A DNA stretch of 64,000 bases from contig NZ_JAAAJC010000001.1 in NCBI RefSeq assembly GCF_009900715.1, forward strand, positions 1 through 64,000, written 5' to 3'. A program made the position numbers and the translations under genes. Below, one piece after another: positions 1 through 64,000 of the stretch. Each line of letters begins with the position of its first letter. Position 1 is the stretch's first letter. The DNA comes from Halococcus salsus. Its GTDB lineage: Archaea > Halobacteriota > Halobacteria > Halobacteriales > Halococcaceae. The notes under the pieces are model-generated. The model was not told the origin of the DNA. It saw only the letters and a list, made by a program, of their open reading frames with translations, and made no database searches.

Positions 1-1
1 T

Positions 2-2752
2 GCCATCGTCGCGGAGTCGACGGCGGGTCACTTCGAGGTACGGAACACGCGTATCGGGGTCGACCCCGACGGGGTTCGGGCCGTACTGGGCAAGGAGCCC
101 GACGGCGGCGCGTACGAACCGCCGGCCGAGCCCCACTCGGCCGTCTTCCGGAACGTGAGCATCACCGGCGACGCCAGCAGTAACGGCGCGATCAAACTCG
201 TCGACCGACCGGACTCCCTCGTCGATGGGTGTTGCATCCGTCAGGACGGCTCCGACCGCGATGGGGTCGTCGTCGTGAACTCCGACGGCTGCCGGGTGAG
301 AAACAGCACCATCGACGTGACGAGTCGGCAGGTCGTCGAGGACGGTTCGTCCGTGTCACAATCCAATCTCTCGGACAGCGGTTCGTGCCCGGCACCCAAT
401 GACGCTGCAGGTGACGACCTTCCACGCCAGCTCACGTTCACGAGCGACGGCGGCGAGTTCAGCTACTCGTTCACGGTGAGTGGCGACCTCGTGAAGTCCA
501 CCGCACGTGGCGCGAGCATCGACCCGAACGACACGGTCTCCGGGAGCAGCGCAACGGGGCAAGGTAACGGCGGCACCGATAGTTACGGTTTCTCGGGCGA
601 CCTGCTCGGTATGAACTTCGACGGTGATGCGACGGTCTATCTCGACGGCACCGTTATCGACCCCGACGACTACGCAGCACCTGGTAACGACCTCCCGCAC
701 AAACTTTCGTTCGTGAGCGACGGCGGCGAGTTCGAGTACTCGTTCACGGTGAGCGGCGACCTCGGAAAATCCACCGCCCGCGGCGCGACCATCGACGACA
801 AGGACACCATTTCGGGGGACACGGCGACTGGACAAGGGGGTGGCGGGGGCGTCGATAGCTACGGATTCTCGGGCGAGATCGAGTCGCTCGACTTCGAAGG
901 TGACGCCACGGTCTACCTCGACGACGACGTTATCGACCCCGACGGCTTCGCACAGGATACGCTCACCATCGCGAGCAACGGCGGTCGGTTCTCGTACACG
1001 GTTTCAGTGAGCGGCGACCTCACGAAATCGAGCGCGAACGGCGCGAGCATCGACCCCAACGACACGATCTCGGGAAGTACGGCGACCGGGCAGGGTGGCG
1101 GCGGAGGCGTCGACAGCTACGGGTTCTCGGACGAGATCGAGTCGTTCGATCTCGATGGTGACGCTACCGTTACGTTGAATGGCGACCGGATAAATCCGGC
1201 TGATTACCCGGATAAGGTCCTTTCGTTTACCGGAAACGGCGATTTCAACTATAGGGTTTCGGTTAGCGGGAATCTCGCGAAAAGTACAGCTAACGGGGGA
1301 AGCATCAACGACGAGGACACCATTTCCGGCAGCACTGCCACTGGCAACGGGATCGAGGACGGTGTCGATAGCTACACCTTTACTGGCGAGATTCGCCGAC
1401 TCGATCTCGACGGTGACGCTACCATTACACTGAATGGTGAGACCATCGAGCCGGACGAACGCTCACAAAACGTGATTTCGTTCGTGGGGAACGGTGACTT
1501 CGAGTATACGCTCGCAACGGGCGGTGCTCTCGAAAAGAGCACAGCAAACGGGGGGAGCATCAACGATGACGACACCATTTCCGGCAGTACTGCCACCGGT
1601 AACGGGATCGCGGACGGTGTGGATAGCTACGTTTACTCCGGTGACATCGAAGTCCTCGACCTTGAGGGTGACGCTACCGTCACGTTGAACGGCAACGAGG
1701 TCGATCCGGATGCGTATCCGGACAACGTCCTTTCGTTCATTGGGAACGGCGACTTCAACTACGAGGTCTCCGTTGGCGGGAGCCTCGCGAAAAGTACGGC
1801 CAATGGAGGGAGCATCAACGACGAGGACACCGTTTCCGGCAGCACTGCTACCGGCAACGGGATCGAAGACGGTGTCGATAGCTACGCTTACTCCGGAGAC
1901 ATCGAAGCCCTCGACCTTGAGGGTGACGCTACCATCACACTGAACGGCGACCGGGTAGACCCGGATGATTACACAGTACCTGGTAATGACCTTTCACATC
2001 AACTCTCGATCGTGAGCGAGGGTGGGGAATCCACCTACTCGTTGACTGTGAGTGGTGACCTCGAAAAATCCACGGCACGCGGTGCAAGTATTGATGACAA
2101 CGATGTCATCTCGGGAAGTACAGCGAATGGACGGACTAACGGGGGAACCGACAGCTACGGATTCTCAGACGAGCTTCTTGTACTATCCGTCGACGGCAAT
2201 GCCGAGGTCTATCTGGACGGCAACGGTATTGACCCAAGCGACTACACGGACAGTGTAATTTCGTTCGTGGGGAACGGTGACTTCGAGTATACGCTCGCAA
2301 CGAGCGGCGCTCTCGAAAAGAGCACAGCAAACGGGGGGAGTATCAACGATGACGACATCGTTTCCGGCAGCACTGCCACCGGCAACGGGATCGCGGACGG
2401 TGTGGATAGCTACGTTTACTCCGGTGACATCGAAGTCCTCGACCTTGAGGGTGACGCTACCGTCACGTTGAACGGCAGCGAGGTCGATCCGGATGCGTAT
2501 CCGGACAACGTCCTTTCGTTCATTGGGAACGGCGACTTCAACTACGAGGTCTCCGTTAGCGGGAGCCTCGCGAAAAGTACGGCCAATGGAGGGAGCATCA
2601 ACGACGAGGACACCGTTTCCGGCAGCACTGCTACCGGCAACGGGATCGAAGACGGTGTCGATAGCTACACCTTTACTGGCGAGATTCGCCGACTTGACCT
2701 CGACGGTGACGCCACTGTCTCGATAAACGGCCAACGGCTCAATACGGTTTGA
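2..2752 (+). CDS. Surface beta-helix protein with nine C-terminal repeat modules, 5'-truncated
   Basis: The reading frame is open from base 2 to the TGA at 2750-2752, so the gene starts before the window; the GTG at 155 lies inside the coding sequence. The first ~140 visible residues are short beta-strand turns (for example FEVRNTRIGVD, NSDGCRVRNSTIDV) typical of the C-terminal coils of a right-handed parallel beta-helix (pectate-lyase-like fold). They resemble the equivalent part of the protein at 4214-6487, so the two look like paralogues. Nine imperfect repeats of 85-91 residues follow, to the C terminus. The protein is acidic, rich in Asp, Gly, Ser and Thr, has no C-terminal membrane anchor and is probably secreted. 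By inference it is a surface or matrix protein, possibly polysaccharide-binding or -modifying. No catalytic residues can be assigned. Confidence 0.8.
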   Translation, partial: AIVAESTAGHFEVRNTRIGVDPDGVRAVLGKEPDGGAYEPPAEPHSAVFRNVSITGDASSNGAIKLVDRPDSLVDGCCIRQDGSDRDGVVVVNSDGCRVRNSTIDVTSRQVVEDGSSVSQSNLSDSGSCPAPNDAAGDDLPRQLTFTSDGGEFSYSFTVSGDLVKSTARGASIDPNDTVSGSSATGQGNGGTDSYGFSGDLLGMNFDGDATVYLDGTVIDPDDYAAPGNDLPHKLSFVSDGGEFEYSFTVSGDLGKSTARGATIDDKDTISGDTATGQGGGGGVDSYGFSGEIESLDFEGDATVYLDDDVIDPDGFAQDTLTIASNGGRFSYTVSVSGDLTKSSANGASIDPNDTISGSTATGQGGGGGVDSYGFSDEIESFDLDGDATVTLNGDRINPADYPDKVLSFTGNGDFNYRVSVSGNLAKSTANGGSINDEDTISGSTATGNGIEDGVDSYTFTGEIRRLDLDGDATITLNGETIEPDERSQNVISFVGNGDFEYTLATGGALEKSTANGGSINDDDTISGSTATGNGIADGVDSYVYSGDIEVLDLEGDATVTLNGNEVDPDAYPDNVLSFIGNGDFNYEVSVGGSLAKSTANGGSINDEDTVSGSTATGNGIEDGVDSYAYSGDIEALDLEGDATITLNGDRVDPDDYTVPGNDLSHQLSIVSEGGESTYSLTVSGDLEKSTARGASIDDNDVISGSTANGRTNGGTDSYGFSDELLVLSVDGNAEVYLDGNGIDPSDYTDSVISFVGNGDFEYTLATSGALEKSTANGGSINDDDIVSGSTATGNGIADGVDSYVYSGDIEVLDLEGDATVTLNGSEVDPDAYPDNVLSFIGNGDFNYEVSVSGSLAKSTANGGSINDEDTVSGSTATGNGIEDGVDSYTFTGEIRRLDLDGDATVSINGQRLNTV
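1472..1885 (+). repeat. Direct repeat copy 1 (units 5-6)
   Basis: This 414-bp block recurs 783 bp downstream at 2255-2668 with about ten mismatches by my count, far more alike than neighbouring units. It covers unit 5 and the first half of unit 6, so it points to a recent multi-unit duplication or gene conversion. Confidence 0.85.
2255..2668 (+). repeat. Direct repeat copy 2 (units 8-9)
   Basis: Second copy of the 414-bp block at 1472-1885. After about 2668 the match switches: the tail of unit 9 agrees with unit 4 (1361-1401) instead of unit 6. Confidence 0.85.
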
Positions 2753-3138
2753 TCGCAATATCCGGTCCCGAGCTAGTCCCTGTCGATGTACACGTGTTTG
2801 GTGGATGTGTTATACAGAGTCGCTTCGGTGCTTGGAGCCCGCTGGCCTCCAATCTTGCTAGCGATGTTTTAGCTTGACTAGCGACTGGTCCGATACGGTC
2901 ATACATGAAATATATAAACATGATTCAGATAGCGGCGAACACCTGATTTCAAACGATGCATACCTGATCAAGGCATACAGTGCGTTGTCTAGCTGTATTC
3001 CGAGTGCTCAAATACACTAATGAATATCCCGTTTGAGAACGTCTCTGCGCTCGATTCTCTGCAAACCAACCGTCGAATTGATGACACCGTCGCTAAGCCA
3101 GTGTTGCAGAGATCTCTGATGTGTTCTTGCCTCCTCAC
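2753..3138. other. Intergenic region, AT-rich, no clear gene
   Basis: These 386 bases separate two convergent genes. The stretch is AT-rich, with a TATA-like run near 2908-2918. A short open frame from ATG 3020 reads MNIPFENVSALDSLQTNRRI and on to a TAG near 3170, overlapping the end of the glycosyltransferase gene. It may be a decayed fragment, but I could not assign it. Confidence 0.5.
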
Positions 3139-4068
3139 CTATCTAGCTAACCCACGGAGATACTGCTCGTAGAGCCCACCGGCGGCACGGGCGAGTTTGC
3201 TGAGGTAACCGATCCCGTAGAGCCCGACCGTCTCACGAGCGGTCGGCGTCGTCGCGTCGGTCAGTCGGCCGTAGAACGTCCGTGGACGGAGCGGGAGGAA
3301 CTTCCGTGGGTCGAGTGGGTGTGAACTCCCGGCCCGTTCGGGATGGTAGCGCCGTCGCTGGATCGACCCGCGGCCGACCCGGAACTGCTTTCGAAGCCAC
3401 GCCCCGAGCGTCGTCCGTGCCGGATGGTAGACGGTGATATCCGGCTCGAAGTACTGCGTGAGCCCCGCGTCGTGGACACGCTCGCCGAACTCCCCATCGC
3501 CGCCGGAGATCAGGCGCGAGTCGAATCCCCCGACGTGGTCGAAGACGGACCGCCTGACGGTCAAGCAGGCGGTGACGGTGAAGTGCGCCTCTTCGAGGTA
3601 CCGTCGGACCGTGAACCCCAGGGCGCGGTCGTAGGTCGCCGTCAATGACCCCTCGCCTACGACGTACGTCTCGATGTCACAGCCCATGTAGTCCCAGTCG
3701 TTGGCCTCGGCCGAGGCGACGATCGACTCGGCCCAGGTCGGCTCGACGGTCATATCCGCATCGATGAACGAGACGAGGGAGCCACGGACGTGCTCGATGC
3801 CTCTGTTTCGAGCGGCGTAGGAACTCTGGATCTCGTCCTCGACCAACAGGGTGACGAGCTCCGGGTACCGCTCACAGTACTCCCGCACGACCGCCCGCGT
3901 GTCGTCGTCGGAGCCGTTGTCCACGACGACGACCTCGTAGCGGGCGGTCGGGTAGGTCTGTGCGACCAGTGATTCGAGCGTCGTCCGGATCCCATCCGGG
4001 TCGTTGTAGACCGGCACGATGACGGAGAGCCGTGGCGAATCCGCCGTGTGTCGGGACGAGGAAGACAT
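3139..4068 (-). CDS. Family 2 glycosyltransferase (GT-A fold)
   Basis: The 309-residue protein opens with the GT2 signature SVIVPVYNDPDGI at residues 15-27, followed by VVVVDNGSDDDT near 47-57 and the metal/nucleotide-sugar site FIDAD at 101-105. A GGFDSR-type acceptor-side segment and a basic C-terminal region follow. No membrane segment is evident, so it probably acts on the cytoplasmic face, adding sugars to a lipid-linked glycan or exopolysaccharide. The start is the ATG at 4068; the stop is TAG at 3139-3141. It lies between the two beta-helix genes on the opposite strand and is divergent from the downstream one. Donor and acceptor cannot be read from the sequence. Confidence 0.88.
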   Translation of the reverse strand: MSSSSRHTADSPRLSVIVPVYNDPDGIRTTLESLVAQTYPTARYEVVVVDNGSDDDTRAVVREYCERYPELVTLLVEDEIQSSYAARNRGIEHVRGSLVSFIDADMTVEPTWAESIVASAEANDWDYMGCDIETYVVGEGSLTATYDRALGFTVRRYLEEAHFTVTACLTVRRSVFDHVGGFDSRLISGGDGEFGERVHDAGLTQYFEPDITVYHPARTTLGAWLRKQFRVGRGSIQRRRYHPERAGSSHPLDPRKFLPLRPRTFYGRLTDATTPTARETVGLYGIGYLSKLARAAGGLYEQYLRGLAR

Positions 4069-4173
4069 GATATTCGGTTGTCGACCAGGGGCGACTTAAG
4101 TGGTCGAGAACGCCACCGGGTTCGAACGGACCGGAGTAGTGGGTCGTGGAATATCGTTCAACACCGCTGAAAA

Positions 4174-4179
4174 TTTATA
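4174..4179 (+). promoter_or_regulatory. Probable TATA box of the TAT-exported beta-helix gene
   Basis: TTTATA lies about 38 bases before the ATG at 4214, giving an expected transcript start near 4203 and a short leader of about 10 bases. A second AT-rich run, TTTAAATAATGG, directly precedes and includes the start codon. Confidence 0.45.
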
Positions 4180-4213
4180 CGATGATTACGTCTCACACTA
4201 CGGTGTTTAAATA

Positions 4214-6487
4214 ATGGACGATATGGGTGTGCGTGAAAGGGACGAATCCGAGGGGACGGACCAGGTCGTTTCTCGGCATCCGACCAGACGGCGCGAGTAC
4301 CTGAAGCTAGCAAGCACCGCTGCGGTGTCGGCGGTGGGGCTCGCGGCGACGTCCGGACAGGCCAGCGCCGCGACGACGGTCGGCGGCGTCCGGTTCGGGA
4401 ACACGGTGAACATGGTGAACGAGGCGGGGTGTAACCCGAACGGGAGGGGGTCGTGCCACGACGAGGTCATGGAGTACGCCGACGACGACACCCTGTTGGT
4501 GTTCCCCGAGGGAACCTATCGGCTCGATACGGGGCCGAACACCCGAATCGACCTCCAGGGCTACGACAAGTTCGGCATGATCGGGAAGGGCGGCGGTGCG
4601 ACGTTCGAGTTCACCAGCAACACCGACGGTTACAAGGACATCAATGTCGACGACGTCGGGCAGTTCGTCCACCGGAACATCGATTGGGACATCACGGCGA
4701 ACAACTGTGCACCGGGGTTCGCCGTCAGGGCACGCGACCGGCTCTTCATCAAAGATTGGAACGTCAACGGGCGGCAGGACAAGGACGGCGGGTTCACGCT
4801 TCAGCCCGGTATCGCGAACCCCGACGGGGTCGGTATCATCAGACAGTTCGATGCGAGGGACGGGTGTGAGATCGGCAGCGTCGAGCGCAACGGCGTGCTC
4901 GTGGCGTCCGGACGAAACAACGGCACCCTCCGGTTCATCGACTGCCACCTCGAGGAGTTCTCGAACAACGGGATCTACGCCGCCGCCTCCGGCGGCCCGA
5001 TCCAGGTCGAAGGCGGCACGTTCCGGAATTCGGAGCCCTCCCAGCTTCGGTTCTCGGGCGAGGGGAGCTACGTCGACGGTGCGACCGTCGAACTCGACAT
5101 CTCGAAGATGCCACGGGAGTACGGCGAGCAGATCGAGAACGCCCGCGGGATCTGGTGGGAGACCAAGAACACGACGCCCCTCCGCAGCGGCGGCGAGATC
5201 CGGAACACGGACGTTATGATGCGAAACGCCGGGCCGCCGCCTCTCGAGGAGACCTCGCCGAACTCCTCGGCAGGCATCCTGATCCCCTCCGGTGGCGTCA
5301 CCATCAGGGACTCTACGGTTCGGGTGGATATTACGCCCCGTCCGGCGATACACGCCCAGGGACCGCTCCAGTCGAACCTTCCCGAGCCCTATCGGGTCGT
5401 GATGGACAACGTGACCGTCGAGGGATCCGCCAACGACTGGGCGGCCGTCCAGATCGAGGAGCGACCGGGGTCGGTGATCCGGGGGTGTGAGTTCGACATC
5501 GGCTATCGGAACGGGGTCGTGCTCGCCGAATGCGACGGCTCGACGGTGAAGAACACGACCATCAACTCGCGGTACGGTGGGGGTCGGCCGATAGTGCTCT
5601 GGGGCACGGAGGCCAGTATCGATAACGTCTCCACGAATAGCAGCAATCCGCTGCCCAGTGGGGGCGACGGCGACGAGATCTATGGACCGAGTCCAATCAA
5701 CAATGACTCTGACTCGGACGAAAATCAAAAGAATATGGTCTCAATAGAAGGAAACGGTGACTTCAGCTATCATCTGTCGGTAAGCGATAACCTCGAAAAG
5801 AGCACGGCAAATGGGGGAAGTATCAACGACGACGACATCGTCTCTGGCAGCACTGTTACTGGCAACGGTATCGAAGATGGTGTCGATAGTTACACTTTCT
5901 CTGGAGGACTCGAATCATTCTCCCTTACTGGTACGGCCACGGTGACGCTGAACGGGAAACAGGTCGATCCGGACGAATACCCAAACAATGTGGTCTCGAT
6001 CGTTGGGAACGGCGATTTCGAGTATATGCTTGCAACGAGCGCCGACCTCGAGAAGAGTACCGCCAATAGTGGAAGTATCAACGACGGTGATACGATCTCT
6101 GGTAGCACTGCTATTGGTGATGGCATCGAAAACGGGGTTGATAGCTACGTTTTCTCTGGCGAGCTCGAAGCCTTCCAAATTCATGGCGACGCTATCGTAA
6201 TGCTGAATGGTGAGACTATCGACCCGGATGAGTATCCCAGTAACGTAATCTCGATAATTGGGAATGGCGACTTCGACTATCGGCTCTCAGTAAACGGTGC
6301 CATCGCAAAGAGCACGGCAAACGGGGGAAGTATCAACGACGAGGACACCATCTCCGGCAGCACTGCTACCGGAAATGGAATCAAGAACGGCGTCGATAGC
6401 TACGTTTACTTCGGTGACCTCGAAGCTCTCAATATCAACGGTGCCGCGACTGTCATGAGAAACGGTCGACAGAGAAATGATCGATGA
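4214..6487 (+). CDS. TAT-exported beta-helix protein with three C-terminal repeat modules
   Basis: The 757-residue protein has a twin-arginine signal: RRREYLK at about residues 25-31, a hydrophobic stretch, and an ASA cleavage site near residue 52. Residues ~53-480 form a pectate-lyase-like right-handed beta-helix with many short V/I-x-D/N-x-T strands and a GRNNGTLRFIDCHLEEFSNN segment typical of such coils. Residues ~508-757 are three copies of the ~85-residue module also seen nine times in the gene at the window start. It would be exported folded across the membrane and may act on, or bind, surface polysaccharide; the neighbouring glycosyltransferases and flippase fit this. A catalytic triad cannot be assigned by eye. 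The module half is visibly more AT-rich than the helix half, which suggests domain fusion. An alternative start is the ATG at 4223. Confidence 0.85.
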   Translation: MDDMGVRERDESEGTDQVVSRHPTRRREYLKLASTAAVSAVGLAATSGQASAATTVGGVRFGNTVNMVNEAGCNPNGRGSCHDEVMEYADDDTLLVFPEGTYRLDTGPNTRIDLQGYDKFGMIGKGGGATFEFTSNTDGYKDINVDDVGQFVHRNIDWDITANNCAPGFAVRARDRLFIKDWNVNGRQDKDGGFTLQPGIANPDGVGIIRQFDARDGCEIGSVERNGVLVASGRNNGTLRFIDCHLEEFSNNGIYAAASGGPIQVEGGTFRNSEPSQLRFSGEGSYVDGATVELDISKMPREYGEQIENARGIWWETKNTTPLRSGGEIRNTDVMMRNAGPPPLEETSPNSSAGILIPSGGVTIRDSTVRVDITPRPAIHAQGPLQSNLPEPYRVVMDNVTVEGSANDWAAVQIEERPGSVIRGCEFDIGYRNGVVLAECDGSTVKNTTINSRYGGGRPIVLWGTEASIDNVSTNSSNPLPSGGDGDEIYGPSPINNDSDSDENQKNMVSIEGNGDFSYHLSVSDNLEKSTANGGSINDDDIVSGSTVTGNGIEDGVDSYTFSGGLESFSLTGTATVTLNGKQVDPDEYPNNVVSIVGNGDFEYMLATSADLEKSTANSGSINDGDTISGSTAIGDGIENGVDSYVFSGELEAFQIHGDAIVMLNGETIDPDEYPSNVISIIGNGDFDYRLSVNGAIAKSTANGGSINDEDTISGSTATGNGIKNGVDSYVYFGDLEALNINGAATVMRNGRQRNDR
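5735..6484 (+). repeat. Three tandem ~85-residue modules
   Basis: Units start at 5735, 5990 and 6245, each exactly 255 bp apart. All are subtype B (KSTANGGSIN, GNGI, DGVDSY), the subtype that dominates the second half of the array at 419-2749. Confidence 0.85.
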
Positions 6488-6646
6488 AAACCCAAGCGTC
6501 TCATAGACTATACGTGGGATCTCCCTTGCACTGTTCAGATCGCAGTATACATCCCACGCTACTCTCTCCAAGTCAAAAAAGTTCACTGTGCCAGTTTGTA
6601 GGCCGTTTGTAACCGTTTCACTTTGCCTGCAAAGACTTGCTTTACG

Positions 6647-7852
6647 TTATTTCTGGTAGGACTCGATCGTGTTCTCGAACGCTGTTACTATGCTGTCACC
6701 AGCAGCCTCGAGACTGAAATTCTGCTGGACCGTTTCCCGAGCACGATGTCCCATGGTCTCTCGCATATCATCATCGGATAATAGCTTCGAAACCCCATCG
6801 GCCAAAGCAACGGAATCACGGGGTTCAACAAGCAGTCCGTTCTTTTCGTGTTCGATCAGCTCTGGGATGGCAGATACAGTGGTTGACACACAGGGCGTTT
6901 CCATTGCCATTGCCTCTTTAAGAACAACCGGCATCGCGTCCCTGTCCCCATCTGAGGCGATGACGCAAGGAAGAACAAATACTGAAGCCTCATCGAGTTC
7001 TTGATGCAGACGGCTATCGTCTACATGTCCAAGAAAGACAACTCGGTCCTCAACCCCTAGATCGCGTACTTGATTTCGGAGTGCTTCTTTTTGCTCACCT
7101 GTACCAACGATGTGATATTCGACATCTGGATATGTTTCCGAAAGCTGTCCCAATGCCTCGATAGCATATTCGATCCCCTTTTTTTCCACCAATCGAGCGA
7201 TAGTCAGGATTCGACCGGGTATCTCTTGGTGCGTTGGGTCGTACTTCGATACACGGGTGGTTGCTGGAACTACCTCAATAGGTAGTTTCACCTGAAGTTG
7301 CTTACGAAGGTACTCGCGGTTGTACTGGGAGGGGGCAATAACTCGATCCATCCGGTTGAGAAGGGCGTTGAGTAAACGGATGTCCGGGTTCCTAAATATC
7401 TCGTAAGCGTGGGCTGCTACCGTACACGGAATTTCGAAGTACTTTGCTGTATAGGTTGCAGGAAATTTGTTTGGGTGTGCAAAGTGGCAGTGGATTATGT
7501 CCGGCTCCCAATCTAAGTTCCTGATGTATTCGATGCACTGTCGGGTCAAATGGAGATATCTCGCGTGATTTTTGGGAGTCGTACGATAGAGTACCTGACG
7601 GAGTACACGAGCGTTCAGTATCACAGGGTCCAACAAGTCCGGGAGATCCCTTGGAGTTGGCTGTGCCGCATATCGTACAGGGATCTCAAGTTGGCTATAC
7701 TCTTGATGCTGAATCTCCTCACCTGGGTTCTGACGAGCAAATACTGCGACATTATGGCCGCGACGGTCGAGTTCAACGATTTCATTCAACACAAAACTCT
7801 GTGAGAGCTTGGGATAGTTTTTTAGATAATACAGAATGTTCATACCACCCAT
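6647..7852 (-). CDS. Family 4 glycosyltransferase (GT-B fold)
   Basis: The 401-residue protein has the layout of GT4 retaining transferases: an N-terminal Rossmann half with a DIIHCHFAHP segment, a linker at SQYNREYLRKQL, then a C-terminal half with ILTIARLVEKKGIEYAIEAL, GTGEQKEALRNQVRDLGVEDRVVFLGHV and the E-x7-E-type motif EAMAMETPCVSTTVSAIPEL. It probably works in the cytoplasm on surface glycan assembly. The gene is AT-rich compared with the flanking genome, as are the flippase and acyltransferase genes that follow. Its promoter lies in the low-GC stretch above 7852. Sugar specificity is not readable. Confidence 0.88.
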   Translation of the reverse strand: MGGMNILYYLKNYPKLSQSFVLNEIVELDRRGHNVAVFARQNPGEEIQHQEYSQLEIPVRYAAQPTPRDLPDLLDPVILNARVLRQVLYRTTPKNHARYLHLTRQCIEYIRNLDWEPDIIHCHFAHPNKFPATYTAKYFEIPCTVAAHAYEIFRNPDIRLLNALLNRMDRVIAPSQYNREYLRKQLQVKLPIEVVPATTRVSKYDPTHQEIPGRILTIARLVEKKGIEYAIEALGQLSETYPDVEYHIVGTGEQKEALRNQVRDLGVEDRVVFLGHVDDSRLHQELDEASVFVLPCVIASDGDRDAMPVVLKEAMAMETPCVSTTVSAIPELIEHEKNGLLVEPRDSVALADGVSKLLSDDDMRETMGHRARETVQQNFSLEAAGDSIVTAFENTIESYQK

Positions 7853-8263
7853 CTATCGTCTCCGTGGCCTTGAAACAACCGGATCGGACCTATTCATCTG
7901 CATTGCGTTGGTCTCCGGGATGAATGCCTACCTTTACAAAGAAGTTCGCTGCTTGGCAAGTACGACCCGGTTCACGTAATTTCAATGCACTCAGACATAG
8001 CTGCTCAACTGAGATGTTCGTCCACGTGTGTTTCGAATGGACCATCCATGCTTCGTACAATGGAGAAAATTGCCACAAATGACGCTATACACTCGTATAT
8101 ACACGCACCTGATGAACTCTGCTCTCCAAGTAGGAGTTGTGTGGTGTCCGAAAAACCAATTTTTGCATATACCCCTGTCACCTAGAGGGAGACCGGATTT
8201 TAGCCCAGCAGCATAGCAATCAGATGGAAAAACTCATACTGGTCTCAAAACGACCAATGCTGA
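7853..8263. other. AT-rich intergenic region with a gene fragment
   Basis: These 411 bases separate the divergent GT4 and flippase genes. Apart from the minus-strand fragment at 7890-8078 I see no full gene, RNA or repeat here. Promoters for both flanking genes should lie in it, but no TATA box stands out from the AT-rich background. Confidence 0.5.
7890..8078 (-). pseudogene. Possible fragment of a lost gene
   Basis: A 62-codon frame reads as plausible protein (for example FSPLYEAWMVHSKHTW and ANFFVKVGIHPGDQRNADE), with a possible TTG start and a TAG stop two codons further upstream. It ends 37 bases before the GT4 start on the same strand. The amino-acid make-up looks coding, but the family is not recognised. 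It could be a small gene co-transcribed with GT4 or the remnant of a larger one. Confidence 0.3.
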
Positions 8264-9766
8264 ATGGCTGACAGACCTGAGTCGGGGATCTCTGCTGCAC
8301 TTCGGTCGGTTGTACGTGGCGCAGGCGCACAAGTCATTGGGTTAGGTGTCGCGCGAGTTCTTGGATTCATTGCAACATATCTCCTAACCCGTAGTCTGGG
8401 AGCAACGGCTTATGGCATCTATTCATACGGAAAAGTATTGCTCTCAATAACGAGCACCATCTCAAATTTTGGAACAGACCAATCGATTGTTCGTTTCGTT
8501 CCGAAATACACAAATGACAGAGCAGCACAAAACCGTACGATTGGACTAGCTATTGTCACGTCGCTTGTTGGGGGCATTATTGTTGGACTTACGCTATACT
8601 GGGTGGCACCAGTGATCTCGGAGTACACGCTCGATCGTCAATTGTTGGTGTCGATCCTCCGGTTGTTCGCAATCGCTCTTCCTGCAATGACTCTCATTGG
8701 CTGTATCTCCAGTGTCTTCCGGAGTTTGGAACTCCCCGGCTACCAGATACTTTCTGGAAATATCATTCGCCTTGTTTTCCGTGTTTTGGCTATTGGAGTA
8801 ATTGTTGCAATTGGTGCTAGTTTGGTCGGTGTTGTCGTTGCGGAAGTTATTGCAACAGTTCTCGCCCTCCTCTTTGGAATCTATTTATTTGTCAGAAAAA
8901 CTGATTTTTGGCCCAACCTCCACAGCACCAGCCCTGGATACCGAGAGTTTTACAACTTCTCTGTCCCACTCACGATGACCGACACCGGGCGGTTATTGCA
9001 GAGTCGTATTGATATTTTGATGGTCGGTATCTTTCTCCCCGGGAGTGCGGTTGGTATCTATAATCTCTCATCGGTGCTGTCGCAGGTTCTCGACATTCCC
9101 TCTGTTGCGCTCAACACAATTTACCCTTCTATCGCTTCCCGAATGTATAGCAATAACGAACGGGGAGCGTTGGAAGCACTATTTACCCGGGTTACTCGTT
9201 GGACGTTCACACTAGCGCTTCTACCGGCAGTTGGTCTTTTCATTTATTCGAGTCAAGTTCTTTCGATTTTTGGAGAGGGTTTTAGAGCAGGGATGGCGGT
9301 CCTTTCTCTGTTCGTACTTTCGTCACTCTTGAATTCCGCGACCGGGCCTACCGAATACACACTCATGATGACCGACCATCAATACCTATTGCTAGCGAAT
9401 AGATGGGGTGGGGGAATATCCAACGTCATCCTCAATTATCTATTTATCACCCGATACGGTCTCATTGGTGCCGTGTCCGCTACCGTCATTATCTCCGCCA
9501 TTGTTGACATCGCCAGCCTTATTGAGGTCTGGTACACCGAAGGACTCTTTCCTTACTCGCTAACGTTTCTTAAGCCGATCACCGCCGGTCTTGCCTGCGG
9601 AGCAGCCTTGAAAGGGTGGGAAACACTCTCATTGGTGTCGGGATTCCCGCTTTTAATTATCGGTGCTGTCATTGGTACGGTCACTTATATAATATCCTTG
9701 TTGGTATTGGGTATTGAAGAAGAGGACCGTGAGTTCCTCACAGACATACGGTCAAATATAACTTAG
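8264..9766 (+). CDS. Polysaccharide/lipid-linked oligosaccharide flippase (Wzx-type, MOP superfamily)
   Basis: This 500-residue polytopic membrane protein has an estimated 12-14 transmembrane helices. It starts with the typical GVARVLGFIATYLLTRSLGA region (residues ~27-46) and has FGTDQSIVRF near 65-75, both common in archaeal and bacterial Wzx/RfbX-like flippases; the length matches the family. It would move a lipid-linked glycan across the membrane, the step between the cytoplasmic transferases next door and the cell surface. The start is ATG 8264. Codon use is AT-rich like its neighbours. It may belong to the same family as the haloarchaeal N-glycosylation flippase candidate AglR, but orthology cannot be judged by eye. 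Confidence 0.88.
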   Translation: MADRPESGISAALRSVVRGAGAQVIGLGVARVLGFIATYLLTRSLGATAYGIYSYGKVLLSITSTISNFGTDQSIVRFVPKYTNDRAAQNRTIGLAIVTSLVGGIIVGLTLYWVAPVISEYTLDRQLLVSILRLFAIALPAMTLIGCISSVFRSLELPGYQILSGNIIRLVFRVLAIGVIVAIGASLVGVVVAEVIATVLALLFGIYLFVRKTDFWPNLHSTSPGYREFYNFSVPLTMTDTGRLLQSRIDILMVGIFLPGSAVGIYNLSSVLSQVLDIPSVALNTIYPSIASRMYSNNERGALEALFTRVTRWTFTLALLPAVGLFIYSSQVLSIFGEGFRAGMAVLSLFVLSSLLNSATGPTEYTLMMTDHQYLLLANRWGGGISNVILNYLFITRYGLIGAVSATVIISAIVDIASLIEVWYTEGLFPYSLTFLKPITAGLACGAALKGWETLSLVSGFPLLIIGAVIGTVTYIISLLVLGIEEEDREFLTDIRSNIT

Positions 9767-9863
9767 CTGCCTATATCGGTATCATAGTGGTATCCATACG
9801 GCTGGTAGGAAAAATAATACACATATATGATACGTTGTGGTACTCGGGTGGGGCGTGGCTACC

Positions 9864-10520
9864 CTAGTCCCAAGATACACCTTCTTCGATGACCCTCGCA
9901 GGTGCCCCAGCAACAAGCGTTTTCGGTGGTATGTCTCTGGTAACGACGCTCTCGCTCGCGATAACAGCACCTTCGCCCACTACCACTCCCTTTTTAATAC
10001 GGGTGCCGGAACCGATCCAAACGTTGTCGTTGATCGTAATCGGGGCTGTTGTTGGTTTCGTTTCTTCGTCCGTAAAGAGGCTATGTCGGTCGGTGTCGCT
10101 GAGGGCAACATCCCATGCGATCGAACATCGGTCTCCGATCTCGATACGATCTTCACAGAGCAATCGAAACTCTGAATTAACGAACGAATTGCCAATCGAG
10201 AAATCCCCCTCTATTCGCAGCACTGAGCCGTGCCCGATCCTCGGCAGTCCTCCACCAGCGTGTATCGTCGCATCTGATGCAACAGACAGCTTGGTTGGTG
10301 AAAAGGCGCGAGATGATGCGGGTTCGATCGAACCTACGAAAAACACGTTATCGATCTCTATATCTGAAGAATCAGCAAGGTCGACAGCCGCTTTCGAATT
10401 GAGAATTATCGACAGGGGGTCGTTCCCCGTTCGTTTGGAATAGTAGACGGTCTTTGCGAGCCCAAGAGGACCGATGCGGCGTAGGATATCTGTGTGGGTT
10501 CCTACTGTGTTTGGAGGCAT
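9864..10520 (-). CDS. Hexapeptide-repeat acyltransferase (LbH fold)
   Basis: The 218-residue protein has a left-handed beta-helix C-terminal half: IEIGDRCSIAWDVALSD, then WIGSGTRIKKGVVVGEGAVIASESVVTRDIPP and the common ending AGAPARVI. These are hallmarks of maltose/galactoside O-acetyltransferase-like enzymes. The first ~90 residues are a distinct N-terminal part without a recognisable domain. It probably transfers an acetyl or other acyl group to a sugar of the surface glycan. The gene follows the sulfatase-like gene by 12 bases on the same strand, so the two form an operon. The substrate is unknown. Confidence 0.85.
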   Translation of the reverse strand: MPPNTVGTHTDILRRIGPLGLAKTVYYSKRTGNDPLSIILNSKAAVDLADSSDIEIDNVFFVGSIEPASSRAFSPTKLSVASDATIHAGGGLPRIGHGSVLRIEGDFSIGNSFVNSEFRLLCEDRIEIGDRCSIAWDVALSDTDRHSLFTDEETKPTTAPITINDNVWIGSGTRIKKGVVVGEGAVIASESVVTRDIPPKTLVAGAPARVIEEGVSWD

Positions 10521-10532
10521 GAGTTGCTATGT

Positions 10533-11639
10533 TCAGAGATATCCAAGAGCTTCGAGCATTTCTTGTTGGCTTTTATCATTCGATTCGACTTCTATATCTG
10601 GATGGTGCGATTCTGTGTCCTTCGCTGATGTGACGAGCCATGGGACACGCCGAACCTTCGGGTGCAGCATTCCAACACGGTGCTTATAGCCCTTTTTTCC
10701 AAGAAACCGCTCGCCGAATGCCTCACCATGGTCAGCTGTGATCGCGACTTTCTCTGCTTCATAGTTCGACAACAAGGTATCTATGGCATCTATTCCTAAC
10801 TGTAGTTCTTCGAGGTACCGGTTCCAGAGGTTTCGCCTCGATAGCGTTCCATCTCGAAGCTGATTGAATGGAAACCGCTGCCAGTCCTCTAATTCTGCTT
10901 GTTCACCCGACTCAACGGCACTATAGTATGGATAATGGGGTTGAATATAGTGAACGATCATCTTCTCCGGGTTCTCGGTGCGTCCCTGCTGAATAGCCAA
11001 ATCGGTGACTAATTCTGCAGAAGGGTGAGGTCGGTCAACATGCCCTCCGGAAGGTGTTCTTGCGTCCCGCAGACTTCCTACAGAAACGAATTCGTGGAGT
11101 GCCTTTTTCGGAAGGAAATCCCATTTAGTTGGACTCCAGCTAGCGTTATCGACATCCTCTGGCAGCTTTTTTCCGTCGAGCACTTGCTCAACTAATAAAT
11201 TTCCTGCGATGTAATCTGTTCTGTTGATCTGAGCCGAGTAAGGTGCTCGAAACGTTTGTGCAGTCCATTCGAGAGTTGACCCGCCCACAGACAGACGAGA
11301 CTGCAAGGAGGCATCTCCCAACCAGCTATACCTATTTCTGTTCCTCATCTCCAACAAACCATCCAGTCGGCAGGTATCCAAAAGTATCAGCAAATCCCAA
11401 TCGTCGTCGAATACATTATCCCCTATGGGATATCTAGAAAATGCGGCAGCCTCAAACCCGGAAATTAGCGATGGGGCTCTTGATGTGACATATTCCCGAA
11501 CCATCTCCGGATTGCGTATTCCCTTAGCGATCTTGTGAGATATCGAACTCAACATGGCCACTGACCTCATCTCGCTGCCGCCGCTGATAAAGCTTGATAT
11601 CAGGTTCGATTGCCAATAGTTCTCTGTTGGATCTCGCAT
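10533..11639 (-). CDS. Sulfatase-like alkaline-phosphatase-superfamily protein
   Basis: The 368-residue protein shows the metal-site pattern of this superfamily: LLILLDTCRLDGL early, IVHYIQPHYPY in the middle and ITADHGEAFGE near the C terminus, where Asp-His binds the second metal. The usual nucleophile region is divergent (FRAPYSAQINR). There is no signal peptide or membrane segment. Related haloarchaeal genes often sit in glycan clusters, so a role in adding or removing sulfate or phospho-groups on surface sugars is likely but unproven. The start at ATG 11639 is uncertain: in-frame Met codons at 11573 and 11555 would give a family-like N terminus. It is the first gene of an operon with the acyltransferase. 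Confidence 0.75.
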   Translation of the reverse strand: MRDPTENYWQSNLISSFISGGSEMRSVAMLSSISHKIAKGIRNPEMVREYVTSRAPSLISGFEAAAFSRYPIGDNVFDDDWDLLILLDTCRLDGLLEMRNRNRYSWLGDASLQSRLSVGGSTLEWTAQTFRAPYSAQINRTDYIAGNLLVEQVLDGKKLPEDVDNASWSPTKWDFLPKKALHEFVSVGSLRDARTPSGGHVDRPHPSAELVTDLAIQQGRTENPEKMIVHYIQPHYPYYSAVESGEQAELEDWQRFPFNQLRDGTLSRRNLWNRYLEELQLGIDAIDTLLSNYEAEKVAITADHGEAFGERFLGKKGYKHRVGMLHPKVRRVPWLVTSAKDTESHHPDIEVESNDKSQQEMLEALGYL

Positions 11640-11869
11640 TTGACTTGATGCGAAATAGAAGAACTTTGTTCAGTCACAAATACGACAAATGGTGAGATAC
11701 AAAGATTGGCATTTTGACAACAGTGAAAAACAAGTAGAAAAAGTGATACGAAGGGGGTAAGGGTGCTCACTCCGATGATTGAAACTGTGTTGAATACTAT
11801 CTCGAAGGGAAACAGAACGGTGTTCAAGCGATTGTTGCGGACCAACAAGCATGTCTGGGGCTGGTACTG

Positions 11870-13093
11870 GTGACGACCGGTATCTGGCTCGTCGGCGCGC
11901 ACGGTAACGTCGCCACGACCGCGATGGTGGGCGCACGCGCCATCGCGCACGGCGTGACCGGCACCGAAGGAATGGTGACCGAGCGCCCGCCGTGCGACGC
12001 GCTCGATCTTCCCGATGTGGATTCGTTGGTCTTCGGTGGGCACGACGTCCAGTCCGGGAGCGTCGTCGAGACGGCCGAGGCTCTTCACGAACGGAACGGC
12101 GTACCCGGCCGTGCGGCGCTCGACGCGGTTCGCGACGACCTCGCCGCCATCGACGACCGGATCGAGGTCGGGACGGCGCGGAACTGCGGGACGACGGTCG
12201 AGCGCCTCGCCGACGAGGCCGCGGACGAGGGGGGTTCTTTGCGAACGGTCACCGAGGAGATCCGGGCCGACTACGAGGCGTTTGCCGAGGCCAACGGGTT
12301 CGACCGGGTCGTGGTGGTGAACGTCGCCTCCTCGGAACCGATCCCGCACGACCCCGCACGGTACGACACCGTCGAGGCGATCGAAACCGCCCTCGACGAT
12401 GACGACCCACTCCCGGCGAGCTCGCTCTACGCCTACGCCGCGCTCAGTGGTGGGTACCCGTTCGTGAACTTCACGCCGAACGCCGCGAACGCGCTCCCCG
12501 GGCTCCGCGAACTCGCCAAGCGCGAGAACGTCCCGCACATGGGGCGCGACGGGAAGACCGGCGAGACCCTCATGAAGTCCGCGCTCGCGCCGATGTTCGC
12601 CGACCGCAACCTCCGGGTGGAGTCCTGGGAGGGCCACAATATCTTGGGGAACGGCGACGGCGAGGTCCTCGAGGACGAGGAGAACAAGGCCGGAAAGCTC
12701 GACAGCAAGGGCGGCGTGCTCGACGGGATCCTCGACGAGGACTTCCACAACCGCGTCCGGATCGACTACACGCCCGCGCTCGCCGACTGGAAAACCGCCT
12801 GGGACGACATCCGGTTCCGTGGCTTCCTGGACACACAGATGAAACTCCAGTTCACCTGGGAGGGCTCCGATTCGGCGCTCGCCGCCCCGCTCGTGCTCGA
12901 CCTCGCACGGCTGGTGGCCTACGCCGATAGGCAGGGTGAGGGGGGGCTCCAGCCCCACCTCGCCTCGTTCTTCAAGGCCCCGCTCGGCGTCGACGAACAC
13001 CGTCTGGCCGCACAGTTCGACATGCTCGCCGACTACGTGGCGCGCCACACTGCCGAAACTGACGGCGGCGCGGACGCGGAGGGGGGCGTATGA
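11870..13093 (+). CDS. ino1: Inositol-phosphate synthase (myo-inositol-1-phosphate synthase)
   Basis: The 407-residue enzyme converts glucose 6-phosphate to inositol phosphate with NAD. Seen motifs: the Rossmann loop GAHGNVAT at 9-16, GGHDVQSGS near 57-65, NVASSEP, and the inositol-synthase segments FVNFTPNAANALPGL, GRDGKTGETLMKSALAPMF and GHNILGNGDGEVLEDEENKAGKLDSK. In archaea the product feeds inositol phospholipids (archaetidylinositol) and inositol-based solutes. The frame begins with GTG 11870; the ATG at 11851 is out of frame, so GTG is preferred. The stop overlaps the next start by four bases. The gene marks the return to high GC after the glycan region. Confidence 0.9.
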   Translation: MTTGIWLVGAHGNVATTAMVGARAIAHGVTGTEGMVTERPPCDALDLPDVDSLVFGGHDVQSGSVVETAEALHERNGVPGRAALDAVRDDLAAIDDRIEVGTARNCGTTVERLADEAADEGGSLRTVTEEIRADYEAFAEANGFDRVVVVNVASSEPIPHDPARYDTVEAIETALDDDDPLPASSLYAYAALSGGYPFVNFTPNAANALPGLRELAKRENVPHMGRDGKTGETLMKSALAPMFADRNLRVESWEGHNILGNGDGEVLEDEENKAGKLDSKGGVLDGILDEDFHNRVRIDYTPALADWKTAWDDIRFRGFLDTQMKLQFTWEGSDSALAAPLVLDLARLVAYADRQGEGGLQPHLASFFKAPLGVDEHRLAAQFDMLADYVARHTAETDGGADAEGGV

Positions 13094-14436
13094 CCGACAC
13101 GGGTCGAGCGGTGGTGCTCGACGTGATCGGGCTCGAACGCGAGCACGTCGACGCGGGGCTCGCACCGAACATCGCCGAGCTGGTTCCCGAGCCCGCGCGT
13201 GCGGACCTCGAGATGCCCTTCCCGGCGGTGACCCTGCCAGCCCAGTCGACCCTCGCCACCGGCCGATCTCCGAAAAATCACGGCGACGTCGCGAACGGCG
13301 AGTACGACCGCGACACCGACTCGGTGGCGCTCTGGGAACGCGACCGCGAGGGTCGGAACCGGCTCTGGGAGATGGCGAGCGAAGCCGGACTCACCACGGG
13401 CGTGTTCTGCTTCCAGCACCTCATCGGGACGAGTGCCGACGTGGCGCTCACGCCGTCGCCGATCGAGGACGAGGACAACAACATCCTCGAGATGAACTGC
13501 TGGACGAACCCTGACGGCTTCTACGACGAACTCGAAGCCGAGTACGGCCACTTCCCCCTTCACACCTACTGGGGACCCGGTGCGAACGAGACCTCCTCCG
13601 AGTGGATCCTGAACGCCGCCCGTGAGTCGGTCGAACGCTACGACCCCGACCTGCTCTGGGTCTACATCCCCCACCTCGACTACGCCGGCCTCGCCCACGG
13701 CCCGAGCAGCGACGAACTGGCGGACGCCATCGGGGTGGTCGACGACCTCGTGGGAGGGTTCCTCGACTCGCTCCGTGGCGACGACCGCTGGGACGAGACC
13801 GCGGTCCACGTCGCGAGCGAGTACGGCTTCCACGACGTCGACACCCCGATCTATCCGAACCGTGCGCTCCGCGAGGCAGGGCTTCTAGAAGTCCAAGACG
13901 ACGGCGAGGGCGGCGAGGAAGTCGACTTGGAGGGATCGAACGCGTTCGCGATGGTCGATCACCAGGTCACACACGTCTACGCCGACGAGGGCGCGGTCGA
14001 CGACGCCCGTGAGGCCCTCTCGGACCTGGATGGCGTCGAGCACGTGCTCGGCGAGAGTGGTAAAGAGGAGTGGGGCGTCGCCCATCCCAACGCGGGGGAT
14101 CTCGTGCTCGTCGCCGAACCCTCGGCGTGGTTCCAGTACTACTGGTGGCACGAGGACGAGGACGCGCCGTTCTACGCCCGCGACATGGACATCCACGCGA
14201 AACCGGGCTTCGATCCCGTCGAACTCTTCTTCGGCGACGAGGGACTGGTCTCGCTCGACGCCACGAAGGTCGGCGGGTCACACGGCCGCGGGGACGTCGA
14301 CGGATTCTACGGGATCGGTGGTCCGGCGGCCGACGCGTCGATCCCGGACACCGTCGACGCGCGGGCCGTCACGCCCACGCTTGCCGACCGTCTCGGGGTC
14401 GACGTCGAGATGGACTTCGAGCGCGACCCGCTCTGA
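13090..14436 (+). CDS. Alkaline-phosphatase-superfamily phosphodiesterase/nucleotide pyrophosphatase-like protein
   Basis: The 448-residue protein fits the type I phosphodiesterase/nucleotide pyrophosphatase group: a metal-binding Asp in VVLDVIGL, the nucleophile region FPAVTLPAQSTLATGRSPKNHG at about 40-61, IPHLDYAGLAHG with Asp and His ligands, VASEYGFHDVDTP, and GGSHGRGDVDGFYGIGG near the end. There is no signal peptide, so it is probably cytoplasmic. It overlaps inositol-phosphate synthase by ATGA, implying translational coupling and a linked role, perhaps in making or trimming an inositol- or phospho-containing compound. Related proteins occur with UbiA-type prenyltransferases in the bacterial ebo cluster; that link is inference. 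The substrate is unknown. Confidence 0.78.
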   Translation: MTDTGRAVVLDVIGLEREHVDAGLAPNIAELVPEPARADLEMPFPAVTLPAQSTLATGRSPKNHGDVANGEYDRDTDSVALWERDREGRNRLWEMASEAGLTTGVFCFQHLIGTSADVALTPSPIEDEDNNILEMNCWTNPDGFYDELEAEYGHFPLHTYWGPGANETSSEWILNAARESVERYDPDLLWVYIPHLDYAGLAHGPSSDELADAIGVVDDLVGGFLDSLRGDDRWDETAVHVASEYGFHDVDTPIYPNRALREAGLLEVQDDGEGGEEVDLEGSNAFAMVDHQVTHVYADEGAVDDAREALSDLDGVEHVLGESGKEEWGVAHPNAGDLVLVAEPSAWFQYYWWHEDEDAPFYARDMDIHAKPGFDPVELFFGDEGLVSLDATKVGGSHGRGDVDGFYGIGGPAADASIPDTVDARAVTPTLADRLGVDVEMDFERDPL

Positions 14437-14451
14437 GCCGGTTTCGATGGG

Positions 14452-15165
14452 TTACTCGACGGTGTTTGTGAGGGTTCCGACGCCCTCGTAGGTGATCGCG
14501 ATCTCGTCGCCGGGTTCGATGAGGCCGGGATTCGCCGGGCTGCCGAAGGCTATCACGTCGCCCGGTGCGAAGGTGAACCGCTCCGAGAGGAACGAGACCA
14601 CCTCGTGGGGGTCGAACAACATCTGCTCCGTCGTGGCCTCCTGGCGCACCTCGTCGTTGATCACGGTCTCCATCTCGATTTCTGAAGGGTCCACATCGGT
14701 CTCGATCCACGGGCCGAGCGGCGCGGAGCCGTCGAAGGCCTTCCGCGCGGTGCGGCCGTCCTGGTCGAGCGCGTCGAGGTCGTTCATGACCGTGTAGCCG
14801 CGCACCACGTCCGTGACCTCCTCGGGCGTGAGGTTGGTACACGGCTCGTCGATGACGGCCGCGAGTTCGCCCGCGTAGGTGAGTTCGTCCGTGAATTCGG
14901 GGTACTCGATCGGACGGTCGGGCGGATGGCGCGAGACGGGCGGTTTGATGAAGAAGTCCGGTCGGTCGGGTTTGTCGTAGCCCATCTGGTCGATCGTGGC
15001 CGCGAAGTTCCGGCCCACACAGAAGAAGGCGGACGGCTCGCAGGGGGCGAGGAGTTCGACGTCGGGCGCGTCGAGTGGGTAGCTCGTGCCGTTCGCCATC
15101 ACTGCGCCGCCGTCGTGTTCGCCGGCGACGACCCCGTCGGTCGTCCGAGCGCGTGCGAGTCGCAT
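14452..15165 (-). CDS. Fumarylacetoacetate hydrolase (FAH) family protein
   Basis: The 237-residue single-domain FAH-fold protein carries CVGRNFAATIDQMG (family: xGxNYxxH-like opening), the metal-binding ELAAVI near residue 95, GYTVMNDLDALDQDGRTARKAFDGSAPLGPW and FAPGDVIAFGSPANPG. Family members are hydrolases, decarboxylases or isomerases of 2-keto acids such as oxaloacetate or acylpyruvates, using Mg or Mn held by Glu/Asp. Here the usual NDVSARD is replaced by NDLDALD and a Tyr/His-rich active-site loop looks altered, so the exact reaction is open. It converges on the gene at 13090-14436 with 15 bases between them. The start is ATG 15165. Confidence 0.85.
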   Translation of the reverse strand: MRLARARTTDGVVAGEHDGGAVMANGTSYPLDAPDVELLAPCEPSAFFCVGRNFAATIDQMGYDKPDRPDFFIKPPVSRHPPDRPIEYPEFTDELTYAGELAAVIDEPCTNLTPEEVTDVVRGYTVMNDLDALDQDGRTARKAFDGSAPLGPWIETDVDPSEIEMETVINDEVRQEATTEQMLFDPHEVVSFLSERFTFAPGDVIAFGSPANPGLIEPGDEIAITYEGVGTLTNTVE

Positions 15166-15234
15166 AACGGACTCCCCTCACGAGGCGAACATAGCGCTTT
15201 CCCTCGCTCGATCCGCGGCTGGGTTCGGAACGGA

Positions 15235-15930
15235 TCAGGCCGGTGCGGGGTCGACGAGGGCGGGCGAATCGTTCGCGGGGTTGTTGACCGCCGTCGAGAC
15301 GGGGTAGGCGTCCATCGCGCCCTCGTAGGGGTGGAGCACGTCGGTGCCGCCCTCCGCGAGCCACCGCTCCTCGTCCGCCGGGTCGAGCACGACCGCCATC
15401 CGGTGATGAAGGTCGCTCACGACCTCGTTCGGCTCGGTGGTGACGATGGTGAACGTCTCGACGGTGTCGGTCTCGCGGCTCGGCTCGTCGTCACCGCCGA
15501 ACTCCGCGAGCCCGGTCTGTTTCTGCGGGGGCTGCCAGCGCTCGTAGAGGCCCGCCATCGCGAACGGGGCGTCGTCCTCGAGCCGCACGCGGTAGGGCCG
15601 TTTGCCGTCGTCGGTTTCCGTCCACTCGTAGAAGCCGTCGGCGAGCACGAGACATCGCCGGGACTTGTAGGCACCACGAAAACTCCGTTTCTCGTCGATC
15701 GTCTCGGCCCGGGCGTTGATGAGGCGATTCCCGATCGACTCGTCGTCGGCCCAGCTCGGCACGAGCCCCCAGCGGAACTCCTGGATGGCCTCGGGCGCGT
15801 CGTTCGTGACCACGGGCAGGTGCTGGCCGGGTGCGGCGTTGTATCGGGGCTCGGGCGAGCGCTCGAATCGCGCGCCGAAGCGGTCTTCGAGGTCCTCGGG
15901 CGGCGTGAAGAGGGTGTAGCGTCCGCACAT
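15235..15930 (-). CDS. SRAP/YedK-family abasic-site DNA-protein crosslinking protein
   Basis: The 231-residue protein starts MCGRYTLF, with Cys2 as the conserved nucleophile that links covalently to abasic sites in single-stranded DNA once the Met is removed. Other conserved elements are RYNAAPGQ (Asn31), FRWGLVPSW (53-60), NARAET (72-77), GFYEW (Glu102), and HHRM with His175. The frame stays open well above the start, but only the ATG at 15930 puts Cys at position 2, which settles the start. The family protects abasic sites during replication (human HMCES, E. coli YedK). The C terminus ends in a short Pro/Ala tail. Confidence 0.92.
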   Translation of the reverse strand: MCGRYTLFTPPEDLEDRFGARFERSPEPRYNAAPGQHLPVVTNDAPEAIQEFRWGLVPSWADDESIGNRLINARAETIDEKRSFRGAYKSRRCLVLADGFYEWTETDDGKRPYRVRLEDDAPFAMAGLYERWQPPQKQTGLAEFGGDDEPSRETDTVETFTIVTTEPNEVVSDLHHRMAVVLDPADEERWLAEGGTDVLHPYEGAMDAYPVSTAVNNPANDSPALVDPAPA

Positions 15931-16060
15931 GGGAGAGAGTGGGTTGCGACGGGAATAACCCCGTCGGCCGTGCCTCTCGGCGATGCAGTAGCGGTCGGTG
16001 GTGAGCGTACTACGATCGAAGCTCGAGACGAACGAAGTACGCACCACGAACGCCCGACTG

Positions 16061-16067
16061 TTTAAAT
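16061..16067 (+). promoter_or_regulatory. TATA box of the VapBC-like operon
   Basis: TTTAAAT starts 30 bases before the ATG at 16091, the spacing expected for a leaderless haloarchaeal transcript beginning at or next to that ATG. It supports 16091 over the upstream in-frame start at 15998. Confidence 0.6.
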
Positions 16068-16090
16068 CGGATCGGGACGAAAAAGCGGAT

Positions 16091-16240
16091 ATGAGTCTGA
16101 TCGCCGATGATTTCGCCGAGTTCGTTCCGGACGGGGACGATGACGACGACCGTCCGCTCGGCGACGCCCTCGCGTCCCTCGCGATAGATATCGACCTCGA
16201 TTCGGTCGAGGTGGTCCGGGACCTCCGCGAGCGACCGTGA
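16091..16240 (+). CDS. Probable VapB-type antitoxin
   Basis: This 49-residue, strongly acidic protein (MSLIADDFAEFV, a run of five Asp, then an LASLAIDIDLDSVEVV helix) lies directly upstream of a PIN-domain toxin and overlaps it by GTGA. I do not recognise a DNA-binding fold, and the size is small for a classical AbrB- or RHH-type antitoxin. The antitoxin call therefore rests on context, size and charge. A TATA box 30 bases upstream points to a leaderless start at 16091. Confidence 0.6.
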   Translation: MSLIADDFAEFVPDGDDDDDRPLGDALASLAIDIDLDSVEVVRDLRERP

Positions 16241-16623
16241 ACTGTTTCGTCGATACGAACGTCCTCGTTGCCGTCGTGACCGCCGAGGACGGGCGTGCCG
16301 AGACCGCAGTCGCGGTGCTGAACGAACACGAAACCTGCACGTCCGTCCTGAACCTCATGGAACTCCGAAGCGTCCTCTCGAAGAAGAAACGCTTCGAGCG
16401 CGACCGTATCGAGGCGATCGAAGACCGGATCGTCGACCACGCTACGATCTCGGTTCTCGACGCATCCGACGTCCTCGCTGCAAACCGCCTCCAGCGCGAG
16501 ACGTATCTCTACCCGATGGATGCACTGATACTCGCTGCAGCCGAGGCCGCCGATGCAACGCTCGTCTCGTTCGATGCGGAGCTGCGGGAACACGGGGCGA
16601 AATCACCGGAGACGGTACTGTAA
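16237..16623 (+). CDS. vapC: VapC-type PIN-domain ribonuclease toxin
   Basis: The 128-residue protein is a complete PIN domain: Asp6 in FVDTNVLV, Glu42 in LMELRSVL, Asp95 in YPMDALILAAA and Asp113 in LVSFDAEL make up the acidic Mg-binding quartet. VapC toxins cut RNA, usually tRNA or rRNA, and are blocked by the partner antitoxin. The GTG start overlaps the stop of the small acidic gene before it, which fits a toxin-antitoxin operon. No signs of decay are visible. Confidence 0.85.
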   Translation: MNCFVDTNVLVAVVTAEDGRAETAVAVLNEHETCTSVLNLMELRSVLSKKKRFERDRIEAIEDRIVDHATISVLDASDVLAANRLQRETYLYPMDALILAAAEAADATLVSFDAELREHGAKSPETVL

Positions 16624-16759
16624 CTGGCGGGGACGACGGTGGTCGGGTGACGAACGGATTCACTGATCTCGTCATGGCGACGACCGGGATGGTTCGCTCC
16701 CGTCCGTCGTCGGCCAAAGTATAAAGCTCTGAACGCCGTATTTCGGCCCGTCAGTCGCT

Positions 16760-17140
16760 ATGTCCAACGACCCCTCCTTTTCGATCCCTCGTCGTCCGGA
16801 ACGGCGCTACTCGCGCCACGCGGGGCTCGAATACGAGGGTACCACGGTCTTCTCGCTGTCGCCCGCCGTCGACCACACCGACGACGACCTCGACGGCCTT
16901 CTCAGAGGAGTGTTCGACGACGGGCCCTACACCTACGGCGACTGGTTCGACCTCCCGATGGCGCTCTACCTCGTCCACGACACCGAGACGGGCGACGTCT
17001 TCCGGGTGTCGGTCCGCGACGGCCGGGTCGAGTTCCACGTCCTCCCCGAGACCGACCCGGCGGGGCTCCGGAACCTCTATCACCGGCTGTGCGAGCGGAC
17101 GGACCACCGCTGGACCGTCGAGCGCCACGTCGAGGGCTGA
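16760..17140 (+). CDS. Uncharacterised haloarchaeal protein
   Basis: A 126-residue soluble acidic protein with no signal peptide or membrane segment. Visible features are a basic N-terminal stretch (PRRPERRYSRH), a central FDDGPYTYGDWFDLPMALYL and a C-terminal VSVRDGRVEFHVLPETD with a helix around LRNLYHRLCERTDHRW. The codon bias and amino-acid make-up are those of a real gene. No family or function is recognised. A TATA-like AAGTATAAAG at about 16718-16727 is ~37 bases upstream of ATG 16760. Confidence 0.75.
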   Translation: MSNDPSFSIPRRPERRYSRHAGLEYEGTTVFSLSPAVDHTDDDLDGLLRGVFDDGPYTYGDWFDLPMALYLVHDTETGDVFRVSVRDGRVEFHVLPETDPAGLRNLYHRLCERTDHRWTVERHVEG

Positions 17141-17183
17141 CCGGACCCACAATCGACTTATTCACCCCCAGGTATGGATGGGT

Positions 17184-18470
17184 ATGACTGTCTCACGCGA
17201 GGTCGAGCTCTCGGGGCACATCATCGACTCGGGGATGATGCAGTCCTGTTTCGTCGCGATCATGGATCTCGGTGGATCCTTCGAGGTCGAGGAGTTCCGT
17301 GTGGGCCGCACCGAAGTCGAGTCGTCCTACGCCCGGCTGACGGTGCTCGCCGACACGGAGGAGGACCTCCGGTCGATCGTCCACGAACTCCACCAGAACG
17401 GCGCGAACCCCTCCCATCCCGTCGACGCGAGCCTCGACCCCGCGCCCGACGACCAGGTCGTCCCCCCCGACTTCTACTCCACCACCAACCACCCGACCGA
17501 CATCCGCCACGAGGGCGAGTGGGTCACGGTCGAGCGCATCGAGATGGACTGTGCGGTGGTGGTGGAGAACGAGTCGCGGAGCGACTCGACGGCGAGCGGG
17601 GAGCGAAGCGAGCCGCGAGCGGCGGACGATTCGGACGGCGTTCGGGCGTACACGAAGGTCCTGAACGCCATCGAGGAGGGAGATCGAGTCGTGACCGGTG
17701 AAACCGGTATCAGGGTCCGGCCACCCGAACGACCGCGGGGCAGGGAGGGCGCGTTCGGCTTCATGCAGGGCGGGGTCTCCTCCGAGCGCCCCTCGAAGTC
17801 AACCATCAGCAAAGTCGCCGACGCCATCGCCGAGACCAAGCGCGAGGGCGGCTCCGTGCTCGCGGTCTGTGGCCCCGCCCTCATCCACTCCGGAGCTAGA
17901 GAAGCGCTCGCACGGCTGGTTCGCGAGGGGTACGTCGACATGCTCTCGGCGGGCAACGGCTTCGCGGTCCACGACCTCGAACGCGACGTCTACGGCACCT
18001 CGCTCGGGATGGACACCGAGACCCTCGACCACCCCCGGAAAGGCCACAAACACCACATCTACACCATCAGCCAGGTCATTCGTGCGGGCTCGATCGGTGA
18101 CGCGGTCGAACAGGGACTGGTCGAATCCGGCGTGATGTACGAGTGCGTGACCAACGACCGGCCGTTCGTGCTCGCGGGCTCGATCCGGGACGACGGCCCG
18201 CTTCCCGACACCATGACCGACGCGGTCGAAGCCCAGAACGCGATCCGCGAGCAGGCCCACGAGGCCGACATGGTGTTGATGCTCTCGACCCTGCTCCACT
18301 CCGTCGCGGTCGGCAACTGTCTGCCCTCCTCGACCCGGGTGATCTGCGTCGACATCAACCCCGCCACCGTGACCCAGCTCCTCGACCGTGGCTCCGCGCA
18401 GGCCGTCGGGATGGTCACCGATGTGGGGACGTTCGTGCCGATCCTCGCCGAACAGCTGCTCGACGAATAG
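17184..18470 (+). CDS. Archaeal ornithine cyclodeaminase (LOR/SDH-domain type)
   Basis: The ~428-residue protein belongs to the TIGR00300/LOR-SDH group, whose archaeal and cyanobacterial members include enzymes turning ornithine into proline and ammonia. Seen: the LOR/SDH N-terminal part (LSGHIIDSGMMQSCF, FRVGRTEVESSYARL), then GFMQGGVSSERPSK, a Rossmann-like VLAVCGPALIHSG, AGNGFAVHDLERDVYGTSLG, GHKHHIYTISQVIRAGSI and VICVDINPATVTQLLDRGSAQAVG. It should supply proline and link to arginine breakdown. The start at ATG 17184 fits a TATT-type box near 17158-17162; the in-frame ATG 17178 is an alternative. About 20 Ser/Arg/Asp-rich residues (near 130-152) encoded by a palindromic repeat interrupt the domain. 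Confidence 0.85.
   Translation: MTVSREVELSGHIIDSGMMQSCFVAIMDLGGSFEVEEFRVGRTEVESSYARLTVLADTEEDLRSIVHELHQNGANPSHPVDASLDPAPDDQVVPPDFYSTTNHPTDIRHEGEWVTVERIEMDCAVVVENESRSDSTASGERSEPRAADDSDGVRAYTKVLNAIEEGDRVVTGETGIRVRPPERPRGREGAFGFMQGGVSSERPSKSTISKVADAIAETKREGGSVLAVCGPALIHSGAREALARLVREGYVDMLSAGNGFAVHDLERDVYGTSLGMDTETLDHPRKGHKHHIYTISQVIRAGSIGDAVEQGLVESGVMYECVTNDRPFVLAGSIRDDGPLPDTMTDAVEAQNAIREQAHEADMVLMLSTLLHSVAVGNCLPSSTRVICVDINPATVTQLLDRGSAQAVGMVTDVGTFVPILAEQLLDE
17571..17625 (+). repeat. Palindromic repeat inserted in frame in the cyclodeaminase gene
   Basis: GAGTCGC-GGA-GCGACTC (17571-17587) is a perfect 7-bp inverted repeat, followed by GAGCGAAGCGAG-type sequence. The same GAGCGNNNCGAGC style dominates the intergenic repeats at 35.4, 38.3, 47.7 and 58.3 kb. 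It encodes a low-complexity Ser/Arg/Glu segment. Confidence 0.6.
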
Positions 18471-18608
18471 CCCGAATCCGACCCGACGTCGGTTCGCCGG
18501 CGTGCGAAAATCCTCGCCGGATAAGATGACGTATGAATTATAATTCTTGCTTAGATGTTACAACGTACAAACACATAAGTCGCTCTCGCCCGAACGGAAC
18601 ACAACGAC

Positions 18609-19553
18609 ATGGTTGACGGAACCCAGCTCGCCGAAAGCAAGGCGATCCATCGGCGGACGGGGACGACGTTCTACGTCGCGACGCGGCTCCTCCCCGAGCG
18701 CGTTCGCCACGCCACCTACGTCCTCTACGCCTTCTTCCGGGTCGCCGACGAGGTGGTCGACGACCCCGACGGCCCGCCGCCCGACGAACAGCGCGACCGG
18801 CTCGAAGCCATCCGCCGTGCCGCGCTCGACGGGGAGACCGACGACAGCGTGCTCGCGGCCTTCAGCGAGCTTCGCGACCGGTACGGCATCCCAGAGGCCG
18901 CCGTCGACGAGTTCGTCGACGCGATGGCGACCGACATCACGAAACGCCGCTACGCCGACCACGACGAGCTCGACACCTACATGGGTGGCTCCGCGGCCGC
19001 GGTCGGCGAGATGATGACCGCGGTGATGGACCCGGACGACGCCGACACCGCCCGCCCCCACGCCCGCACGCTCGGCGAGGCCTTCCAGCTCACCAACTTC
19101 CTGCGCGACGTTCGCGAGGACGTGATCGAGCGCGACCGGATCTACCTTCCGCAGACCGTCCTCGACAAACACGGCGTCACCGAGACCCAGATCGAGCGCT
19201 TCGAGATGGACGACGACTTCGCGACGCTGATGGCGAGCGAGCTCCGGCGCACGGAGGAACGCTACCGCGAGGGCGTCGCGGGCATCAAGTACCTCCCGCA
19301 GGACTGCCAGTTCCCGGTCCTGCTCGCCGCCGTCCTCTACGCCGACCACCACCGGCTGATCCGCGAGCGCGATTACGACGTGCTCTCGGCGACACCCGAA
19401 CTGAGCACGGCGCGGAAGCTCTCCTTGCTCGCCCGCACCCGGTGGCACTGGCTCTGGAACAAGGACCCCGACGCCGTCTTCGCGAAGGTCAGCACGGTCG
19501 CACACGTCCCGACGCGCCACCACGGACCCGAGGGTGCGGCCCCGATGCGCTGA
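18609..19553 (+). CDS. crtB: Phytoene synthase
   Basis: The 314-residue squalene/phytoene synthase joins two geranylgeranyl diphosphates head to head to make phytoene, the first carotenoid step. Both Asp-rich motifs are present: ADEVVDD at 46-52 and DVREDVIERDRIYLP at 167-181. TGTTFYVATRLLP (18-30) and LTNFLRDV are family hallmarks, and the length is normal. A TATA-like ACACATAAG around 18571-18579 would give a very short leader to ATG 18609. It faces the crtD-lyeJ-cruF operon, so synthesis of the C40 backbone and its conversion to bacterioruberin are encoded side by side. Confidence 0.92.
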   Translation: MVDGTQLAESKAIHRRTGTTFYVATRLLPERVRHATYVLYAFFRVADEVVDDPDGPPPDEQRDRLEAIRRAALDGETDDSVLAAFSELRDRYGIPEAAVDEFVDAMATDITKRRYADHDELDTYMGGSAAAVGEMMTAVMDPDDADTARPHARTLGEAFQLTNFLRDVREDVIERDRIYLPQTVLDKHGVTETQIERFEMDDDFATLMASELRRTEERYREGVAGIKYLPQDCQFPVLLAAVLYADHHRLIRERDYDVLSATPELSTARKLSLLARTRWHWLWNKDPDAVFAKVSTVAHVPTRHHGPEGAAPMR

Positions 19554-19565
19554 CGACGAGGCTTC

Positions 19566-19571
19566 GTTTTT
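19566..19571. terminator. Possible T-rich terminator between crtB and cruF
   Basis: A GTTTTT run lies in the 18 bases between the two convergent stop codons. T-runs after GC-rich DNA can end archaeal transcripts; the evidence is only positional. Confidence 0.3.
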
Positions 19572-20420
19572 CTACCTCCCGGTCCTCGAACGGACCGGAA
19601 CGTCGAACCGGTCGGTGACCACGAGACCCGCCCCGAGGGCGAGGGCGACCAACAGGGGGACCCAGTTGGCGAAGACGGCGTTGACCGTCCCCCAGAGCAC
19701 CACGAAGCTCACGAGGTCGTCGAGCATGAACCCACAGTCTTCGAGCCGGCGGGTGAGGCGGGTGCGGTCGAACGAGAGGTCGAGCACGACGACCGAGACC
19801 GTCGCCGAGAGCACCCAGCCGAGGTAGTTCGAGACCGGGACGCCGTAGAAGGCCCCGCCGGAGTAGCTCCAGAAGCCGACCGCGACCGCGCCGGGGTCGA
19901 GCACCACGTCGACGAGCAGCACCGTGACGATGACCGCGACGAGCCGGACGGCCCGGTTCCGCGCCCGCTCGCCGAGCAGGAGCAGACAGAGGAGGTAGCT
20001 GTTGAGCACCAGCGGGAGGAAGAAGACCGGGAGGCCGAGCGGTACCTCCCCGAACAGCATCGGGCCGAGCTCGATCAGGTACTCGAACTCGCCGTAGGGC
20101 CAGCCGGTCGTCACGCCGATGAGCTCGATACCGAAGGCGTAGGCCACGAGCACACCGATCCCGACGGCGGCTCGGCGGTCGACCAGCGGCGCGACCCCCG
20201 CCACCAGTGGCAAGCGCATCACGACCGTTCCGAGGAGGATGAGGCCGGGGTTGAACTGGAGCGGCGGGCCGACGAGGTCCGCGGCGCTCGCGAGCAGGAG
20301 GACCGCGCCGACGGCCGGGAACACCACCGCGATGGTGAACCGGTTCTCGGCCACGAGTCGGTCGAGCCGAGCCTCGATGCGCTCCCGGGTCGTGACCGTC
20401 CCGAGGGACGGCTCAGCCAC
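19572..20420 (-). CDS. cruF: Bisanhydrobacterioruberin hydratase (CruF-type)
   Basis: The 282-residue polytopic membrane protein has about seven hydrophobic helices and the CruF/DUF422 pattern: GIELIGVTTGWPYGEFEY, LGPMLFGEVPLGLPVFF and DVVLDPGAVAVGFWSY-GGAFYGVPVSNYLGW. In haloarchaea CruF adds water to bisanhydrobacterioruberin to give bacterioruberin, the C50 red pigment. Its start overlaps the end of the lycopene elongase gene by 8 bases; it is the last gene of a three-gene operon. The order crtD-lyeJ-cruF matches the characterised Haloarcula japonica locus. Confidence 0.88.
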   Translation of the reverse strand: MAEPSLGTVTTRERIEARLDRLVAENRFTIAVVFPAVGAVLLLASAADLVGPPLQFNPGLILLGTVVMRLPLVAGVAPLVDRRAAVGIGVLVAYAFGIELIGVTTGWPYGEFEYLIELGPMLFGEVPLGLPVFFLPLVLNSYLLCLLLLGERARNRAVRLVAVIVTVLLVDVVLDPGAVAVGFWSYSGGAFYGVPVSNYLGWVLSATVSVVVLDLSFDRTRLTRRLEDCGFMLDDLVSFVVLWGTVNAVFANWVPLLVALALGAGLVVTDRFDVPVRSRTGR

Positions 20421-21309
20421 CGACCACCAACACCCAGACGCCGCCGAGGGTCAGTACCATTCCCACTACCGTGTTCACGATCGGATACCACCAGTAGGCG
20501 CGTTCGACGTCGACCGCCGAGCGCGCGATGGCGGCCACCAACACGGGATACGCGAGCAGGAGCGCCCCGAGCAGGACGTGGACGACCCCGAACGCGAGCG
20601 CCGCCGCGAGCCAGCACGCCCCACAGTAGGCGTAGGTCCGGCGCTCGCCGAGCGCGGTGGCCGTCGTCCGGATCCCCGCTCGTCTGTCCGGTTCGATGTC
20701 GGGGATCGCGGAGAAGGTGTGCATCCCCATCGCCCAGAGCCAGCCCCCGAGGATGGCGGCGAGCGGCGGGAGTTCACCCGCGAGTGCGGCGTAGGCCACG
20801 ACACCGGGCAGGATGTAGAGCCCGTTCGAGACCGAATCGAGCAGCGGCGTCGTCTTGAACCGGAAGGGCGGGGCGCTGTACTCGACCGCGAGGAACGCGA
20901 AGCCCGCGAGCGCGACGAGCGCGGGGAAGGGGAGGATGGGCACGAACCCGAGCATCAACAGACCGCTCACCGCGACGGCGGCGAGCACGGTCCGGCTTCC
21001 CGTATAGCGCACCTCGCGCCCCTCCTTCTTCGGGTTCTCGGCGTCGATGTCGGCGTCGAAGACGTCGTTGACGCCGTAGAGGAAGACGTTCGCGGGGACC
21101 AGGAAGTAGGCGAACAGCGCGAGGGCAGTCGGCGAGAGGAGGTCGGCGGGCGCGGACGCGGCGTAGACCGCGCCGACGGCCACCGGCCCGGCCAGGTAGA
21201 GCCAGAAGCGCGGGCGCGAGAGTCGGAGGAGATACCCCACGAACGAGTCGGGTGGCACGGTTCGCCCGAGGCGACTCACCCCCCGGCGGACGCGCTCCGC
21301 GACGCTCAT
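20413..21309 (-). CDS. lyeJ: Lycopene elongase/hydratase (UbiA-family prenyltransferase)
   Basis: The ~298-residue UbiA-family membrane protein has Asp-rich site one, NDVFDADIDAENPKK, and a second site around SAIPDIEPDRRAG, with about eight or nine membrane helices. LyeJ adds C5 isoprene units to lycopene ends and hydrates them, making C50 intermediates. The start is set at ATG 21309 because its ATGA overlaps the stop of crtD and the residues above it are an Arg-rich string unlike the family. It is the middle gene of the operon. Confidence 0.9.
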   Translation of the reverse strand: MSVAERVRRGVSRLGRTVPPDSFVGYLLRLSRPRFWLYLAGPVAVGAVYAASAPADLLSPTALALFAYFLVPANVFLYGVNDVFDADIDAENPKKEGREVRYTGSRTVLAAVAVSGLLMLGFVPILPFPALVALAGFAFLAVEYSAPPFRFKTTPLLDSVSNGLYILPGVVAYAALAGELPPLAAILGGWLWAMGMHTFSAIPDIEPDRRAGIRTTATALGERRTYAYCGACWLAAALAFGVVHVLLGALLLAYPVLVAAIARSAVDVERAYWWYPIVNTVVGMVLTLGGVWVLVVGG

Positions 21310-22820
21310 CGGGCGTGGTCGTCGATCACGGCCTCGGCGGCGTGCTCGCCGCTCACGAGACACATCGGCACGCCGATCCCCGGCGTCGTGTACCCGCCCG
21401 CGAAGTAGAGTCCGGGCACCGCCTCCGACTTGTGGGGCGGGCGGAACAGCGCGGTCTGACGGAGAGTGTGGGCGAGCCCCAGCGCCGTCCCCCGGAGGCT
21501 GTTGTAGCGCTCGGCGAAGTCGTCGACCGAGAAGGTCTCCTCGACGACGATCCGGTCAGCGAGCTCGACGCCGGTGTTCTCCGCGATGTCGTCGAGAACC
21601 TTCTCGCGGTACTCCTCGCGGATCTCGGGGGTGTCGTCGAGGCCGGGCGCGATCGGGACGAGCGCGAAGAGGTTCGAGTGGCCCTCGGGGGCTACCGTGT
21701 CGTCGGTCTGCGATGGGACACAGAGGTAATATGCGGGATCCTCGGGCCACGCCGGTCGCTCGAAGATCTCCTCGAAGTGGCCGTCCCAGTCGGTGGGCAG
21801 TACGAGAGTGTGGTGGGCGAGCGGGTCGACGTCGCCCTCGACGCCGAGGTAGAGCAGGAAGGCCGAGGGCGCGAGGGTTCGCTTCTCCCAGTACTCCGCC
21901 GAGTACTGGCGCTCGTGCTCGGGGAGGAGGTCCTGTTCGGTGTGGGCGTAGTCGGCGTCCGAGACCACGAGGTCGGTCGCGTGGTCGCCAGCGGCGGTGT
22001 CGAGGACGAACCCGTCGCGCTTGCTGGTGATCTCCGCGACCTCCGCACCCGTCTCGAAGGTCACTCCGAGTTCGCGCGCGAGGTCGGTGATGCCGTCCAC
22101 AACCCCCCCATATCCGCCCTCGGGGTAGTAGACGCCGAGGTTGAAGTCCACGTGGCTCATCATAGTGTAGAGCGCGGGCGTGTTCTTCGGGGACCCACCC
22201 AGAAAGACGAGGGTGTACTGGGTGATCTGCTGGAGCTTCGGGTCGTCGAAGTACCGCGAGACGTGGGACTCCATCGAGCGCAGCAGACTCAACCCGATGG
22301 GGGCCGAGCGCATCACGTCAGGATCGACCCAGTCGCGCGCCCGAGGGCGGTCGGTGTAGACGAATCGCTCCAGGGCGGTTTCGTAGGTTCGTTCGCTCCG
22401 TTCGAGGTAGTCGTCGAAGGCCGCCGCGCCACCCTCCTCGTACGATTCGAAGACCGCCCGGACTTGGTCGCGGTCGGGCGTGAGGTCGACCCGGTCGCCG
22501 TCCTTGAAGAAGATACGGTAGTGGGGGTCGAGGCGGGTGAGGCCGTAGTAGTCCGTCGGCTGTTTGCCGAACGCACCGAAGAAGCGCTCGAAGACATCGG
22601 GCATCAGGTACCACGAGGGGCCCATGTCGAACCGGAAGCCGTCCCGTTCGAGTTGCGAGGCACGTCCTCCGACCTGGTCGTTCTTTTCGAGCACGGTGAC
22701 CGCGGCCCCCGCATCGGCGAGGTAGCACGCCGCCGACAGCCCGCCGAACCCACCGCCGACGACTGCGACGTCCCGTCCCGCGAGCGACCGACCCCGCCGC
22801 TGCCCCGAAGGCGATTCCAT
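21306..22820 (-). CDS. crtD: Carotenoid 3,4-desaturase (CrtI/CrtD-family)
   Basis: The 504-residue FAD-dependent carotenoid desaturase has the dinucleotide-binding loop VAVVGGGFGGLSAA at 18-31, GGRASQLERDGFRFDMGPSWYLMPDVF next to it, and the C-terminal FAD motif GLYFAGGYTTPGIGVPMCLVSGEHAAE. By operon context (crtD-lyeJ-cruF) it should introduce the 3,4 double bonds during bacterioruberin formation rather than desaturate phytoene. Sequence alone cannot exclude phytoene desaturase activity. It overlaps lyeJ by four bases. The start is ATG 22820. Confidence 0.85.
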   Translation of the reverse strand: MESPSGQRRGRSLAGRDVAVVGGGFGGLSAACYLADAGAAVTVLEKNDQVGGRASQLERDGFRFDMGPSWYLMPDVFERFFGAFGKQPTDYYGLTRLDPHYRIFFKDGDRVDLTPDRDQVRAVFESYEEGGAAAFDDYLERSERTYETALERFVYTDRPRARDWVDPDVMRSAPIGLSLLRSMESHVSRYFDDPKLQQITQYTLVFLGGSPKNTPALYTMMSHVDFNLGVYYPEGGYGGVVDGITDLARELGVTFETGAEVAEITSKRDGFVLDTAAGDHATDLVVSDADYAHTEQDLLPEHERQYSAEYWEKRTLAPSAFLLYLGVEGDVDPLAHHTLVLPTDWDGHFEEIFERPAWPEDPAYYLCVPSQTDDTVAPEGHSNLFALVPIAPGLDDTPEIREEYREKVLDDIAENTGVELADRIVVEETFSVDDFAERYNSLRGTALGLAHTLRQTALFRPPHKSEAVPGLYFAGGYTTPGIGVPMCLVSGEHAAEAVIDDHAR

Positions 22821-22901
22821 GGACCGAATCGGGTCGCCGTTGGTAAAAACGAACTGACCGGGGACGGCCTACCGAGTGGGAGCCCGCCGTCGACCTCCCG
22901 G

Positions 22902-24113
22902 TTACGCCGCGGTTTCCGCGGCGGCCGTCGCGGTTGCGGTCGCCGTCTCAGTGGCCGTCGCGGTTGCGGTCGCCGTGGCCGTTTCGGTTACGGTCGCCGT
23001 AGCGGTCTCGGTGGCCGTCGCGGTTGCGGTCGGCGTCTCGGTGGTGTCCGACACCGCTTCCGCCGAGGCGGCCGCGACGGCGGTCGCCGTCGGTGTCGGT
23101 GTCGGTGTCGAGGAGTCGACCGCGACACTCGCTTGCGCGGCTTGCTCCGCCGTTTCGGTCTCGGTGGCCGTTTCGGTCTCAGTAGCCGTTTCGGTTTCCG
23201 TTGGCGTCGCGGTCTCGGTTGGGGTGTCGGTCGCCGTGTCCGTGGCCGTCTCGGTCGTCGTCGCGGTGTCGGTATCGGTTGCCGTCGCAGTTTCGGTGTC
23301 TGTCTCGGTGGCTGTCGGGGTTGCCGTTTCAGTATCGTCGTCGGTCTCGGTGTCGTCGTCAGCGTCGGCATCGCTATCAGTTTCGGTATCGTCGTCAACC
23401 TCGGTATCGGCCTCAGTCTCGTCGTCAGCGTCGGTATTGTCGTCGGCTTCGGTATCGGCATCACCTCCAGTATCGCCCTCCGTATCGGGACCGGCGTCGG
23501 CTCCAGTGCCGGAGTCGGTCCCACTATCGGAATCGTCCTCAGTACCTGACTCCGCCCCGGTACTGTCGTCCGCTCCGGTGTCGGAATCGGCCCCAGTGTC
23601 GGAACTGGCGTCGGCTCCGGTGCCGGTGTTGTCACCAGCTTCGGTGTCGGCGTCCGCTTCGGTGTTCGCGTCCGCTTCGGTGTTCGCGTCCGCTTCGGTG
23701 TTCGCGTCCGCTCCGGTATCGGAGCCGGCGGCTGCTGGGCTATCGGTGGTCGGCTCCGTGGCGTTCGTGGCCTCCGTCGTGGTCGGTGTCGTCGTAGCTG
23801 CTGCAGTCGAGTTCCCCGTCGCTGACGTCGTCGCGACCGCCGTCACGGTCTCGTTCGTCGCCACGCCGCGCGTCGTCGGGATATCGCTCGCCGTCGAGGT
23901 ACCGTTCCCGGCCGCGACACCGACGCCGTTCGACTGGTCGGCACCCGCGCTCGCGGAGTCCTCCCCGAGGTAGTCCGTGAGGAGGAAGCCGACGCTGAAC
24001 AGGAGGACGAGCACCACGGCGACGCCGACGGCTGGAGCCAGCCACTTCTCGACGGCGGACAACCGCCCGTCGTCGGGAAGAACTGAGTTCGAGTCCGGCT
24101 CCGGTTCGATCAC
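22902..24113 (-). CDS. Membrane-anchored low-complexity Asp/Thr/Glu-rich surface protein
   Basis: About 403 residues if started at GTG 24113; an in-frame TTG at 24185 would add 24 residues. A short cytoplasmic N terminus is followed by one membrane helix (LAPAVGVAVVLVLLFSVGFLL), so the rest faces outside. The exterior part is almost entirely repeats: NTEADA hexapeptides, GADSDTGAD-like stretches, then T-E-T-A-T and TATATATE runs. Such Thr- and Asp-rich chains suit O-glycosylated, extended surface stalks. There is no catalytic domain. It is 81 bases upstream of crtD on the same strand, so read-through is possible, but no functional link is evident. The function is unknown. Confidence 0.65.
   Translation of the reverse strand: MIEPEPDSNSVLPDDGRLSAVEKWLAPAVGVAVVLVLLFSVGFLLTDYLGEDSASAGADQSNGVGVAAGNGTSTASDIPTTRGVATNETVTAVATTSATGNSTAAATTTPTTTEATNATEPTTDSPAAAGSDTGADANTEADANTEADANTEADADTEAGDNTGTGADASSDTGADSDTGADDSTGAESGTEDDSDSGTDSGTGADAGPDTEGDTGGDADTEADDNTDADDETEADTEVDDDTETDSDADADDDTETDDDTETATPTATETDTETATATDTDTATTTETATDTATDTPTETATPTETETATETETATETETAEQAAQASVAVDSSTPTPTPTATAVAAASAEAVSDTTETPTATATATETATATVTETATATATATATETATATATAAAETAA
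23647..23718. repeat. Four tandem 18-bp units inside the low-complexity gene
   Basis: Units of TTCGCGTCCGCTTCGGTG, two exact and two variant, encode NTEADA on the minus strand. They may vary in number between strains by slippage. Confidence 0.8.
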
Positions 24114-24138
24114 GATTGAGGTCCGTACGGTCCGTTGC

Positions 24139-24145
24139 CTTATCT
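24139..24145 (-). promoter_or_regulatory. Probable TATA box for the low-complexity membrane protein
   Basis: On the minus strand AGATAAG is centred ~29 bases above GTG 24113. This suits a leaderless transcript and argues for the GTG start. Confidence 0.4.
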
Positions 24146-24266
24146 GTCTTGTCCGGGGGTCGATAGCGAGGCCGGCTAAAATCAACCGTCGGGCGAACGA
24201 ACGCCCCGACCGACACCTACCGACGGCGACCCGAAGGGATTTGTGGTCCTCGGGGGTACGTGAGCC

Positions 24267-26060
24267 ATGCCCACGGACATCGAGCGGTATCTCAACGTCC
24301 GCAGCGCCTACGGCGGGTCGTTCTCGCCCGCGGGCGAACTCGCCTTCCTCCTCGACGCCACCGGCACCCCGCAGGTCTGGTCGCTCCGCAAACCGGGTGC
24401 GTGGCCCGAACAGCGTACCTTCTTCGACGAGCGCGTCACGTTCGTCTCACACTCCCCCGAACGCGAGGAACTGGTCTTCGGGATGGACGACGGGGGCAAC
24501 GAGCGCGCCCAGCTCTTCCTCCTCAACGGCGGCACCGTAACGCCGCTCACCGACACCCCCGCAGCCAAACACCGCTGGGGCGGCTGGAGCCACGACGGCG
24601 AGCGGTTCGCCTTCGCGGCGAACCGACGCGACGACTCGGTGTTCGACATCTACGTCCAGGAACGCACCGAGACGGGCGACGAGGCGACCCTCGTCCACGA
24701 GGGAGAGGGCTGGCTCACCCTCGGCGGCTTCTCGCCCGACGACGATCGACTGATCGTGAGCCAGGCCCATTCGAGCTTCGACCAGGACCTCTCGGTGCTC
24801 GACGTCGAGAGCGGCGGGATCGAACACGTCACACCACACGAGGGCGACGTGCGGTTCCTGAACGCCGCCTGGGGGCCACGGGGCGAGGCGCTCTACGTCG
24901 TGACCGACCACGATTCCGACACCCTCTATCTCGCCCGGCTCGACCTCGCGACGCACGGGATCGAGCCGGTGGTCGACGGCGGCGACTGGAACGTCGAGGG
25001 GTTCGCGCTTCACGAGGATACGAGAAGAATCGTCTACGCCCGCAACGTCGACGGCTACACCGAGCTCACCGCTGGCCGGCTCGTGGGCGAGACCGAGATC
25101 GAGTCCTTCCCCGACCCCGACTTCCCCGACGGCGTCGCGGGCGGGATCGCCTTCGACGACCAGGCGGAGCGGTTCGCGGTGACGGTCACGGGGCCACGCG
25201 AGAACACCAACGTCCACGTCGTCGAGGTCGAAACCGGTGCGGCCGAGCGGTGGACCCGCGCCGCGACCGCCGGGTTCGCGCGCGAGGACTTCCGTGAGCC
25301 CGACCTCGTTCGGTACGAGACCTTCGACGGCCGGGAGATACCCGCGTTCTTCTCGGTTCCCGTGGACGCGGCCGAGGGCGATACACCTGTCGTGGTCGAC
25401 ATTCACGGCGGGCCCGAAGGCCAGCGCCGGCCGTCGTTCAGCCCGGTCACGCAGTACCTCTGCGAGGCGGGCTACGCGGTGTTCGAACCCAATGTGAGGG
25501 GATCGGTGGGCTACGGCAAGGCCTACACCCACCTCGACGACGTGGAGAAACGGATGGACTCGGTGGCCGACATCGAGCGCGGCGCGGCGTGGCTCGCGGA
25601 CCACCCGCTCGTCGACCCCGACCGGATCGCGGTGATGGGCGGTTCCTACGGCGGGTTCATGATGCTCGCCTCGCTCACCGAGTATCCCGACCTGTGGGCG
25701 GCGGGGGTCGACATCGTGGGTATCGCGAGCTTCGTGACCTTCCTCGAGAACACCGGGTCGTGGCGGCGCGCGCTCCGCGAGGCCGAGTACGGCTCGTTGG
25801 ACGAGGACCGCGAACTCCTCGAATCCATCAGTCCGCTCACGCACATCGAGAACATCGACGCGCCGCTGTTCGTCCTCCACGGCGCGAACGACCCCCGAGT
25901 CCCGGTCGGCGAGGCCGACCAGGTCGCCGAGCGCGTCCGTGACCAGGGCGTCCCGGTCGAGAAGCTGGTCTTCGACGATGAAGGTCACGGGATCGTCAAG
26001 CGTGACAACCGGATCGAGGCCTACACCCGGATCGCACGATTCCTCGACGAACACGTGTAA
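24267..26060 (+). CDS. S9-family serine peptidase (prolyl oligopeptidase/acylaminoacyl-peptidase-like)
   Basis: The 597-residue cytoplasmic peptidase has an N-terminal seven-bladed-propeller-like half (repeated W/F-S-D/P-G and FSPDDDRLIVS strands, ~15-345) and a C-terminal alpha/beta-hydrolase domain from ~350. The catalytic triad is visible: Ser460 in GGSYGGF, Asp542 in HGANDPRVPV and His574 in DEGHGIVK. The oxyanion region VVDIHGGPEG is at 377-386. These enzymes trim short peptides or remove acylated N-terminal residues. The length is normal. It is transcribed divergently from the low-complexity membrane gene. The exact cleavage preference is unknown. Confidence 0.92.
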   Translation: MPTDIERYLNVRSAYGGSFSPAGELAFLLDATGTPQVWSLRKPGAWPEQRTFFDERVTFVSHSPEREELVFGMDDGGNERAQLFLLNGGTVTPLTDTPAAKHRWGGWSHDGERFAFAANRRDDSVFDIYVQERTETGDEATLVHEGEGWLTLGGFSPDDDRLIVSQAHSSFDQDLSVLDVESGGIEHVTPHEGDVRFLNAAWGPRGEALYVVTDHDSDTLYLARLDLATHGIEPVVDGGDWNVEGFALHEDTRRIVYARNVDGYTELTAGRLVGETEIESFPDPDFPDGVAGGIAFDDQAERFAVTVTGPRENTNVHVVEVETGAAERWTRAATAGFAREDFREPDLVRYETFDGREIPAFFSVPVDAAEGDTPVVVDIHGGPEGQRRPSFSPVTQYLCEAGYAVFEPNVRGSVGYGKAYTHLDDVEKRMDSVADIERGAAWLADHPLVDPDRIAVMGGSYGGFMMLASLTEYPDLWAAGVDIVGIASFVTFLENTGSWRRALREAEYGSLDEDRELLESISPLTHIENIDAPLFVLHGANDPRVPVGEADQVAERVRDQGVPVEKLVFDDEGHGIVKRDNRIEAYTRIARFLDEHV

Positions 26061-26156
26061 ATACAGCTCATTTCTTGAGAAAATCCCGGCGTGAAACGTC
26101 TGAAAGGATAAAATGGGGTGAATCGGCGGCCGGTCGGCGGTGAACGATACACCGGA

Positions 26157-26162
26157 TTTATA
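26157..26162 (+). promoter_or_regulatory. TATA box for the Nudix-like gene
   Basis: TTTATA is centred ~26 bases before ATG 26186, the leaderless spacing. It supports that start. Confidence 0.55.
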
Positions 26163-26185
26163 CTGTCGACCGATGTGGTGATGCC

Positions 26186-26695
26186 ATGAGCGTTTCCGAG
26201 CGGTCGGAGGGCTGGGTCACCGACCAGCTCTCGCGACTGACGGACGAGTACGGCTCCGCGCCGGTCCACCAGGTGAGCTGGTCGGTCTCGGGACCTCGGT
26301 ACGAGGAGGCCGCCGCGGTCGACACCGCCGAGCACGCCGCGGCGGGCGTGCGGGTCACCAACGACGCCGACGAGACCCTGCTCGTGCGCGACCGCCACAA
26401 CGAGTGGGCACCGCCCCGCGGTGCGGTCGACGCCGACGAGTCGCTCGAAGCCGGGGCGAGACGGAACGTCCGCGAGGCGACCGGGGTCGACTGCGAGGTC
26501 GAGGGCGTCGAACGGATCACGATCGTGAGCATCGGCGACGAGTCCGACCGCGACCGCCCGCCGATCTACTGTCTCGTCGTGTTGTTCGTCGGCTCCTGTG
26601 GCTCGGACCAGACCGTCCAGTGCACGGAGAGCCCGGTTCGCTGGCGACACAGCCGACCGGGCGACAGCCTCGACCCGGGCGTTCTCGCCATCTGA
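26186..26695 (+). CDS. Nudix-fold protein with a degenerate Nudix box
   Basis: The 169-residue Nudix-fold protein has strands V-R-V-T-N-D-A-D-E-T-L-L-V-R-D and PPRGAVDADESLEAGARRNV. The Nudix box GX5EX7REUXEEXGU is read here as G-AVDAD-E-SLEAGAR-RNVREATGV. The Glu after Arg is replaced by Asn, and the second Glu of the EE pair by Ala, so metal binding is probably weakened or altered. It may be a sensor, a binding protein or an altered hydrolase. A CGSDQTVQCTESPVRWRHSR tail follows. A TATA box ~26 bases upstream supports the start. Substrate unknown. Confidence 0.8.
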   Translation: MSVSERSEGWVTDQLSRLTDEYGSAPVHQVSWSVSGPRYEEAAAVDTAEHAAAGVRVTNDADETLLVRDRHNEWAPPRGAVDADESLEAGARRNVREATGVDCEVEGVERITIVSIGDESDRDRPPIYCLVVLFVGSCGSDQTVQCTESPVRWRHSRPGDSLDPGVLAI

Positions 26696-26753
26696 CACGG
26701 TCTTTCCGGCCCGACGGACAGATACATAGCTATCCGACGAGAACCACCGGTAG

Positions 26754-27521
26754 ATGTTTCGCTGGCTCGTCGGTGCGGTCGGCTGGGTCGTCTCGACCGT
26801 TCTGCGGCTCGCGTTCGTGGTCTGCGTGGTCGCGCTCGCCGCCGGCTTCGCGTTCGGTGGACTCCCGAGCCAGCCGTCCGACCTCGGTGGGATGGTCGAG
26901 AACGCGACCGGCCTCGACCCGTTCGAGGACGTGGACGAACTCGCGGACGTCGGCACGGTCGGTGTGAGCGATGTCGCGGGCGACACCGGATCCGTGGCCG
27001 ATCCGGGGACGAACGCGTCGGTCCCGAGTTCGAACGCCGGCGAACTCAACGGCACGCGCCTCGAGTATCTCGTCCACGAGGGGATCAACGAACGGCGTGC
27101 CGACCGCGGGCTCTCGAACCTCAGCTTCGACACCGGGCTCCGGTCGGTGGCGCGCTATCACAGCGCCGACATGGCGAACCGGAGCTACTTCGCCCACGTC
27201 GGCCCCGACGGCGAGACCGTCGCCGACCGCTACGAGAAGTTCGGCTACCAGTGTCGCGTCCCGATGGACGGTCTCCGGTACGCCACCGGCGGCGAGAACA
27301 TCCTCTACACCTACTACGACGCTCCCGTTCGGATGGAGAACCGAACCGTGGAGTACGACACCCAGGAGGAACTCGCCCGCGGCATCGTCAACGGCTGGAT
27401 GAACTCGACCGACCACCGCGAGAACCTCCTCAAACCCTACTGGGAGAACGAGGGGATCGGGGTCTACATCCAGGAGGTCGACGGCCAGACCAGGGTGTTC
27501 GCGAGCCAGGAGTTCTGCTGA
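26754..27521 (+). CDS. Secreted/membrane-anchored CAP-domain (SCP/PR-1-like) protein
   Basis: The 255-residue protein has an N-terminal hydrophobic helix (about residues 3-35), then a low-complexity linker to ~95, then a CAP domain: LEYLVHEGINERRADRGL, RYHSADMANRSYFAHVGPDGETVADRY with its conserved His and Ser, GGENILY and IVNGWMNSTDHRENLLKPYW with the second conserved His. CAP proteins of the YkwD type are extracellular; their activity in archaea is unknown. The domain sits outside the cell. A TATA-like GATACATAG at 26721-26729 is ~28 bases upstream of ATG 26754. Cys residues at 'YQCRVP' and the C-terminal 'EFC' could form a disulfide. Confidence 0.87.
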   Translation: MFRWLVGAVGWVVSTVLRLAFVVCVVALAAGFAFGGLPSQPSDLGGMVENATGLDPFEDVDELADVGTVGVSDVAGDTGSVADPGTNASVPSSNAGELNGTRLEYLVHEGINERRADRGLSNLSFDTGLRSVARYHSADMANRSYFAHVGPDGETVADRYEKFGYQCRVPMDGLRYATGGENILYTYYDAPVRMENRTVEYDTQEELARGIVNGWMNSTDHRENLLKPYWENEGIGVYIQEVDGQTRVFASQEFC

Positions 27522-27571
27522 CTTCCTCACCCGACCACAAAGGGTATCCGACCGGACCAGCGAGGGCGCGC

Positions 27572-27709
27572 ATGGTCCAAAAGTCCACGCTGTTGATCCT
27601 TGCCGGTGTCGTACTGCTCTTCCTCCCGGTTCCGCCGATCATGAGCGCCATCGCGGGTCTCGCGGTGATCGCCCTCGGCGTCGCGCTCCGGTTCGTCGGC
27701 GACGACTGA
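27572..27709 (+). CDS. Small hydrophobic membrane protein
   Basis: A 45-residue protein, MVQKSTLLILAGVVLLFL then VPPIMSAIAGLAVIALGVALRF and a VGDD tail: two membrane helices joined by a Pro-rich turn. It lies 50 bases after the CAP gene on the same strand, with a weak TATA-like GGGTATC about 27 bases before its ATG. The coding pattern is consistent with other small two-helix haloarchaeal proteins of unknown function. Confidence 0.65.
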   Translation: MVQKSTLLILAGVVLLFLPVPPIMSAIAGLAVIALGVALRFVGDD

Positions 27710-28086
27710 CCGCCCCTTCCACGCCGGCACGCACCGGACTGATGACTGATTCGTACGAGCCGATTCGATTTCACAGCTGTGAGCACGAGGGATTCCCGAC
27801 CGCTCAATAGCGGTCGTTATTCTATGGATATGATACTTCCAGTCGAAACCAGGGGCCGACCGGCCGCCGTGCGTATCGAATGTGACGGGGCTAATTTCTG
27901 GATGTGAGAATACGCACAAAGCTTATTGCGAACTGGCATCGAGGATCGGGTAGGACCAGCGGGGGAATCCGTTGCCTGGCATCACTCGTAACTACTCCCC
28001 CTCGGTCCTGTCCTTCCCCCGTTTTCGACTCGAAGAGCGCGCCCACCGTCGGTTTTCGCGCTCGTCGGAACCGCGACTACGACCGG
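27710..28086. other. Intergenic region, no gene seen
   Basis: These 377 bases hold short palindromes such as GACCGCT-CAATA-GCGGTC (~27799-27815) and a TTATTG box near 27920, but no convincing open frame, tRNA or repeat family. The hairpin could be part of a terminator for the small membrane gene. The box at 27920 could start a non-coding RNA; I cannot support that further. Confidence 0.4.
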
Positions 28087-28209
28087 TTACCGGTCCCGAC
28101 AGTGATAACAGATCCCGTCGTTGATGTAGGGGTTCGGCATCCCCTTCCGACACCGCTGGCAGGTTCGTACGTGCCCACTCTCCCGGTCGACTCCGTTGTT
28201 CCCTTGCAT
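28087..28209 (-). CDS. Small zinc-ribbon protein
   Basis: A 40-residue protein with two CxxC knuckles, CQRC and CYHC, spaced 13 residues apart, ending GICYHCRDR. It matches the many very small zinc-finger proteins known in haloarchaea. The ATG at 28209 is preferred because the minus strand has GGTGAT a few bases upstream, a good Shine-Dalgarno sequence; a TATA-like TTTATGT lies ~37 bases above. The function is unknown; members may bind nucleic acid or protein. Confidence 0.6.
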   Translation of the reverse strand: MQGNNGVDRESGHVRTCQRCRKGMPNPYINDGICYHCRDR

Positions 28210-28582
28210 GGCATCACCCAGCGGGGGACAGTACAGGCACGCACATAAACGTGACCGATCACTCGGATCGGATTCGAGCGAACCGGTTCGGAGGGGGTCG
28301 CGCGCTCCATCCGTCGGTCCGGGGGCCACCGGGGATACTCCAAGTGGCCGCGACCGTCGAGAAAACATCAACTGGCCAAAAGGACCATAACGTGCGCACC
28401 GAAACGCCCACTCGCCGAGTAGGTTCGATCCAGTCACCCCCCACATCCGTCGTCTGTCGACCCGTTCCCCTGCTCGGCTGGTCACGAGAACGTGGGCCCG
28501 GGCCATCCCCCGGCCCGTCGGCCCACGACCGTCTCAGCGGCTGTATCAGTGCTCTCTTCCGTGAAACCCGTCGGTGTGTTCT
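28210..28582. other. Intergenic region, no gene seen
   Basis: 373 bases between two minus-strand genes. There is no convincing coding frame, and the composition is mixed. GGTTCGATCC at 28422-28431 resembles a tRNA T-loop, but no tRNA arms could be built around it. Confidence 0.4.
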
Positions 28583-31027
28583 CTACCCACCGAACTCGGG
28601 GTGCTCGGTGCCGAATCGGTCGACGACCGTCTCCACGAACATCGGCGTCAGCGTCACGAACTCCTCGCGCTCGGCGTCGGGGAGGCAGTCGGCGACCGAC
28701 CGGGGCGCGTCGGGCGTGTAGCGTTCGTCGACGAAGGCCCTGACACCGACCTCCTCGGGGCCGCGGATGACGCGGCCGATGGCCTGGCGCGCCCGCCGGA
28801 CCGCGGGCACCGTGAGCGCGTACCGGAACGCCTTCGATTCGTCGAAGGCAGCCCCGTAGGCCCGTCGAACCGCCCGGATCCGGGGTGAAGCCACGTTGAC
28901 GAGCGGCACCCCGACCACCGCACACGTCCCGAGCTTGTCGCCGTCGTAGTCCACGCCCTCCGTGAGGGTTCCCCGCGTCGAGGTCACGAGGACCTTGCCC
29001 TCGCCCGCGAAGAACTCGCGTTTGAGTGCCTCGGTCGCCGCGTCGCTCGACGGTTCGTCGACGAGTACGGGTTTGTCGAGCGCCCCCGCGAGGCGCTCGC
29101 CCGCCCACGCTGCCTCGCGATAGCTCGGGAGACAGAGCAGGACGTTGCCGGGGTTCCTGGCGAGCTCGCGGAGCGCGTAGGCGTAGGTCTCGCGAACGCC
29201 GTTGTCCTCCGCCGGCGGGCCGCGGTTCCGGGCGGTGAACGCCGGCGCGTCGACCACCCAGCTCGCCCGGTTCTCCGGGGGGAACGTCAGGTCGTAGGTC
29301 CGCTCGACCACCGGGCGGGGCTCGGCCGCTTCCTCCTCCGTCCCTTCGTCCGCCCCGTCCCCCTCCTCGACCGCGACCCCGTCGAGCCCCACACACTCAC
29401 GGAAGACGTCGATAGGTTCGAGCGTCGCGCTCATCAGTACGCCCCCCCCGAGGTTCGAAAAGCGCTCCTTCAGGTCCTCGGCGGGCAGACAGTCGTAGCA
29501 GAACAGCGCGGCGGTGTAGTGGCGTTCCCACCCCTCCAGATGGTCGCGGTCGGTGCTCGTGAGCGTGACTTCTCTGAAATACGAGGCGTGGTCGCGGGTC
29601 CACCACCGCGCGACGAGCCGGCCGACGTCGCCGCAGACGCACGACCGCTCGGGCGCGACGGTTCCCAGAACGTCCTCGACCGCCGCACCGACCGAGTGGA
29701 GCGACTTGCAGAACGAGGCCGAGTAACCCGCCTCGCGTGCCCACGCCGAGAACTCGTCGCGTTCCTCGACCTCGGGGTCGCGAAGCGGGATCTCGACCGT
29801 CTCGGGGAGGTCGTCGGCCGCTCGGTCGAGATTGCCGAACTCGTTCGCGAGGTAGCGATCGACCCGCGAGTCGACCCAGTCGATGGCCTCGTCGAAGAAC
29901 TCCTCGACGCGTTCGAGCGAGTCGGTGCCGACCTCGTGGGGGTCGAGCAGCTCGGCCACCTGGGCGCGGTGTTCGCGCGACTGACCCGCCCGCGTACGGA
30001 GGTACTGGACGTCGTTGCGCGCCCGCCGGAGCGAGTGGATCCCCACTCGGTCGCTCAGCATCTCCCTGACTCTGCCCTCCAACCTGTGGGCTTCGTCGAC
30101 GATGACGAAGGTCCGGTCGTCGACCGCGCCGTCGGTGAGCGCCCGGGTCCGAGGATCGAAGAGGTGGGTGTAGTTGCCCACGACGACCTCGGCGTCGTCG
30201 AGCAGCGTGCCCATCGACCGATGGGGGCAGGTGCCCGCCGGGACCGACCCCGTGAGGAGCTCGTCGGTCGTGACGACGTTCCCCTCGCCGGCGTCGAAGC
30301 TCACGGGGACCGACTTGTCCCGCGCGTACCAGTCGGCCTCGAACGGGCAGAAGGTGGGTGCGTGGTCGCCCTCGGCCAGCGAGTCGGGCGCGGTCGGGCG
30401 GGCGGTGGGGTACGGGGCGGTGTGATCCCCCACGGAGAGGTTGTCGTCGAGCGTGTTCCACGAATCGGCGTCGACGCGGGCCGAGGAGACGAGTTCGCCG
30501 GCGCGCGCCGAGTCCCACCAGACGTCGCCCTCGCCGCCGCCGTCGCCGTGCGCGACCAGCCCCGAGGTGTGGTCTCGGAGCTCCTCACAGGCCTCCTGTG
30601 TACTCTCCTCGAACGCGCCGGCGCGCTCGTAGGGACAGAGGTCGGCCTTGCCGACCAGCGCCAGCCCGTCGAAGGGGTCGTCGATCCGCTCGTTGATGGC
30701 TCTGAGGTCCTCGATGAACTGTTGGCGCTGCTGTTTGACCGGCGTCACCACGAGCACGTTGTCGTAGCGGTCGGTCTCGCGGAGCAGGGTGCCCGCGGCC
30801 GTGAGCGCCGCCATCGTCTTGCCGGTCCCGCAGGCCCCCTCCATCACGAGGTAGCCGCCCCGTTCGCCCGTCTCGATCGCGGTCTCGATCGCGTCGGCCT
30901 GGTTGTCGTAGGGCTCGTCGTAGCCGAACACGTCGCGCCAGTTCGGCGGGGCCGAGTTAGCGTCCGGGCTCTCGCTGGGCTCGCCGGTCGTGGTGGCCGT
31001 CTCGCTGCTGGCTCCCTCGCCGCTCAT
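28583..31027 (-). CDS. XPD/Rad3/DinG-like superfamily 2 helicase
   Basis: The 814-residue ATP-dependent helicase has a Walker A VMEGACGTGKT at 61-71, motif Ia VVTPVKQQ, DEAH at 311-314 in VIVDEAH, and late motifs including VLMSATLEP, LLCLPSYREA, KVLVTSTRGTLTEGVDYDG and RRARQAIGRVIRGPEEVG. Four Cys (131, 147, 227, 267) lie between Walker A and DEAH, where XPD/FancJ/DinG carry a 4Fe-4S cluster, although spacing is wider than in XPD and a ~70-residue Asp/Gly-rich segment interrupts. It is longer than archaeal XPD (~600-650). It probably unwinds 5'-3' in DNA repair. The start is ATG 31027. Confidence 0.88.
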   Translation of the reverse strand: MSGEGASSETATTTGEPSESPDANSAPPNWRDVFGYDEPYDNQADAIETAIETGERGGYLVMEGACGTGKTMAALTAAGTLLRETDRYDNVLVVTPVKQQRQQFIEDLRAINERIDDPFDGLALVGKADLCPYERAGAFEESTQEACEELRDHTSGLVAHGDGGGEGDVWWDSARAGELVSSARVDADSWNTLDDNLSVGDHTAPYPTARPTAPDSLAEGDHAPTFCPFEADWYARDKSVPVSFDAGEGNVVTTDELLTGSVPAGTCPHRSMGTLLDDAEVVVGNYTHLFDPRTRALTDGAVDDRTFVIVDEAHRLEGRVREMLSDRVGIHSLRRARNDVQYLRTRAGQSREHRAQVAELLDPHEVGTDSLERVEEFFDEAIDWVDSRVDRYLANEFGNLDRAADDLPETVEIPLRDPEVEERDEFSAWAREAGYSASFCKSLHSVGAAVEDVLGTVAPERSCVCGDVGRLVARWWTRDHASYFREVTLTSTDRDHLEGWERHYTAALFCYDCLPAEDLKERFSNLGGGVLMSATLEPIDVFRECVGLDGVAVEEGDGADEGTEEEAAEPRPVVERTYDLTFPPENRASWVVDAPAFTARNRGPPAEDNGVRETYAYALRELARNPGNVLLCLPSYREAAWAGERLAGALDKPVLVDEPSSDAATEALKREFFAGEGKVLVTSTRGTLTEGVDYDGDKLGTCAVVGVPLVNVASPRIRAVRRAYGAAFDESKAFRYALTVPAVRRARQAIGRVIRGPEEVGVRAFVDERYTPDAPRSVADCLPDAEREEFVTLTPMFVETVVDRFGTEHPEFGG

Positions 31028-31127
31028 CGTTCGTGTGCTCGGTTCGTGCGCCCTCGGGTATAGGGCTTCGCTCGCGGGGGTCGGTCGGTTCGGTGGCGGT
31101 GACCGCCGGGGAATCCCGGTGAGCGGG

Positions 31128-31391
31128 TCACGCCAGCCCGTAGTGACCGGGTTCGTCGTCGGCGGCGGGGTCGGCGAAGCAGAGTTCCTCGGCGTTCGTC
31201 ACCATCCACGGGATCGCCCAGTCGAGCAGGACGTCCTCGGTCTCGATGTCGAGTTCGGTCTCGGGGTCGAGCCCCTGGAGCAGCCGAGCGATCTCGTAGA
31301 CGGTGTACATCGTGTCGTCGTCGAGCACGTCGCTCGGTTCGCGGAACTGGAACGGGCGGAGTCGGTCGAACGAGGACTTCGGTCGGGGCAT
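31128..31391 (-). CDS. Uncharacterised small haloarchaeal protein
   Basis: An 87-residue acidic soluble protein: MPRPKSSFDRLRPFQF, then LDDDTMYTVYEIARLLQGLD with possible HTH-like helices, LLDWAIPWMVTNAEEL and an Asp/Glu-rich C terminus. The coding signal is clear, but the family and function are not recognised. It sits upstream of the helicase gene on the same strand with a ~100-base gap. Confidence 0.7.
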   Translation of the reverse strand: MPRPKSSFDRLRPFQFREPSDVLDDDTMYTVYEIARLLQGLDPETELDIETEDVLLDWAIPWMVTNAEELCFADPAADDEPGHYGLA

Positions 31392-31498
31392 ACGTGGGAT
31401 AGAGACGACCGAAGTAAATCCTCGGCGGTGTCGTCACGAGGTCCGGAAATATGGTGCGGTATCGGTACGCTATTGACGGTGCGACCGAAGGGGCGAAC

Positions 31499-32746
31499 AT
31501 GGACTACGAGGACGTTCGGCACACGGACCCGGCGGTCGCGGACGCGCTCGACGGCGAACTCGACCGGCAGCGCTCGACGCTCTCGATGATCGCGAGCGAG
31601 AACCACGTCTCCCCTGCAGTCATGGACGCCCAGAGCAGCGCGCTCACCAACAAGTACGCCGAGGGCTACCCCGGCGAGCGCTACTACGGCGGCTGCGAGT
31701 ACGCCGACGAGGTCGAACAGCTGGCCATCGACCGCGCGAAGGAGCTCTGGGGGGCCGAGTACGTCAACGTCCAGCCCCACTCCGGCTCCCAGGCCAACAT
31801 GGCGGTCTACCTCGCCGCGCTCGAACCCGGCGACAAGATCCTCTCGATGGACCTCACCAACGGCGGCCACCTCTCGCACGGCTTCAAGGCGAACTTCGCC
31901 GGGAAGGTGTACGAGGTCGAACACTACGGGGTCGACCCCGAGAGCGGACGACTCGACTACGAGGCCATCGAGGAACACGCGAACGAGTTCGAGCCCGACA
32001 TGATCATCTCGGGCTACTCGGCCTACCCGCGCGAGGTCGACTGGGAGCGCTTTCAGGAAATCGCCGAGGGCGTCGACGCCTACCAGCTCGCCGACATCGC
32101 TCACATCACGGGCCTCGTCGCGGCGGGTGTCCACTCTTCGCCGGTGGGTATCGCGGACTTCGTCACCGGGAGCACTCACAAGACCATCCGCTCGGGCCGC
32201 GGCGGGATGATCCTCTCGGGCGAGGCGCACGCCGACGCCATCGACGCGGCGATCATCCCCGGAATGCAGGGCGGGCCGTTGATGCACAACATCGCCGGGA
32301 AGGCGGTGGGCTTCGGCGAGGCGCTCGAACCCGAGTTCGAGGCGTACGCCGAACAGGTGGTCGAGAACGCGACGGCGCTCGGCGACCGAATGCAGGAGCA
32401 CGGCCTCGGGCTGGTTTCGGGCGGCACGGATACCCACCTCGTGCTCTGTGACCTCCGGGAGTCCCACCCCGATACCACAGGAAAAGAGGTCGAGGAAGCC
32501 CTCGAAGGAACGGGTATCGTGCTCAACGCGAACACGGTCCCCGGTGAAACCCGCTCGAACTTCGTCGCCAGCGGGATCCGAGCGGGCACGCCCGCGCTCA
32601 CGACCCGCGGCTTCGACGCCGATGCCTGCCGCGAGGTCGCCGACTGTATCGCGCGCGTCGTGGACGCCCCCGACGACGGGAGCGTCGTCGAGGAGGTTGC
32701 AGCCGACGTCGACGCGCTCTGCGAGCGGTTCCCGCTCTACGAGTAA
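31499..32746 (+). CDS. glyA: Serine hydroxymethyltransferase
   Basis: The 415-residue PLP enzyme interconverts serine and glycine with a one-carbon pterin carrier. Seen: MIASENHVSPAVM (30-42), NKYAEGYPGERYYGG (51-65), HSGSQANMAV, LADIAHITGLVAAG and the PLP-lysine motif TGSTHKTIRSGRGG (Lys228). The start is ATG 31499 because it gives the family length, and a TATT-containing box is centred ~27 bases upstream (31469-31476). The in-frame ATG at 31451 would add 16 unlike-family residues. It is followed by folD, 66 bases on, so the two make a one-carbon pair. Confidence 0.95.
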   Translation: MDYEDVRHTDPAVADALDGELDRQRSTLSMIASENHVSPAVMDAQSSALTNKYAEGYPGERYYGGCEYADEVEQLAIDRAKELWGAEYVNVQPHSGSQANMAVYLAALEPGDKILSMDLTNGGHLSHGFKANFAGKVYEVEHYGVDPESGRLDYEAIEEHANEFEPDMIISGYSAYPREVDWERFQEIAEGVDAYQLADIAHITGLVAAGVHSSPVGIADFVTGSTHKTIRSGRGGMILSGEAHADAIDAAIIPGMQGGPLMHNIAGKAVGFGEALEPEFEAYAEQVVENATALGDRMQEHGLGLVSGGTDTHLVLCDLRESHPDTTGKEVEEALEGTGIVLNANTVPGETRSNFVASGIRAGTPALTTRGFDADACREVADCIARVVDAPDDGSVVEEVAADVDALCERFPLYE

Positions 32747-32812
32747 ACTCGGTGGGGTCCGACCACTTCCCGGACCGGGGCATTGATTAGCACGGCTCCC
32801 AGTGGTCTCCGT

Positions 32813-33706
32813 ATGACCGACGTCATCGACGGCAACGCCGTCGCCGACGACATCCGCTCGGACCTCGAGGACTGCATCGCGACGTTCGAGGACGCCGGCG
32901 TCACGCCCGGCCTGGCCACCGTTCTCGTCGGGGACGACCCCGCGAGCGAGACCTACGTCTCGATGAAACAGCGCGACTGCGAGGAGGTCGGGATCAACGG
33001 CGTCCACGTCGAACTCCCCGCCGACGCCTCGCAGGCCGACCTCAACTCGACCATCGACGAACTCAACGACGACCCCGATATTCATGGGTATCTCGTCCAG
33101 GACCCGACCCCCGACCAGATCGACTATCGGGAGGTCATCCGCCGGATCGACCCCGCGAAGGACGTCGACGGCTTCCACCCCGAGAACGTCGGCCGCCTCG
33201 TCGCGGGCGACGCGCGATTCAAACCCTGTACGCCGCACGGGGTCCAGAAGCTCCTCGCGTCGGCGGCCGTCGACACCGAGGGCAAGGACGTCACCATCGT
33301 CGGGCGCTCGCGCATCGTGGGCAAACCGCTCGCGAACCTCCTGCTCCAGAAGGCCGACGACGGCAACGCGACGGTCACCGTCTGTCACTCCCGAACGCAG
33401 GACCTGGCCGAGAAGACGCGGAGCGCCGACGTCGTGGTCGCGGCGGTCGGCGCACCCGAACTCCTCGACGGCTCGATGATCGGCGAGGGTGCAGTGGTGA
33501 TCGACGTCGGGGTCAACCGGGTGGACGCGGACACCGAGAAGGGCTACGAACTCGTCGGCGACGTCGAGTTCGAGTCGGCGAAGGAGAAGGCGAGCGCCAT
33601 CACGCCCGTCCCGGGTGGTGTCGGCCCGATGACGCGCGCGATGCTGCTCTACAACACCGTGAAAGCCGCGAGCCAGCAGGAGGACGTCGACGTCGAGCTT
33701 CCGTGA
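32813..33706 (+). CDS. folD: Methylenetetrahydrofolate dehydrogenase/cyclohydrolase
   Basis: The 297-residue bifunctional enzyme oxidises 5,10-methylene-THF to methenyl-THF and hydrolyses it to 10-formyl-THF. Seen: TVLVGDDPASETYVSMKQRDCEEVGI with the catalytic Lys, VQDPTPDQIDYREVIRRIDPAKDVDGFHPENVGRL, IVGRSRIVGKPLANLLLQKADDGNATVTVCHS (NADP site) and TPVPGGVGPMTRAML. The length is typical. The start at ATG 32813 is chosen; an upstream in-frame Met adds 10 unlike residues. Its stop overlaps the GTG of the Nudix gene (GTGA), so they are translationally coupled. Confidence 0.94.
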   Translation: MTDVIDGNAVADDIRSDLEDCIATFEDAGVTPGLATVLVGDDPASETYVSMKQRDCEEVGINGVHVELPADASQADLNSTIDELNDDPDIHGYLVQDPTPDQIDYREVIRRIDPAKDVDGFHPENVGRLVAGDARFKPCTPHGVQKLLASAAVDTEGKDVTIVGRSRIVGKPLANLLLQKADDGNATVTVCHSRTQDLAEKTRSADVVVAAVGAPELLDGSMIGEGAVVIDVGVNRVDADTEKGYELVGDVEFESAKEKASAITPVPGGVGPMTRAMLLYNTVKAASQQEDVDVELP

Positions 33707-34233
33707 GTCGGGACGACCGCTTTCTCGCACCCGACGACCTCGCGGCGCGCTACGGAGACGTGCTCCGCCGGTCGGCCACGAGCGACCTGCCCGCCGACGA
33801 GTGGGAGGACGCGCGTTCGCGTGCCGCTGAGAGCGCGTGGGGTGTCGGCGGGTTCGTCACGCAGGGTAGTCGAGTGTTGTTGATCCGGCAGGGGCGGCGC
33901 TGGAGTGGATCCAAGCCGTGGATCGCGCCCGGCGGGATGCTCGAAGTCGGCGAGACCCACGCGGAGGGTGCGGCCCGCGAAGTCCGGGAGGAGACCGGTC
34001 TCGGGGTCGAGATCGACGGGCTCGCGGCGATCCAGGAACGGACCTTCGTTCACGAGGAGGAGAGTCGAGAATTCGAGTTCCGGTTCGCGATGTTCGACGC
34101 GACGCCGACGACGGCGGAGCTCGCGACGGACCCGGGATTCGACGACGAGGATATTCTCGCTGTGGAGTGGTTCGAGGCGCTGCCCGAGAAGACCTACGAA
34201 CGTGACTTGCTCACGGCGCTCAAAAAACGGTGA
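33703..34233 (+). CDS. Nudix hydrolase coupled to folD
   Basis: The 176-residue Nudix enzyme has a complete Nudix box at about 78-100, GGMLEVGETHAEGAAREVREETGL. A helical N-terminal ~45 residues precede VGGFVTQGSRVLLIRQGRRW. Nudix enzymes split nucleoside diphosphates linked to another group. The GTG start overlaps the folD stop, so it is made with FolD. It might clean up a nucleotide or pterin diphosphate related to one-carbon metabolism, but this is inferred only from position. Confidence 0.88.
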   Translation: MSRDDRFLAPDDLAARYGDVLRRSATSDLPADEWEDARSRAAESAWGVGGFVTQGSRVLLIRQGRRWSGSKPWIAPGGMLEVGETHAEGAAREVREETGLGVEIDGLAAIQERTFVHEEESREFEFRFAMFDATPTTAELATDPGFDDEDILAVEWFEALPEKTYERDLLTALKKR

Positions 34234-34245
34234 TCGGGAACGCCC

Positions 34246-35202
34246 TCAGTCGAAACTCGGCAGGACCTCGTTCTCGTAGAGGTCGAGCAGTGCGTCCTGG
34301 TCGTCGCCGATCTGGTGCATGTAGACGTGGCTGTAGCCCGCGTCGAACGCGTTCTGGATGTTCTCGATGTGGGCGTCGGCGCTGGGTTCGGTGAGGATCG
34401 ACCCCTCGCGGATGTCCTCCTTCGTGACCATCTGACTCGCTTGCTCGAAGTGGGTCGTGGTCGGCAGTTCGGCGGCGAGTTCCCCTGGGAGCCCGGAGTT
34501 GGGCCAGACGCGGTGGGCGGTCTCGACGGCTTCGTCCTCCGAATCGGCGTAGCAGGCGTGGAGCTGGCAGTACGACGGGTCCGAACCACCGGCCTCCTCG
34601 TAGGTATCGAGGAGATCGCCCTGCGGGCCGACACACCAGAAGGCGTCGCCGATCTCGCCCGCGCTGGTCGCGGCGCGCTCGCCGAAGGCCGAGACCACGA
34701 TCGGCGGGAGCTCGTCGGGGAGGGTGAACAGCCGCGCGTTCTCGACGGTGTAGTGCTTCCCGTAGTGGCTGGTTTGCCCGCCCTCCCAGAGCTTGCGGAT
34801 GACCTCGACGGCCTCTTCGAGCATTTCGAGCCGTACGGGCTGGGAGGGCCAGTGCTCGCCCACGACGTGTTCGTTGAGGAGTTCGCCGGTGCCGACACCG
34901 AAGAAGAAGCGCCCCTCCAGCATCTCGGCGGCGGTCGCGGCGGCGTGGGCCACCACGGCGGGGTGGATCCGCATGATGGGACAGTTGACACCCACACCGA
35001 CGTCGATCTCGTCGGTGGCCTCGGCGACCCCACCCAGCACGGGCCAGACGAAGGGCGCTTCGCCCTGCTCGCTGGTCCAGGGATGGTAGTGGTCCGAGCT
35101 CGACACGAAATCGAAGCCGACCTCCTCGGCGCGCTCGGCCTGGCGGACGAGCTCGTTCGGGCCGAACTCCTCGGTCGAGAGGGTGTAGCCGATATCCGTC
35201 AT
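34246..35202 (-). CDS. LLM-class F420-dependent oxidoreductase
   Basis: The 318-residue luciferase-like monooxygenase-fold protein is close in layout to F420-dependent glucose-6-phosphate dehydrogenase: MTDIGYTLSTEEFGPNEL, DFVSSSDHYHPWTSEQGEAPF, VGVGVNCPIMRIHPAVVAHA, GRFFFGVGTGELLNEHVVG and PPIVVSAFGERAATSAGEIGD. Such enzymes use coenzyme F420 to move hydride to or from an alcohol or sugar; the substrate here is unknown. The TIGR03557-like family is common in haloarchaea. The start is ATG 35202; it converges on the Nudix gene with 12 bases between stops. Confidence 0.87.
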   Translation of the reverse strand: MTDIGYTLSTEEFGPNELVRQAERAEEVGFDFVSSSDHYHPWTSEQGEAPFVWPVLGGVAEATDEIDVGVGVNCPIMRIHPAVVAHAAATAAEMLEGRFFFGVGTGELLNEHVVGEHWPSQPVRLEMLEEAVEVIRKLWEGGQTSHYGKHYTVENARLFTLPDELPPIVVSAFGERAATSAGEIGDAFWCVGPQGDLLDTYEEAGGSDPSYCQLHACYADSEDEAVETAHRVWPNSGLPGELAAELPTTTHFEQASQMVTKEDIREGSILTEPSADAHIENIQNAFDAGYSHVYMHQIGDDQDALLDLYENEVLPSFD

Positions 35203-35545
35203 GGGGTCTCACCGGTAGTCGTCGACATACGGCCGGCTTCGACGGTCGGTGGCTAAGGTCTGGTGCCGACGTGTGCCGGGTGTGCCGTGGACCCAGCGGG
35301 CGTCTGTCCGTTCTCAGCAACCGTGAAACACTGCCGACCGAGTGATCCGTCGAACGTCACGACGCAAACACGAACGAGAACCGCAGGCCACACCCTCCCC
35401 AACCGATTCGCTCCGTTCGTTTCACTCACTTCGCTCATCCCTCGCGCGAGTCGCGCGTCTCCGACGCGCTCCCGCGCGCCCCCGCACGCAGTTCCACGGA
35501 ACCGTCCCCCCGTTCGCAAGGAGTCGAACCGGTACTCTCGTCGAA
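35203..35545. other. Intergenic region with a repeat module
   Basis: 343 bases between two minus-strand genes. They contain repeat module 2 (35383-35460) and a run of short palindromes to ~35515. No gene was seen. Confidence 0.5.
35383..35515. repeat. Dispersed intergenic repeat, module 2 copy
   Basis: CTCCCCAACCGA, then CGCTCCGTTCG-type palindromes, then CTCATCCCTCGC. The same order recurs at 38428-38505. The dyad-rich GTTCGCTC/GAGCGAAC style is shared with the repeats at 47.7 and 58.3 kb. Confidence 0.6.
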
Positions 35546-36262
35546 CTATCCGATTCTGTCGAGGCGGTCGCGTGCGGCCGCCAGCGCGTTCTCGTCGTCC
35601 TCGCGGAGGTACGTACCGACGTCGCGCGCGACCCCGAGGAGCCGTTCGGCGTGGGCGGGCGAGACGTCGCCGTCGAGCGCCTCGACCCGCCTGACGTGGT
35701 CTTCGAGCGTATCGAGCACCGCCCGTGCCTCGCTGTCGGGGTGGTCGTCGAGGTACGCCGTCGCGTCCCGGCGGTAGACGTCGAGCGCGCTCGCGACCGC
35801 CCGACCGCGGGCCGCCCGAAGCGAGTCCGGGACGGTTTCGGGGGGCGGGCGTTCGCCCTCGTCGACCCCACCGAGGAGGTCGATGAAGTACCGCTCCTCC
35901 TCGTCGTCCGTCCGCAGCCCGCGCGCGAGTTCGGTGGCGACCTGGCGGAGCTCGCGCGCCCCGACGGCGGTCCCGTCGAGCGGTGCGAGGCTCCCGGCGC
36001 GGATGAACCCCTGTCCCCGAACGAACTCGTGGCAGGCCTCGGCGGCGCGTTCGGCCGCGGCGCGGGTGTCGGCGGCCTCGGACCCGAGCAGGCTTCGCGC
36101 CTCGGTGAGGTCGAGCGTCGCCGCGGTCGCAGTGTGCTCGGTGCGCTCGTCGCGGCCGACGCTCCGGAGGCTTCCGCAGTTCGGGCAGTCGACGCTCCCG
36201 GTCTCGTAGTACGACCACCGCGTGCCGCAGTCCTTGCACTCGCGTTCGCCCCGGATGCGCAT
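35546..36262 (-). CDS. Zinc-ribbon protein of unknown function
   Basis: A 238-residue protein that starts with a TFIIB-like zinc ribbon, CKDCGTRWSYYETGSVDCPNCGS (Cys 9, 12, 26, 29), followed by ~200 residues of largely helical, Ala/Asp/Arg-rich sequence with no recognised domain (LDLTEARSLLGSEA, ACHEFVRGQGFIRAGSL, ELRQVATELARGL). It is probably soluble; it may bind nucleic acid or serve as a protein-interaction platform. The family appears haloarchaeal. The start is ATG 36262. Confidence 0.75.
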   Translation of the reverse strand: MRIRGERECKDCGTRWSYYETGSVDCPNCGSLRSVGRDERTEHTATAATLDLTEARSLLGSEAADTRAAAERAAEACHEFVRGQGFIRAGSLAPLDGTAVGARELRQVATELARGLRTDDEEERYFIDLLGGVDEGERPPPETVPDSLRAARGRAVASALDVYRRDATAYLDDHPDSEARAVLDTLEDHVRRVEALDGDVSPAHAERLLGVARDVGTYLREDDENALAAARDRLDRIG

Positions 36263-36413
36263 ACCCTCCCTCGAACCGCGAGCGTGAAAAAGTGGCCGTC
36301 GTGTGGGAGCTGAACGCGACCCGGATCACGGACGACAGCCCGGTCCGCACCACCGCCGGGATTTATGTTCGTGCCGCGTCGAGCGGTGGGTATGCCGTCG
36401 AGTCCCCGCGCTC

Positions 36414-36869
36414 GTGGTCGAGAAATTCTCCGGCGATGAGGTATCGGTCCGACGTGATTCGGATCGGGTGACGGTCTCGGTCGCCGGCCGCACACACGAA
36501 CTGACGAGAGCCGAGGCCCTGTCCCTCCGGGAGTCGCTCGACGACTCGCTCGCACGACATCGCGAGTTCGTCCACACCACCGGTACGCACCGCCCCGACG
36601 GGAGCTACGTCGTCGCGCGCCGAGGTGTGGAGTCGGCGGGCCACCGCAAGGTGTTCAACTCGTTCGAGACTCTCCGGGACCTGTTCGACGCGCTTCCGAC
36701 GTCGTTCACCGCCCAAGACGTCGACTCCCCCGCGCTCTCGGGTCGTCGTCGCCACCTCGTGGTGCGTCACCTCGCGGAACACCCCGATTTCGCGTGCGAC
36801 CTCGCCGCACGCCAGCCGTTGACGGCCGAAAAGCGCACTTCACCAGAGGTAGCTCCCGAGGAGCTGTAG
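36414..36869 (+). CDS. Uncharacterised haloarchaeal protein
   Basis: A 151-residue protein from GTG 36414: MVEKFSGDEVSVRRDSDRVTVSVAG, THELTRAEALSLRESLDDSL, HRPDGSYVVARRGVESAGHRKVF, then a C-terminal helical, winged-helix-like part ending TSPEVAPEEL. The start is uncertain. ATG 36392 sits 26-30 bases after a TTTAT box, the ideal leaderless spacing, but it is out of frame and stops after 15 codons. The 3' end overlaps the convergent membrane gene by 30 bases. The function is unknown. Confidence 0.6.
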   Translation: MVEKFSGDEVSVRRDSDRVTVSVAGRTHELTRAEALSLRESLDDSLARHREFVHTTGTHRPDGSYVVARRGVESAGHRKVFNSFETLRDLFDALPTSFTAQDVDSPALSGRRRHLVVRHLAEHPDFACDLAARQPLTAEKRTSPEVAPEEL

Positions 36870-38240
36870 CAGGAGCGTCTGACCGAACACCGCGCCCGCG
36901 AGGAGCCAGCGGTCCCGAAAATTCGGTCGAACCCGGTGGACCGCGGCGGCTACCGGCAGGCAGAGGTAGGGGTAGATGTAGAGCGCGCCACGGGCGGTCT
37001 CGCCGGTGTGGTAGACGCCCGCGACGAGCATCGCACAGAACCCGACGACCGCGGCCGCCGCGATCACGAACGGCTCGCGTTCCCGGGTGGCCGCGAGCCA
37101 CCACCGGCCCTCCGGCCGGAGGTCGCCCCAGAGGTCCCGGAGGCCACGGGCCGCGAGCAGACAGAGGAACGGAGTGAAGAACAGCCCGAGTTCGACGATA
37201 TCCTCGAAGCGGCTGAAAACGTAGTCCGAGGGGTCGGCGAGCAGCATGAATCCATTGGGATTCTGCTGGTCCGAGGCGATCGAGAGGCTGTGGAGGTAGT
37301 CGTAGCCCAGCCCGAACTTCACGACCAGATAGCACGCGACGAGTCCGACCCCGATACCGACGAGCGGGAGCAGCTTCTCGCGCCGGAAGACCGCGATCCC
37401 GGCGAGGATCGGGAGGACGAAGACGAACAGGAAGAGCTGACTGGCGGCGACGAGCAGGCAGGCGAGCGTCGCGAGGCTCCACCACCGCGACTCGCGGGTG
37501 AAGAAGTACACCGCAGCGAGCAACAGCGTGGCGATGATCGCGTCGATCGTCGCGAGGTAAAATATCTGAACCGAGGGCAGCAGCACGAACAACAGCGTGG
37601 TGTACTGGGCGACGGATCTCTCGTAGTAGCTCCCGACGAGCCGGTAGACCAGCACGGCCGAGGTCGGGAGCGAGAGGGCCGCGATGGCGGTCGTAACCAG
37701 TGGGCGCGACCCGAAGACCCAATCGAGGAGGGTGAAGGTGAGCACCGTCCCCGGCGGGTGCGTTCGCGCGTGGACCACGTACGAGAGCTGGTTGGCCTCG
37801 TAGGTCCGCACGAACGCCAGCGGGTCGACGATCGTCGCGGCGAGCTGGTAGTAGCCCTCGCGGGTCGAGAGCGGGACGACGAACCCGTGGGTGAACCCGT
37901 GGAGGAGGTTCGAACAGACCAGCAACACGAACCCCGCGACCACGACCGGCGCGAGACGCGTTCGCTCTTCGCGGAGGTACCACGCCGTCACCGCGAACAC
38001 CCCGACCGCGGCGACGAGCATCGGGATCGCCCAGTCCAGCCGGAGCCGCCCCAGCCGGAAGACGAAGATGCTGACCGGCCAGTAGACGGGCGTGCCGTAG
38101 GGGTTCCCGAGGAGCTGGCGGTTGACGAACTTGATGAAGATATTGAAGAAGACGACGGAGGTGGCGGTCACCCACGCGATGACGGCGAGTTGACGGGCCG
38201 AGAACAGCGCCCCCTCGCCTGTGTGGTGCCCACCGGTCAT
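36840..38240 (-). CDS. Polytopic membrane glycosyltransferase-like (GT-C type) protein
   Basis: The 466-residue integral membrane protein has about 11-12 helices. In the outer loop after the first helices the string NQLSYVVHARTHPPGTVL carries the HPPG motif seen in some dolichyl-phosphate-mannose-type or PMT-like GT-C enzymes, and further helices follow with a glycine-rich C terminus. The donor would be a lipid-linked sugar and the reaction outside the cell. This is an assignment by layout; no signature settles it. It ends inside the convergent 36414-36869 gene. Confidence 0.65.
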   Translation of the reverse strand: MTGGHHTGEGALFSARQLAVIAWVTATSVVFFNIFIKFVNRQLLGNPYGTPVYWPVSIFVFRLGRLRLDWAIPMLVAAVGVFAVTAWYLREERTRLAPVVVAGFVLLVCSNLLHGFTHGFVVPLSTREGYYQLAATIVDPLAFVRTYEANQLSYVVHARTHPPGTVLTFTLLDWVFGSRPLVTTAIAALSLPTSAVLVYRLVGSYYERSVAQYTTLLFVLLPSVQIFYLATIDAIIATLLLAAVYFFTRESRWWSLATLACLLVAASQLFLFVFVLPILAGIAVFRREKLLPLVGIGVGLVACYLVVKFGLGYDYLHSLSIASDQQNPNGFMLLADPSDYVFSRFEDIVELGLFFTPFLCLLAARGLRDLWGDLRPEGRWWLAATREREPFVIAAAAVVGFCAMLVAGVYHTGETARGALYIYPYLCLPVAAAVHRVRPNFRDRWLLAGAVFGQTLLLQLLGSYLW

Positions 38241-38281
38241 CGAGCGGGGGTGTGACCGGGCGTGGTTAAGCGCTTACGAAC

Positions 38282-38520
38282 CACTTTTTTACTTCGTCGG
38301 GTGCGCTCACTGCGTTCGCGCACCACTCCTCGCAAAAACCTGGACTAAAAACTGCCGCTCACTCGGCCTGCGGCCTCGTTCGCGGTACAACCACTAACTC
38401 TCCCGCCCCGCTCCTGCAACCACACCGGCCACATTCCTCCCCAACCGACTGCGCTCCTCGCTCGTTCGCTTCACACACTCGCTCCGGTGCTCATCCCTCG
38501 CACGGTTTCCGCGACCGGCC
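38282..38520. repeat. Dispersed repeat, modules 1 and 2 in tandem
   Basis: Module 1 is CACTTTTTTACTTCG, a palindromic part, GCAAAAACCTGGACTAAAAA, then GTTCGCGGTACAACCACTAA (38282-38397). Module 2 (from ~38428) is CTCCCCAACCGA with palindromes and CTCATCCCTCGC. Module 1 has the layout of the 47.6 and 58.2 kb copies; module 2 matches 35.4 kb. Confidence 0.6.
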
Positions 38521-38668
38521 CTCACGTTCGTTTGGACCGGTCGCGAGCGCGCGCCACCGCGACCGGATTTGTGACACAGCACGACCGAGTTCCGATAACC
38601 GTCCGGTCGGATCGCCGGCACACTGCGGGTCGGTCGGGGGTTCGCTGTGCGATGGTATCCGGAACGAC

Positions 38669-38676
38669 CAAATAGG
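38669..38676 (+). promoter_or_regulatory. Probable TATA box of the ATP synthase operon
   Basis: CAAATAGG is centred ~30 bases before the ATG of atpH (38703), the leaderless spacing. A GGAACGACC stretch just upstream could be the BRE. Confidence 0.45.
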
Positions 38677-38702
38677 CGGTGGGACAAGGCTCACTGAACG
38701 AC

Positions 38703-39035
38703 ATGGCCAGACCAGAGGTGCTCGACCGAATTCAGGGGGCAGAGCGCGAGGCCGAGGAGATAATCGAGGAGGCGGAAGCCGACCGCGAGGAGCGGATCGC
38801 CGAGGCCCGCGAGGAGGCCGACGAGATCCGCCAGGAAGCCGAAGCCGAGGCCGACGAACTCGAAGAGGAGCGGCTCGAAACCGCCCGCGCGGAGATCGAA
38901 TCCGAGCGCGAGGCGGTCCTCGAGGAGGCCGAAGCGGAACGCGAGGAACTCGAATCCAACGCGCGCGAGAACCTCGACGACACCGCCGACTACGTCGTCG
39001 AGCGGTTCACCGAGGAGGTTCATGCTCAGACCTGA
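38703..39035 (+). CDS. atpH: A-type ATP synthase subunit H (peripheral stalk)
   Basis: The 110-residue, nearly all-helical protein is rich in Glu, Ala and Arg (EREAEEIIEEAEADREERI and a long heptad run to ELESNAREN), a long coiled coil that forms the peripheral stalk with subunit E. It opens the operon. The start is ATG 38703, supported by a TATA box 30 bases up. It overlaps atpI by 14 bases. Confidence 0.88.
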   Translation: MARPEVLDRIQGAEREAEEIIEEAEADREERIAEAREEADEIRQEAEAEADELEEERLETARAEIESEREAVLEEAEAEREELESNARENLDDTADYVVERFTEEVHAQT

Positions 39036-41232
39036 ACGGATGAGCCGGGTGTCGGTCACGGGCGCGAAGCGCGTCCTCACCGACACCATCGAAACCGTCC
39101 ACCGACTCGATCTCCTCCACGTCACGGGCTACGACGGCGAGTGGGAGGGCTTCGAACCCGGAAACCCGGTCGCGGGGGCCGACGAGGCCGCCGACCGTCT
39201 CGTCACCGTCCGCTCGCTCATCTCGCTTCTCGACGTCGACCAGGACCGCGAGACGACCGGTATCGACCTCGACGGGATGGGCGACCGGATCGAGACCGTC
39301 CGCACGCGGGCCAACGAACTCGACGACCGGCGCGAGGACCTCGAAGGCCAGCGCGCCGACCTCGCCGACCGGATCGACGCGCTCGAACCACTCACGGCGC
39401 TCGGGATCGACCTCGACCTGCTCTCGGGCTACGACTCGCTCGAAACCCGCGTGGGCGAGGCCGACGAGGCGGCGGTTCGCGAGGCGCTCGATAGCTCCGA
39501 GCGGATCGACCGCTACGAACTCTTCACCGAGGACCGCGCGGTCGCGGTGTTCGCTGAGCCCGCGCCAGGCGAGACGGCCGTCCTCGACGACGCGCTCACC
39601 GGCACCGAGTTCGTCGCGGTCGACGTGCCCGACGCCGAGGGCAGCCCCGAGGACCACCTCGACGACCTCGAGGGCCGCCGCAGCGCGCTCGCCGACGACG
39701 TGGAGGACGTCGAAGCCGAGATCCGCGAGGTCCGCGACGAGCACGGGGACTTCCTGCTCGCCGCCGAGGAGGAGCTCGCGATCGAGGTCCAGCGCCGCGA
39801 GGCCCCGCTCTCCTTCGCGACGACGAAGAACGCCTTCGTCGCCGAGGGCTGGGTCCCCACCGACCGGTTCGACGACCTCGAATCACGGCTCAGGGAGGCG
39901 GTCGGCGACCACGTCGTCGTCGAGGAGCTCGAACAGGCCTCCTACAACAGCGACGGGCACGTGACCGAGCGCGAACCGACCGAATCGGGTGGCGACGGTG
40001 GATCGAGCGACGAGACCGAGGCGGAAGTCGCAGCCGACGGCGGCACCGACGTCGCCATCGGCAAGCGCGACCCGCCGGTGGTGCAGGACAACCCGGGTCC
40101 GGTGAAACCCTTCGAGTTCCTCGTCAAGACGGTGAGCCGACCGAAGTACTCGGAGATCGACCCGTCGATCGTCCTCTTCCTGACCCTCCCGCTGATGTTC
40201 GGGTTCATGATCGGGGACGCCGGCTATGGGCTGGTCTACCTCACCGTGGGGACCCTGCTGTTCAAACGCTTCGAGAGCGACGGGATCCGCGCGCTCGGCG
40301 CGATCACGCTGTGGGCGGGTGGGTTCACGTTCCTGTTCGGGATACTCTACGGCGAGATATTCGGGACGGAGTTCATCAAGATGTACCTCTGGGAGGGCGC
40401 GCTCGGCCTCGAAAGCCAGCCCCTCCACAAAGGGCTGATGCCGACGTACGGGGCCTACGCGAACGCGTGGCTCCTGATCAGCGTGCTCTTCGGCCTGCTC
40501 CACATGACGGTCGGCTACCTCTTCGACTTCGCCGACAACCTCCGGACGAGCTTCAAGACCGCGATGCTCGAGAGCGGCTCGTATCTCATACTGATGCTCG
40601 GCGTCTGGGTCTGGCTCATGAGCCGCACCCTGATGGGCGTCAAACCCGAGCTGATGTTCGTGGCCCTCGACGGCCAGCCGTTCGCGCTCGGCTTCGCGGG
40701 CTTCTCGCCGACCGTCGGCTGGGCCGGCCTCGGTGTCGGCCTCGTGGTCGGGCTCGGCCTCGTGATCGTCAACGAGGTCAACCACTTCGGGGGCATCGGT
40801 ATCCTCGTCGGCTTCCTCGAAGGGCTGCTTCGAGCGGCCTTCGTCAACCCCCTCTCGTACACCCGGCTCGCCGCCGAGGTGCTCGCGGAGGTCGGACTGG
40901 CGTTCGCGGTCAACCTCCTGGTCTTCGGGGCCTACGAGCACCACGGCGAGTTCCACCTCCTGTTCACCCATGGCCCGGGATACGTCCAGACCCTGGGCGG
41001 CGACGCCTCGCTGATGTTCGGTGGCCTCATTCACATGGGCATCGCCGGCGCGGCCTTCGGGATGGTGCTGCTCGTGGTCGGCCACATGCTGGTGCTCGGC
41101 GTCGGCGTCATGAGCGCCGGCCTCCAGGCCGTGCGGCTGGAGTACGTCGAGTTCTTCAACCAGTTCTACGAGGGTGGCGGCGACCAGTACGAACCGTTCG
41201 GCTACGAACGGACCCACACCCTCGAAGAGTAG
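39022..41232 (+). CDS. atpI: A-type ATP synthase subunit I (a-subunit, membrane)
   Basis: The 736-residue stator/proton-channel subunit has a cytoplasmic N-terminal half with coiled coil (about 70-340) and a C-terminal half with about seven or eight membrane helices (about 370-720). Seen: MLRPERMSRVSV at the start, YSEIDPSIVLFLTLPLMFGFMIGDAGYGL, NPLSYTRLAAEVLAEVGLA with the conserved Arg for proton transfer, and GGDQYEPFGYERTHTLEE at the end. The haloarchaeal Asp/Glu-rich loop near 300-350 is notable. It moves protons or sodium ions; coupling-ion selectivity lies with subunit K. Confidence 0.93.
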   Translation: MLRPERMSRVSVTGAKRVLTDTIETVHRLDLLHVTGYDGEWEGFEPGNPVAGADEAADRLVTVRSLISLLDVDQDRETTGIDLDGMGDRIETVRTRANELDDRREDLEGQRADLADRIDALEPLTALGIDLDLLSGYDSLETRVGEADEAAVREALDSSERIDRYELFTEDRAVAVFAEPAPGETAVLDDALTGTEFVAVDVPDAEGSPEDHLDDLEGRRSALADDVEDVEAEIREVRDEHGDFLLAAEEELAIEVQRREAPLSFATTKNAFVAEGWVPTDRFDDLESRLREAVGDHVVVEELEQASYNSDGHVTEREPTESGGDGGSSDETEAEVAADGGTDVAIGKRDPPVVQDNPGPVKPFEFLVKTVSRPKYSEIDPSIVLFLTLPLMFGFMIGDAGYGLVYLTVGTLLFKRFESDGIRALGAITLWAGGFTFLFGILYGEIFGTEFIKMYLWEGALGLESQPLHKGLMPTYGAYANAWLLISVLFGLLHMTVGYLFDFADNLRTSFKTAMLESGSYLILMLGVWVWLMSRTLMGVKPELMFVALDGQPFALGFAGFSPTVGWAGLGVGLVVGLGLVIVNEVNHFGGIGILVGFLEGLLRAAFVNPLSYTRLAAEVLAEVGLAFAVNLLVFGAYEHHGEFHLLFTHGPGYVQTLGGDASLMFGGLIHMGIAGAAFGMVLLVVGHMLVLGVGVMSAGLQAVRLEYVEFFNQFYEGGGDQYEPFGYERTHTLEE

Positions 41233-41326
41233 GGCGGGTTCGTTTCGAGATCCAGCGGATTTCGAGAACTACTCAAACCACGTATTTGAGCCTGTTCGTT
41301 CGGTCTACGGCGAATATTTTGAGAAG

Positions 41327-41333
41327 TTTTATG
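41327..41333 (+). promoter_or_regulatory. Possible internal promoter upstream of atpK
   Basis: TTTTATG in an AT-rich patch of the unusually long (170-base) atpI-atpK gap. Transcription from here would give extra atpK message, as the ring needs about ten copies of K. A 10-codon ORF (41366-41398) sits between it and atpK. Confidence 0.4.
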
Positions 41334-41402
41334 TGGCTGGTGCGGGGACTTTAGCCCGTTCGACAATGACCGACGACACACGGAACGGGGACAACTGACG
41401 CC

Positions 41403-41684
41403 ATGCTAGAACTCATCAGCGCGCTCGTCGATCCGGGGGTACTGCTACAACAGGGCGGCGGTGGAATGTCGACCGAAGCCGCGGCGGCGCTCGCGAGCGG
41501 TCTCGCGGCGATCGGCGTCGGCCTCGCCGGGGTCGGTACCGGGAACGCACAGCGCGGGATCGGTGCCGCGGCCGTCGGTGCGTACTCGGAAGGTTCCATC
41601 TCGCTCGGTATCGCCATCTTCCTGACGGTGATCCCTGAAACCGTGATCATCATCGGGTTCGTGGCGTTCTTCCTCGCCGGCTAA
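41403..41684 (+). CDS. atpK: A-type ATP synthase subunit K (proteolipid c-ring)
   Basis: The 93-residue proteolipid has two membrane helices: LASGLAAIGVGLAGVGTGNA (31-50) and LGIAIFLTVIPETVIIIGFV (68-87). The ion-carrying Glu is Glu79 in PET. It is a single hairpin, so each subunit carries one binding site, unlike fused archaeal c-subunits. The N-terminal MLELISALVDPGVLLQQGGGG may be an N-terminal leader or loop. The ring rotates with ion flow. The GTGNAQRG cytoplasmic loop is conserved. Confidence 0.93.
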   Translation: MLELISALVDPGVLLQQGGGGMSTEAAAALASGLAAIGVGLAGVGTGNAQRGIGAAAVGAYSEGSISLGIAIFLTVIPETVIIIGFVAFFLAG

Positions 41685-41693
41685 GGTGATGGA

Positions 41694-42275
41694 ATGAGTC
41701 TCGAAACCGTCGCCGAGGACGTCAAGGAGGAAGCACGCGAACGCGCCGAACGCATCCGCGAGGAGGCCGACGAGCGCGCCGCGGAGATCGTCGAGGAGGC
41801 CGAAGCCGACGCCGAGGAGACGGTCTCCGAACGCGAGCGCGAGGTCGAGAATCGGATCGAGCGCGAGCGCGACCAGCGGCTCTCGAGCGTGAAGCTCGAA
41901 GCCAAACAGCTCCGGCTCGAAACACGGCGGGAGGTCCTCTCGGACCTCCGCACCGAGGTCGAAGACCGGGTCGCGGGTCTCTCGGGCGACGAGCGTGAGG
42001 AGCTCACGCGGGCGCTGCTTGAGGACGCCGCGACGGAGTTCGACGACGGCGCGTCGGTCGGCCTCTACGGTCGAGCCGACGACGCCGACCTACTCACCAC
42101 GCTCGCCACGGAGTACGACGGCTTCGAGCACGCCGGGGAGTACGACTGTCTCGGCGGTGTGGTCGCCGAGAGCGAGGCCTCGCGGGTTCGGGTCAACAAC
42201 ACGTTCGATTCGGTGCTCGATTCGGTCTGGGACGACGAGCTCAAGGCCGTGAGTTCCAGGCTGTTCGACCAATGA
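41694..42275 (+). CDS. atpE: A-type ATP synthase subunit E (peripheral stalk)
   Basis: The 193-residue subunit has an N-terminal coiled coil (EVREEARERAERIREEAD-type, about 8-75) and a C-terminal globular part. It pairs with subunit H in the peripheral stalk holding the catalytic head. A GGTGAT Shine-Dalgarno sequence (~41685-41690) lies just before ATG 41694. It overlaps atpC by ATGA. Confidence 0.92.
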   Translation: MSLETVAEDVKEEARERAERIREEADERAAEIVEEAEADAEETVSEREREVENRIERERDQRLSSVKLEAKQLRLETRREVLSDLRTEVEDRVAGLSGDEREELTRALLEDAATEFDDGASVGLYGRADDADLLTTLATEYDGFEHAGEYDCLGGVVAESEASRVRVNNTFDSVLDSVWDDELKAVSSRLFDQ

Positions 42276-43324
42276 GCACGCGCGCCACCGACTCGAACTA
42301 CGAGTACGTCACCGCCCGGGTGCGCTCGCGGCGGGCGAACCTGTTCGACGAGGAGGACTACCAACAGCTGGTGCGGATGGAGCCCAGCGGGATCGCGAGG
42401 TTCATGGAGGAATCGCAGTACGAAGAGGAGATGAACGCGCTCGGGAGTCGTCACTCGGGCGTGGACCTGGTCGAGCACGCGCTCGCCCGGAACCTCGCGA
42501 AGGACTTCGAGGACCTCCTACGGTGGGCGAGCGGCCCGCTCTACGACGACATCGCGCGCTACCTCCGGAAGTTCGACGCGTGGAACATCAAGACGATCCT
42601 TCGAGGGATCTACGCCGACACCGGTCGCGAGAGCGTCGAGAACGACCTCGTTCGAACCGGCGAGTTCGACGAGGACCGTCGCGACCGGCTGCTCGAAGCC
42701 GACTCGATCGAGGGCGTCGTCGAGGGGCTCTCGGACACCGTCTTCGGGCCGCCCCTGGAGAGCGCGCTCGACGAGTACGAGTCGACCGGTACGCTGGTGC
42801 CGCTCGAGAACGCGATCGACCGGGCCTACTACGAGGAGCTGTTGGCGGTGCGGCCCGGCGAGAGCAACGCGCGGCGGCTCTACGTCAAGTTCCTCGAAGC
42901 CGAGATCGACTTCCGGAACGCCCGAAACGCGCTCCGGCTGGCGCGCTCGGGCGCGGACACCGACCCCGCGACCTACTTCATCGACGGGGGGCGACTGTTC
43001 GACGAATCGGACCTCGCCGGGATCGCGGACAACCCCGACGAGCTCGCCGCCCGACTGGCCGACAGCCGGTACGGCGACGAACTCGACGCGGCGCTCGACG
43101 CGCTCGACGACGCGGAGAGCCTGACGGGCTTCGAGCGCGCGCTCGACGCCGCGCTCGCGGAGTACGCCCACCAGCTCGCGAACTGGTACCCGCTCTCGGT
43201 CTGTCCGGTGTTCGCCTACGTGCTCGCGAAGGAGCGCGAGGTCGACAACGTTCGGGCGATCGCCCGCGGGCGGGCCGCGGGGCTCGACCCCGAGACGATC
43301 GAGGAGGACCTCGTCCTCCGATGA
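42272..43324 (+). CDS. atpC: A-type ATP synthase subunit C
   Basis: The 350-residue subunit links the central stalk to the rotor ring (V-type d/A-type C family). Seen: YVTARVRSRRANLFDEEDYQQLVRM and the helical repeats FLEAEIDFRNARNALRLARSG, ELAARLADSRYGDEL, and the C-terminal VDNVRAIARGRAAGLDPETIEEDLVLR typical of the family. The start overlaps atpE by four bases; the stop overlaps an 18-codon ORF. Confidence 0.92.
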   Translation: MSTRATDSNYEYVTARVRSRRANLFDEEDYQQLVRMEPSGIARFMEESQYEEEMNALGSRHSGVDLVEHALARNLAKDFEDLLRWASGPLYDDIARYLRKFDAWNIKTILRGIYADTGRESVENDLVRTGEFDEDRRDRLLEADSIEGVVEGLSDTVFGPPLESALDEYESTGTLVPLENAIDRAYYEELLAVRPGESNARRLYVKFLEAEIDFRNARNALRLARSGADTDPATYFIDGGRLFDESDLAGIADNPDELAARLADSRYGDELDAALDALDDAESLTGFERALDAALAEYAHQLANWYPLSVCPVFAYVLAKEREVDNVRAIARGRAAGLDPETIEEDLVLR

Positions 43325-43377
43325 ACCGACACGCCGAAACCGCTGGGTCGTCTAACGCGGGGGACGAACACCAATGA
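43321..43377 (+). CDS. 18-codon ORF coupled between atpC and atpF
   Basis: MNRHAETAGSSNAGDEHQ is encoded here. Its ATG overlaps the atpC stop (ATGA), and its TGA overlaps the ATG of atpF (ATGA), so ribosomes could re-start twice in a row without a gap. The peptide is hydrophilic and has no helix or domain. It may be a coupling device or chance; conservation in related species would decide. Confidence 0.4.
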   Translation: MNRHAETAGSSNAGDEHQ

Positions 43378-43700
43378 GCCAGGAGATCGCGGTCATCGGC
43401 ACGCCCGAGTTCACCACCGGCTTTCGCCTCGCGGGCGTTCGCGAGATCGAGAACGTCGCGGAGGAGGACAAGAGGGAGGAACTCGACGACGCCGTCGAGC
43501 GGGTGTTCGCGAACGACGACGTCGGGATCGTGGTGATGGCCGACGCCGACACCGACCACCTCTCGCGCGGCGTGCGACAGGACGCCGAGACCAGCATCGA
43601 ACCCACGCTGGTGACGCTCGGCGGCGACGAGGCGGGCAGCGGCGGGCTGCGCGAGCAGATCAAACGCGCCATCGGCATCGACCTGATGGACGACAGCTAA
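43374..43700 (+). CDS. atpF: A-type ATP synthase subunit F
   Basis: The 108-residue Rossmann-like central-stalk subunit: IAVIGTPEFTTGFRLAGVREI at the start, then VGIVVMADADTDHLSRGVRQDAETSIEPTLVTLGG and a C-terminal helix REQIKRAIGIDL. It sits at the base of the central stalk with D. It starts by ATGA overlap after the 18-codon ORF and is followed by atpA after 3 bases. Confidence 0.92.
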   Translation: MSQEIAVIGTPEFTTGFRLAGVREIENVAEEDKREELDDAVERVFANDDVGIVVMADADTDHLSRGVRQDAETSIEPTLVTLGGDEAGSGGLREQIKRAIGIDLMDDS

Positions 43701-43703
43701 ATC

Positions 43704-45461
43704 ATGAGTCAAGCAACAGACGTACAAACGACGGACGACGGCACCATCGCCAGCGTGAGCGGTCCCGTGGTTGTCGCCACGGGCCTCGGCGCGCGGATGA
43801 ACGACGTGGTCTACGTCGGCGACGAGGGGCTGATGGGCGAAGTGATCGAGATCGAAGGGGATCGCACGACGATCCAGGTCTACGAGGAGACCTCGGGGAT
43901 CTCGCCGGGCCAACCCGTCGAGAACACCGGCGAACCGCTGTCGGTCGACCTCGGTCCCGGGATGCTCTATTCGATCTACGACGGCGTCCAGCGCCCGCTC
44001 GACGTGCTCGAAGACCGGATGGGCGCGTTCCTCGATCGAGGTGTGGACGCCCCCGGGATCGACCTCGACGAGGAGTGGGAGTTTACCCCCACCATCAGCG
44101 AGGGCGACGAGCTCGAAGCCGGCGACGTCGTGGGAACGGTCCCCGAGACCGAGAGCATCGAACACCGCGTGATGGTGCCGCCCGACTACGAGGGCGGCGA
44201 GGTCACGAACGTCGAGGAGGGGTCGTTCTCGGTAACCGACCCGATCGTCGAACTCGACTCGGGCGAGGAGGTCACGATGCACCAGGAGTGGCCGGTGCGC
44301 GAGACCCGCCCGACGGTCGACAAGCAGACCCCGACGACGCCGCTCGTCACGGGCCAGCGGGTCCAGGACGGTCTCTTCCCGCTCGCGAAGGGCGGGACGG
44401 CGGCGATCCCGGGGCCGTTCGGCAGCGGGAAGACGGTGACCCAGCAGAGCCTCGCGAAGTTCGCCGACGCCGACATCGTGATCTACATCGGCTGTGGCGA
44501 GCGGGGCAACGAGATGACGGAAGTGATCGACGACTTCCCGGACCTCGAGGACCCGAACACGGGGAAACCGCTGATGAGCCGAACATGTTTGATCGCGAAC
44601 ACCTCGAACATGCCGGTGGCGGCGCGTGAGTCCTGTGTCTACACCGGGATCACGATCGCCGAGTATTATCGGGATATGGGCTACGACGTCGCGCTGATGG
44701 CCGACTCCACCTCGCGGTGGGCGGAGGCGATGCGCGAGATCAGTTCGCGGCTCGAGGAGATGCCCGGCGAGGAGGGCTACCCCGCCTACCTCGCGGCGCG
44801 GCTCTCGGCGTTCTACGAACGCGCGGGCTACTTCGAGAACATCAACGGGACCGAAGGCTCGATCTCGGCGGTCGGTGCGGTCAGCCCGCCGGGCGGCGAC
44901 TTCTCCGAGCCCGTGACCCAGAACACCCTCCGTATCGTGAAGACGTTCTGGGCGCTCGACTCCGACCTCGCCGAGCGCCGGCACTTCCCGGCGATCGACT
45001 GGAACGAGTCGTACTCGCTCTATCGGGACCAGCTGGACCCGTGGTTCGAGGAGAACGTCGCGGCCGACTGGCCGGAGACCCGTCAGTGGGTGATCAACAC
45101 CCTCGACGAGGAGGCCGAACTCCAGGAGATCGTTCAGCTCGTTGGCGAGGACGCGCTGCCGGACGACCAGCGCCTCACGCTCGACGTGGCGCGCTACCTC
45201 CGGGAGGCGTTCCTCCAGCAGAACGCGCTCAACCCGACCGACGCCTACTCCTCGCCGGAGAAGACCTACCGGATGATGGAGGCGATCCAGACCTACAGCG
45301 AGGAGGCCTTCGACGCGCTCGAAGCGGGCGTCCCGGTCGAGGAGATCACGAGCATCGACGCCGCACCCCGGCTCAATCGGATCGGGACCACCGAGGAGTA
45401 CGGCGAGTTCATCGAGGAGATCGAGTCCGACGTCCAGGACCAGCTCCGGGAGAAATACTAA
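43704..45461 (+). CDS. atpA: A-type ATP synthase catalytic subunit A
   Basis: The 585-residue catalytic ATPase has Walker A GPFGSGKT at 237-244, the A-type insert between ~115 and 195, [31 protein letters not shown] and [21 protein letters not shown]. Together with B it forms the A3B3 head where ATP is made. No intein was seen in the P-loop region, where some archaea carry one. The gap to atpB is one base. Confidence 0.96.
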
Positions 45462-45462
45462 C

Positions 45463-46905
45463 ATGAAGGAATACCGAACGATCGAGGAGATAAGCGGGCC
45501 GCTGGTGTTCGTCGAGATCGACGAGCCGGTCGGCTACGACGAGATCGTGGAGATCGAACTCCCCGACGGGGAGCGAAAGCGCGGCCAGGTGCTCGAATCC
45601 TCGGAGGACTTCGTGTCGATCCAGGTCTTCGAGGGCACCGGCAGCATCAACCGGGACGCCTCGGTGCGCTTCCTCGGCGAGACCATGACGATGCCCGTCA
45701 CCGAGGACCTCCTCGGGCGGGTGCTCGACGGCTCGGGCCGACCGATCGACGACGGCCCGGAGATCGTCCCCGACAGCCGCGAGAGCATCGTCGGGTCGGC
45801 GATCAACCCCACGGCCCGAGAGTACCCCGAGGAGTTCATCCAGACGGGTGTCTCGGCGATCGACGGCATGAACACCCTCGTGCGGGGCCAGAAACTGCCG
45901 ATCTTCTCGGCTTCGGGGCTGCCGCACAACGAACTCGCCCTCCAGATCGCGCGCCAGGCGACGGTGCCGGAAGAGGACGAGGCCAACGAGGACGGCGAGG
46001 GCAGCGAGTTCGCGGTGGTCTTCTGTGCGATGGGTATCACCGCCGAGGAGTCAAACGAGTTCCTCGCCGACTTCGAGCACACGGGCGCGCTCGAACGCTC
46101 GGTCGTCTTCTCGAACCTCGCGGACGACCCCGCCGTCGAACGCCAGATCACCCCGCGGCTCGCGCTGACGACCGCGGAGTACCTCGCGTTCGAGCAGGAC
46201 TACCACGTGCTGGTGATCCTGACGGACATGACCAACTACTGTGAGGCGCTCCGGGAGATCGGCGCGGCGCGCGAGGAGGTCCCGGGTCGCCGGGGCTATC
46301 CCGGCTACATGTACACCGACCTGGCGCAGCTCTACGAGCGCGCGGGTCGGATCCGCGGTCGTGACGGCTCGGTGACGCAGATCCCGATCCTCACGATGCC
46401 GAGCGAGGACGAGACCCACCCGATCCCCGACCTCACGGGCTACATCACCGAGGGACAGATCATGCTCGACGGCGACCTCAACAGTCAGGGCGTCGAGCCG
46501 CCGGTGAACGTGCTACCGAGCCTCTCGCGGCTGATGGACGACGGTATCGGCGAGGGGCTGACCCGCGAGGACCACGGCGACGTCTCCGACCAGCTCTACG
46601 CAGCCTACGCGGAGGGCGAGGACCTCCGGGACCTGGTGAACATCGTGGGTCGCGAGGCGCTCTCCGAACGCGACAACCAGTACCTCGACCTCGCCGACCG
46701 GTTCGAGGCGGAGTTCGTCGACCAGGGCTACGACACCAACCGCGACGTCGAGGAGACCCTCGACATCGGTTGGGAGCTCCTCTCCGCGCTCCCGAAACAG
46801 GAGCTCAACCGGATCGACGAGGAGTACATCGAGCGCTACTACAACGAGGACGCCGACGACGCCCAGGAGAGCGAGGAGTCGAGCGGTGCCGAGGCCGAGG
46901 CTTAA
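45463..46905 (+). CDS. atpB: A-type ATP synthase regulatory subunit B
   Basis: The 480-residue subunit completes the A3B3 head. The beta-barrel part ([15 protein letters not shown]) and the non-catalytic site with [20 protein letters not shown] in place of a Walker A are typical of B subunits; [45 protein letters not shown] is the family signature. The C terminus has an Asp/Glu/Ser tail ([20 protein letters not shown]) typical of halophiles. Confidence 0.96.
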
Positions 46906-46934
46906 GGACCTCGGTGTCATACTACTGACTAACA

Positions 46935-47636
46935 ATGGCCAACGACGTCAAACCGACCCGCAAGGAGCTGATGGGGATCGAGGACCGCATCGACCTCTCC
47001 GAGCGGGGTCACGACACGCTCGAACAGAAGCGTGACGGCCTCATCATGGAGTTCATGGACATCCTCGACGAGGCTCAGGACGTGCGCTCGGGGATGGGCG
47101 ACGACTACGAGCAGGCCCAGGCGAAGATCGACATGGCCCGGGCGGTCGAGGGCGACGTCGCGGTCCGCGGCGCGGCCGCGGCCCTCGAGGACCACCCCGA
47201 GATCACGATCCAATCGAAGAACATCATGGGCGTCGTAGTGCCCCAGATCGAGTCCTCGAAGGTCAAGAAGCCGCTCGACCAGCGGGGCTACGGCGTGCTC
47301 GGGACGAGCGCCTACATCGACGAGGCCGCCGACGCCTACGAGGACCTCATCGACTCGATCGTGCTCGCCGCCGAGGTCGAGACCGCGATGAAGAAGATGC
47401 TGAACGAGATCGAGACCACCAAACGCCGGGTCAACGCCCTCGAATTCAAGCTCCTGCCCGAACTCCGGGAGTCCCAGGAGTACATCGAGCAGAAGCTCGA
47501 AGAACAGGAACGCGAGGAGATCTTCCGGATGAAGAAGGTCAAGGACAAGAAAGAGGACCAGGAGCGCGAGGCCCGCAAGGAGTCCGAGGCCGAATCCGCC
47601 GAGCCGCCCGAAGGCGAAGTCGCGGCTACCTCATAG
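46935..47636 (+). CDS. atpD: A-type ATP synthase subunit D (central stalk)
   Basis: The 233-residue subunit is the rotating axle: [35 protein letters not shown] (long helix, 5-39) and the C-terminal helix [43 protein letters not shown]. It inserts into the A3B3 head. The C-terminal 30 residues are a charged tail. It is the last gene of the operon; no G subunit is present in this cluster. Confidence 0.94.
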
Positions 47637-47997
47637 AGACCACCTTTTGCTGCGCTCGGCCGCGGAGCGGCCTCGCTGGCAAAATGTGGATCAAAAGCCT
47701 GCGTCACCCCCTCGCTCCGCTCGGGGATTCCTTGGCCCGCTCGCTCGTTTCACTCGCTCGCGGGACAACCACTAATCACTACCACGACCGCACAGCACCG
47801 CCGAAGCCCTCGCTCACTCCGTTCGCTCGCCCTTCATCCACCAGGACATCAGAACCGCAATCGCACCACCAGCCGCCGCACCGCCACCGGCCCGCGGCCG
47901 GTCGACGGCGGCCAGCGTCGCTGTTCCGTTCGGATCGTTTGTCAATGTCGGTAACTATCGGCGGTGCGGTCGGTTTCCGTTCGCGACGAATTCCGAC
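47637..47997. other. Intergenic region with a repeat element
   Basis: 361 bases between convergent atpD and the prenyl synthase gene, almost all occupied by the repeat at 47641-47900. No other feature was seen. Confidence 0.5.
47641..47900. repeat. Dispersed palindrome-rich repeat element (copy at 47.6 kb)
   Basis: CACCTTTTGCTGCG, a variable palindrome, TGGCAAAATGTGGATCAAAA (47677-47696), a second palindrome, TTCCTTGGCCCGCTCGCTC, CTCGCGGGACAACCACTAA, then AGCCCTCGCTCACTCCGTTC and CCACCAGGA. The same order recurs at 58204-58540. Confidence 0.7.
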
Positions 47998-49062
47998 TCA
48001 GGCTTCGCGTTCGACCATGAAGCGGGTGAACGCCGCGAGCTGGGTCGCGGACTCCTCGTCGAGGTCGAGCGCCGAGAGGTGGTCGCGGGCCTCGGAGGCG
48101 ATATCGAGCGCACACTCGCGGGCGTAGGCCACGCTGTCGGTCTCGCGGAGGAGGTCGATGACCTCCCGGACCTCCTCGTCGGTGTTCTCGTCGGCCCAGA
48201 GGATCGCCTCCAGTCGGGCGGCGCGTTCGGGGTCGGCGTTGCGCGCGGCGTGGATCGCCATCAGGGTCTTCTTCCCCTCGCGGACGTCGTTGCCGATCCC
48301 CTTGCCGAACGCGCCGCCGTCCTCGGTCGCGGTCTCGACGTCGAGGATGTCGTCGCCGATCTGGAAGGAGATGGACATCAGCTCGGCGTAGCGCGCGGCG
48401 TGGCGCTCGGCTTCCTCGGACTGCCCGGTGAGGATGGCGGCGAGCCGCGCGACGATCCGGCCGAGACAGCCGGTCTTGCACGCACACATCTCGAGGTACT
48501 GGGCCTCGGTCATCCGGATCTCGCGTTCGTTGTGCCACTGGATGTCCATCCCCTGCCCGAGGTGGGTCCGGTTGAGCTCGTGCATCAGCATCTCGTAGAG
48601 CGCGAGCCGGGTTTCGGCGTCGAGGTCGCCGGGGTTCCGGGCGACGATCTTGAGCGGGAAGAAGTAGAGCGCGTTGCCCGCGTTGAGCGCGATGTCGGTG
48701 CCGAAGTCGTGGTGGAGCGCGGTCTCGCCCCGGCGCATCGTCGCGCCGTCCTCGACGTCGTCGACGATGATGGTTCCGTTGTGGAGGATCTCGGGGATGC
48801 AGGCGTAGGGCAGGTAGTCGTGCGGGTCCGCGCCGAACCCCTCGATCAGGAGACAGCAGACCACGGCGCGCCAGCGTTTGCCGCCGCGGTCGAGGAGGTC
48901 CCAGGTGAGGTCGGGGAGGGCGCGCTGGATCGCGGTCGAGTCGTACTCGTAGGTCGGCTCGCCGAAGAAGGAAGCGACGTACTCGGCGTCGATCTCGCGC
49001 GGGAGCAGCCGCTCGATCTCGGTGTCGATGACCGGTCGCCACGTCGCGAGCACGTCACGCAT
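47998..49062 (-). CDS. Polyprenyl (geranylgeranyl-type) diphosphate synthase
   Basis: The 354-residue trans-prenyltransferase has the first Asp-rich motif DDVED at 101-105 (IIVDDVEDGATMRRG) and the second DDILD at 237-241. It makes the C20 (or C25) prenyl diphosphate for membrane lipids and carotenoids. The residues just before the first motif fix chain length but cannot be read safely by eye. The start is ATG 49062; extra in-frame residues above it do not fit the family. It converges on atpD across a repeat element. It could feed crtB 29 kb away. Confidence 0.9.
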   Translation of the reverse strand: MRDVLATWRPVIDTEIERLLPREIDAEYVASFFGEPTYEYDSTAIQRALPDLTWDLLDRGGKRWRAVVCCLLIEGFGADPHDYLPYACIPEILHNGTIIVDDVEDGATMRRGETALHHDFGTDIALNAGNALYFFPLKIVARNPGDLDAETRLALYEMLMHELNRTHLGQGMDIQWHNEREIRMTEAQYLEMCACKTGCLGRIVARLAAILTGQSEEAERHAARYAELMSISFQIGDDILDVETATEDGGAFGKGIGNDVREGKKTLMAIHAARNADPERAARLEAILWADENTDEEVREVIDLLRETDSVAYARECALDIASEARDHLSALDLDEESATQLAAFTRFMVEREA

Positions 49063-49178
49063 ACGAATACGGGTGGGGGTGACGAGTGAAAAAGTCTCCT
49101 CTCCGTCCCCGGTCCCCCCGCGGGCTCTCGAAAACACCTCGTGCGCGGAGCTTTGTCGGTGCCCGCTCTACGGGACCC

Positions 49179-49838
49179 ATGACGGACCCACTGCCCGAGG
49201 CGATCGGTCGCCTCTGCCGACGCGCCGCCCCCGAACCCGACGACGTGCTCGACGAGATGGAGACCACCGCCCGCGAGTCGGGCTTTCCCACCATCGGACC
49301 GGGAGCGGGCGCGTTCTATCGCCTGTGTACCCGACTGACGGCCGCCTCGTCGGTCTTCGAGTTCGGCTCCGGCTTCGGCTACTCGGCCTACTGGGTGGCC
49401 CCGGCGCTCCCGCCCGACGGCCGGGTCGTCCTCACCGAACACGACCCCGACGAACTCGACATGGCCCGCGAGTTCTTCGCACGCGGCGGCTACGACGACC
49501 GCGCGGTCTTCGAGGAGGGCGACGCGATCGAGACCGTCGAGCGGTACGATGGCCCCTTCGACCTGGTACTCGTGGACAACGAGGACGACCGCTACGTCGA
49601 GGCGTTCGAGGCGGTTCGCGAGAAGGTGGCTCCTGGCGGGATGGTGCTCGCCGACAACGTCATCGCCGCCGGCGACCAGTTCGGCCCCGACGATCTGCTG
49701 GACGCGCTCGATGGCGACGCGGCCCCGGCCACCGCCCGGCACATCGCTGACTACTACGAGCGGGTTCGGGCCGACCCCGACTTCGAGACGGCGCTCGTCC
49801 CGGTCGGCGAAGGGATCCTCGCGAGCGTGCGGCTGTAG
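49179..49838 (+). CDS. O-methyltransferase-like SAM-dependent enzyme
   Basis: The 219-residue class I methyltransferase has the SAM-binding motif I VFEFGSGFGYSAYWVA, motif II RVVLTEHDPDELDMAREFF, an acidic post-motif VDNEDDRYVEAFEAVREKVAPGGMVLADN typical of the catechol-O-methyltransferase/CCoAOMT family. A divalent-metal site (Asp in LVLVDN) is present. The substrate is unknown. The start is ATG 49179; earlier in-frame starts add unlike residues. It may be transcribed with the M28 peptidase that follows. Confidence 0.87.
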   Translation: MTDPLPEAIGRLCRRAAPEPDDVLDEMETTARESGFPTIGPGAGAFYRLCTRLTAASSVFEFGSGFGYSAYWVAPALPPDGRVVLTEHDPDELDMAREFFARGGYDDRAVFEEGDAIETVERYDGPFDLVLVDNEDDRYVEAFEAVREKVAPGGMVLADNVIAAGDQFGPDDLLDALDGDAAPATARHIADYYERVRADPDFETALVPVGEGILASVRL

Positions 49839-49898
49839 CGGTTCGGGGACCGCCCACCGAATGGGTAGACGTTTAGTTCCGGTTGGCGACGGTCCCCT

Positions 49899-51254
49899 AT
49901 GACGGACTGGATCGGCGAGACGTTCACCAGTCGGACGGGATGGGACCACCTCGAAACCCTGGTCGACATCGAGAACGGGAACCGAATGGCGGGTAGCGAG
50001 GGCGAGCGCCGCGCCGCCGAGGCGACCCGCGACGCGCTCGCCGAGGTCGGCGCACGAAACGCGCGCCTCGACGAGTTCGGGATTCAGGGCTGGACGCGCG
50101 GCGAGAGCGGCGTCGTCGTGGACGGGCTCGAACACGACTCGATCGCGCTCCCGCGAAGCCCGAGCGACGAGGCCACCGGCGAGTTCGTCGACCTGGGCTA
50201 CGGGCTGCCCGCGGATTTCGAGAACCGTGACATCGAGGGACGGGTCGTGATGGCCGCCAGCGACGTGCCCGACCACCACGACCGGTTCATCCATCGCACC
50301 GAGAAGTACCACCGCGCGGTCGCGGGCGGCGCGGCGGCGTTCGTCTTCCGGAACCACGTCCCCGGCCAGCTTCCACCCACGGGTAGCGTGAGCGGTGCGG
50401 ACGGCCCGATCGGCGAGATCCCCGCCGTCGGCGTCTCGAAGGAGGTCGGGCTCCGGCTTGGACGACGGTTCGCCGGCGAGGCGCACGCCTCGGACCGATC
50501 GAGCGGGCGAAGTCCGCGAGACGGCGAACCGGCGACGGTTCGGGTCGAGGCCGACGTTCACGACGCCACCAGTCGGAACGTCCACGCCGAACTCGGTCCG
50601 GAGACCGAGACCCGACTCCTCGTGACGAGCCACGTCGACGCCCACGACATCGCCGAGGGGGCGGGCGACAACGGTGCGGGCACGGCGATGGTGGTCGAAC
50701 TCGCCCGCGCGCTCGCCGGGCGCGAGGACGAGCTCGGTTGTACCGTGGAGTTCGTGGCGTTCGGGGCCGAGGAAGTCGGTCTTCGTGGGTCGGAGTACAT
50801 GGCCGAAAACGCGAATTCCGAAGCGATCAAAGCCATCCTCAACCTCGACGGGGTCGTCAACGGTCGGACGCTCTCGTTCGTTACCCACGGCTTCGACGAG
50901 CTGGGTGCGGCCGCCGAACGCGTCGGCGAGCGGTTCGACCACCCCGTCGAGGTCGTCCCGAAACAGGGTCCCCACAGCGACCACTGGCCGTTCGTCCGCT
51001 GGGGCGTGCCGGGCTACCACGTCGGGAGCGACACCGGCCCGGACCGCGGTTGGGGCCACACCGAGGCCGACACCCTCGACAAACTCGAATCCAGAACCTT
51101 CCGCGAGCAGGCGGTCCTCCTCACCGCCCTCACTGTGGACCTCGCGAGCGACGACTTCTCGGTGGCTCACAAAGAGTCCGAAGAGATCGCGGCGGCGCTC
51201 GAAGCCGAGGACGAGGCCCCGGGCATGAAGGTCACCGGCGACTGGCCGTACTGA
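49899..51254 (+). CDS. M28-family zinc aminopeptidase
   Basis: The 451-residue peptidase has an N-terminal part, a PA-like insert (about 90-180) with GAAAFVFRNHVPGQLPPTG, and the catalytic M28 domain: VTSHVDAHDIAEGAGDNGAGTAMVVELAR (zinc His and Asp), EFVAFGAEEVGLRGSEYMA (catalytic Glu pair) and VPKQGPHSDHWPFVRWGVPGYHVGSD (zinc His). No signal peptide, so it probably works in the cytoplasm on peptide ends. The C-terminal ~40 residues are a charged extension. The start is ATG 49899. Confidence 0.9.
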   Translation: MTDWIGETFTSRTGWDHLETLVDIENGNRMAGSEGERRAAEATRDALAEVGARNARLDEFGIQGWTRGESGVVVDGLEHDSIALPRSPSDEATGEFVDLGYGLPADFENRDIEGRVVMAASDVPDHHDRFIHRTEKYHRAVAGGAAAFVFRNHVPGQLPPTGSVSGADGPIGEIPAVGVSKEVGLRLGRRFAGEAHASDRSSGRSPRDGEPATVRVEADVHDATSRNVHAELGPETETRLLVTSHVDAHDIAEGAGDNGAGTAMVVELARALAGREDELGCTVEFVAFGAEEVGLRGSEYMAENANSEAIKAILNLDGVVNGRTLSFVTHGFDELGAAAERVGERFDHPVEVVPKQGPHSDHWPFVRWGVPGYHVGSDTGPDRGWGHTEADTLDKLESRTFREQAVLLTALTVDLASDDFSVAHKESEEIAAALEAEDEAPGMKVTGDWPY

Positions 51255-51352
51255 CCACGATCGATCGCCGCCGGTCGTCCCGATCGACCACGAGAATCCC
51301 TGGAGAGAGTGGCTTTCAGCAGGTTCATCCGGTCGGCTGTCGAAACCCAACC

Positions 51353-51799
51353 ATGACCGGCCTGATGGAGACGTTCATCCAGAATCGGACGATGGTCCAA
51401 CCCCACCACGCCAATAACCTCCAGACCGCCCACGGCGGGAACGTCCTCAAGTGGATGGACGAGGTCGGCGCGATGAGCGCGGCCCGCTTCGCGGGCAACT
51501 CCTGCGTGACGGCTCACATCAATCAGGTCGACTTCGAGCGCCCGATCCAGGTCGGCGACACCGCACTCATCGAGGCCTACGTCTACGAGGCGGGCCGAAC
51601 CAGCGTCCACGTCCGGCTCAAGACCGACCGCGAGGACCTCCGCACCGGCGAACGCGAGACGGCCACCGAATCCTACTTCGTCTACGTCGCCATCGACGAC
51701 GACCTCAAACCTACGTCCGTGCCGGAGCTCACCGTCGACACCGCAGACGGTGAACGGCTCCACGACGCCGCGGTCGCGGGCAACGGTAGCTCCGCATAA
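51353..51799 (+). CDS. Acyl-CoA thioesterase (hot-dog fold)
   Basis: The 148-residue hot-dog-fold thioesterase of the YciA/BACH type: the HANNLQTAHGGNVLKWMDEVGAMSAARFAG helix with the conserved Asn and Asp, and VTAHINQVDFERPIQVGDT and YVYEAGRTSVHVRL strands. It hydrolyses acyl-CoA to free acid and CoA, with chain length unknown. Upstream frame extends from another reading but ATG 51353 gives the family N terminus. The C-terminal ~20 residues are variable. Confidence 0.9.
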   Translation: MTGLMETFIQNRTMVQPHHANNLQTAHGGNVLKWMDEVGAMSAARFAGNSCVTAHINQVDFERPIQVGDTALIEAYVYEAGRTSVHVRLKTDREDLRTGERETATESYFVYVAIDDDLKPTSVPELTVDTADGERLHDAAVAGNGSSA

Positions 51800-51826
51800 A
51801 ATAGCTCAGTCGGACGCGTCACCCGT

Positions 51827-52597
51827 TCAGATGGCCTCCCGGCCGCTGGTCGAGGGGCTCTGCTCCTCCTCGAAACCGAGCGTTTCGTCCGCTTCCATCG
51901 CGGTGAGCTCGGTGTAGGCCGACGCGAGCACCGCGACCGAGAAGACGCTCGTGATGGCGCTGCCGACCGCCGCGATGAGCCCACCGAGGAGAGGGCCGGC
52001 CACCATGCCGATGCCGAAGACCGCCTGGACGACCACCGTCGCGAGCATCACCGCGACGCCGATCCCGAGGAGGCTGAAACGGTGGCCCTTGGTGAGCCGC
52101 CAGCTCCCGCGGAACCCATCGAGGAAGTTCCGGTCCTCGACCGCGACGAAGACGGTCCAGAACGCGAGGGTCACGAGCAGGAAGACCCCCGGGACGACCA
52201 GGAGGGCGAACCCGGCCGCCACGGCGATACCGAAGACGACCCCGCCGACGATGGCGTTGAGCACGACCCATCCCATCCGCCGGGTGAAGGCCTCACGGGG
52301 CAGCCGTTCGGTCTCGTCGCTGACGAACACCCGGATCGCCGCGATGCTCACTACCAGGCTCGCGAACGCGAGGACGAGCGAGAGCACCCCGGCTCCCACC
52401 GCCGGCAACGCGAACAGCGCGTCCGCCGCCGCGTCGGGCGAGGCGAAGCCCTGTTCCGGGACGTACCGCGCGATCCCGGCACCGAGGAGGCTGCTAATAG
52501 CCGAGAGCACGAACAGGATCCCGACCAGTAGCAGACCGTTCCGTTCTCGAGTTCTGTCGACACCGCTCCGCAGGATTTGTGTTATCTTTAATGACAT
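51827..52597 (-). CDS. Multi-pass membrane protein of unknown function
   Basis: A 256-residue integral membrane protein with about six helices in pairs: LLLVGILFVLSAISSLLGAGIA, a long loop, then GAGVLSLVLAFASLVVSIAAI, VVLNAIVGGVVFGIAVAAGFALLVVPGVFLLVTLAFWTVFVAVE and LGIGVAVMLATVVVQAVFGIGMVAGPLLGGLIAAV. The DRNFLDGFRGSWRLTKGHRF loop between the helix pairs is a recurring haloarchaeal pattern. The cytoplasmic C terminus is acidic. No enzyme motif is present; a transport or scaffolding role cannot be decided. Confidence 0.75.
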   Translation of the reverse strand: MSLKITQILRSGVDRTRERNGLLLVGILFVLSAISSLLGAGIARYVPEQGFASPDAAADALFALPAVGAGVLSLVLAFASLVVSIAAIRVFVSDETERLPREAFTRRMGWVVLNAIVGGVVFGIAVAAGFALLVVPGVFLLVTLAFWTVFVAVEDRNFLDGFRGSWRLTKGHRFSLLGIGVAVMLATVVVQAVFGIGMVAGPLLGGLIAAVGSAITSVFSVAVLASAYTELTAMEADETLGFEEEQSPSTSGREAI

Positions 52598-52778
52598 AAC
52601 GTGTCGCTAGAGGCGTTCTCAGAGCATAACGATTTCGTGATAGATATTATCCTTTAGATGGGGCGGGACGGTCGCGGATCCGTCGAGTGCGACGACCGGG
52701 GACGGCCGCCTCGTGGTCGGATCCGCCGCCTCGTGCTCGTCCGACAGGGGTAAGAAAGCCGGGTCCATTCACCCGCCA

Positions 52779-54275
52779 ATGAGCGATCCTGCGGCGACCA
52801 CGGACGCCGAGGGCAGCGTCCGGGTCGTCGGCACGGCCCATGTCTCGCCCGAGAGCGTCGGCGAGGTCGAGGAGACCATCCGCGAGGAGCGCCCCGACGT
52901 CGTCGCGGTCGAGCTCGACGAGGGCCGGTTTCGCCAGCTCAAGGGCGAGGAGCCCGACGACCTCGCGGCGGGCGACCTCCTTCGGGGCAACACCGTCTTC
53001 CAGTTCCTCGCCTACTGGATGCTCTCCTATGTGCAGACCCGCCTCGGCGACGAGTTCGACATCACCCCCGGTGCCGACATGCTCGCGGGCGTCGAGACCG
53101 CCGAGGAGCTCGGGCTCGGGCTCGCGCTGGTCGACCGCGACATCCAGATGACCGTCCAGCGCTTCTGGGCCCGGATGACCGCCGGCGAGAAGTTCAGCAT
53201 GCTCCTCAGCCTGCCGCTGGCGTTCGCCTCGCCGATCGCGGTCGGGCTCGGTATCGGGCTCTCGCTCGGGGTGATCCTCGGGATCCCGGTCGAAGCCTTC
53301 TTCGGCCCGCTCGTCGTGCCCCCGGCGCTCGCGATCCCCGGGCTGGTGGTCTCGGTTCTCGACTACGTGCTCGTGACCATCGTGCTCGGCCTGGGACTCG
53401 CGGCGGTGCTTTCCCTCGCCTTCGTCTGGAGCCTCCCCGAGGAGGACGAGGTCGAGGAGTTCGACATCGCGGACATGACCGACACCGACGTGGTGAGCAC
53501 GATGCTGGAGGAGTTCCGGGGGTTCTCGCCCGGCGGGGCCGAGGCCCTGATCGACGAGCGCGACGCGTTCATCGCCCACCGGCTCGTGGCGCTTCGCGAG
53601 GGCGGCCATCGAGTCGTCGCGGTACTCGGCGCGGGTCACATGGAGGGCGTCGAGCGGTACCTCGAAAACCCCGAGACGCTGCCCCCGATGGAGTCGCTCG
53701 TGGGTCGCGAGACCGGTCGGCGGTTCTCGGCCTACAAGGTCGTCGGCTACCTCATCACTCTGGGATTCCTCGCCTTCTTCGTCCTGCTCGCGATGGCGGG
53801 TGCGCGAAACGAGTTCCTGCTCACCCTCTTCGGCGCGTGGTTCCTGATCAACGGGGTCTTCTCGGCGACCCTCGCGCGGCTCGGCGGGGCCCACTGGACC
53901 AGCGCGCTCGTCGGCGGCGCGGTGGCGTGGCTCACGTCCGTCAACCCGCTGCTCGCACCCGGCTGGTTCGCGGGCTACGTCGAGCTCCGCTACCTCGACG
54001 TCAACGTCGGCGACGTCGGCACGCTCAACGAGATCCTGAGCGACGAGGAGACCCCGATGGGCGAGCTCTGGACCCAGCTGAAAGCGGTCGGGCTCTTTCG
54101 CCTCATCGCGGTGGTCGCACTCACCAACGTCGGCTCCATCGTGGCGAGCTTCCTGTTCGCGGCGGTCGTCCTTCCGATACTGGCCTCCGGGGTCGGGGGC
54201 GTCGGCGGCGTCGCCGACCTGATGGTCGAGGGGGCACGCAACAGCGCCGACCTGATCTGGGGGACGGTGACGTGA
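52779..54275 (+). CDS. TraB/PrgY-family membrane protein
   Basis: The 498-residue TraB-family protein has the GTAHVS motif (18-23), VELDEGR (44-50) and GAGHMEGV (~290) of the soluble Erv/TraB-type domain, separated by hydrophobic segments around 150-215 and followed by a C-terminal membrane region with several helices (~330-480). In bacteria TraB/PrgY binds or inhibits pheromone-like peptides; in archaea and eukaryotes the role is unknown. Its stop overlaps the GTG of a membrane metalloprotease gene, so both are translationally coupled and may act on the same substrate. Confidence 0.85.
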   Translation: MSDPAATTDAEGSVRVVGTAHVSPESVGEVEETIREERPDVVAVELDEGRFRQLKGEEPDDLAAGDLLRGNTVFQFLAYWMLSYVQTRLGDEFDITPGADMLAGVETAEELGLGLALVDRDIQMTVQRFWARMTAGEKFSMLLSLPLAFASPIAVGLGIGLSLGVILGIPVEAFFGPLVVPPALAIPGLVVSVLDYVLVTIVLGLGLAAVLSLAFVWSLPEEDEVEEFDIADMTDTDVVSTMLEEFRGFSPGGAEALIDERDAFIAHRLVALREGGHRVVAVLGAGHMEGVERYLENPETLPPMESLVGRETGRRFSAYKVVGYLITLGFLAFFVLLAMAGARNEFLLTLFGAWFLINGVFSATLARLGGAHWTSALVGGAVAWLTSVNPLLAPGWFAGYVELRYLDVNVGDVGTLNEILSDEETPMGELWTQLKAVGLFRLIAVVALTNVGSIVASFLFAAVVLPILASGVGGVGGVADLMVEGARNSADLIWGTVT

Positions 54276-54910
54276 AGTTCCACGGCCGGGAAGTGTTCGA
54301 CCTCGCGATCGCCTGGCTCGCGCTCGGCGTCGCGTTCGCGCTGTTCTTCGATTCGTTCCTCGGCATCGACCTCAGAACCGCGCTGCTCGCCGGCGACCCG
54401 AGCGCCCTGCTCTCGCCCGCCATCCTCCAGGTGTTCGGGCTGAGCATGCTCACCGCCGGCGTTGGCTTCCTGTTCCACGAACTCGCCCACAAGGTCGTCG
54501 CCCAGCGCTTCGGTCAGGTCGCGGCCTTCCGCGCCGACTACGGGATGCTCTTTCTGGCCGTCGCGAGCGCGTTCGCGGGTTTCCTGTTCGCCGCGCCCGG
54601 CGCGGTCTACCATCGGGGGCGGATCACGAAGCGCCAGAACGGGCTGATCGCGCTCGCGGGCCCCGTCACGAACCTCCTGCTCGCGGTCGGGTTCGCGGCG
54701 CTCGCGCTTGTCGCGCCCGGGTTCCTCGGCGCGGTCGGGGTCTTCGGGGTCGGGATCAACCTCCTCCTTGCGGGCTTCAACATGCTGCCGTTCGGCCCGC
54801 TCGACGGCCGAACGGTGTTCGCCTGGAGCAAGACGGTGTTCGCAATCACGTTCGTCGTGAGCGCGGGCTCGGCGGTGTTCGTGCTCCTCCGGTTCGGCTT
54901 CGGGCTCTGA
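54272..54910 (+). CDS. Membrane metalloprotease (site-2/M50-like)
   Basis: The 212-residue membrane protein with about five helices carries the zinc motif HELAH at 69-73 (FLFHELAHKVVAQRFG) and the second ligand region NMLPFGPLDGRTV at 170-182 with Asp178. This is the layout of site-2 and M50-like intramembrane proteases, which cut membrane-bound proteins within the bilayer. It starts by GTGA overlap with the TraB gene. The length is short, close to the minimal core. Target unknown. Confidence 0.87.
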   Translation: MKFHGREVFDLAIAWLALGVAFALFFDSFLGIDLRTALLAGDPSALLSPAILQVFGLSMLTAGVGFLFHELAHKVVAQRFGQVAAFRADYGMLFLAVASAFAGFLFAAPGAVYHRGRITKRQNGLIALAGPVTNLLLAVGFAALALVAPGFLGAVGVFGVGINLLLAGFNMLPFGPLDGRTVFAWSKTVFAITFVVSAGSAVFVLLRFGFGL

Positions 54911-54958
54911 ACCCGTCGCATCGATGGGCTTTTGCGCGCTTCACTCCCGGGTTTCGCC

Positions 54959-55927
54959 ATGAGCGACGACGAGGAACTCACCTACGCCGACTCGGGCGTC
55001 GACATCGAAGCCAGCGAGGCCGCGACGGCAGCCCTGATCGGTGCGGCCGGCGAGGGCGACGGCGACTACGCGGGCCTGGTCGACATCGGCGGGCAGTACC
55101 TCGCGCTCGCGACCGACGGCGTGGGCACCAAACTCCTCGTCGCCGAGGCGCTCGACGACTATTCCACCGTTGGCATCGACTGTGTCGCGATGAACGCCAA
55201 CGACCTCGTGGCCGCCGGGGTCGAACCCGTGGCGTTCGTGGACTACCTCGCCGTGGACGAACCCGACGACGGGACCGCCGCCGACCTCGGGAGGGGACTG
55301 GCCGCAGGAGCCGAGCAGGCGGACGTAGCGCTCGTCGGTGGCGAGACCGCGGTGATGCCCGAGGTCATCAAGGGGCTCGACATCGCGGGGACCTGTGCGG
55401 GACTGGCGGAAGAGGACGACCTCTTCGGGGAGGCGCGGGCGGGCGACGCGCTCGTGGGCTTCCCCTCGACGGGTATCCACTCGAACGGCCTGACGCTCGC
55501 CCGGGAGGCCGCGACCCGTGCCGGCGGCTACGACGAACCGTTCCCCGACGACTCCGAGCGAACCGTCGGCGAGGTCCTGCTGGAGCCGACCCGCATTTAC
55601 ACCGACCTCCTCGACCCGCTCGCCGACCACGCGGCGCACGCCGCCGCCCACGTCACGGGTGGCGGCTGGACCAACCTCGCGCGGATGGGGGCGTTCCGGT
55701 ACGAGATCACCGACCCGCTCCCGGTCCCGCCGGTCTTCGAGTTCGTCGCCGACACGGGGAACGTCTCGGAGGAAGAACTCTACCGGACCTTCAACATGGG
55801 GATGGGGTTCGTCGCGGCGCTCGACCCCGCCGACGCCGAGGACCTGGCCGCGGCGACCGACGGCGCGGTCGTCGGCCACGTCACCGAGGGAGCCGGAGTG
55901 GCCGTCGGTGGGCTGGAACTCGACTGA
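54959..55927 (+). CDS. purM: Phosphoribosylformylglycinamidine cyclo-ligase
   Basis: The 322-residue PurM closes the imidazole ring in purine synthesis (step five). Seen: TYADSGVDIEASEAA (start), ALATDGVGTKLLVAEAL, VAMNANDLVAAGVEPVAFVDYLA, LVGGETAVMPEVIKG, ALVGFPSTGIHSNGLTLAR, HVTGGGWTNLARM and FNMGMGFVAAL. The length is normal. The start is ATG 54959. It lies 48 bases after the metalloprotease gene and 51 before an HTH-CBS gene. Confidence 0.94.
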   Translation: MSDDEELTYADSGVDIEASEAATAALIGAAGEGDGDYAGLVDIGGQYLALATDGVGTKLLVAEALDDYSTVGIDCVAMNANDLVAAGVEPVAFVDYLAVDEPDDGTAADLGRGLAAGAEQADVALVGGETAVMPEVIKGLDIAGTCAGLAEEDDLFGEARAGDALVGFPSTGIHSNGLTLAREAATRAGGYDEPFPDDSERTVGEVLLEPTRIYTDLLDPLADHAAHAAAHVTGGGWTNLARMGAFRYEITDPLPVPPVFEFVADTGNVSEEELYRTFNMGMGFVAALDPADAEDLAAATDGAVVGHVTEGAGVAVGGLELD

Positions 55928-55978
55928 GTTCACACCGCGGGACGCAACGCTTTTGATTACCGCTGGTTATCGTCGTGT

Positions 55979-56521
55979 ATGGAGCTCCCGACGCCGGAGG
56001 AGTTACGCGAGCGTCGTCACCGGGTCGACCTCACCCAGAGCGCGCTCGCCGAGCGCGCGGGCGTCTCCCAGCCGCTGGTCGCCCGGATCGAGGGTGGCGA
56101 CGTCGACCCGCGGCTCTCGACGCTTCGGCGGGTCGTTTCGGCCCTTGACGCCGCCGAGGGGAGCATCCGGCGCGCGCGCGACCTGATGCACGAGTCGGTG
56201 GTCGCGGTCGCGCCCGACGACAGCGTCCGGGACGCCATCGACCGGATGCGCGCCGAGGGCTACTCACAGCTTCCGGTTGTCCACGACGGCTATCCGGTAG
56301 GCATAATCTCGAACGGCGACGTCCGCCAGGCCGGCATCGACGACGCCGCCTCGCTCCCGGTGGCCGACGTGATGCGCGAGTCGATCACCACGGTGGCCCC
56401 CGACGCCGCGCTCGACGCGGTCGACACCCACCTCGACCACCACGACGCCGTGATCGTCGTCGAGGGCGGCCAGTTGCTCGGGATTATCACCGAGGCCGAC
56501 GTCGCCGCCCACCTCTCCTGA
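55979..56521 (+). CDS. HTH-CBS regulator (XRE-type helix-turn-helix plus two CBS domains)
   Basis: The 180-residue protein has an N-terminal XRE-family helix-turn-helix (LRERRHRVDLTQSALAERAGVSQPLVARIEGGDVDPRLSTLRRVVSAL, 8-56) and two CBS domains (about 68-118, VMHESVVAVAPDDSVRDAI, and 124-180, VMRESITTVAPDAALDAV) that may bind adenosyl ligands such as AMP or ATP. Haloarchaeal HTH-CBS proteins (COG3620) are predicted ligand-sensing DNA-binding regulators. Its place after purM suggests purine-dependent control, but no operator was identified. The start is ATG 55979. Confidence 0.9.
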   Translation: MELPTPEELRERRHRVDLTQSALAERAGVSQPLVARIEGGDVDPRLSTLRRVVSALDAAEGSIRRARDLMHESVVAVAPDDSVRDAIDRMRAEGYSQLPVVHDGYPVGIISNGDVRQAGIDDAASLPVADVMRESITTVAPDAALDAVDTHLDHHDAVIVVEGGQLLGIITEADVAAHLS

Positions 56522-56557
56522 CGGGGCTCGGTCCGACCACCAGCCGATCTTCTCCGC

Positions 56558-58156
56558 TCAGCCCTGCCCCACGAGGCGTTCCTCGCCCTCCCAGTACTCC
56601 TGGCGGAGCTGGTACTTTTGGACCTTCCCGGTCGCGGTCTCGGGGAGGTCGTCGACGAACTCGACGCGTTTCGGGACCTGGTACCGCGCGAGGTGCTCGC
56701 CGGCGAACTCCCTGATGGCCTCGGCGGTCGGCGACGCACCCGACTTCGCTACCACGAGCGCCGTCACTGCCTCGCCCCACTCGTCGCTCGGGGTCGGGAT
56801 CACGGCGGCCTTCGCCACTTCGGGGTGGTCGTAGAGCACGTCCTCGACGCCGATCGAGGAGACGTTCTCGCCGCCCGAGATGATGATGTCCTTGCTCCGG
56901 TCCTGGATCGCGACCATGCCGTCGTCGTCGATGGTCGCGAGATCCCCTGTATGAAAGTAGCCCGGCAGTTTCGCGTTGAACGCCTCGTGGGTGGCGTCGG
57001 GTTTGTTGAGGTAGCGGTCCATCACCTGGTTCCCGCGTACGACGATCTCGCCGATGGTCGCGCCGTCCCGTGGGACGTCGGCTCCGTCGTCGTCGACGAC
57101 CCGGACGTCGGTGGCGATCATCTCGGACCCCTGATTCACCTTCAGGTCGCGGCCGCGCTGGGCGAGCCGGCGCGGGGAGTGCGAGGTCGTGATCATCGGT
57201 GCGGTCTCGGTGAGGCCGTAGAGGTGGATCACGCGCCAGCCGATCTCCTCTTCGACGGTAGAGAGCGTCGCGGTGGCGGGCGCGCTCCCGGCGGTCGAGA
57301 TCCGGACCTCGCGCGCGCCGGTCGTCACGGCGTCCGGGTGGTCGTCGTAGTAGGCGATGAGCCGGTTCAGGACCGTGGGCGCGCCCGAGAGGTAGGAGAC
57401 GTCGTGTTCCCTGACCCGGCGAAGCGTCCCCTCGGGGTCGAAGGTGCGCTGGCAGACGTGCGTGCCGCCCATCCCGGTGATGGCGTAGGTGTGGCCCCAC
57501 CCGTTACAGTGGAACATCGGCAGCGTCCAGAGGTAGGTGTCGTCGTCCGCGACCTCCATGTGCTGGTTCAACACGAGCGCGTGCCAGTGTTCGGTCCGGT
57601 GGGTTCTGACCACGCCTTTCGGGTCCCCGGTGGTTCCCGAGGTGTAGTTGATGCTCGCGTCGTCGTCCTCCGCGATCTCCGGCCGGTCGGGCGCGTCCGC
57701 CGACGCGTCCGCCAGCCAGTCCTCGTAGTCCTGCCAGTCGCCGTCGATCTCGGCGGCACGGTAGCCCACGAACCCCTCGGCGGGCACCGACTCGCGGACC
57801 GCCTCGACCTTCTCGGCGTAGTCGTAGTCGGCGATCACGACGTTCGCCTCGCAGTCGCCGAGGATATACTCGAAGTCCGAGGGCGTGAGCAGGTAGTTCA
57901 TCGGGACGAAGACCGCCCCCAGCTGGTTCACCCCGTACATGGTCTCGAGGAAGTAGTGGGTGTTCGGCGCGAGCAGCGCCACCCGGTCGCCCTGGCCGAC
58001 ACCCATCCCCGAGAGCGCGTTCGAGACCCGGTTCACCCGTTCGGCGAACTCGGCGTAGGTGTACTCGGTGCCGTCGTGGGCGACGACGCCGACGACGTCG
58101 CTGTAGCAATCGACCGCCCGATCGAGGAAGTCCGTGGTGCGCATCTCGACGTTCAT
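56558..58156 (-). CDS. Acyl-CoA synthetase (AMP-forming)
   Basis: The 532-residue ANL-superfamily enzyme activates a carboxylic acid to acyl-AMP and then CoA thioester. Seen: the P-loop-like motif YTSGTTGDPKGV, GLTETAPMITTSHSPRR, and the hinge motifs YFHTGDLATIDDDGMVAIQDRSKDIIISGGENVSSIGVEDVL with the C-terminal catalytic Lys in PKRVEFVDDLPETATGKVQKYQLR. It is of medium/long-chain fatty-acid or 3-methylbutanoyl/CoA-ligase type; the acid is not readable. It is cytoplasmic. The start is ATG 58156. The gene is GC-rich and shows no decay. Confidence 0.9.
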   Translation of the reverse strand: MNVEMRTTDFLDRAVDCYSDVVGVVAHDGTEYTYAEFAERVNRVSNALSGMGVGQGDRVALLAPNTHYFLETMYGVNQLGAVFVPMNYLLTPSDFEYILGDCEANVVIADYDYAEKVEAVRESVPAEGFVGYRAAEIDGDWQDYEDWLADASADAPDRPEIAEDDDASINYTSGTTGDPKGVVRTHRTEHWHALVLNQHMEVADDDTYLWTLPMFHCNGWGHTYAITGMGGTHVCQRTFDPEGTLRRVREHDVSYLSGAPTVLNRLIAYYDDHPDAVTTGAREVRISTAGSAPATATLSTVEEEIGWRVIHLYGLTETAPMITTSHSPRRLAQRGRDLKVNQGSEMIATDVRVVDDDGADVPRDGATIGEIVVRGNQVMDRYLNKPDATHEAFNAKLPGYFHTGDLATIDDDGMVAIQDRSKDIIISGGENVSSIGVEDVLYDHPEVAKAAVIPTPSDEWGEAVTALVVAKSGASPTAEAIREFAGEHLARYQVPKRVEFVDDLPETATGKVQKYQLRQEYWEGEERLVGQG

Positions 58157-58592
58157 GAACTACCGGGATGATTGATCGGGTCGGGACTAAGCTCTTTGCC
58201 TCCCCACCTTTTGCTGCGGTCGCTCGCTAGCGCTCGCTCCCTGGCAAAATGTGGATCAAAAGCCTACGTCACCCCACTCGCTCCTTTCAGTCGCTCGGGG
58301 GTTCCTTGGCCCGCTCGCTCACTCCGTTCGCTCGCGGTACAATTACTGTCCTCCGCGACCGCTCCACACACCCGCAACTGTCCCCGCACCGCCAAAGCCC
58401 TCGCTCACTCCGTTCGCTCGCCCTTCATCCACCAGGAGAACACCGTTCTCCTGAGCCTCGGCTCGCGCCTTCGGCGCTCGCCGAGACACCAGGAACCGCA
58501 GCCACGACCACCGCAACCGCACTGCGGCGGCCGCACCGCGACCTCACCGCCCACCGCGACCGCACCGCACCCGCCGCACAGCGGAACCCGCC
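58157..58592. other. Intergenic region with a repeat element
   Basis: 436 bases between two minus-strand genes, mostly the repeat at 58204-58540. The last ~50 bases are variable. The promoter of the acyl-CoA synthetase lies near 58180-58200 but no TATA box is clear. Confidence 0.5.
58204..58540. repeat. Dispersed palindrome-rich repeat element (copy at 58.2 kb)
   Basis: Same modules as at 47.6 kb: CACCTTTTGCTGCG, palindrome, TGGCAAAATGTGGATCAAAA (58242-58261), TTCCTTGGCCCGCTCGCTC, CTCGCGGTACAATTACTG, AGCCCTCGCTCACTCCGTTC, CCACCAGGA. Extra palindromes (GAGAAC-ACC-GTTCTC at ~58436-58450 and a GCTCGCGCC/GGCGCTCGC hairpin) interrupt the end relative to the 47.6 kb copy. Confidence 0.7.
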
Positions 58593-59054
58593 TCAGCTAT
58601 CGTTTCCGTCGCGGGTCTTCACCGCGACCCCGGTCTCGAAATCCGCCATCGCCTCGGCCGAGAGTTTCGCCCGACCGACCCCGAGCAAGTCGTCGTCGGG
58701 GTCGACGATACAGACCTCGTCACCGGGTCGCACCGCGGGGTCGACGTCCTGTACGAACTTCGCGAAGGCGTTCTTGCCGTCCCGAACGAACGGGTCGCTC
58801 TCCTCGCCCACTACGACCCGCGCGGTGGGCGCGGCGAGCCCGAGGAGCCGCCGCCCGCCCGCGATCCCGAGGGTGAATCGACCGTCCGTGTTGTACGAAA
58901 CCAGCCGTCGCTCGCCGTCGAACACCTGCTGCGGGCGGCCGCTCACCGACCGTCGCACTGCGAGGTCGGCATCGGGGAACAGCGCCGCCCCCGCCCCCGC
59001 ACCGAACTGGTAGTCGGCGATCGTCCGGAGCCGCGCGGTCTCGTCCTCGTTCAT
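58593..59054 (-). CDS. PUA-domain protein
   Basis: The 153-residue protein has a C-terminal PUA domain (KNAFAKFVQDVDPAVRPGDEVCIVDPDDDLLGVGRAKLSAEAM, about 88-148), an RNA-binding fold common in tRNA- and rRNA-modifying enzymes. The N-terminal ~85 residues (YQFGAGAGAALF, GRPQQVFDGERRLVSYNTDGRFTLGIAGGRRLL) resemble the PUA-linked part of archaeosine/pseudouridine-associated proteins, but no catalytic motif is seen. The start is ATG 59054. Its RNA target is unknown. Confidence 0.8.
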   Translation of the reverse strand: MNEDETARLRTIADYQFGAGAGAALFPDADLAVRRSVSGRPQQVFDGERRLVSYNTDGRFTLGIAGGRRLLGLAAPTARVVVGEESDPFVRDGKNAFAKFVQDVDPAVRPGDEVCIVDPDDDLLGVGRAKLSAEAMADFETGVAVKTRDGNDS

Positions 59055-59117
59055 CGGCCGAACCTCGGACGCGGCGGGCAAAAGCCCGGCCATCCGGCTC
59101 GACGGCTTCCGAAGCTG

Positions 59118-59124
59118 TTTATAT
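59118..59124 (+). promoter_or_regulatory. TATA box for the small membrane protein at 59146
   Basis: TTTATAT is centred ~25 bases before ATG 59146, the leaderless spacing. It also lies in the divergent gap from the PUA gene. Confidence 0.6.
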
Positions 59125-59145
59125 CGCCCGCGGCCACTGGTTCCC

Positions 59146-59322
59146 ATGGATCAACGCACACAGACCATGGCCGGCGGTGGGATGCTCCTCGTGAGTTCGA
59201 TCGTCGTCCTGCTGTACGCCCTCCCCACCTTCGACTGGATCCCGGGTCTCGTCGTGGGTATCGCGGCGCTCGTGATGGCCGGCGGTACCCTGCTCCTCGG
59301 CGTCTCCGACGGCGGCGTCTAA
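59146..59322 (+). CDS. Small two-helix membrane protein
   Basis: A 58-residue protein: MDQRTQTMAGGG, helix MLLVSSIVVLLYALPTF, WIPGLVVGIAALVMAGGTLLLG, and an SDGGV tail. A TATA box ~25 bases upstream gives a leaderless start at ATG 59146, supporting that it is real. Its stop is 4 bases before the stop of the convergent NYN gene. The function is unknown; small two-helix proteins of this kind are common in haloarchaea. Confidence 0.75.
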   Translation: MDQRTQTMAGGGMLLVSSIVVLLYALPTFDWIPGLVVGIAALVMAGGTLLLGVSDGGV

Positions 59323-59326
59323 CGAC

Positions 59327-59824
59327 CTACAGCAAAAATCGGTCGGGGCGCTCGGAGAGGTCGGTGAACGAGTCCACGGCCTCGACCATGTCCTCGGAGG
59401 TCGACTCGCCGAAGGCCATCCCCTCGACCCGGACCCCTTCGTGGCGGAGATGCGAACAGAGCCTGGAGAAATCGCCGTCGCCGGTACAGATCACGGCGGT
59501 GTCGATGTGCGGCGCGAGGGTGACGGCATCGAGGATCATCCCGACGTCCCAGTCGGCCGTCTTCGACCCGTCGGCGTGGGTCTTGAGGTCCTTGATCTTG
59601 GTCTCGAAACCGATGTCTTCGAGCGCCTCGAAGAAACTGTCCTCCTTCGGCGAGTCCGCCCGGATGACGTAGGCGATCGCCCGGGTGAGCTGGCGACCGT
59701 CGACGGCCTCCTCGAGCAGCTCGGCGTAATCGATGTTGCGCGAGTAGACGCTCTGGGTGGTGTGATAGAAGTTCTGCGCGTCGACCAACACCGCGACGCG
59801 CTGGGCCGGATGCACGTTCGACAT
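59327..59824 (-). CDS. NYN/LabA-type nuclease-fold protein
   Basis: The 165-residue NYN-domain protein belongs to the PIN-like nuclease fold. The acidic metal-site residues are visible: Asp in AVLVDAQNFYHTT (15-ish), Asp in ADWDVGMILDAV, Asp-Gly-Asp in ICTGDGDFSRLC, and the DMVEAVD end. LabA/NYN proteins cleave RNA or act in RNA processing; members are found in archaea without known targets. The length is typical of the single-domain form. The start is ATG 59824; the nearby small membrane gene is convergent. Confidence 0.87.
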   Translation of the reverse strand: MSNVHPAQRVAVLVDAQNFYHTTQSVYSRNIDYAELLEEAVDGRQLTRAIAYVIRADSPKEDSFFEALEDIGFETKIKDLKTHADGSKTADWDVGMILDAVTLAPHIDTAVICTGDGDFSRLCSHLRHEGVRVEGMAFGESTSEDMVEAVDSFTDLSERPDRFLL

Positions 59825-59870
59825 GCCGGTAGTCGCCCGAGCGCCCGCTAAAACGTTTCGACGACGAGCG

Positions 59871-61055
59871 TCAGGTGTCGGCCGTCTCGGTGTTCTGCCC
59901 CTCGATCTTCGAGAGGAGTTCCTGTTCGGTGCGTTCGAGCAGCCGGCGGTGGTGGACCGCCTCGCCCGAAGCCCGCTCGAAGAGGTAGAAGGTGTCCTTC
60001 GGGACGTGGACGAACCACGTCTCGCCCGACTCGATCGGGAGCTGGCCGTCGACCTCGGCGACGAAGGTCTCCTCGCTCTCGCTCTCGCCCTCCGGCCGGG
60101 TGAAGTAGACGTACTTCCGGCTCCCCATCGGCTCGACGACGTCCACGACGCACTCGAAGTCGTCGGGCGAGTCGGCCTCCTCGCGGAGTTCGATGTCCTC
60201 CGGGCGAACCCCGAACAGCAGCTCCGTCCCGTCGTCGATCCCCTCGGTCGCGTCGGGGTCGACGTCGTAGGAGATGCCGTCGGCCGTCAGTCGGTCGCTG
60301 TCGAGCGTGACCTCGAAGAAGTTCATCGACGGGCTGCCGACGAACCCCGCGACGAACGTGTTCGCCGGCCGGTAGAAGCACTCCAGGGGTGTCCCGACCT
60401 GCTGGAGCTTGCCGTCGTTGAGGATCGCGAGCCGGTCGCCCATCGTCATCGCCTCGGTCTGGTTGTGGGTGACGTAGACCGTCGTCACCCCGAGTTCGCG
60501 CTGGAGGCGCTTGATCTCGGTGCGCATCTCCGCGCGGAGTTTGGCGTCGAGGTTCGAGAGCGGTTCGTCCATCAGGAAGGCGTTCGGGTCGCGGACGGTC
60601 GCCCGCCCGATCGCCACGCGCTGTTTCTCCCCGCCCGAGAGCTGGCTGGGGTCGCTGTCGAGCATGTGCCCGATGTTCATGGTCTGGGCGGCGTCCTCGA
60701 CGCGGGTGTCGATCTCGTCGTCCGAGAGGTCGGTCGACATCTTCAGCCCGAAGCTCATGTTCCCTTTGACGGACATGTTCGGGTAGAGCGCGTAGTTCTG
60801 GAACACCATCGCGATGTTGCGCTCGCCGGGTTCGAGGTCGCCGATCGGTTCGCCGTCGATCGTGATCTCGCCCTCGGTCTGTCGTTCGAGCCCCGCGATC
60901 ATCCTGAGGAGCGTCGACTTCCCGCTCCCCGAGGGACCGACCATGATCAGGAACTCGTCGTCCTCGACCGTGAGGTCGACGTCGTCGACCGCGACGATCT
61001 CGTCGCTGCCCTCCGCGAACGTCTTCGTGATACCGTTGAGTTCGATTCGTGCCAT
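59871..61055 (-). CDS. Sugar ABC transporter ATPase (MalK/UgpC/MsmX-type)
   Basis: The 394-residue ATPase has Walker A GPSGSGKS at 40-47, the signature LSGGEKQR at 139-146, Walker B AFLMDEP at 159-165, and the C-terminal regulatory OB-like domain (about 240-380). The MalK-like Q-loop FQNYALYPNMSV and the D-loop SNLDAKLR are clear. It powers sugar uptake with the two permeases and the binding protein in this operon, and may serve several importers. The gap to the permease gene is 52 bases, larger than the others. Substrate unknown. Confidence 0.93.
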   Translation of the reverse strand: MARIELNGITKTFAEGSDEIVAVDDVDLTVEDDEFLIMVGPSGSGKSTLLRMIAGLERQTEGEITIDGEPIGDLEPGERNIAMVFQNYALYPNMSVKGNMSFGLKMSTDLSDDEIDTRVEDAAQTMNIGHMLDSDPSQLSGGEKQRVAIGRATVRDPNAFLMDEPLSNLDAKLRAEMRTEIKRLQRELGVTTVYVTHNQTEAMTMGDRLAILNDGKLQQVGTPLECFYRPANTFVAGFVGSPSMNFFEVTLDSDRLTADGISYDVDPDATEGIDDGTELLFGVRPEDIELREEADSPDDFECVVDVVEPMGSRKYVYFTRPEGESESEETFVAEVDGQLPIESGETWFVHVPKDTFYLFERASGEAVHHRRLLERTEQELLSKIEGQNTETADT

Positions 61056-61107
61056 TAGTGTGATTCCGTCTGTCGGTTGTCGGTCGTTGCGCGGGTGGGT
61101 CGAAGGA

Positions 61108-61947
61108 TCATTCCTTCAACACCACCCCGAAGCTCAGCCCGGAGGCGAGGTAGCGGTTCGCCGCGACCAGGAAGACCAACACAGGGATGATCATCGCCAT
61201 CGAGGCCGCCGCCAGCATGCTGTACTCGATGTTTCGCGACCCGATGAAGGTGTAGACCTGGAGCGAGACGGTCACCGCCTGGTTGTTGGTGAGCACCAGC
61301 GAGAACAGGAGCTCGATCCACGCGAAGATGAAACTGATCACGGCGACCGAGATGATCCCCGGTACCGCCGAGGGCAACACCACCTTCCGGAACGCCTGCG
61401 AACGGCTTGCACCGTCGACCATCGCGGCCTCTTCGAGGGATTCGGGGATCCCGTCGAAGAAGGACTTCATCACCCAGACGACCACTGAAATGTTGATGGT
61501 GATGTACATGAACACCAGCCCGATCAGGGTGTCGTAGAGGTCGAAGGTCCGGAAGATAACGAAGAAGGGGATCACCACCGCGACCGGCGGCAACATCCGC
61601 GAGGAGAGGATCCAGATCAGGACGTCGGGCTTCTTCGGGATGTCGTAGCGCGAGAGCACGTAGGCTCCCGGAACCCCGATCAGAAGCACGAGCACCACGG
61701 AGGCGCTCACGCTGATGAGGCTGTTCGCGTAGGCCGAGACGAACGCGGGGTCCCCGATGAGCTGGAGGTAGTTGTAGACCGTCGGCAGGAAGACCCAGTC
61801 GGGCGGGAGGTCGATCGCCTCGCCCGGCGGTTTCAGCGACATGAACGCGATCCACGCGAGCGGGAACAGCGCGATGACGGTCCAGAGGAGCAGGACGACG
61901 TGCCGGCCGACATCCTTCGCCGTACTGTCCGAGCTGGCGGTCGCCAT
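61108..61947 (-). CDS. Sugar ABC transporter permease, MalG-type
   Basis: The 279-residue permease has six predicted helices and the coupling motif EEAAMVDGASRSQAFRKVVLPSAVPGI (EAA loop), which docks onto the ATPase, near residues 172-198. It pairs with the MalF-type permease to form the channel. Its start overlaps the MalF stop by one base. The C terminus is family-like (ASGLSFGVVLKE). Confidence 0.93.
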   Translation of the reverse strand: MATASSDSTAKDVGRHVVLLLWTVIALFPLAWIAFMSLKPPGEAIDLPPDWVFLPTVYNYLQLIGDPAFVSAYANSLISVSASVVLVLLIGVPGAYVLSRYDIPKKPDVLIWILSSRMLPPVAVVIPFFVIFRTFDLYDTLIGLVFMYITINISVVVWVMKSFFDGIPESLEEAAMVDGASRSQAFRKVVLPSAVPGIISVAVISFIFAWIELLFSLVLTNNQAVTVSLQVYTFIGSRNIEYSMLAAASMAMIIPVLVFLVAANRYLASGLSFGVVLKE

Positions 61948-62888
61948 CAGTCGAGCACCTCCCCGAAGCCGACGACGCGGATCAGGATGTTACAGATGAT
62001 CAGTACGACCACGAGGTAGACGATCGCGAGCGCGCTCGCCGCCCCGAGGTCGACGTAGGTGAAGCCGGTCTGGAAGATCTGGATCCCGATCAGCATCGTG
62101 GCGTTCCCCGGTCCACCCTGGGTGAGGGTGTAGACCAGCCCGAACGACCGGAAGAGGTCGATCAAGCGAATGAGTATCGCCACGAACAGGACGGGTTTGA
62201 GGTAGGGGATCACGACGTGGACGTACCGCCGCCACATCGGTGCGCCGTCGATCCGGGCGGCTTCGAGCAACTCGTCGGGCACCGACGAGAGGCCCGCGTA
62301 GAAGATCAGGAACATGAACGGCGTCCAGTTCCAGGTGTCGATCAGGATCACCGTGAGCAGCGGGACGTCGGTGAGGAAGGCGGGTGCGACGAACGGGGTG
62401 TAGCTGTTGATCAGGTAGGGGATGATACCGAGCTGGGGCTGGAGCATCACCTGGCCGATCGTCGCGAGGCTCACGGGCGCGACCGCCATCGGGAGGATGA
62501 ACGCCACGCGGTAGAACGACTTCGCCCGCCCGCTCGCGACGTCGTTGACGAGCGCGGCGAGCCCGAACCCGAGCACGGTTTCGAGCACGAGCGCGCTCAG
62601 CACGAAGACCGTCGTCACCGTGACCGACTGCCAGACGGTGGGGTCCGTGAAGACCACCGCGAAGTTGTGGAGCCCCGCGAACGTCCCCAACTGGTTCGGG
62701 TTGACGTAGGTGTAGTTGACGAGGCTGAGATAGAGGTCGTAGACCCCGGGGAAGATCGTGATCAGGAGGACCACGAGCACCATCGGGGTCGCGAGCCAGA
62801 CCGGGAGGTAGTCGTTCCAGACGCCCTTGAGCGAGCCGAGCGCGCCGTCGCCCTGGTCCGAGCCGACCGACCGGGTATCCGTACTCAT
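61947..62888 (-). CDS. Sugar ABC transporter permease, MalF-type
   Basis: The 313-residue permease has about six helices and the EAA motif ELLEAARIDGAPMWRRYVHVVIPYLKPV near residues 208-235. The N-terminal ~30 residues are a charged cytoplasmic stretch. It lies 4 bases after the substrate-binding gene and overlaps the MalG-type gene by one base, so all are one operon. Confidence 0.93.
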   Translation of the reverse strand: MSTDTRSVGSDQGDGALGSLKGVWNDYLPVWLATPMVLVVLLITIFPGVYDLYLSLVNYTYVNPNQLGTFAGLHNFAVVFTDPTVWQSVTVTTVFVLSALVLETVLGFGLAALVNDVASGRAKSFYRVAFILPMAVAPVSLATIGQVMLQPQLGIIPYLINSYTPFVAPAFLTDVPLLTVILIDTWNWTPFMFLIFYAGLSSVPDELLEAARIDGAPMWRRYVHVVIPYLKPVLFVAILIRLIDLFRSFGLVYTLTQGGPGNATMLIGIQIFQTGFTYVDLGAASALAIVYLVVVLIICNILIRVVGFGEVLD

Positions 62889-62892
62889 CGGA

Positions 62893-64000
62893 TCACCCGC
62901 TCCCCGCCGTGAGCTCGGCCTGCTGGGCGGCCTTCTCGAAGGCCGACTCCACCGACTTGTTGCCGGCGATGGCCTGCTGGAGCTGGATCGAGTACTTCTG
63001 GCCCCAGACGGGGTACTGCGGGTCGAACGGCTCGATCTTCGCGCTTTGGAGCGACTGGAGGGAGACGTCGGCGAAGTTCTGGCCGTACTTCTGGCGGTAG
63101 GGGTCGGCCTCCCAGATCGACCGCCGGACCGGGAACGAGGCCGAACCCTGAATGGCCATCGCGCGCTGGGTGGGCTTCGCGGTCGCCCAGATCATGAACA
63201 GGAACGCGGCCTCGGGGTTGGCGGCCACCGGCGAGGTCGAGAGCTGCCAGACGAACGCACCCGGCACGAACGAGCTGTCCTTCCCCTTCGGCACCGGCAT
63301 CTTCGCGATCGCGATGTCGTCGGCGACCTGCGAGGAGCTCGGGTCCGAGAGGCTCCCCCAGAACAGGTTGGCGTCGTTCAGGATGTGACCCGCCCCGCCC
63401 TGTTGCATCGTCGCGACCACCTGGGACCACTCCATCGTGGCGGCCGAGGCCGAGCCGTACTGCTGGAGGGTGTCGACGTAGAACCGACCCGCCTTCATCG
63501 CCGTCTCCGTGTCGAGCCCGGAGTCGTTGGGATAGGACTCCCAGAGCTGCCCACCGAACTCCCGGATCCACGGGTCCATCGTGTAGATGTTCATCCCGTA
63601 GCCCTTCTGCCCGCGGTTGACCACACCCACCACGTCGGATTCGTTCGCGTGGATCGCCTTCGCGTTCCGCAGGAACTGGTCGGTGGTCTTCGGGACCGAG
63701 AGCCCGTGCTTCTCGTAGAGGTCCTCCCGGTAGAACATCGTCTGGACCTCGACGGTGATCGGGAGCCCGGTCCAGTAGGGCTGGCGACCCGCGCCGTGGG
63801 CGGCCTGCCGACAGACCTGGAGGAGGTCCTGGGTGCCGTACCAGTCCTCGTCGAAGAGGGTGTCGCTGTTGAAGTACGGGTCGAGGTTCTTGAGCCAGCC
63901 CGCGCGGGCGAACTGGTTGACGACCTGGTCCATGAAGAACAGGTCGAAGTTACCTGCACCCGTGCTCACGTCGGTGAGACGTTTGGTGCGGAACTGCTGT
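62893..64000 (-). CDS. Sugar-binding protein of ABC transporter, 5' end cut by window
   Basis: This C-terminal ~370 residues of a family 1 extracellular solute-binding protein stay open to the window edge; the GTG at 63969 is internal, since the frame reads on through QQFRTKRLTDV. Seen: FFMDQVVNQFARAGWLKNLDPYF, YWTGLPITVEVQTMFYREDLYEKHGL, YGMNIYTMDPWIREFGGQLWE, PVPKGKDSSFVPGAFVWQLS and AFLFMIWATAKPTQRAMAIQGSASFPVRRSIW. It captures a sugar outside the cell and delivers it to the permeases. The signal and N-terminal lobe start are missing, and the ligand cannot be inferred. Confidence 0.9.
   Translation of the reverse strand, partial: QQFRTKRLTDVSTGAGNFDLFFMDQVVNQFARAGWLKNLDPYFNSDTLFDEDWYGTQDLLQVCRQAAHGAGRQPYWTGLPITVEVQTMFYREDLYEKHGLSVPKTTDQFLRNAKAIHANESDVVGVVNRGQKGYGMNIYTMDPWIREFGGQLWESYPNDSGLDTETAMKAGRFYVDTLQQYGSASAATMEWSQVVATMQQGGAGHILNDANLFWGSLSDPSSSQVADDIAIAKMPVPKGKDSSFVPGAFVWQLSTSPVAANPEAAFLFMIWATAKPTQRAMAIQGSASFPVRRSIWEADPYRQKYGQNFADVSLQSLQSAKIEPFDPQYPVWGQKYSIQLQQAIAGNKSVESAFEKAAQQAELTAGSG

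Follow-up and report, generated by a model that had tools for sequence, protein, structure and literature searches.

Two exported beta-helix proteins encoded at the start of the analysed stretch of Halococcus salsus DNA (64,000 nucleotides, hereafter the window) carry twelve copies of a module whose family is new but whose kind is known. Its behaviour is that of a class-wide, promiscuous and mobile accessory domain, which also occurs on its own and on non-carbohydrate proteins. We propose, with about even confidence, that an array of these modules serves as a multivalent holder, keeping a secreted enzyme on extracellular polysaccharide or cell-surface glycan.

A profile search located nine units in ORF 2-2752 and three in ORF 4214-6487, both on the + strand (n = 12), with individual E-values of 1e-27 to 1e-32; the profile was built from the window units and copies from the same genome, and these values thus gauge the coherence of the units. 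The period is ~85 aa, made up of a globular unit of ~77-83 residues and a short linker. Together with the ORFs, the search bears out the original prediction of 9 + 3 modules with this period and with the sequence strings it quoted. The span first given for them, 419-6484, does contain the modules but is not continuous, being split by a glycosyltransferase gene on the opposite strand (3139-4068). The two proteins are composed as follows:

2..2752, + strand: nine-module C-terminal portion of an exported beta-helix protein (ORF open at the 5' end, 916 aa)
431..652, + strand: module 1 (profile match)
698..928, + strand: module 2 (profile match)
959..1186, + strand: module 3, the unit used for structure prediction (profile match; model pLDDT 95.9)
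1217..1441, + strand: module 4 (profile match)
1469..1699, + strand: module 5 (profile match)
1724..1951, + strand: module 6 (profile match)
1997..2224, + strand: module 7, of the subtype of modules 1-3 (profile match)
2255..2479, + strand: module 8 (profile match)
2507..2734, + strand: module 9 (profile match)
4214..6487, + strand: three-module beta-helix protein of 757 aa, TAT-exported (motif RRREYLK)
4373..5623, + strand: predicted parallel beta-helix domain (AlphaFold model, Foldseek; nearest solved folds are the AlgE6/AlgE4 A-modules and polysaccharide depolymerases)
5642..5725, + strand: Asp/Ser-rich, probably disordered linker between beta-helix and modules (pLDDT <50 at model residues 428-455)
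5732..5962, + strand: module 10 (profile match)
5987..6214, + strand: module 11 (profile match)
6242..6469, + strand: module 12 (profile match)

Within the first protein, unit-to-unit DNA identity ranges from 63 to 96%, and TRF detects a DNA repeat array at 1266-2685. Two module subtypes are present, one comprising modules 1, 2, 3 and 7 and the other modules 4, 5, 6, 8 and 9. Taken as pairs, modules 5-6 and modules 8-9 share 94.1% DNA identity (module 5 versus module 8, 96% of nucleotides; module 6 versus module 9, 93%), which excludes chance and identifies them as the product of a recent two-unit duplication.

The first protein had been described as truncated. Its ORF is indeed incomplete, and the cause is the edge of the contig: the window begins at base 1 of contig C1, where the ORF is cut. 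Residues 1-142 of this ORF match the end of the beta-helix of its paralogues. Contig C4 opens with the same bases as C1, also within a beta-helix gene, which has five units, and two paralogous N-terminal halves, both with the TAT motif RRSYLK, break off where contigs C6 and C3 end. Since C1, C4, C6 and C3 all terminate within near-identical beta-helix paralogues (window 1-150; L011:1-150; the ends of L119 and L120), these genes are where the assembly broke, which makes the truncation an artefact of assembly. The cell most likely makes the first protein whole, as a TAT-exported beta-helix protein. The C6 and C3 halves are candidate N-termini for the arrays, and either half could belong to either array.

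The second protein was modeled over 708 residues (10 sequences) with a mean pLDDT of 77.4. In the model, a low-confidence linker joins a beta-helix to three domains that repeat the strand order of the single-unit model. In a Foldseek search with the full model, the best match was the A-module of AlgE6 (E 7.5e-5, prob 1.00, TM 0.49 of target), and AlgE4 was matched with E 2.7e-4; other matches included Klebsiella phage depolymerases, the biofilm-modifying enzyme WceF, GH87 and tailspikes, while RbmB fell slightly above E 0.001. From this predicted fold and the neighbouring genes we infer that the beta-helix likely acts on polysaccharide. The neighbours concerned are:

3139..4068, - strand: family 2 glycosyltransferase, between the two module genes (PF00535, E 5e-30)
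6647..7852, - strand: family 4 glycosyltransferase, glycan cluster neighbour (PF00534, E 9e-38)
8264..9766, + strand: polysaccharide flippase, glycan cluster neighbour (PF01943, E 2e-24)
9864..10520, - strand: hexapeptide acyltransferase-like protein, glycan cluster neighbour (PF00132)
10533..11639, - strand: weakly sulfatase-like protein (PF00884, E 1e-4, 22.1 bits, below the Pfam cut-off of 25)

Over the glycosyltransferase, flippase and acyltransferase genes (window 6001-12000) the GC content is 0.48-0.50, versus 0.64-0.70 beyond, so that this stretch looks like an acquired glycan island. Directly past it, at window 11870-14436, lies a myo-inositol-1-phosphate synthase gene followed by a type I phosphodiesterase/nucleotide pyrophosphatase-like gene, the two overlapping by four bases.

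Elsewhere, the association of the module with such genes was variable. Among relatives, flippase or glycosyltransferase genes were found in 11/20 module regions versus 3/20 controls (Fisher p 0.019), and a smaller query set gave 11/20 versus 2/20. They also lay within 10-12 kb of 11 of the 14 plasmid module copies examined, which were chosen, not random. In the genome of the window, only one of nine module loci, that of the window itself, was near such genes, versus 3/9 controls, and pooling these loci with those of the relatives gave p 0.15. A glycan-cluster neighbourhood thus fails as a universal rule at the other loci of this genome, and only some of the hosts show a real link between module and glycan genes. 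One such host is the product of E6P09_RS16790 on plasmid pHME505 of Haloferax mediterranei (L122:10450-13113, annotated as hypothetical protein), in which four modules follow a beta-helix-like region and whose gene lies amid flippase and glycosyltransferase genes. The deletion of exopolysaccharide genes has reportedly been achieved in this species, and the presence of a module copy near such genes in strain ATCC 33500 of this culturable species makes the role of the module directly testable. Six plasmid loci (L123, L124, L132, L133, L134 and L135) have, ~8 kb or less from the module gene, a gene for transcription initiation factor IIB, often accompanied by an ArsR-family regulator; it is possibly a dedicated regulator.

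To place the module itself, a single unit was modeled with AlphaFold from an 87-sequence alignment. The model (mean pLDDT 95.9, pTM 0.85) is all beta except for one three-residue turn, a compact beta fold as the original prediction had envisaged. With the unit as query, Foldseek found no match with E <0.001 in PDB or BFVD. The top match, a variant of CBM2 (E 0.13, TM 0.40), was not significant, so that a likeness to CBM2 is suggestive at most; judging from the model, the unit may have a fold not yet seen in solved structures. Conservation is strongest at profile positions Y14, D36, G45, D52, Y/F54, G58 and D79, with Asp present at positions 36, 52 and 79 in 82%, 92% and 97% of units, respectively. 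Cys is nearly absent, and Trp accounts for 0.6% of residues and is conserved nowhere. The net acidic excess of the module is double that of the rest of its hosts (14.5% versus 7.4%), as expected for an exposed haloarchaeal domain.

The module is widespread in haloarchaea. The protein search gave 42 matches in the genome of the window, whose genus is the richest in the class (26-39 matches); across the class, it occurred in 103 of 145 genomes, representing 49 of the 58 haloarchaeal genera sampled. In a sample of 295 genomes from the phylum there were 36 positives, all from the same order. A scan of bacterial and archaeal GTDB genome contigs, which was pattern based and so reaches close relatives only, yielded 28 loci, every one haloarchaeal, and the plasmid matches were haloarchaeal without exception. 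No relatives of the module were present in the viral contigs and phage records searched, and a viral or phage origin was rejected on this basis. Within the phylum sample, phages and viral contigs searched, the module was found in haloarchaea only. Short ORFs at four loci (L018:1161-1466, L123:22574-22999, L132:2392-2823 and L135:19436-19750) hold single partial units and are perhaps gene remnants, and three genomes (G024, G008 and G026) have a stop within units.

Neither Pfam nor NCBIfam gave a full-length match to the module above the curated cut-off, and a PDB sequence search with two profiles gave nothing credible. The profile of the units describes a class-wide family that has no model in the libraries searched, and the view that the module lacks a functional description holds in that Pfam, NCBIfam and the PDB sequence search revealed no named functional domain. 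A literature search on haloarchaeal beta-helix, exopolysaccharide or module terms found no paper describing it. A genome may contain as many as ~40 copies, and the hosts carry annotations as hypothetical proteins or beta-helix proteins; a name for the module would annotate many exported haloarchaeal proteins.

Among complete, non-redundant host ORFs, 80 of 90 have a TAT-like motif, called with a loose pattern rather than SignalP, and in 75 of the 90 the last unit lies within 25 residues of the C-terminus. The commonest arrays have three or four units. The module had been placed on beta-helix proteins, which holds for the two window proteins but not as a restriction, as it is promiscuous across hosts. 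Its anticipated recurrence on exported carbohydrate-related proteins was observed with beta-helix hosts and GH26 hosts (L009 and L050); in Halococcus thailandensis (L059:1860-5759), one frame of 1300 residues comprises a subtilase, seven modules and GH26. Another host combines AstE/AspA-like and H-type lectin domains (L056), and plasmid hosts have FN3 and thioredoxin domains. By reading of their sequences, further hosts are CAP-like (L074), lipoprotein-like (L017 and L019) or surface-protein-like (L013 and L015). Finally, four TAT proteins (L010, L014, L016 and L064) consist almost only of 3-4 units, which argues that the unit acts by itself.

These observations suggest the following working model. 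The module would be a secreted accessory domain of haloarchaea, compact, all-beta and ~80 residues long, present in arrays mostly of 3-4 copies (3 and 9 here) that are usually C-terminal on TAT-exported proteins. The two window proteins are probably extracellular beta-helix enzymes that modify or degrade polysaccharide, encoded beside two glycosyltransferases and a flippase, and the array could tether the enzyme to the polysaccharide or glycan in the manner of CBMs and AlgE R-modules. Two observations favour a binding role, most simply for extracellular polysaccharide: the units are joined to GH26 and to beta-helices of the polysaccharide type, and they also form stand-alone arrays. We infer from these that the module may bind glycan. 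The near absence of Trp, the non-carbohydrate hosts, the insignificant match to CBM2 and the lack of nearby glycosyltransferase genes at the other module loci of this genome count against this reading. Its boldest form, in which a haloarchaea-specific domain family with a topology unlike solved folds provides a new family of glycan-binding modules and one of the main means by which haloarchaea hold secreted enzymes within their own exopolysaccharide in brine, seems to us rather doubtful.

The strongest rival to the binding role is a pure spacer, in which the module would be an inert, acidic, salt-tolerant element that holds a functional domain off the cell or off itself. The diversity of the hosts, with thioredoxin-like, CAP-like and FN3 domains among them, fits this reading, as do the strong acidity of the unit and its few aromatic positions, which are probably in the core. 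There is also a precedent in DUF1735, which is attached to varied carbohydrate-related partners and was proposed as a spacer domain (PMC11216935); the same has been proposed for BACON domains. However, in the stand-alone TAT arrays no further domain was recognised that could be spaced, and the array mostly sits at a free C-terminus (75/90) rather than between an anchor and a domain. We regard the spacer as somewhat unlikely. It is clearly less probable that the module mediates cell-cell or surface adhesion through protein or S-layer partners instead of polysaccharide. The tandem layout, the differences in copy number between paralogues and the stand-alone exported arrays would suit such a function, but most hosts end in the array, with no recognised membrane or C-terminal anchor, and the recognisable partner domains mostly point to glycans.

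Calcium binding, with folding dependent on it as in RTX or R-modules, is very improbable: the conserved Asp at positions 36, 52 and 79 would be in line with the original suggestion of a calcium-bound domain, but the strict RTX nonapeptide occurs in 15/400 units and a dockerin-like loop in 7/400, neither being consistent enough to count as a general feature of the module, and the predicted unit fold is not a beta-roll. Membership of the covalent FMN-binding family PF04205, whose fold has a helix after the flavinylation motif [ST]GA[ST]xT, can be dismissed almost entirely, as the match that suggests it (25.5 bits versus a cut-off of 22 at residues 701-728 of the second protein, with weak matches in 7/39 units) spans only ~28 residues, just 25% of units have Thr in the flavinylated column (profile position 44), strands instead of a helix follow the motif in the unit model, and the flavin transferase ApbE was not found in the genome whereas 7/14 controls were positive. 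Automatic annotation may nevertheless mislabel module proteins as FMN_bind.

Compared with known systems, the module resembles PF04205 only in the short string SGSTATGNG..., while its fold, the conservation of the motif and the lack of ApbE in the genome are all at odds with that family. DUF1735/BACON of Bacteroidota is likewise a beta domain reused on varied carbohydrate-related partners, but is N-terminal, lipoprotein-anchored and reported to be Ig-like, whereas the module is mostly C-terminal, TAT-exported and, in our searches, confined to haloarchaea. CBMs such as CBM2 are small beta domains that secreted enzymes carry singly or in several copies, and the module is similarly appended to carbohydrate-active enzymes, namely GH26 (L009, L050 and L059), as well as to non-carbohydrate hosts. 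Many CBMs bind through aromatic platforms; the module differs from CBM2 in having no conserved Trp, no PDB sequence match and only an insignificant structural similarity, and no CBM model in Pfam matches it. The catalytic motif of the AlgE mannuronan C-5 epimerases of Azotobacter vinelandii, DPHE, is absent (0/123 module-bearing ORFs), and the module, which is archaeal and TAT-exported, lacks the Ca2+ nonapeptides of the R-modules as a regular feature and is not an RTX/Ca2+ beta-roll. The AlgE enzymes nevertheless offer an architectural parallel, as they too are secreted and consist of a right-handed parallel beta-helix followed by smaller tandem modules, and the beta-helix of their A-module is the best fold match of the second window protein (model mean pLDDT 77). 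In AlgE, the R-modules bind alginate and are required for full activity (PMC4444821).
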